Assembly (NCBI GenBank): GCA_012032575.1
Contig: JAAUSP010000046.1
Span: 1-23,725, forward strand
Direction: 5' to 3'
DNA: 23,725 bases
Origin: Anaerolineales bacterium
Lineage (GTDB): Bacteria; Chloroflexota; Anaerolineae; 4572-78; J111
In this document: piece by piece, positions 1 to 23,725 of the stretch
Position numbering within the stretch: the stretch's first letter is position 1
Layout of the letters: each line of letters opens with the position of its first letter
The notes under the pieces: model-generated
Databases searched by the model: none
Told to the model about the DNA's origin: nothing
Seen by the model: the letters and a program-made list of their open reading frames with translations, nothing else
Translations under genes and position numbers: made by a program

Positions 1-29
1 CCAGAGGGCGAGGGGAGCCAGTCAAGAAT

Positions 30-65
30 TCCCCTCTCCCTTTGGGAGAGGGTTAGGGTGAGGGC
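30..65. repeat. GC-rich palindrome downstream of cytochrome b
   Basis: A perfect 9-bp inverted repeat, CCCTCTCCC at 32-40 and GGGAGAGGG at 44-52, has a 3-nt loop and is followed by a GGGTGAGGG-type direct continuation. It lies just past the end of the cytochrome b gene. There is no T-run on the minus strand, so it is more like a dispersed palindromic repeat than a classical terminator. Confidence 0.5.
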
Positions 66-114
66 AGTTTTCATGCATCGCGTCGGTAGCGTGCTCTAGG
101 CTCGTAAACACTCC

Positions 115-1158
115 TTACTTTCCCTGAAACAATTCCAATAAACTCAATATTACAATCAGTAACAACAAGGCTCCAAAAGCCCCTTGCGGCTGCCAGCGTT
201 CGCGGGCGAACCAGCGGCCTCGGCCCGGCCCGCGCCGGTCGAGGAGAGGCAGCGCGGCCAAGAGAGCCAATCCGGCCAGGGGAATGATCCAGCCGGCCCA
301 TAACGGTGGGACATAACGCAATAACCACTGAATCGCCAAAAAGAACCAGGGAGCTTGTACAATTTGGCCGCCCACTTGATTCAGGTTGGCTGGTGGGCCG
401 AGATCGGGTGGGGCGAAAATGGACAATAGTATCAGGCTGGCGGTCAAAACCAGGGCGGTGATCAGTTCACGGAAAAGGATCATCTCGCGGGAGACAAAGC
501 GGCGCGGCTGGCTGGCCGTCCAGTCGGGGCGGGAGAGGCCACCATCTACCCGGACGCGCCAGAGGTGGTAGCCGATGCCGCCCAGACCCAGCAAGGTCAG
601 CACAAAAACGTGCCAGGTATAAAAACGCAGAATCGCAGCCGTGCCCAAGGTCTGGTCGCCGACCAAAATAAGATAGAGGGTGGAGCCGACTCCCGGCAGT
701 TCCTTGAGGAGATTGGTTCCCACCAGCAGTGCCCAAATACTGCTGGCGTCGAAGCGCAGCACGTAGCCGCTGAAGTTCCAGACCAGCGTCACGAGCAGCA
801 ATCCCAGTCCGATAAACCAGTTGACATCACGCGGGGGGCGATAACCGCCGGTGAAGACGATCCGAGCGGTATGCAGGATGATCGCCACCACCATCACCTG
901 GGCGGCCCAGTAGTGCAGCGCCCGGACCAGACGGCCGGAGGCTACCACGCTGTCAATCAGCACCAGCGACGGATACGCGCCGGTCAGGGTGGGTTCGTAG
1001 TAAAACATCAGCAGCGCGCCGGTGAGGGTCGTGATAACCGCAGCCATCACGGCGATGCCGCCCATCCCCAGAGTGTAGCTCAACCCGGCGCTGTGAGCCG
1101 GATTCTGCGCCGGCAGCAAGTTATAAATTAGACTTTTGTTCTTGCGCCACAGCCGCAA
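115..1158 (-). CDS. Fused cytochrome b (b6 + subunit IV type), quinone/cytochrome bc-like membrane subunit
   Basis: An integral membrane diheme cytochrome b of 347 aa that would move electrons between quinone and the neighbouring redox proteins. Two heme-ligand His pairs are visible: HYW...ILH with 13 residues between the histidines, and WHV...GYH with 14, the b6-like spacing. The second half holds a subunit-IV-like stretch (APWFFLAIQWLLRYVPPL), so both cytochrome b domains are in one chain. It is the last gene of the minus-strand operon, after the diheme cytochrome c. No Rieske protein is in the window. The start at 1158 is TTG with no clear ribosome binding site, and a slightly longer N-terminus is possible. 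The family is clear; the physiological partner is inferred from position. Confidence 0.88.
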   Translation of the reverse strand: MRLWRKNKSLIYNLLPAQNPAHSAGLSYTLGMGGIAVMAAVITTLTGALLMFYYEPTLTGAYPSLVLIDSVVASGRLVRALHYWAAQVMVVAIILHTARIVFTGGYRPPRDVNWFIGLGLLLVTLVWNFSGYVLRFDASSIWALLVGTNLLKELPGVGSTLYLILVGDQTLGTAAILRFYTWHVFVLTLLGLGGIGYHLWRVRVDGGLSRPDWTASQPRRFVSREMILFRELITALVLTASLILLSIFAPPDLGPPANLNQVGGQIVQAPWFFLAIQWLLRYVPPLWAGWIIPLAGLALLAALPLLDRRGPGRGRWFARERWQPQGAFGALLLLIVILSLLELFQGK

Positions 1159-1196
1159 ATGGCGAGGAAGAATTGGAATAGTGACAACCCCTTCGG

Positions 1197-1277
1197 TAAG
1201 TAGACGGTAGTCGGTAGACGGTAGTCGGGGGGAAGAGTTTTTCTTCCCCGTCTACTGTCTACTGTCTACCGTCTACC
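1197..1277. repeat. Inverted array of 7-bp units (GGTAGAC type)
   Basis: The left arm holds about four 7-bp units (GTAGACG/GTAGTCG) and the right arm holds the complementary GTCTACT/GTCTACC units. Short GGGGAAGA/TCTTCCCC ends face a GTTTT loop. The array would fold into a long hairpin between the cytochrome b and cytochrome c genes of one operon. Confidence 0.85.
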
Positions 1278-1281
1278 TGAA

Positions 1282-1956
1282 TCAACAGCCGCCCTCGGGA
1301 TCGGCCCCGGCTTGCAGCCAGTTGTAGAGGCGTTGGAAGAGGGAGTCGTCCATCTGTTCGGGGGTGTGTTCGGGAATGGTAGCGGCGGTCTGACGCATTT
1401 TAGCCCGTTCCATTTCAAAAGGAAAACTGACACCCGCCAGGGTGGGGCCATTGGGACTGCCCTGGGCAAATGCGCCGTGACAGGAGTCACATTGGCCCTC
1501 GGTCCAAACCTTCATGCCTAATATCTGACCGGACGGCAGGGCCGGGGTTGGGGCCGCCGCCACAACCTCGCTCGACTTCAGGCTGGTTAACCAACCGTAG
1601 ATGTTATAAGCATCCTGGGTGGGCAGCTCGGTTTCGTTGAAGGCCGGTTTGGGGGGGATGGCGGTCCGTACCTTATGCAGAAATTGGTCAAAGGTCAGAC
1701 TGGTTTGGGCCAGCTTGGGACCAATGCCGCCCTCGCCGTGAGAATTGTGGCAGGTGACACACTGCTTATCCAGAAAAACCTGTTGGCCGCGTCCCATATC
1801 TGCCTGGGCCGGAACAAAGTTGGCGGTGGCTGTGCCGGTGGGGGCGGGCGGGGCCGCCACTTTGGTCGGCATGGGGGGCGGAGCACCACAACCGATGACG
1901 GTCGCGGCCAGAATCAAGATTCCCGCGAGCCGGCTAACCTGGGTGATGATGTTCAT
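1282..1956 (-). CDS. Diheme cytochrome c lipoprotein
   Basis: A secreted, lipid-anchored electron carrier of 224 aa. The N-terminus is a signal peptide with a lipobox-like end (ATVIGCGAPP), so residue 23 or so is the probable lipidated Cys. Two CXXCH heme sites are visible, CVTCH near residue 66 and CDSCH near 157, each in a cytochrome c fold with a later Met-containing segment (EMERAKM in the second). The start codon overlaps the stop of the upstream iron-sulfur/cytochrome gene in an ATGA arrangement, which indicates translational coupling. It probably carries electrons between the membrane cytochromes b and the oxidoreductase complex outside the membrane. The domain calls are firm; the partner assignment is inference. 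Confidence 0.9.
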   Translation of the reverse strand: MNIITQVSRLAGILILAATVIGCGAPPPMPTKVAAPPAPTGTATANFVPAQADMGRGQQVFLDKQCVTCHNSHGEGGIGPKLAQTSLTFDQFLHKVRTAIPPKPAFNETELPTQDAYNIYGWLTSLKSSEVVAAAPTPALPSGQILGMKVWTEGQCDSCHGAFAQGSPNGPTLAGVSFPFEMERAKMRQTAATIPEHTPEQMDDSLFQRLYNWLQAGADPEGGC

Positions 1957-3401
1957 AGGGTATCATCCCTCTTGTCTTGTTCTTCCAATTCTTGCAGCCA
2001 CAGGGGGTGTTCGACCTGGGCGTAAAGTTTACTGATGCGTCCGGTGATCATATTATTGAGTGCGCCGTAAACAAAGGTGAAGTAAACGTGGCCAAATAAC
2101 AGCACGGTCAAAATTGCCATCGAAACATCATGGGCCACCAGCGCTCCGGTAAAAAGTTCGGGCGACAGGTTACTTCTGCCGATCCATAACATCACCCCGG
2201 ACAGGGCGACCAGATTGTAAAAGATAATCGTGGTAGCATGGTGGATACGCTGCCCGGCGTTGATCTCGCCCTGTGGAGGCAGGCCCCCGGCTTTACCAAA
2301 GAAGTAAAGCGGCATTTTTAACAGCCAGATGAGGTCATCTTTGTTGTAGGTAAATGACGCTTTGAGCAGATGCAAAAACCGGTCCCGGCTGGTCATAAAG
2401 TAGAAAATGGGGCCAAGAAACAGGACAACGGCGAAGATGCGATGCAGAACTCGTGAAAGCTGACCGGCAAACATGCCCAGCGGTGAGAAAAACAGAAACA
2501 GGCCGGTAATCAACAGGATCAGAAACGCCAGCGCATTGATGGCGTGCCCCAACCGTTGCACAAATCTGTAACGCACAATCACGTCAGTTTTTGGGGCTGC
2601 CGGTTGTTCAGACGCAGCAGGGGCCGTCTCCTCATTTTCCAGCGCTTCGGCTACCTCGGCAAAGTGTTCCTGGGCGTTGCGATGGGCCAGCCGATAGGCC
2701 GCCCCGGTTACGACCACTGCTGCGCCTAACATGCCCATCATGGCCGGCTGCTCCAGCTTTTGCCAGGTTTGGATCAGGGGGGGGACAGATTCGTGGACCG
2801 GCAGCGGAAATTCTTTGTCGGGGGCCGGTTTTGCCCGGTTGATGTAGTAGATGTTCGGCCCGGTTCCTGTTTCCGGGTGGAACGGCGTGGCTTCGTATTG
2901 AGCCAGCAGTTTTGACACGTCGCTCGCCGGGTCGTTGAGATCGCCAAAGTGACGCGACCCGCCCACGCATGTTTCCACGCAGGCCGGCGGCAAACCGGCA
3001 TCCAGCCGGTGGACACAGAAGGTGCATTTATCCACCACGCCGCGTGTTTTGTCCACATAACGAGCCTCGTAAGGGCAGGCGGCCATACAGTACTGGCAGT
3101 TGATGCACTTGTCGTAATCAACCAAAACCAGCCCATCATCACGCTGATAGCTGGCCCCGGTCGGACAAACCAGCACGCAGGGCGCATTATCACAGTGATG
3201 ACAGTTTTCCGGCATAAAGCTGATGCTCAGGTTCGGAAAAGTTCCACTTTCGTGTTGTTTAATCCAGTTGCGATGCATCCCTAGCGGCACGTCGTTTTCC
3301 AGGGAGCAGGAAATCATGCAGGCTTCGCAGTTGATGCAGCGATCCGGCTCCATGACAAAAACCCAGCGAGGTTTGGGGGCGGTGGAATTATTATTGCTCA
3401 T
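1953..3401 (-). CDS. DmsB/PhsB-like 4x[4Fe-4S] ferredoxin fused to FdnI-like cytochrome b561 membrane subunit
   Basis: A fusion of 482 aa. Residues about 10-200 form an electron-transfer subunit with four cysteine clusters: CINCEACMISC, CHHCDNAPCVLVCP, CINCQYCMAACP and CTFC...CVETC. A linker with one hydrophobic stretch follows. From about residue 275 on there is a four-helix cytochrome b of the formate dehydrogenase gamma (FdnI) kind, with conserved histidines in RLGHAINALAF, LHRIF, RIHHATT and FGHVYFTF. In most relatives these are two separate proteins. The fusion would pass electrons from the molybdenum subunit, encoded just upstream, to membrane quinone or to the following cytochromes. 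No lesions are seen. The start at 3401 follows a GGAG-like site. Confidence 0.9.
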   Translation of the reverse strand: MSNNNSTAPKPRWVFVMEPDRCINCEACMISCSLENDVPLGMHRNWIKQHESGTFPNLSISFMPENCHHCDNAPCVLVCPTGASYQRDDGLVLVDYDKCINCQYCMAACPYEARYVDKTRGVVDKCTFCVHRLDAGLPPACVETCVGGSRHFGDLNDPASDVSKLLAQYEATPFHPETGTGPNIYYINRAKPAPDKEFPLPVHESVPPLIQTWQKLEQPAMMGMLGAAVVVTGAAYRLAHRNAQEHFAEVAEALENEETAPAASEQPAAPKTDVIVRYRFVQRLGHAINALAFLILLITGLFLFFSPLGMFAGQLSRVLHRIFAVVLFLGPIFYFMTSRDRFLHLLKASFTYNKDDLIWLLKMPLYFFGKAGGLPPQGEINAGQRIHHATTIIFYNLVALSGVMLWIGRSNLSPELFTGALVAHDVSMAILTVLLFGHVYFTFVYGALNNMITGRISKLYAQVEHPLWLQELEEQDKRDDTL

Positions 3402-3418
3402 AAATTATCTCCAGCTTG

Positions 3419-3476
3419 AATGGCGAATGAGAGAATGGCGAATGAAGATTCGCCCTTCACCATTCGCCATTCGCTT
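3419..3476. repeat. Inverted short-unit array (ATGGCGA type)
   Basis: Repeated ATGGCGA/ATGAGAG/ATGAAGA units on the left face TTCGCCATTCGC units on the right, forming a hairpin. It fills the gap between the molybdopterin subunit and the ferredoxin/cytochrome fusion, and its right end touches the stop of the former. Confidence 0.8.
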
Positions 3477-5701
3477 ATGCTTTCTCGACCTTCACAGTGG
3501 TCTGTGACAACGCCTGCGAGCCGCTGACCGGGTCAGTAAAGGTCAGGTGCAAATCACTGTCGCTGGCCCCCTGACCGTAGGCCGTCTTCAACCCCTTGCT
3601 GACGTGGCCGAAACCGGGGGTCATATAAACGCAGTCGGGCCGGATTTTTTCGGTCACATGGGCCACTGTTTTGACCGTCCCCCGGCGCTTTCAACCCAGA
3701 TTTCGTCACCGTCGGCAATGCCCCGTTCCGCCGCCGGTTGGGGGTTGATCCACAGCGGATTGGTCGGGACGCGCTCGTGCAGCAGCTTGTTGTTGTGGGT
3801 GGCAAACTGGGTGTGCTGGGCCACTTTGCCGGTCAGTAAAAAGAAGGTTCCCGGCTCGTTGGTGAGCGGTTCTTCCCAAACCGGCACAGCCGCAAAGCCA
3901 GAGTTAGCCAGGGTACTGGACGCCAGCTCCATTTTACCGCTGGGGGTGTTGAAGGTTGGTTCCTTTTCTGTCTCACCTTCTTCAGCCGATGGACGGTAAT
4001 AGCCCTTCTCTTTCAATTCTTCCAAAGTGATGCCGAGCGGCGCAACTTGCTGGCGCAGGTAATCTTCTTCATCCTTGTACTGGAAGTAGTCGCCCAGTCC
4101 CAGCCGGGTGCCCAATTCTTTGTAGATCCATAGGGCCGATTTGCTTTCGCCCACCGGCTCGACCACTGGCTGGCGCAGGAAAACTGTGCCGTCTACCACG
4201 GCCAGCGGGTCATACCGTTCCAGGTAGCTGGCTTCCGGCAGAACCACATCGCTGAACCAGGCGGTGTCGTTCATGGCGATATCAATGGTGACAATGAAAT
4301 CCAGCTTACCGAAGGCTTCGATGGTTTTGCGGCGCTCCGGCAGGGAGTTGACCGGGTTTTGCCGGGCGATGAACCAGCCGTGGGCCTGGTAGGGTTGGCC
4401 GGTCAGAATGTTGTCGCGAATTTCCTGAAAGACGCCCAGCTTGAGCGGCACCAGGGGGTACTTCCAGGGTACACCATCCAGCCGCAGGGCGCTGACGCGG
4501 GATAGGGCGGCTGCGGAATCGAGCCAAGTGTAACCCCGCCTTCCTCTCCGGCGGCAGGCTGCAAACTGCCCGGCCTGGCCCAACTGCCGACCAGCCCATT
4601 CAGCACGGCGATGGCCCGCTCGGTCTGGAAGGAGTTGATAAAGTTGCTGGTCCGCCAGTTGGGGTGAGCAAATGCCTGTGGCGCGGCCTGGGCAAATTCA
4701 CGGGCGATGCGCCGGATGGTCTCCGCCGAAATCTCGCATTTGCTGGCGGCCCATTCGGGGGTGTAGCCTTTGGTGGCTTCTTTGACTTCATCAAAACCGA
4801 CAGTGTATTTGTCCACAAATTCTTTGTCGTACAAGCCCTCGGCAATAATGGTCTGGATCAGGGCCAGATGAAAGGCCAGGTCGGTCCCCGGTTTGACCGG
4901 CAGCCATTCAGTCGCTTTGGCGGCAGTGGTGGTAAAGCGCGGGTCAAGCACAACCACTTTGGCCCCCCGGCTTAGCGCCGCCACCAAATCCTGGGCCTCG
5001 GAATTGGAGATGGCGTCGAGCATGTTGCGGCCGGTGTAAATGATGTACTGCGCCTGGCTGTAATCGCGGCCCGGCTCTTCCAGGCCAAAGGTGAGCAGGT
5101 TTGCCAAAATCATGGCATTGAAACAGAGCGAGCGCTGCGTGCCGTAGTTGGGCGAGCCGTAGGCTTTGAGCAGGTTTTCAAACTGGACCTGCACCAGGTT
5201 GTGGGTCGAGCTGAAGATCATCGCTTCGGGGCCGTAACGCTCTTTGATTTCGAGCATGCGGGCGGCCACATAATCGAGCGCTTCCTCCCAACTGGCCCTG
5301 GCCCACTTGCCTTCGCCGCGTCCACCTTTGCGAATGAGCGGGTATTGCAGCCGGTCAGGGTCGTACAAAGTAGCAATGCCGGCCTGTCCACGCGGACAGA
5401 GCATGCCCCGCGAATGAGGATGAAAGCTGTTGCCTTCCAGCTTGTATGCCCGGCCATCCTTAACCTTGGCCCGCACCCCACAGCGCCAGACGCACTGCTC
5501 GCACAGGGTGAAGACTTCGCGGTCGAATTGGGTCGGCGGGTAGTAGTGGGTTTGGGGGATGGCGGGGGCGGTGTTATCAGCGGGTAATATATTGACGAAG
5601 TCCAGCCCGCCCATAGCGGCTGTTCCGGCCATTACCCCTGCCCCCAACTCCAGAAATTGGCGGCGGGAGAGGGGTTGGAGAGGTTTTCGCTTGCTTGTCA
5701 T
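3475..5701 (-). CDS. Tat-exported molybdopterin oxidoreductase, PhsA/PsrA-like (two apparent frameshifts)
   Basis: The catalytic subunit of a Mo-bisMGD enzyme, probably acting on an inorganic sulfur compound such as thiosulfate or polysulfide. The start at 5701 is chosen because it has a GGAG site and puts the twin-arginine signal SRRQFLELG at the N-terminus; a longer frame would run into a repeat. CEQCVWRCG with the later MLCPRG gives the [4Fe-4S] motif, and the Cys in GTQRSLCFNA is the probable Mo ligand, as in PhsA/PsrA. The reading frame breaks twice. At 4499-4501 one G is missing on the plus strand, within PPYP/RVSAL. At 3679-3683 one C is missing, within ESAGG/TVKTVAHV. Adding one base at each gives a continuous protein of 742 aa, normal for the family. 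Both breaks are in homopolymers, so sequencing error is likely. The exact substrate is not certain. Confidence 0.85.
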
Positions 5702-5724
5702 AGATTGACTCCGGTGGAGAGATG

Positions 5725-5776
5725 GGAGATTAGAGATTGGAGATTCGCAATCCTTAATCTCCAATCTCTAATCTCC
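5725..5776. repeat. 21-bp perfect inverted repeat built of 7-bp units (AGATTRG)
   Basis: The left arm at 5725-5745 and the right arm at 5756-5776 are perfectly complementary over 21 bp, with a 10-nt loop. Each arm is three 7-bp units of the GGAGATT/AGAGATT kind. It lies between the second YeeE gene and the molybdopterin gene. Copies of a single arm recur at 6898-6922 and 20549-20569. Confidence 0.88.
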
Positions 5777-5783
5777 TGCTTTT

Positions 5784-6338
5784 CTAAGCTTTGACGTTGT
5801 CCGGCCGCGGCTCGCCCTTTTTGGCTAAAATATAGAACAGATAGCCAGAGAACAGAGCCAGAAAAGCGATCAATAACCAGTGATTGACGTTGAACAGATC
5901 GGGCATGTAAGTAGCCCCATAGTTGGCGATACCAGAAATCACCGGAAAAACATCGGCGTAGGTCATACCAAACAGGATGGCTCCAACCAGAAAGCCCAGG
6001 ATTCCAGGGATCAAATAATCAAGATTACCCCGACCAAGACCGGCCAGGCAAGTGCCCGGTCAGAAACCGGCCAGGGCCATGCCGGCCCCAAACACCAGCG
6101 CACCGATAAAGTTGCCGACCAGATAAGTTGGGGTGCTGCCGGTCAGGTTTGCCAGGCCCAAATCGTATATAAGGTAAATACCTACCGACCCTATCACAAT
6201 GGCCGTGAGCATAAATTTGAGCACGCTCAGATCGGTAAAGCGGTAGACGTTGACAATTTTGCTGTAGCGGGTAAAACCCACCTTTTGCAAAATAAAGCCA
6301 AAAAAGATGCCGACAATCAGGGCTGCACTAAAACTCAT
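5784..6338 (-). CDS. YeeE/YedE-family sulfur (or selenium) transporter half with in-frame TGA; candidate selenoprotein
   Basis: A membrane protein of 184 aa if the TGA at 6060-6062 is read through, with about five hydrophobic segments. It resembles PF04143 (YeeE/YedE), proteins that bring thiosulfate-type sulfur, or possibly selenium, into the cell along a track of Cys residues. Before the TGA the frame reads FGAGMALAGF and after it PGTCLAGLGRG. In relatives this motif is normally G-x-CPGT, so the TGA replaces the key Cys. The frame is unbroken on both sides, no indel is needed, and a SECIS-like hairpin follows. The start ATG at 6338 lies 3 nt after the upstream YeeE half, with AGAGGT inside that gene's end, so the two are translationally coupled. 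The alternatives are a Cys-to-TGA point mutation or error, which would leave a 92-aa fragment. Confidence 0.8.
6029..6062 (-). promoter_or_regulatory. Candidate bacterial SECIS element directly after the in-frame TGA
   Basis: Read on the minus strand, 18 nt separate the TGA (6062-6060) from a six-base loop GGUCUU (6041-6036). The loop is closed by a 7-bp stem, CCUGGCC (6048-6042) with GGUCGGG (6035-6029), including two G-U pairs. Bacterial SECIS models require the loop about 16-37 nt after the UGA with a G in its first two bases, and both hold. The loop resembles the AGGUCU loop of E. coli fdhF. The fold was made by hand and no energy was computed. Confidence 0.55.
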
Positions 6339-6341
6339 GGG

Positions 6342-6881
6342 TTAATACCTCTTTCCGTATAAAATTTTGGCGACGATGATGCCGGAGATAAACATCCCGG
6401 CCATAAAGACAAAGGCCGCCGGGGCTAACTGCACCCCCCCGGAGATAGCCAGGCCGCTGGTACACCCTCCGGCGATACCGGCTCCGTATTCCAACAGGAT
6501 CGCTCCGAAGAAGAGGGCCAGCCAGCGTTTCCAATGGGCCGAACCAAATACCTGCACCCACTGTTCATCGGAAATCCAGCGCAATTTGAAATCGCCGGAG
6601 GTGATGGCAGCGATAAATGCTCCGATAATGACCCCACCCCCCATAATTACCCCCCAGGTGATGCCGGGGGTCATCACAAAGCGCCAGTAGGTATTTTCGG
6701 CCACGGCGGGCGCAACCACCTGCATGATCGAGCCGGCCAGGTTTTCAAACGCGCCGGACGCCCCAAAGAGCAGGCCGGTGAAGAGCAGGGTAAAAATCGC
6801 TAACAGTCCCAACATCGCCCCGGTCAGGTAGGGCGACCATTCGACCTGGCGAAACCAGGTAACAAAACTATTGGTAGGCAT
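6342..6881 (-). CDS. YeeE/YedE-family sulfur transporter, first half
   Basis: A membrane protein of 179 aa with several hydrophobic helices. The conserved motif LEYGAGIAGGCTSGLAISGG carries the intact pore Cys of PF04143. Larger relatives such as E. coli YeeE (TsuA) contain two such halves in one chain; here the second half is the next gene, so the two probably form one transporter. The start at 6881 has AGGAG about 7 nt upstream. Its place between a triheme cytochrome and a PhsA/PsrA-like enzyme suggests uptake or handling of a sulfur compound tied to that enzyme. The actual substrate is not shown by sequence. Confidence 0.85.
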   Translation of the reverse strand: MPTNSFVTWFRQVEWSPYLTGAMLGLLAIFTLLFTGLLFGASGAFENLAGSIMQVVAPAVAENTYWRFVMTPGITWGVIMGGGVIIGAFIAAITSGDFKLRWISDEQWVQVFGSAHWKRWLALFFGAILLEYGAGIAGGCTSGLAISGGVQLAPAAFVFMAGMFISGIIVAKILYGKRY

Positions 6882-6897
6882 AGATTACTCCTAAAAG

Positions 6898-6922
6898 ATA
6901 GAGATTGGAGATTAGAGATTGG
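6898..6922. repeat. Single array of AGATTGG/AGATTAG 7-bp units
   Basis: Three 7-bp units in one orientation lie between the triheme cytochrome and the first YeeE gene. The units match the left arm of the 5725-5776 hairpin, but there is no facing inverted arm here. Confidence 0.75.
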
Positions 6923-6943
6923 ATTTAACCATCAAATCCCCGC

Positions 6944-7840
6944 TTAACTTTTATCCTTTGTGGTGGACCTGATAGCTGCTAGAATTTCACTGCTCCGTTT
7001 GGGGTTGGCCAGCAAAGCATCCAGGGCTGCCAGTTTTTCAGGTGGTAATTTTAGCAGCCGGGGTAACAACCTTTGGAGCTCCGGTTTTTGAGCCAACAGC
7101 GCTTCCACCTGGCCTGGATCAATCTCGCTCAAGCCGCCGTCGCTGCGAGCCATAGCCGCCGCCATAGCCTGGGGAACAGGACTGATATTATGGTTGATCC
7201 AATCGGCTGCCTTCTGACCCCAATTTTCCCAACTCCAGGCGGTCACAAAAAAGGCGGCTACGACTCCAACAATCATTAAAACCAGAATGATGTTGCCCCA
7301 ATTTGAAATCAATGGGGGCGGCGTGGTCGCTTCGGCGTAGAGCAGATTGAAATCAATCTCCTCATCACCCAGGGGAGCGCTGACGGCCGTAGGTCCGGTG
7401 GTGCAACTGTCGTCACCGCCGGGAGCGCTGTCAGCCGGTGGTTGTGTGCCGCCCCCGCCGCCCGACATCAAATCAACGCCGAGGGTCGAAGCATAGGTTT
7501 GGGCCAGGGGATTGAAGTCGTCGGGGTGACAGCCCTGGCAACTGGCTTTGACATCGCCCAGCGGTGCAACCATCCCCACGTGAGCTTCGTCCTGAGCCGC
7601 CGCCTGGACATTACCGGCGTGGCAAAATTCGCAGAAGTCGCCAAAAGCGTGGGCTTTGTGCCAGTCACCGTTATTGGCAACCGAACCTTTGCCCTGGGTT
7701 TCATGGCAGTTCTTGCAGGATGAGGCCGATGTGCCGCACTGGGCCGCAGCCGGTTGAGCGGAGACAAGCATCATCGCCCCGAAGAGCAGGGTTAAGGCTG
7801 CGATCAGGGTAGCAAAGAACCACTTGTCATTGTGATTCAT
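6944..7840 (-). CDS. Membrane-anchored triheme cytochrome c
   Basis: An exported multiheme electron-transfer protein of 298 aa. The start at 7840 is preferred because AGGAG lies about 9 nt upstream and it begins directly with a signal peptide ending in AQPAAAQC. Three CXXCH sites follow: CKNCH, CEFCH and CQGCH. A low-complexity GGGGG-rich linker leads to one transmembrane helix (NIILVLMIVGVVAAFFVTAW). The C-terminal 90 residues are cytoplasmic and helical, rich in Leu and Lys, and hold no heme. It is the first structural gene after the PocR-type regulator and would connect extracytoplasmic electrons to the downstream oxidoreductase. No family name is recognised with certainty. Confidence 0.85.
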   Translation of the reverse strand: MNHNDKWFFATLIAALTLLFGAMMLVSAQPAAAQCGTSASSCKNCHETQGKGSVANNGDWHKAHAFGDFCEFCHAGNVQAAAQDEAHVGMVAPLGDVKASCQGCHPDDFNPLAQTYASTLGVDLMSGGGGGTQPPADSAPGGDDSCTTGPTAVSAPLGDEEIDFNLLYAEATTPPPLISNWGNIILVLMIVGVVAAFFVTAWSWENWGQKAADWINHNISPVPQAMAAAMARSDGGLSEIDPGQVEALLAQKPELQRLLPRLLKLPPEKLAALDALLANPKRSSEILAAIRSTTKDKS

Positions 7841-7866
7841 ATAGATTTTTCTCCTGTGGTAAAACC

Positions 7867-7903
7867 TGGTCAAGAGCCGGCAAGGGGAGCCGGCAGGTGG
7901 CCG
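7867..7903. repeat. Three GCCGGCA direct repeats
   Basis: Three copies of the self-complementary GCCGGC core, in AGCCGGCA/GGCCGGCA context, lie in the short gap between the regulator's stop and the triheme cytochrome gene. Neighbouring copies can pair with each other as small hairpins. Confidence 0.65.
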
Positions 7904-7908
7904 GCAGG

Positions 7909-8670
7909 TTAAAGGGCGCTAAGTTTAGCGATAGTATCCAGACGATTCAATAACAAACACCTCTCGTTGATAATATGAGCCAGAATATCGGCCATCCGTT
8001 GGATGGTCAGTAAAACCTGCTTCTCTTGGGCCGGAGTCAGGCTAATGACCGAGCCGAGTACCTGGCTTAATTTGTCAGGCGTAAGCTGAAGCGATTGGGC
8101 CAGTTCGGCGATGGCAGCAGGGGCGGGAGGCCAATTTTGAGGAGCGACGCCAAAAGCAATCACCATACCTTTTAGTTCGTTGCTCAGGCGAACCAGAGCG
8201 CGGGCGCACAGAATACCTCCCCAACCCGGTACAAAGCGGGGTTCCAGGGCCGGAATTTGGCCCATGTCTTGCCATTTTTCCTGGCATAATTGGTGCCCGC
8301 ACTTTGTTTCGGTCAGCAGATTGTAGACCGGACTGGCATTACTGACCTGGGTAATCGGCTGCCCGGCTAAATCGGTGATGACCAGCATCACCCCCAACAT
8401 CTCGGCAAAAGCATCCTGGATCAATTGGACACATTCAAGCGGAAGCACGGCGGCTAATTGCGCGTTGGACCGCACGTTTTCAACGGGTAGGGCTGAGCCG
8501 GACACACCATCACGGTTTTGAAGCCACTGGTCAATCCGGTCGCTGGGAAAACGCCACTGCTTACCCACTTTGAACCCCGGCAACTGTCCGGCTTCCGCCA
8601 TGCGATAAATGGTGGAGCGATCCACCTGGAGTAATCCCTGCATTTCTTTGGCCGTCAACATTTCAGTCAT
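7909..8670 (-). CDS. Transcriptional regulator: excisionase-type HTH + PocR sensory domain
   Basis: A probable one-component regulator of 253 aa. Residues 1-55 are an AlpA/excisionase-like winged HTH (LTAKEMQGLLQVDRSTIYRM ... WRFPSDRIDQWL). Residues about 80-215 resemble the PocR ligand-binding domain (PF10114), with VITDLAGQPITQ, CGHQLCQEKW and a further GGILCAR; these cysteines could bind metal or sense redox state. The C-terminus is helical. It is the promoter-proximal gene of the sulfur/redox cluster and is divergent from the OsmC gene, so it probably controls both across the operator-rich spacer. A GAGAGG-like site precedes the ATG at 8670; the second Met at 8661 is an alternative start. 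Confidence 0.8.
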   Translation of the reverse strand: MTEMLTAKEMQGLLQVDRSTIYRMAEAGQLPGFKVGKQWRFPSDRIDQWLQNRDGVSGSALPVENVRSNAQLAAVLPLECVQLIQDAFAEMLGVMLVITDLAGQPITQVSNASPVYNLLTETKCGHQLCQEKWQDMGQIPALEPRFVPGWGGILCARALVRLSNELKGMVIAFGVAPQNWPPAPAAIAELAQSLQLTPDKLSQVLGSVISLTPAQEKQVLLTIQRMADILAHIINERCLLLNRLDTIAKLSAL

Positions 8671-8718
8671 GATCTAGCCCCCCTCTCACCCTGTTGTGAA
8701 AAAATTCACTTGGCTTTT

Positions 8719-8745
8719 ATTATACCTTATAATTGCTTGTCTCAA
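8719..8745 (-). promoter_or_regulatory. Possible sigma-70-type promoter of the PocR-regulator operon
   Basis: On the minus strand TTGAGA (8745-8740) and TATAAT (8724-8719) are separated by 15 nt, slightly short. The TGACACTTGTCA palindrome at 8749-8760 sits just upstream of the -35 box, a position suited to activation or repression. Confidence 0.45.
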
Positions 8746-8748
8746 TAG

Positions 8749-8760
8749 TGACACTTGTCA
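8749..8760. promoter_or_regulatory. Operator-like palindrome 1
   Basis: TGACACTTGTCA has 5-bp half-sites TGACA/TGTCA and a 2-bp centre, within the wider context ATAGTGACACTTGTCATT. An identical 12-mer occurs at 8857-8868. Confidence 0.55.
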
Positions 8761-8769
8761 TTATTTGAC

Positions 8770-8783
8770 GTGATAGATGTCAC
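8770..8783. promoter_or_regulatory. Operator-like site 2 (GTGATAGATGTCAC)
   Basis: A GTGA-N6-TCAC imperfect palindrome. Its first 13 bases recur exactly at 17472-17484, upstream of the one-carbon genes. Confidence 0.5.
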
Positions 8784-8786
8784 CGT

Positions 8787-8831
8787 CTGCATTAGATGCA
8801 CGAAATGCATACAATGCATATTATGCATAAA
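8787..8831. repeat. Array of five 9-bp direct repeats (ATGCATNNN)
   Basis: CTGCAT, ATGCAC, ATGCAT, ATGCAT and ATGCAT begin at 8787, 8796, 8805, 8814 and 8823, exactly 9 bp apart, each followed by three AT-rich variable bases. The array lies between the two identical palindromes in the divergent promoter region. It looks like an iterated protein-binding site. Confidence 0.7.
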
Positions 8832-8856
8832 AAATTACAACCATCTCATATTTTGA

Positions 8857-8868
8857 TGACACTTGTCA
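8857..8868. promoter_or_regulatory. Operator-like palindrome 3
   Basis: A second exact TGACACTTGTCA. Read on the minus strand its context is ATAGTGACAAGTGTCAT, which matches the context of palindrome 1, so the pair is arranged as an inverted duo around the 9-bp array. Confidence 0.55.
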
Positions 8869-8942
8869 CTATCAATTTGAACCGGCAGCATCCATAATAG
8901 AACTAATTACATTTTTCACAATCAGTAAAGGAAAATCTCTCT

Positions 8943-9356
8943 ATGGGTACTGTAACCGTCAAATGGATTGAATCTACTTTTATGACCGGGACCGATTCTA
9001 ATGGGCGTCCGCTGAGTATCGGCTGGTCGCGTAAACGCGAGCCGGAATGGACGGGGGTGAAGCCTTCTGACCTGCTGCTGCTGGCCGCCGCATCCTGTTC
9101 CACTTATGATGTGATTGATATTCTGACTAAACAACGCGAGCCGCTGGAGGATTTGGAAGTCATTTGCTCGGGCGAACAAATGGCGGAGGCGCCCTACGCC
9201 TTCACCTGCATTCATCTGCACTACAAGGTTAAAGGCGCAGTCAATCCCAACAAGTTGGCTCGCGCCATTCAACTTTCGGAGGAGAAATATTGCTCGGTCA
9301 TTAACACCCTCAAACCGACGGTGAAAATGACCAGCAGTTCTGAAATTGTTGAGTAA
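8943..9356 (+). CDS. OsmC-family protein
   Basis: A 137-aa protein of the OsmC/Ohr fold, small cytoplasmic proteins that use two cysteines to reduce organic hydroperoxides or handle thiol/sulfur species. Both expected cysteines are present: one in LLAAASCSTYDV (about residue 55) and one in EEKYCSVINTL (about residue 118). PSDLLLLAAASC is the family signature helix. An AAAGGA site lies about 11 nt before the ATG. It is divergent from the PocR regulator and shares its control region, so a role in sulfur or oxidative stress linked to that operon is plausible. Confidence 0.88.
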   Translation: MGTVTVKWIESTFMTGTDSNGRPLSIGWSRKREPEWTGVKPSDLLLLAAASCSTYDVIDILTKQREPLEDLEVICSGEQMAEAPYAFTCIHLHYKVKGAVNPNKLARAIQLSEEKYCSVINTLKPTVKMTSSSEIVE

Positions 9357-9556
9357 ACGTGAGATGCATCCATGTCAACGTTTGAATTATTTTAGAGTAG
9401 GGTAAATTTGGTATTTTAGAGTGACAGAAATTCGTAACTGATCGGGGACCCTTGCTTCATCTTGATTATATCATTGCTTCATTACACTTCAATAACTAAC
9501 TAGATTTGTTGCATTTTTCATCTGACACCTGAAATGGCAGCATAAATTGTTGCAAT
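9357..9556. other. AT-rich intergenic stretch
   Basis: No gene is visible. It holds two copies of TATTTTAGAGT about 30 bp apart near 9387-9425, two TTGCTTCAT copies near 9452-9482, and the first of the two repeats at 9506-9568. Confidence 0.5.
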
Positions 9557-9568
9557 TTACATCTGACA
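9506..9568. repeat. Two 22-bp direct repeats, possible mobile-element ends
   Basis: Copies at 9506-9527 and 9547-9568 share TTGTTGCA...CATCTGACA with 20 of 22 bases identical. Reversed they start TGTCAGATG, which looks like an insertion-sequence end. No transposase is seen. Confidence 0.5.
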
Positions 9569-9724
9569 ATAGCTGGAATTGGCCTTTTGTGAGGGTTTTG
9601 AGTCAGCTACCCTTGTAAAGGCATAAGCCCCCCTGGTTGTCGCCTTGCCTTCGGTCCAGGTTATGGCGAATTCCGTTTTATCCAAAATGGCCTGAAGGCC
9701 GGCCAAATTATGCTCATATTCCAT
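9557..9724 (-). CDS. Small hypothetical protein (55 aa), possibly truncated
   Basis: An open frame from ATG at 9724 to TAA at 9557 with a coding-like codon pattern, including segments such as [14 protein letters not shown] and [18 protein letters not shown] do not recognise the family. The last residues and the stop are supplied by the second 22-bp direct repeat, so the gene may have been cut off by insertion of an element. It follows the inositol-phosphatase gene on the same strand, separated by a hairpin. No strong ribosome binding site is seen. Confidence 0.35.
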
Positions 9725-9771
9725 CTAATCCGCCAGCCATCGCCTGAGGACGTGGTCCTAACTGCAAAACC

Positions 9772-9797
9772 AGGTTGGGTTTCACTCGACCCAACCT
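9772..9797 (-). terminator. Terminator-like hairpin after the phosphatase gene
   Basis: A perfect 9-bp inverted repeat, AGGTTGGGT (9772-9780) and ACCCAACCT (9789-9797). On the minus strand it is followed by GGTTTTGC, a weak T-run. It lies just past the corrected stop at 9805. Confidence 0.5.
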
Positions 9798-9804
9798 ACG
9801 AACT

Positions 9805-10820
9805 TCAATCCAGCAGCCCCCGCTTTCGCAATGCGGCTTGCAGCAGCGGCTCGATTTGGGGCCTGAAGGGTGGGCGTTGGCGTAACCGGCCCAGGCCACC
9901 TCGGTGTGAACATCGAGCGGGGCACGCAAAGGCTGGCCGGCCGGATCGGTGACGATGACGCCCAATTCGCGGGCGATCAGTTCGGTGCAGAGGTCGTAGG
10001 GATGGCAGCACAGGCCCAGGGCCAGACCGCGCCGGGCCAACAACGTTTCCATTAAAGGACGAAGATCGGCCACAAAACGATCATGGCCGGCCATTAGTTC
10101 GTAAAGCTGGCCGCCGCTGCAAATGTATTGATCTTCAAAGCAGTGGGCCTTGCCGGGCCGAACCGGACCGAGCGCGTCCCGGATGATTTCTTCGTCAATG
10201 GCCGCCAGTTCCTCGCGCGGGCCGGGGAAAAAGCGGGCCAGCATGGCGAAGCCGTGAGCAATGGTTGTGGCCCGTGAAGGCAATAAACGCAGCGACTGGC
10301 GCTCGCCGGTCAGGCGGTTGTGCCGCTCGGCCTGCGCCCCCTGCCCACGCCTGGCCCAAACCACATCGCTGAGATGCTGCTTGAGCAGCGGGATTTCGGT
10401 CTGCACCGCCAGTTCGATATCAGATAAACTGGTTTCCGGGCCGCGATTGGGAGCCACGCCGGTCAAAATCCAGGCGCTGCGCTTTTGATACATCAGACCA
10501 CGCGTCCCATCAATCGGGTCCATGATAATCCGCCAGACGGCCTCGCTCTCGACTGTGCCATTGGGCAAAATGACTTGACCGCCGGGCAGCCCCTCGGCAA
10601 TCAGCACCAGTGGGGTGGTGACGGCAATTTCCCGCTCGAAAAATTCCAGCAGCAGTTCCTCACTCACCCGGTCCACGGCAAAGATAGTGTCACCCTCGGT
10701 GTCCTGGACCACCTGGGCCATCTCTTCCAGGGCGCTTTGCTCGCAGGCCACCACCACTGCAGCGCGGATGCGCTCGTGCAGCACTCGAATCGGCGCTAAC
10801 AGCGCCTCCAATTCAATCAT
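9805..10820 (-). CDS. Inositol-monophosphatase-family phosphatase (one apparent frameshift)
   Basis: A metal-dependent sugar or inositol phosphate phosphatase of 338 aa after correction. Metal-site motifs are visible: LIAEG (Glu), MDPIDGTRG (the DPIDGT signature) and a late [15 protein letters not shown] where family members carry the third Asp. The start at 10820 has AGGAG upstream. One C is missing from the GGG run at 9868-9870 (plus strand). Without correction the tail becomes an unlikely Cys/Pro-rich sequence running to 9714; with correction it ends [10 protein letters not shown] at 9805. It is longer than the bacterial SuhB type, and the substrate is unknown. It probably forms an operon with the small HTH protein upstream. 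Confidence 0.8.
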
Positions 10821-10847
10821 TCAATTTCTCCTGATAATGGAATAAGG

Positions 10848-11133
10848 TTATTGCAGGGGTTCAATCCGCGCAAAATCAATCTTGCCAGTGCAGCGTTCCC
10901 GCTCGGTCAGACGCTCGGTGAAGGCCGCGACCAGGGCCAGCAGGCAGGACGGGCTGAGGTTGGGTTTTTGGTCTATGGGAGTGGTCAGGCGATTTTCAAA
11001 GGTGGGCGCGGGCGATGTCACAGCCATGCGTTTGCATCCGCGCCAGAACACGCTCGATGGTCAGCCCCGACCGGCTGAACAGGCGATTGATCAGGGCAAT
11101 GAGTTGGGCTTTATCAGGGTGTAGGGTGGGCAT
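10848..11133 (-). CDS. Small HTH-type DNA-binding protein (one apparent frameshift)
   Basis: A probable 94-aa protein. The N-terminal frame reads QLIALINRLFSRSGLTIERV and the C-terminal frame FENRLTTPIDQKPNLSPSCL. The join is at 11004-11006, where one extra C (plus-strand G) must be removed to give ARATFENR. The pattern resembles a helix-turn-helix module that I associate with Chloroflexota proteins, where it often sits in front of larger domains; here the protein stops soon after. Its stop is 27 nt before the phosphatase gene, so the two are probably co-transcribed. Whether the break is real or an error cannot be decided from the sequence. Confidence 0.55.
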
Positions 11134-11271
11134 GTCCGTTGAAAGTTGCGGAAACATCCGTCCCGCTGGCTCCTCTAGTATAAAATAGCGGCGATTTGCC
11201 GTCAAGTAATCGGCCAAATTTTTCGGCTTTTGAATAAGTTTTGTATCTGATCGCTCGCAGGAGGCGCGTCA

Positions 11272-11680
11272 ATGACTGACCGGCTCAGACTGTTTTAGCG
11301 GCCCTTTTGCCCGGTTTTGGTCCTGGCCTTATGCCTGGCGGCCCTGACCTGGCTTGCCCTCATTGCCGGGCAGGTCGCTCCAGCCCAGGCCGCCGGAACC
11401 CTTCGCTATGTGGCCCCCAGCGGGACCAATAGCAACAACCTCTGTGCCAACAGCGCCCAGCGATGAAATTCGCGTGGCGGCAGAGACGTATACCGGCGTA
11501 ACCGCCCGCGAGTGCTATACCCAGGTTGTTTTTATTGCCAAGTCAACTACAGTGCCAGGGGCGATGTTCCACCCAATTGGACCAAAATTACCAATCTCCA
11601 ATCTCCTGACGTAGCAAGGTTATTTGTGAACGGGTTCTAATGAAGTGACGGTAGAGGGTTTGCGTTTTACCAGGGGTTGG
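11272..11680 (+). pseudogene. Decayed secreted beta-helix (pectate-lyase-like) surface protein
   Basis: A GGAGG site precedes ATG at 11272. The frame has a stop TAG at codon 9, then a typical signal peptide (VLVLALCLAALTWLALIAG ... AQAA) and the start of a mature domain, TLRYVAPSGTNSNN. After a frame change there is PSDEIRVAAETYTGV and TQVVFIAKSTTVPG, then further down VTVEGLRFTRG. These pieces match, in order, the N-terminal part of right-handed beta-helix surface proteins of filamentous Chloroflexota. Stretches between them are missing. Unlike the single indels elsewhere, this is a real remnant with a stop, deletions and frame changes. Confidence 0.65.
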
Positions 11681-11689
11681 CTTGAATCG

Positions 11690-11719
11690 AAAAAAATAGG
11701 CTCACCCTTGGGGTGAGCC
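11690..11719 (-). terminator. Rho-independent terminator of fae
   Basis: A perfect 9-bp stem, GGCTCACCC (11699-11707) and GGGTGAGCC (11711-11719), with a 3-nt loop. On the minus strand it is followed by a TATTTTTTT tract (plus-strand A-run from 11690). It lies about 40 nt past the fae stop. Confidence 0.9.
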
Positions 11720-11760
11720 AAACAGAGTTACTATCGAAAATTTGGAGAGTAGCGCCGGAG

Positions 11761-12273
11761 TTATCCCTCGGCCCCTTCAGCAAAGGGGTGGCGGGCGGTG
11801 GCTTCCTGGGCCAGCACTTCGTCTATGGTCGGCTTTCCGGTCATAGCGCGCATGATCCCTTCTTTGGTAGCCTGGTAGTTATAATCGTAAATCTTTTGGG
11901 TACTTTCCGCTTCCCAGTGAATAAAAACGCCGACGATGATACATAGGTCGTCAACTTGACCCATGGGAATAACCCCTTCTTTGACGGAGTCAACTACAGC
12001 GCGAGCCACGGCAGCCTGAGCCGGTCCGAACATTTGCACGGCTTGCTTGGCCCCTTTTATAGTCACTTTGTTGGTCATGATGGTGTCGGGTTTGGCCGGA
12101 AGATTGGGGGTGATTAATGACAATAATGAGGTGAATCCATCGGTTTGGTTAACCAAAGAAGCCGCAAAAGCCTGGCCAACCGGGCCATCCTTTGGACCTA
12201 TCACAATGTCCACGTGAGCAACTTCATTGCCCTCACCAACGAGAGCTTCACCGACCATCATTGCTTTACTCAT
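11761..12273 (-). CDS. fae: Formaldehyde-activating enzyme (Fae)
   Basis: Catalyses condensation of formaldehyde with tetrahydromethanopterin to give methylene-H4MPT, the entry step of the archaeal-type one-carbon pathway, in the cytoplasm. The protein is 170 aa, normal for Fae. Near-invariant motifs are visible: GEALVGEGNEVAHVD with the catalytic His, TSLLSLITPNLPAKPDTIM, KGAKQAVQMFGPAQAAVA, VGVFIHWEA and KIYDYNYQATK. AAAGGAG lies 7 nt before the ATG. It has its own promoter and terminator, so it is probably transcribed alone and strongly. There are no lesions. Confidence 0.96.
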   Translation of the reverse strand: MSKAMMVGEALVGEGNEVAHVDIVIGPKDGPVGQAFAASLVNQTDGFTSLLSLITPNLPAKPDTIMTNKVTIKGAKQAVQMFGPAQAAVARAVVDSVKEGVIPMGQVDDLCIIVGVFIHWEAESTQKIYDYNYQATKEGIMRAMTGKPTIDEVLAQEATARHPFAEGAEG

Positions 12274-12322
12274 ATACTATCTCCTTTTAGATAAATAAAA
12301 ATTGGGTTTAAAATGCTTAAAG

Positions 12323-12351
12323 ATAATACGCTACTTTTTTGATAAAATCAA
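12323..12351 (-). promoter_or_regulatory. Sigma-70-type promoter of fae
   Basis: On the minus strand TTGATT (12351-12346) and TATTAT (12328-12323) are 17 nt apart, about 50 nt upstream of the fae start codon. Confidence 0.6.
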
Positions 12352-12500
12352 CCTATATTAGCAAAGTTTTAAGCTAATTTGCGCAATGATGGACGCTGAA
12401 CGTTCTGATCTTTGGCTCCAACACAGAGCGTCAGAGTCAGTTTGACGTTTAAGATAAAGGTGGTTAGAATCAGTAAATCCAAATTTGAGGAGCCAGCATT

Positions 12501-12761
12501 ATGTGTATCTGTGCCGCACCCACCACACCTTTAGAAGGTGTAACCGTTTATGGGCGAAGTCAGGCCGCCGACTATCAACAAGTGCGCCGATTTTTTGACG
12601 ATCGCGGGGTTGTGTTTGACTATGCCGATGTCGAACGGGACCAGGCCAGTTTGCAGCGCATGCTCGAACTGTCGGGGCAGCAAAACAGCGTGGTTATCGA
12701 AATTGGCAAAAAGATTTTTATCGGCCTGAATCCCGCCGATCTCGAGTGTGTACTGCCTTAA
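12501..12761 (+). CDS. Glutaredoxin-like protein lacking the CXXC active site
   Basis: An 86-aa protein with a thioredoxin/glutaredoxin-like pattern: VTVYGRSQAADYQQVRRFF, then DYADVERD and a C-terminal beta pair (VVIEIGKKIFIGLNPADLE). Where true glutaredoxins have W-C-P-x-C this protein has SQAADY, and the usual Val-Pro before strand 3 is Val-Val, so it cannot work as a dithiol reductase. Two cysteines lie instead at the extreme N-terminus (MCICAAP). GAGGAG precedes the ATG. It is divergent from fae and overlaps the end of the DUF1464-like gene by 4 nt in convergent orientation. A binding or scaffold role is possible; the function is unknown. Confidence 0.6.
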   Translation: MCICAAPTTPLEGVTVYGRSQAADYQQVRRFFDDRGVVFDYADVERDQASLQRMLELSGQQNSVVIEIGKKIFIGLNPADLECVLP

Positions 12762-13861
12762 TCGGCAGCCCCCCTCAGATATTTTCGCTTCAGTTCGTCG
12801 GCCAGGCTGACATGGATATAATCCAGCACTGTGCCGCTAGCTTCTTTAAGCCGCATCGTTTCAACCAGGCCGGCATATTGACCTCCAGCCATGCCGTCGG
12901 CGATTAAAGCAGCCCCTTGAGCGGCCTCTTTGGCCACATGAGCAAGGCCCGAAATACGATGGACCGGGGCATAGCGGCTCAGGCGGTCGGCCAGTTCTTC
13001 GCGCACAGCCGGGATGCGGCACAACCGGCCTGAGAGAAGAATCTCCCGGACATTGGGCACAATAGCCATCTGAGCGGCCACACTTTTCTTGACTCCCTCA
13101 AACAAAGCCTCCCAGGCCGCGTGAGCCGCCGGAACAGTTTCTCTCAGCTCCAGGGCTGCTTCGGGTGAAAGGGCCGGTTGACCGGTCATGCTAGCCACTC
13201 CCCCGGAAAAAAGCACGGATTTGGGAAAAGTCCCCAGCAGATAGGCCAGTTCTCCGTCCATAGCCCCCAACGAATCAATAACCCGGCCCACCGCTCGAGC
13301 GCCCAGTCCATCCACCACCTGCCCGGCCTGGACGGTCATGACGGCCGTATAAGCGCCGCCCACCTCGACATAAATGAAGCTGGTGGCATTATAGGCAATA
13401 TGATGACGCTGGGCCTGATCTATGATGCCCAGGGCCAGACAGCAAAGCTTGTCAGCCGTGCCCATATCAATTTTGTTGGCTTTGCGATGCACCGGCACGG
13501 TGGGCAGATGGATGACCCCCGGCATAAATACCACCGGCAGGCCGCTCGTTTTTAGCATAGAGACCATCTCGCTCATGCCGCCCAAGACCGACACCTGGCT
13601 GCGCTCCCGTTCATCGGCCAGGATAAATAGGAAAAGCTCCTGCTCGCCGAACGCCTCGATGTTGACCCACGGCAGGCCATAACCGGAAGGGCCAATGACC
13701 AGATCAAGGGGTTGGGCTGCCTTTAAAACGTCAACCAAAACCTGCGGGTTAGCCCCAATTTCGGCTGAGGGAATGGTTGTATCCAGAAATACCCGCCCAT
13801 CCTCCAGCCCGCACAGATCAAAACTCACCGTGCCCGGATCAATCCCGATAACTTTTGACAT
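12758..13861 (-). CDS. DUF1464-like ASKHA-fold protein (butyrate/acetate-kinase-like)
   Basis: A 367-aa predicted cytoplasmic protein. The N-terminus VIGIDPGTVSFDLCGLEDG is a phosphate-1 loop of the actin/hexokinase/acetate-kinase superfamily, and FIYVEVGGAYTAV and VLFSGGVASM look like the later nucleotide-binding elements. The overall pattern (GPSGYGLPWV, AGKxDxGTADKL-like KANKIDMGTADKLCC) fits DUF1464, a family I associate with archaea and with H4MPT-dependent bacteria. It is probably an uncharacterised small-molecule kinase or ATPase in the one-carbon module or its cofactor supply. AGGAGAT precedes the ATG. It may be read together with the upstream SARP-type regulator. The fold is fairly sure; the family name is from memory. 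Confidence 0.65.
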   Translation of the reverse strand: MSKVIGIDPGTVSFDLCGLEDGRVFLDTTIPSAEIGANPQVLVDVLKAAQPLDLVIGPSGYGLPWVNIEAFGEQELFLFILADERERSQVSVLGGMSEMVSMLKTSGLPVVFMPGVIHLPTVPVHRKANKIDMGTADKLCCLALGIIDQAQRHHIAYNATSFIYVEVGGAYTAVMTVQAGQVVDGLGARAVGRVIDSLGAMDGELAYLLGTFPKSVLFSGGVASMTGQPALSPEAALELRETVPAAHAAWEALFEGVKKSVAAQMAIVPNVREILLSGRLCRIPAVREELADRLSRYAPVHRISGLAHVAKEAAQGAALIADGMAGGQYAGLVETMRLKEASGTVLDYIHVSLADELKRKYLRGAAD

Positions 13862-13893
13862 AAGATCATCTCCTAAGAAAATAGTAGACAGGG

Positions 13894-13918
13894 GGTTGCT
13901 ACTTGCTACTCTGCAACC
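13894..13918. repeat. Small hairpin with two TTGCTAC units
   Basis: GGTTGC (13894-13899) pairs with GCAACC (13913-13918); between them lie two tandem TTGCTAC units starting at 13896. It sits between the SARP-type regulator and the DUF1464-like gene. Confidence 0.55.
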
Positions 13919-13931
13919 TTGAGTTTGTCAA

Positions 13932-16900
13932 TTAAATAGATGAGGGTTGCCGGCCCGCCATTTCGAGCAATATCCTGGCGACCCACTCGTCGAGTTGATT
14001 GACTTGCACTTTTTCTTGAGCGGCGGTGGTAATCTGTTGCGGCAAATTGGCCGTCAGTTCAGTCCAGAGAAGTCTGGCTCTATCTCTGGTTTCCTGTTTG
14101 CTGGCGGCATGCCGGAGCGAAAAGGTGAGCAGTTCCAGAGCTTGCTCGGTTCTGTCTTCCTCCATAAAAAGTTTAGCAAAATCGGTTAAAATATCCAAAA
14201 CGATTGGCACGGCATGGATTTCCTGAGTAGATTTGAGGGCCTCGAAGAGATATTCTTTGGCTTTATTAAACTCCCCCAAGGCATAGGCTACACTCCCTAA
14301 AACGTGGAGGGATTGGGTGATCCCGCGTTGGTAGGTTAATTTCGTGGCAATGGTCAAACTGTCGGTTAACAGCCTCCGAGCCTCCACATGCTCGCCCAAT
14401 AAATAGTCAGTATGCCCCAAATAATAGGAGGTCAAGGCGATTCCTAAGGAGTAATCCAGCTCTTTGCATGTCTGCAAAACCTCTTGGTGAAGTTGTTGGG
14501 CCTGACTGTACTCACCCAGATTCCGAGCCACCGTCCCCAATAGATTCAGGCAAAAGGCGATACCGCTGCGGTAGCCGAACTCTTTAAAAATAGCCAGACT
14601 CTCCTGAGCCATCGTTTTTGCCTGAGCATATTCGCCCAGGCTGATGGCGATCATGCTCAGGTATTCCAACGATAAAGCCTCTTCCCAGCGATCCCCAATC
14701 TCTCTGGCTATTGCCAGACCTTGCTCGCAGAACTGCCGGGCCTCTTGGTACTGTCCCAGGTTATGGGTGGCAATGCCCAGTAAGTTTAGCGAAAAAGCGA
14801 CACCGCTGCGATAGCCGAACTCTCTAAAAATGATCAATCCTCGTTGGGCTATCGCTTTGGCATCATCATATTCGCCCAGGCTAATGGCAATCATACCCAG
14901 GTATTCCAGAATGAGCGCCTGTTTCCAGCGATCGCCCATCTTTCGGTGATGATCAGGCTTTCCTGGCAGAGTTGTTTCGCTTCGACATACTCACCCAAGG
15001 CCCAGGCGACTGCGGCCAGGTAATTGAGACTCAGCGGCGCATTCTGGCGCAGCACGGCATCCTGAAAAATAGCCAGACCTTCCTGCATAACGGCCCTGGC
15101 CTGGTCATACTGCCCCAGGCTGGCGCAGAAGACGCCCTGTCGAGCCAGCACATGGCCCAACATTTTATCAATTTGCCGGTCGGAACCGGCCTTTTCCTTT
15201 GCTTTCCGCAATCGTGCCGCGGCGTGCCTGAAGACGGCTTCACCCTCCTGAAACCAACTTTGTACATTGTGGACCAGGAACAAACCCTCGCGATACTTTT
15301 CAAAATCCTCTTCTCGCCGGTTGGCGACAGCCCAATACCACCCGGCCCGCAGATTATCAATTTCCAGGTTGACGGCCCCCAGAGTTTCTTTTTGCTGCCC
15401 CTTTTTCAGATAAGCTTCCTGTTCCCGCAAAATTCGGCGTAATGACGACAGTGGCGATCCTTGACCTTCTTTTTCGCTTCGGGGTTCTCCGCCAACTTTT
15501 TAGCGCCATACTGGCGCAAAAGTTCATGGATTCAATAGTGATCGGTGTCCGTCCGGCGGAGCAGGGATTTGTCTACCAGCGCCGACAGCAGAAACGCCGA
15601 AGCGCCCACTACCTGCTCGGCCGATTTGCGGCTGAAACCGCCCCAGAATACCGACAACCGGCTGAAGACGTTTCGTTCTTCTTCCGAGAGAAGCCCCCAG
15701 GAATGTTCAAACACCGCCTGCAAGCTGTGATGCCGTTTGGGAATATTTTGCAGCGAAGTGGTCAGAAAATCGTAGTTTTTTCAATCTCCACCACAATTTC
15801 ACGGCAAGAGAAGGTCCGAATCCAGGCTGCCGCTAACTCGATCCCCAGCGGCATCCCCTCGACCAGCCGGCAGATACGGACCACCGCCGGTTTATCCAGG
15901 TATCTGAGCCAAAAATCGGCCTGCACCTGCTGTGCCCGCTGGAGAAACAACTGGACGGCGCTGTAATTCTCCAGCAGAACCATGTCGTCGCCTTCGGGAA
16001 AGGTCAATCCTTGCAAATCTAAGATCCATTCCTCCTGCAAACTAAGCCGTTCACGCGATGTCACCAGCATTTTTAGGTGCGGCGCGCGTTGCAGAATCTC
16101 GACCAGCAAGCCGGCCCCTGAAATTAAGTGCTCAAAGTTGTCCAGCACCAGGAGCATTTCTTTATCGCTGAGATAATCAATGAGCTGTGTTTTTGGGTCT
16201 CCCCGGCCATAGAGCGGAAATTTGAGGGCGCTGGCTATCGTCGAGATGAGGAAATCGGGTGAACTGATGGAGGTTAAACCGACAAAGCAGACCCCCTGGC
16301 GAAACCCGTTTGCGGCAGCGGCGGATTGGAGGGCCAGTCGCGTTTTACCAATACCGCCCAGGCCAATAATCGTCAAAAGCCGGCAGGCTGGCTTGCCCAA
16401 ATATTGCTCGATGAGGGTCAGTTCCTCTTCGCGGCCAATAAAAGAAGTAGATTGCGCGGGCAGATTATTGTAGAAGAACGAAGCTGGCGTAGAAACAGCG
16501 GAAGACAGATTTCCATTAGCTGTTGAGATTTGGGCTTCGTGCCTCAACTCACCTGACCGAATCCGTTCATAGAGTTGAACTGTTTCGCTGGCAGGCTCCA
16601 CGCCCAATTCTTCCGTCAGGTAGAGGCGACAGGCTTCAAATTGAGCCAGGGACGCGCTGCGCTGTCCGCTCTGGGCCAACCAGACTATTTTTTGGCGATG
16701 CGCGTCTTCGTCGCCGGGGTCTATTTCCAGGAGGCGCGAAATGAATTGGAGCGCTTGTTCTGTTTCATTGGGCTGGGTGTAATGGGCGATGAGATCGCGT
16801 AAAACCTGGGTCACACGCTGACGCCAGTTTTCCTGTTCCAGCCTGAGCCACTGCTCAAATTCAGGGCAGTTATCCAGATACATCCCGGCCATGAAATCGC

Positions 16901-17270
16901 CCCGATAAAGCTCGGCGGCCATGGCCAGCGTACTCACTTCGCCTTTGCCGACCCAATCATTAAACCCCTTCAGGTCAAGGCTGGTTGAGGCCGTTGAGCA
17001 GAATCGGATGGCATGATGGTTGGCCTCGCAGCAGCCCGGCCAGAGATTTAAAAGGTTATGCAGGGCCTGACTCAGGTTGTTGCGGCTGCGGCTCTCTGGT
17101 TGATCCGGCCAGAAAAGTTCGGCCAGATAACTGCGTGAAATGGGGCGACCCTCGGCAGCCAGGTACCCCAAAAGCGCCAAAACTTTGCGTGACTTAAAAC
17201 CGTGGATTGGTTCACCATCCCGGTACAGGGAGACCGGGCCTAACAATTGCAGCCGGAAAAGAGACGACAT
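13932..17270 (-). CDS. SARP-type transcriptional activator: BTAD + NB-ARC ATPase + TPR repeats (broken by three indels and one stop)
   Basis: A large regulator of about 1113 aa after correction. Residues 1-245 are a winged helix and bacterial transcriptional activator domain (FKSRKVLALLGYLA, ELFWPD). About 285-500 is an NTPase with Walker A GLGGIGKTRLAL and Walker B MLLVLDNFEHL. The C-terminal half is about ten TPR-like repeats of the LGEYxxAKxLxxESL kind. The frame is broken at T-run 15776-15781 (one base missing), A-run 15429-15432 (one missing) and T-run 14941-14943 (one missing). In addition an in-frame TGA at 15532-15534 sits in HY-stop-IHELLRQY. It may control the DUF1464-like gene downstream and the divergent DUF2193/mtdB group. 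Sequencing error explains the indels; the stop could be real decay. Confidence 0.8.
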
Positions 17271-17744
17271 TGATTCTTTCCCCTTGCTCTTTAGCGAGTT
17301 TAAGCGTTTGGAAACAGTTAAGAAATAATTTGGAAAGGGTGAAGGTTTATAATTTGATAGTCAGGCACCACGACTAATAGGGGGTGATGTGCTTGCTCAT
17401 CTGGCCTGTGCTGCTCGAAAAAGTAGAAAACTCTCACCCTACATGATAAACCAAAACAAGTCGAAGTTATAGTGATAGATGTCATTTTATCCACCGACAA
17501 CCATCATATTTTGCCTGGGTGTTGTCCAGTTTTTGTAAGATTTAGAGTTACGCTGTTTTAAGGTGGTTTACAACTACAATTCAACTGTATAACTCATAAT
17601 AGTCCAAGATTCGCCTGACAGCAAAAGGAGGTAAAGGATTCGATAAGTAATATTTCGACGCACCTTGTTCGTTAGTCAGTTGAGGTAAGTCACTTCAACA
17701 CGTTCAATGATGAAGACTACGTTCAATGAAAGGAGAATTTAATT
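17271..17744. promoter_or_regulatory. 474-bp divergent control region between regulator and one-carbon operon
   Basis: No gene is visible. GTGATAGATGTCA at 17472-17484 (context ATAGTGATAGATGTCATT) matches the operator-like sites at 8.75-8.87 kb. An 11-bp direct repeat ACGTTCAATGA lies at 17700-17710 and 17719-17729, and the second copy runs into the ribosome binding site AAAGGAG (17729-17735). A weak promoter TTTACA - 15 nt - TATAAC is possible near 17558-17590. Confidence 0.5.
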
Positions 17745-19285
17745 ATGTCAAAAGCTATCCACGAGGCAATGGTCAACCAGGCTATGGCGGCGCTCAAGGC
17801 TGATGTGAACAATATTAAGGCTAAGCGCGGGACCCAATTCAAAATTGCGGATGCGCAGCCCTATGTGGACGCCGTCAATGGCATGAAAGCGGTTGACAAC
17901 GAACTGCCCGAAGTGATCGCTCTCCACGTCGACTCGGTCAATGCTCACTATGAAATCCTCAAATCTTTAACGGACACCGTCCGCCCCGAAGACGACCCGT
18001 TTGTCGAGCACTATCAAACCGGCCCGATCATGGAAATTCTCTATGAAGAGCAGCCGGATTTCAAAGCCTCCGTTAAAAAATTTATTGATGCCATTCCCGC
18101 CAACCGCGCCCTGATTGGCCGCGAAGCCGCTCGCCTCTATGGCGGGCTGTATGGGCCAACCTGCGTGGTAGACTTTGCCCTCAGCCCCGGCTCAACTGCC
18201 AACGTCGTCAACCGGGTTCTGGCCGGTCTGGACATCCCCAAAGATCACAAAAAGACCATTTTGGCGGCCAAATCCTTTGGCATGACCACTTCCTATGGTC
18301 TGGGCGCTTCCTTCAAAGCCTCGGTCGAAGCCGGTAAAACCCTCGATGCGGCCCTCGACGACGAAATCGCCACCCTGCAAATGATCTATGATACCCCCTC
18401 GGAGGCCCAAACCAAGCTTATGCTGGGCCACAACCTGGGTGGGCATGGCGGCCACAGCTCCTTCGACACTGCCGAATATCAGAAACAATACAAGGAACGC
18501 ATGAAGCCAACCATCAAGGCGGCTCTGGCCAAGGGCGTACACCCTGGCAACGTCGTCTGTGTGCCGGCCTACTGCGTGGGCGATGTGGCTCACCACAACA
18601 GCCAGACTATGTTCAACTTTGCCCAGGACCCGATCATCATGGCTATCTTCGAGGCCCACACCGCCGCCCTCGAAAGCACCCTGAATCGCGGCCTGGAGCA
18701 GGGCTTCAAGAACGAGTACGGCCCGGTCGGATTGGCCGTTGGCACCGGCGCGGCCTTGATGGCATACGAGTTTCTGCTGGATTACATGCCGATTCCCAGC
18801 ATCATCGAGCTGCTGGTCAATCGCTTCCACAACATGGTTGCCATGAACCCCAACCGCGACTCTGCCGCCGAGCTGCACAACGTGGACATGATGATGTCCA
18901 TCTGGCGCGGCTGGAACATCCTCAAACCCAAACCGCTGGGCAAGGGTGGCGAACTTGACGGGGTCAAGATTGATCTCGGCCCGATTGATACGCACGATGT
19001 GCTGGCGAACATCCATCGCTACACCTATCCGCCCTGCGCCATCACCCAACGGGTGGGCACCATGCTCAAATTCGCCGACTTCCCCTGCTTGCTCACCAGC
19101 GAGCCGGTCACGGCGACGATGCTGACCCACGTGGTCGCGCTGCATCCCGAATCGGCCTCCTTCCCCTATCGCATTGATAAGGATTGGGGCGCCACCGAGT
19201 ACCGCTTCATCAATACGGGACTTGGCATGAAGGCGCCGGCGCCGACCCGGTGGTTGGCTACGAGCAACGCTCCGCCAGCGTGTAA
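17745..19285 (+). CDS. DUF2193-like protein of archaeal type (C-terminal frameshift)
   Basis: A large soluble protein of 513 aa after correction. I recognise the general pattern of DUF2193, a family I recall mainly from methanogens and without known function; this is from memory. Features include RLYGGLYGPTCVVDFALSPG, a histidine/glycine patch HNLGGHGGHSSFD, and VPAYCVGDVAHHNSQ with Cys and paired His, a possible metal or cofactor site. There is no signal peptide. AAAGGAG lies 9 nt before the ATG. Near 19238 one G is missing; corrected, the end reads GADPVVGYEQRSASV with TAA at 19283-19285. Uncorrected, the frame runs to 19313 inside a repeat. It lies directly before mtdB, so a one-carbon role is likely but unproven. 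Confidence 0.75.
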
Positions 19286-19293
19286 GGTTGCCC

Positions 19294-19378
19294 ATGTCAT
19301 TGCGAGGCCGTAGGCCGAAGCAATCCCCCAGTTGCGTGGAGATTGCTTCGGCGCAAAAAGCGCGTCTCGCAATGACAT
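19294..19378. repeat. Palindromic element with ATGTCATT ends, copy 1
   Basis: An 85-bp element with perfect 13-bp terminal inverted repeats, ATGTCATTGCGAG at 19294 and CTCGCAATGACAT ending at 19378. Inner inverted GAAGCAATC/GATTGCTTC arms let it fold as a long hairpin. It starts 9 bp after the corrected stop of the upstream gene. Confidence 0.85.
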
Positions 19379-19387
19379 TTGATGTTT

Positions 19388-19415
19388 TTGGTTAGTTCGG
19401 AGGGGATGATATAAT
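19388..19415 (+). promoter_or_regulatory. Promoter of mtdB
   Basis: TTGGTT (19388-19393) and a perfect TATAAT (19410-19415) are 16 nt apart. The transcript would start at about the leader hairpin at 19419. Confidence 0.6.
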
Positions 19416-19418
19416 ATC

Positions 19419-19448
19419 GGCCCGCGTGCAGATTATTGCACGCGGGCC
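19419..19448 (+). promoter_or_regulatory. Leader hairpin at the 5' end of the mtdB transcript
   Basis: A perfect 12-bp stem, GGCCCGCGTGCA (19419-19430) and TGCACGCGGGCC (19437-19448), with loop GATTAT. It starts a few bases after the -10 box and ends 26 nt before the ATG, leaving AAGGCGG free as ribosome binding site. It could stabilise the mRNA or regulate it; no T-run follows, so it is not a terminator. Confidence 0.65.
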
Positions 19449-19474
19449 AGACTTGCTCACCAAAGGCGGTGCTC

Positions 19475-20332
19475 ATGAAAAAACTCTTGATTCAATTGGA
19501 TAGTGATAAGCATCCCAGTTCATTTGATCGAATTGTCCCGTTTGATGCGGGCGTTGACGAAGTACTCAGTTACGGTAACGTAGCGATTGAAGATGTCGCC
19601 GGACTGGTGCAGGGGTCCTTTTTTACGCGCGGCATCCCCGATTTAAAGAATACGGCCATCTGGATTGGCCGGCTCGCATGTGCCCACGGGTGAGGCGCTG
19701 CTGGCCGCCGTCAAAAGACCTTCTTTGGCCCCTTTAAAGTATCGGTGATGCTCGATTCCAATGGCTGCAATACCACCGCCGCCACAGCGGTAGCCAAGAT
19801 GGTCAAGGCGCTGGATGTGCGTGGCCGGCGGGTGGTAGTGGGAGCCGGCACCGGGCCGGTCGGGATGCGGGCGGCCGGTATGCTGGCGAGTGAGGGCGCG
19901 AAAGTGATCCTGACCTCGCGCAGCCTGGACCGGGCCAAAACCGCGGCGGAGATTGTGTCCAAGCGTTTTGGGGTTGAAGTTGAAGGCGCATCATTATCCG
20001 ACGACGCCTCGGCGAGCCGGGTTTTGACCGGGGCCGTGGCCCTGTTTACCTGCGGTACAGCCGGGGCGCAGGTGGTCAGCAAAGCTGTCTGGACCAGCGC
20101 CGCCGACCTTAAGCTGATTGCCGACATCAATGCAGTGCCGCCTCTGGGTATCGAGGGCATTGATATGAACGATAACGGCAGCGAGCGCGAGGGCCGCATC
20201 TCCTTTGGCGCACTGGGCATCGGCGGGCGAAAGATGAAAGTGCATCGCACCTGTATTGCCCGGTTGTTTGAAGCCAACGATGTTCTCATGGACGCCGAGT
20301 CAATCTACCAGGTTGCCAAAGAGTTGGTGTGA
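19475..20332 (+). CDS. mtdB: NAD(P)-dependent methylene-tetrahydromethanopterin dehydrogenase, MtdB-like (two compensating frameshifts)
   Basis: Oxidises methylene-H4MPT to methenyl-H4MPT with NAD(P)+, the step after Fae. The corrected protein is 285 aa, close to the family's 290-300. The N-terminus MKKLLIQLDSDKHPSSFD, the central VSVMLDSNGCNTTAATAVAK, the nucleotide-binding VVVGAGTGPVGMRAAGMLA and the C-terminal FGALGIGGRKMKVHRTCIA all match MtdA/MtdB. One extra C near 19669-19670 and one missing A in the run 19713-19716 put the segment GSHVPTGEALLAAVKK out of frame; the two cancel. The assignment to MtdB rather than MtdA is from context (Fae and Fwd genes). Confidence 0.85.
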
Positions 20333-20357
20333 GGCCGAGTGTCCTTAATTTTATAAC

Positions 20358-20389
20358 AGACCTGACGGGTCCGCGTGTCCGTCAGGTCT
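20358..20389 (+). terminator. Terminator-like hairpin after mtdB
   Basis: A perfect 11-bp stem, AGACCTGACGG (20358-20368) and CCGTCAGGTCT (20379-20389), with a 10-nt loop. It is followed by TATTGTCT, a poor T-run, 25 nt past the stop. Confidence 0.65.
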
Positions 20390-20442
20390 TATTGTCTAAG
20401 GATTGGTTCATAAATAACTATGTCAGGAGATTTTACTCAGCC

Positions 20443-20530
20443 ATGTCATTTCGACCGAAGGGAGAAATCTCCGAGGCCGATGCAGTGCGGTAGAGACGCT
20501 TCGCGTCGGCCTACGGCCTCGAAATGACAT
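20443..20530. repeat. Palindromic element with ATGTCATT ends, copy 2
   Basis: An 88-bp element with perfect 12-bp terminal inverted repeats, ATGTCATTTCGA and TCGAAATGACAT. The inner part is diverged from copy 1 but has the same fold-back layout (GAGGCCGA...TCGGCCTACGGCCTC). Confidence 0.85.
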
Positions 20531-20548
20531 AAGGAATTACGATTAAAC

Positions 20549-20569
20549 AATCTCCAATCTCTAATCTCC
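20549..20569. repeat. Single arm identical to the right arm at 5756-5776
   Basis: All 21 bases equal the right arm of the AGATTRG-unit hairpin at 5725-5776, about 15 kb away. There is no inverted partner here. Confidence 0.8.
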
Positions 20570-20603
20570 CAACCAACGGTTATGAGTGGACAATTATTAA
20601 AAT

Positions 20604-21749
20604 ATGAGCAGCCATCCTATTCTGCTGGTGGGTCTCACCATGCGGATGCTGGCCCAACTGGCGGTACAGGCCGGCTACCCGGTGATAGCCCTGGACTACT
20701 TTGGCGACGCCGACCTGCAAGCCATCTGTCCCAGCCGGTCGCTGCTGCGCGATGACCATTTGCCCTACAGCGTCCCGGCTCTGGTCAACGCCGCCAACGA
20801 AATGCGCGCCTCCGCCGTAGTTTACAGCGCTAACCTGGAGAATTTTCCGGCAGAAGTGGCTCGATTGGCCCAGGGGCGGCGGCTTTTGGGCAACACCCCG
20901 GATACGTTGGCTCAAGTGCGAGACCCGTTCCGGCTGGCGGCGGCTTTGCGGGCCAAAGGGTTCGCCTTTCCCGAAACGATCAGCCCCGCTTCCGGCCTGA
21001 CTCTCGACCTGACCCGGCCCTGGCTGTGGAAACCTTTGCAAGGGGGCGGCGGGCATGGCGTCCGGCTTTGGCGCAATGGACGTTCGCCCGCACGGGGCGT
21101 ATTTCAGGAACGATTGGCCGGACTGGTCGGTTCGGCGGCTTTTGTGGCCGATGGCCGGCAAGCCGTGGTGCTGGGGCTGACCGAGCAACTGGTCGGCCGG
21201 CGAGCTTTTGGCGCAAGCGGCTTCAATTACTGCGGCAACCTGACCCCGCCGCCCCTGCCGCCCGACGAATTGAATTCCTTACTTCGACAAGTCCGCGCCA
21301 TCGTCTCGCACCTGACCCAGACCTTTGGTCTGCGCGGCTTGAATGGGCTGGACTTTATCTGGCAGGCCGGGCAAGTCTGGACGATTGAGGTCAATCCTCG
21401 ACCCTCAGCCTCGCTGGAACTGTTTGAACTGGTCTACGGGCTGCGGGTGTTCGATGCACATGTGCGCTCGTTTGAGGGCAGGCTGCCGGATTTTGATCTG
21501 GAAAAAGCTTTGGTCACTGGAACGGCGGCGGGCAAGGCAATTGTCTACGCTCCGATGGATATTCAACTGGGCGATACCGCCCACTGGGTGAGTTGTAATA
21601 TCCGCGATGTGCCCCATTCCGGGGAGTTCATCCAGCGGGGCCAACCCGTTTGCACCCTCCTGACCCAAGCCGATACTCCGGCAGCCTGCCTGCGCGACCT
21701 GCAAGCACGGGCCGCCGAACTCAAACTCCGGTTCGTTTCACGGAGGTAA
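20604..21749 (+). CDS. ATP-grasp ligase-like protein, possibly methanofuran biosynthesis (MfnD-related)
   Basis: A 381-aa cytoplasmic protein. The N-terminal domain begins LLVGLTMRMLAQLAVQAGYPV and contains DYFGDADL. The ATP-grasp core shows PWLWKPLQGGGGHGVRLW (lysine and glycine-rich loop) and LNGLDFIWQAGQVWTIEVNPR, with the metal-binding E-x-N. The C-terminal domain includes AAGKAIVYAP. It resembles the COG1821-type ATP-utilising enzymes found in H4MPT gene clusters; MfnD, the tyramine-glutamate ligase of methanofuran synthesis, belongs to that broad group. Since formylmethanofuran genes follow directly, a cofactor-building role is the best guess. The ribosome binding site is weak. The fold is sure; the specific reaction is inference. 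Confidence 0.75.
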   Translation: MSSHPILLVGLTMRMLAQLAVQAGYPVIALDYFGDADLQAICPSRSLLRDDHLPYSVPALVNAANEMRASAVVYSANLENFPAEVARLAQGRRLLGNTPDTLAQVRDPFRLAAALRAKGFAFPETISPASGLTLDLTRPWLWKPLQGGGGHGVRLWRNGRSPARGVFQERLAGLVGSAAFVADGRQAVVLGLTEQLVGRRAFGASGFNYCGNLTPPPLPPDELNSLLRQVRAIVSHLTQTFGLRGLNGLDFIWQAGQVWTIEVNPRPSASLELFELVYGLRVFDAHVRSFEGRLPDFDLEKALVTGTAAGKAIVYAPMDIQLGDTAHWVSCNIRDVPHSGEFIQRGQPVCTLLTQADTPAACLRDLQARAAELKLRFVSRR

Positions 21750-21814
21750 TTGGTTGTGTTTGCCGGCTTTTATGGTATATATTATAGGCGTCCAAAAATT
21801 CTTTCGTAACGATC

Positions 21815-21873
21815 AAGGTAGCAAGGTAGCAAGTAGCAGGATAAAGATATGTTACTTTGCTACCTGCTACCTG
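21815..21873. repeat. Inverted array of AAGGTAGC units
   Basis: The left arm holds AAGGTAGC, AAGGTAGC, AAGTAGC and the right arm TTGCTACC, TGCTACC, around the loop ATAAAGATATG. It is placed between the ATP-grasp gene and fwdD, ending about 15 nt before the fwdD ATG. Confidence 0.8.
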
Positions 21874-21887
21874 TGAAGAGGTAAGCT

Positions 21888-22229
21888 ATGGCCGAAACAA
21901 TGTCCCTGATTGCCGGTCGTTCCAGCAAGCAGGGGGTTAGTCTGAATGTGAGCAAGCTGGAAGGCGAGTATGTTGAAGTCACCACGACGGTGGAGATGAA
22001 CCTGGACGATATGGCCCGCCTGGGGTTGAAAGAGGGCGACAGGGTGCGCCTGCGCTCGGCTGACGGCGAGACAGTTCTCCGCTGCAAGGGCCGCAAAGCT
22101 GAAGATTTACCGCCAGGGCTTTTATTTATGGCCTACGGTCCCTCGTCCAGCCAATTGATGGGCAGCGACACTGCCGGCACCGGCATGCCTATCTCCAAAA
22201 ACCTTGAAGTTGTTGTCGAGCCGTTGTAG
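21888..22229 (+). CDS. fwdD: Formylmethanofuran dehydrogenase subunit D (molybdopterin dinucleotide-binding)
   Basis: A 113-aa protein of the MGD-binding double-psi beta-barrel kind (FwdD/FmdD), which in the holoenzyme covers the Mo/W-pterin held by subunit B. Supporting stretches are EMNLDDMARLGLKEGDRVRL, the LRCKGRKAEDLPPGLLFMAYGP segment read in two parts, and the C-terminal GTGMPISKNLEVVVEPL. AAGAGGT precedes the ATG at 21888. It is separated from fwdB by only a repeat cluster and a 70-aa gene. As I recall, methylotrophic proteobacteria with the Fhc complex lack this subunit. There are no lesions. Confidence 0.85.
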   Translation: MAETMSLIAGRSSKQGVSLNVSKLEGEYVEVTTTVEMNLDDMARLGLKEGDRVRLRSADGETVLRCKGRKAEDLPPGLLFMAYGPSSSQLMGSDTAGTGMPISKNLEVVVEPL

Positions 22230-22239
22230 ATGCGGGCAG

Positions 22240-22456
22240 AAAGGCTGAGGCTAAGGCTGAGCATAGGATTGTGTAAATTCGTCATGATATGATGCATTCG
22301 GTTCCCGGCATGTCATTTCGAGCGCCAGCGAGAAATCCTCTTGCTTGCCATAACATTTTAGGCGGTGGAAACGAGGATTCCTCCCCGCTACACGGGTCGG
22401 AATGACATGACTTCCGTGCAAACACAACCTTATTCTTAGCCTCAGCCTTAGCCTCA
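22240..22456. repeat. Inverted GGCTGA/GGCTAA arms flanking a palindromic element
   Basis: The left arm (about 22240-22272) repeats GGCTGA and GGCTAA and ends GGATTGTG. The right arm (about 22423-22456) is CACAACCT followed by TTAGCCTCAGCC-type units, the reverse complement. Between the arms lies copy 3 of the ATGTCATT element, so this looks like one repeat nested in another. It occupies most of the 289-bp gap after fwdD. Confidence 0.75.
22310..22408. repeat. Palindromic element with ATGTCATT ends, copy 3
   Basis: A 99-bp element with 11-bp terminal inverted repeats, ATGTCATTTCG and CGGAATGACAT, with one mismatch. Inner GAGAAATCCTC / GAGGATTCCTC arms face each other. Confidence 0.8.
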
Positions 22457-22518
22457 CCGAAAAGCATCGGTTTGGCGGGTGAGCAAATACAAAATAAACA
22501 TTGCAGGGAGGAAAAACA

Positions 22519-22731
22519 ATGAGTTGGATTGTCGTCGGCGATTGGGCCGAAGAGATGAGCATCAAACAGGAACAGCAGCGGCGCGAGCGGCTGAAAGTAG
22601 CGGCGAAACATTTCAATATTGATATTTTTGACATCCTGCGCGATAAAGAACTCGAAGCACAACTGCTGGCCCGCTACGAAGCCACCGGCCTGCCGTGGCC
22701 CACTCTCGAAGAGCCGGAAGACGAAATATAA
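22519..22731 (+). CDS. Small hypothetical protein (70 aa) between fwdD and fwdB
   Basis: A short, highly charged and mostly helical protein beginning MSWIVVGDWAEEMSIKQEQQ and ending in the acidic tail LEEPEDEI. GGGAGG lies 7 nt before the ATG, a strong ribosome binding site, which decides this start over an upstream in-frame TTG. I do not recognise a family. There are no cysteines, so it is not a ferredoxin. Its position inside the formylmethanofuran dehydrogenase genes suggests an accessory or assembly factor, but this rests on context only. Confidence 0.65.
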   Translation: MSWIVVGDWAEEMSIKQEQQRRERLKVAAKHFNIDIFDILRDKELEAQLLARYEATGLPWPTLEEPEDEI

Positions 22732-22734
22732 TTT

Positions 22735-22800
22735 ATGAGGCGAGGAGGCGAGGAGAGGTGAGGCGACCAGACTCATCGCCTCCTCGCCTCACGCCTCATC
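22735..22800. repeat. Inverted array of GAGGCGAG units
   Basis: Left ATGAGGCGAGGAGGCGAGG units face right CGCCTCCTCGCCTCACGCC units across GACCAGAC. The array lies between the 70-aa gene and fwdB, ending 28 nt before the fwdB ATG. Confidence 0.8.
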
Positions 22801-22827
22801 GCGTCATTATTACAAAGGGGAGAGTCC

Positions 22828-23725
22828 ATGAGCGAAAATATCCGCATTGTCGAAAACGCTACCTGCACCTTTTGTGGCTGTGTCTGTGATGATATGGTCT
22901 TGACCGTAGACCTGGACGCCAAGCGCATTACCAAGGCCAAAAACGCCTGTGTGCTGGGCAAAGCCTGGTTTGCCGAACATGTGGTCGAAAATCGGCCGGA
23001 GGCGTTGATTGATGGGCAGCCGGCCAGCACCGCCGAGGCCATCGAAGCGGCGGCCCAAATTTTGGCCCAGGCCCGCTATCCCATGATCTACGGTCTGAGC
23101 GACACCACCTGCGAGGCCCAGCGCCAGGCCGTGGCCATTGCCGATATCCTGGGGGCGAACATCGGCACCACCACCGAGGTCTGTCACGGGCCGTCGGGCA
23201 TTGCTTTTCAGGGGGTCGGCGAGAGCACGGCCACCCTGGGCGAGATCAAAAACCGGGCCGATCTGGTGATTTACTGGGGCGGCAACCCGGCCGAGTCCCA
23301 CCCGCGCCACTTTTCCCGGTATTCGGTCACGCCCAAGGGCATGTTCATTCCCAACGGTAAAAAAGATCGCACCGTCGTGCTGGTGGATGTGCGCCACACG
23401 GCCAGCACCCCCGTGGCCGATATTTTTATCCAGGTCAAACCGCGCCGCGATTTTGAACTGCTGTGGGCCTTGCGCGCCCTGGTCAAAGGCCGCCGGGTTG
23501 ATCCCTCGGTCGAGGAGACCACCGGCGTTCCGTTAGCCGCCATGCAGGATTTGGTCGAGCGGATGAAGAACTGCCGTTACGGGGTGTTGTTCTTTGGCAT
23601 GGGCCTGACCATGAACCGGGGGCGGCACTTCAACTCCGGGGCGCTGCTAGGCCCTGGCCACCGACCTGAACGAGTTCACCCATTTTGTGGCCAAACCGGT
23701 GCGTGGCCAGGCAACGTGACCGGGG
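22828..23725 (+). CDS. fwdB: Formylmethanofuran dehydrogenase subunit B, partial (two apparent frameshifts near the window end)
   Basis: The N-terminal two thirds (about 300 aa) of the Mo/W catalytic subunit that interconverts formyl-methanofuran (through formate) and CO2; the gene leaves the window. TCTFCGCVCDDM with the later NACVLGK gives the [4Fe-4S] site (C-x2-C-x3-C plus a fourth Cys). TTEVCHGPSG carries the Cys that ligates the metal in archaeal FwdB. VIYWGGNPAESHPRH and LFFGMGLTMNRGRH are further family motifs. An extra A at 23649 and a missing G at 23710-23711 disturb the last 75 bases; corrected, they read ALLALATDLNEF and VRGQGNVTG as in the family. AAAGGGGAGAG precedes the ATG. 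Confidence 0.9.
   Translation, partial: MSENIRIVENATCTFCGCVCDDMVLTVDLDAKRITKAKNACVLGKAWFAEHVVENRPEALIDGQPASTAEAIEAAAQILAQARYPMIYGLSDTTCEAQRQAVAIADILGANIGTTTEVCHGPSGIAFQGVGESTATLGEIKNRADLVIYWGGNPAESHPRHFSRYSVTPKGMFIPNGKKDRTVVLVDVRHTASTPVADIFIQVKPRRDFELLWALRALVKGRRVDPSVEETTGVPLAAMQDLVERMKNCRYGVLFFGMGLTMNRGRHFNSGALLGPGHRPERVHPFCGQTGAWPGNVTG

Follow-up and report, generated by a model that had tools for sequence, protein, structure and literature searches.

The window, a 23,725-nucleotide stretch of DNA from an Anaerolineales bacterium, carries on its minus strand a gene for a YeeE/YedE-type half-transporter with an in-frame UGA, set among genes for a partner half, a PhsA-like molybdoenzyme and cytochromes. 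From 5′ to 3′ on that strand, the features are:

6944..7873, minus strand: protein with three CxxCH motifs (counted by eye), probably a cytochrome
6342..6881, minus strand: pmpA-like partner half (PF04143; 62.9 bits against a cut-off of 27), with the Cys of GGCTSG at the Cys293-type position
5784..6338, minus strand: pmpB-like YeeE/YedE half-transporter gene with an in-frame UGA; 184 amino acids, UGA as residue 93, ATG start, TAG stop
6060..6062, minus strand: the UGA codon taken as selenocysteine, aligned with Cys91 of S. thermophila TsuA/YeeE
6029..6048, minus strand: SECIS-like hairpin of eight pairs with loop GGUCUU, the loop starting 18 nt after the UGA
3654..5764, minus strand: PhsA-like molybdopterin oxidoreductase in two overlapping frames, 5764–4403 and 4583–3654
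1953..3401, minus strand: 4Fe–4S subunit fused to a cytochrome b561-type domain; it matches TtrB and DsrO best, each below cut-off
1282..1956, minus strand: c-type cytochrome (PF13442)
115..1158, minus strand: cytochrome b/b6-type membrane subunit (best NCBIfam match ExtP, 209 bits, below the cut-off of 290)

The pmpB-like frame begins with ATG at 6338, runs for 92 codons to the TGA (6062–6060) and, when that codon is read through, continues for 91 codons to TAG (5786–5784) without any other stop. A preliminary description of this DNA had read the context as ALAGF-TGA-PGTCLAG, which matches the sequence exactly, although the strand has to be corrected to minus. It had also held that the frame and the family similarity run on past the TGA; the frame is indeed unbroken to the TAG, and the match to Pfam Sulf_transp (PF04143), which scores 77 bits where the cut-off is 27, extends over residues 25–176 of the read-through protein and spans the TGA. 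Its further proposal, that the TGA replaces a conserved Cys before PGT, agrees with the homologs: searching with the full 184-residue reading found 463, and the site is occupied by Cys in 118 of the 120 listed and by Trp in the other two (P0036 and P0091), possibly because a gene caller using another code translated UGA as Trp. In an alignment with S. thermophila TsuA/YeeE (structures 6LEO, 8J4C and 8K1R), residue 93 falls on Cys91. A selenoprotein gene is expected to have an in-frame UGA with conserved protein sequence on either side, and the window gene has both.

The stop recurs at this one residue. Searching with only the 92 residues N-terminal of the TGA found 50 proteins, 47 of them short database homologs (51–97% identity) that terminate in the alignment column just before the UGA site; two of the remaining three have frame-changed tails and one has Cys. 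A parallel search with a betaproteobacterial query found 47 proteins, all placed at the site by the alignment, with 46 counted as terminating there after one with an unrelated tail (P0216) was left out of the count. Because short proteins do not reveal which stop codon ended them, we scanned DNA for the TGA form, using one genome per species for 84,980 species. The scan returned 104 pattern loci, of which 84 are true homologs with TGA at the site, and the 20 without homology were treated as chance. Homology extends on both sides of the TGA in 83 of these 84, whereas L043 has homology upstream only, followed by a 280-codon open frame downstream.

As given in record titles, the 84 loci, most of them from metagenome assemblies, span five phyla: mainly Chloroflexota, with Bacillota (L018, L019, L094 and L097), Pseudomonadota (L017, L046, L064, L071, L072 and L093), Nitrospirota (L043, L060 and L068) and Nitrospinota (L023); L001 and L047 are titled only ‘bacterium’. 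The locus closest to the window, L058, lies on a 1.89-Mb contig of Anaerolineales bacterium H5_CFX7. The final stop downstream of the UGA differs by locus, being TAA, TAG or TGA, and its being sometimes TGA indicates that UGA still functions as a stop. More distant YeeE/YedE paralogs, with frames of about 324–414 codons, were also seen with a single in-frame TGA (for example G014:C15, G010:C347, G089:C156 and G313:C67).

UGA and Cys codons alternate at the site among close homologs, a comparison that the preliminary description had proposed and that class, phylum and family samples, none of them selected for UGA, bear out. In the class sample (298 genomes of the class of H5_CFX7, 123 with some match), the best 28 matches comprise 19 with exactly one stop, a TGA, and nine without a stop. 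We read the loci for 18 of those 19 and found the TGA at the site in every one; the nine stop-free matches have TGC or TGT there in six cases and an aligned Cys in the other three. One weaker class match (G093) has TAG. A phylum sample of 400 genomes gave eight strong matches, six with one TGA and two without a stop, and one family of 152 genomes, picked because one member has the Cys form, gave 38 matches spread over 37 genomes, of which 24 matches have one TGA and 14 have no stop. The exchange reaches the closest relatives: H5_CFX7 has TGA, G317 (91% identical) has TGT, and the window groups with both in a tree of half-length proteins, built from the 90 of 101 rows that have the half-length motif. 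At least five TGA/Cys changes are needed on this tree, three of them forced by well-supported branches; the proportions of its rows mean nothing, because the UGA rows come mostly from a UGA-only scan. A further Cys, four residues after the site, is present in 85 of 86 UGA rows (the one without it is a chance hit) versus 9 of 15 Cys rows.

The 7-bp stem with loop GGUCUU that had been noted 18 nt after the UGA is real and lengthens to eight pairs with a closing G–U. Numbering the U of UGA as 1, nucleotides 15–22 pair with 27–34 and the loop bases GGUCUU occupy 22–27, a register that we take to resemble that of E. coli fdhF. Folded alone, nucleotides 13–36 of the window reach −11.8 kcal/mol (z = −2.4). 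Folding the RNA after the TGA, as the preliminary description had recommended, supported the hairpin in part: in a free fold of 45 nt from the UGA a different structure wins (−17.5 kcal/mol), whereas the SECIS-like hairpin is the optimum in all four truncations that omit the first 6, 9, 11 or 12 nt and so mimic the nucleotides covered by a decoding ribosome. When the window is taken by itself, a stem this long also arises in 4.5% of 400 synonymous-codon shuffles, so the single-sequence evidence is modest and the comparative evidence decides. Single UGA genes in general have their stem matched by codon shuffles with a median chance of 17% (116 rows, including repeats and chance rows) and, given also the rival free fold, the strength of the hairpin lies in the set and not in one gene. 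Rfam gave no match, either to the whole window or to the hairpin region.

Over the set, the hairpin goes with UGA and not with the Cys codon. Because free-energy z-scores for 48 nt from the site are weak (mean −0.8 for UGA and about 0 for Cys, chance rows and repeats included), we measured how long a stem forms in register and took codon shuffles, shifted registers and Cys orthologs as controls. At least five consecutive pairs with a loop starting at nucleotides 21–24 were found in 89 of 89 distinct UGA genes versus 1 of 15 Cys orthologs (Fisher 2 × 10−16, a value that overstates the case because related sequences are not independent and the tree gives about five changes). The 89 genes are 94 rows minus the chance hits L049, L059, L073, L074 and L081, with which the count is 91 of 94; rows had to have an open frame of about 50 codons after the site and 12 before it, by which L003 was dropped. 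As accidental negatives, the five chance hits have 2, 2, 2, 5 and 5 pairs.

The association holds when the downstream amino-acid motif is matched (47 of 47 UGA versus 1 of 12 Cys genes), and in these motif-matched genes codon 6 is GCC in 45 of 47 UGA and 0 of 12 Cys genes, while codon 5 is GCC, GTC or GCT in UGA genes and GCG in 8 of 12 Cys genes. Predicted optimal folds of nucleotides 12–48 place a hairpin loop within nucleotides 21–28 in 88 of 89 UGA versus 4 of 15 Cys genes. Applied at twelve shifted registers, the same stem measure is reached by 6–55% of UGA rows, the highest value lying 39 nt further on, versus 97% in register (chance rows included). The pair 21–25 is U–A instead of C–G in 9 of 72 rows of the first structural type (five chance rows included).

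Machinery for selenocysteine, which the preliminary description had marked for checking, was found in related genomes. In 50 UGA-bearing genomes, chosen for spread among the genomes of the 84 loci, SelB scored over cut-off in 44, SelA in 42, SelD in 47 and tRNA-Sec in 45 (with a match of at least 54 bits in 43), versus 2, 1, 2 and 5, respectively, of 14 control genomes; at 5 of 14 controls, RF01852 is a weak discriminator. SelA or SelB is over cut-off in 49 of the 50; the remaining genome, G050, has SelD together with a tRNA-Sec match. SelA, SelB, SelD and tRNA-Sec are all present in the closest relative (G001), whose selD itself contains one TGA. We dropped within-class co-occurrence of UGA with this machinery as an uninformative test, because 246 of 298 genomes of the class at large have SelA over cut-off and co-occurrence inside the class therefore proves little. 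ARAGORN found no tRNA gene in the window. With SelA so common in the class, the window organism very probably has the selenocysteine trait.

The UGA-bearing gene mostly keeps the same company. In 54 of the 64 UGA loci that could be assessed, the gene immediately upstream encodes a PmpA half, and with its half length, a residue aligned with the essential Cys91 and a partner half adjoining, the window gene appears from these characters to be a PmpB-type half. At the partner’s Cys we found no second UGA: of 85 loci, the window among them, 70 have its motif no more than 2 kb upstream, and in all 70 the Cys codon is TGC or TGT. Fused one-chain forms with the same UGA occur in Pseudomonadota, Nitrospirota and Nitrospinota (L017, L023, L043, L046, L060, L064, L068, L071, L072 and L093), and 8 of these 10 keep the GGC-motif Cys of the second half, the frames of the other two stopping before the motif. 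Directly downstream on the same strand, a PhsA-like molybdoenzyme follows in 55 of 57 assessable UGA loci (the exceptions being L045 and L097). PhsA is the best NCBIfam model for both molybdoenzyme pieces of the window, each below the full-length cut-off, and in the closest relative the gene is a single 745-codon open frame (L176, 6867–9104), so the window, with its two frames, has either a broken gene or one or more frame errors. The protein at 6944–7873 has no Pfam or NCBIfam match, and a same-strand match to it lies upstream in 53 of the 84 UGA loci. ExtP, the best match of the cytochrome b at 115–1158, belongs to selenite/tellurite reduction operons.

Elsewhere in the window, a long regulator-like gene (13932–17270, minus strand) is apparently in several frames, and one translated frame of 14930–15800, a region that includes the second in-frame TGA pointed out at 15532 in the preliminary description, has many stops. 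A DUF1464 protein is encoded at 12758–13861, and 11761–12273 and 17745–20332 hold what we take, by eye, to be a formaldehyde-activating enzyme and tetrahydromethanopterin-linked C1 genes.

Three other explanations of the UGA were weighed against selenocysteine. One gene in the window is indeed broken, the PhsA-like one, which lies in two frames where the closest relative has one, and the TGA might be a one-base sequencing mistake or a fresh nonsense mutation of a Cys codon. We consider this very improbable and, for the protein family, reject it on the recurrence of the TGA: the same codon stands in 84 true loci, including the 1.89-Mb contig of the closest relative, many short database proteins stop at the same place, and single TGAs are the only stops in the best 28 class matches. 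Homology running on past the TGA and a hairpin that tracks UGA argue against error or decay as well. The presence of SelA, SelB, SelD and tRNA-Sec in most of the 50 genomes, together with a downstream hairpin of the kind that SelB-dependent decoding requires, makes it highly unlikely that UGA is decoded otherwise, as Cys by an unusual tRNA or as Trp by a changed code, although the Trp of P0036 and P0091 would fit the latter. Genome-wide reassignment is rejected, since UGA terminates the same gene in several loci and cannot be reassigned throughout those genomes.

Real termination would instead yield a functional protein of 92 residues, with the downstream part separate or dead, and many proteins of 92–94 amino acids of this kind do stand in databases. 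Yet conservation resumes immediately after the UGA in the same frame (PGTCxAG), and the first ATG after the UGA in the window comes 32 codons on (though a TTG comes 16 codons on). Moreover, each Cys ortholog is one full-length protein, and in the fused proteobacterial form the chain runs across the UGA and on for about 275 residues more. We regard a genuine short protein as extremely improbable and reject it on the same-frame conservation, the full-length Cys orthologs and the fused forms.

We conclude from sequence comparison that the apparently halved gene is very probably whole, its stop being read as selenocysteine. The recurrent UGA at one site, the Sec/Cys exchange, the SECIS-like hairpin, the machinery in relatives and the operon all point this way; beyond what the comparison shows, we infer actual selenocysteine incorporation, the pairing of PmpA with PmpB, the substrate and any advantage of selenium over sulfur. 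For the explanation as a whole, in which UGA is a selenocysteine codon and full PmpB pairs with PmpA and moves reduced sulfur species, our confidence is high. The hairpin that immediately follows the UGA would direct SelB and tRNA-Sec to insert selenocysteine, so that the full 184-residue PmpB is produced. This N-terminal half of a YeeE-type transporter would combine with PmpA, the C-terminal half, into one TsuA/YeeE-like membrane transporter, in which selenocysteine would stand in for the mid-path Cys91 and PmpA would supply the Cys293-type Cys. The substrate of PmpAB would be a reduced sulfur species, most likely thiosulfate or sulfane sulfur, with selenium species possible, and transport would be connected with the PhsA-like molybdoenzyme encoded downstream, giving a sulfur-compound transporter putatively coupled to a PhsA-like respiratory reductase.

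More tentatively, we suggest a wider model that we would place a little short of probable. Selenocysteine in the mid-path of the split YeeE (PmpAB) may be old and common at least in Anaerolineae, repeatedly replaced later by Cys. In five or more phyla, this transporter and a PhsA-like molybdoenzyme of the periplasm may together make up a respiratory module dedicated to sulfur. The selenocysteine might carry sulfane sulfur through transient covalent or hydrogen bonds, possibly together with the Cys that lies four residues after it.

Selenocysteine is usually regarded as a residue of redox enzymes; if the proposed reading is true, it would sit here in the transport path of a membrane protein. 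A widespread gene is recorded as a truncated protein of 92–94 residues, so these genomes would be misannotated and the transporter of the operon hidden. Natural selenocysteine and Cys versions in close relatives would make the contribution of selenium to sulfur transport directly testable.

Several known systems bear comparison with the window pair. In the available portion of one account of TsuA/YeeE, Cys293, Cys91 and Cys22 line up on the route proposed for transport (PMC11073785), and the accessible part of another describes Cys91 and Cys293 as indispensable (PMC11582611). TsuA/YeeE of S. thermophila is a single chain with Cys, whereas the window has a split transporter with a predicted selenocysteine, and the NCBIfam TsuA models score the window protein far below cut-off (44.2 of 400 and 39 of 645 bits). 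The putative selenium transporters YedE/FdhT, linked to selenium use in the accessible part of PMC5322559, are distant homologs of the window PmpB, on which TIGR04112 and NF033796 likewise score far below cut-off (30.2 of 200 and 34.7 of 350 bits). Their selenium link, as that part of the source gives it, consists of neighbouring selenium-metabolism genes, whereas the link in the window would be a selenocysteine inside the protein.

The preliminary description had called the gene a candidate new selenoprotein; the selenocysteine reading is supported, but the family already figures on selenoprotein lists. In the available portions of two reviews (PMC13188914 and PMC9312934), YeeE/YedE (PF04143) appears as a selenoprotein with the motif GUxSG and the example WP_012471001.1, so selenocysteine in the PF04143 family is not new. 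The listed protein shares with the window PmpB its Pfam family and a predicted selenocysteine in a YeeE/YedE protein. The two differ, when compared by the listed motif and not by sequence, in that the window has GFUPGTC and not GUxSG; as far as the available text describes the listed protein, they differ also in that the window PmpB is a split half (fused in Pseudomonadota, Nitrospirota and Nitrospinota) beside a PhsA-like gene. The main texts (supplements aside) of the two sources cited for the listed protein do not mention YeeE, nor does the deep-Sep paper. A literature search for YeeE with selenoprotein and UGA returned only the same two reviews, and one for PmpB with selenocysteine returned unrelated titles. 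Relative to the literature examined, and with no claim of absence from print, the GFUPGTC context, the split PmpB with PmpA, the PhsA-like operon and the breadth of occurrence are new.

The PmpB/PmpA proteins of Serratia are, according to the available part of PMC11582611, short YeeE proteins in which the PmpB Cys corresponds to Cys91 and the PmpA Cys to Cys293 of TsuA. On that description they are like the window pair in being two short proteins, but they carry Cys and are about 130 amino acids long, whereas the window PmpB would have 184 amino acids and selenocysteine.
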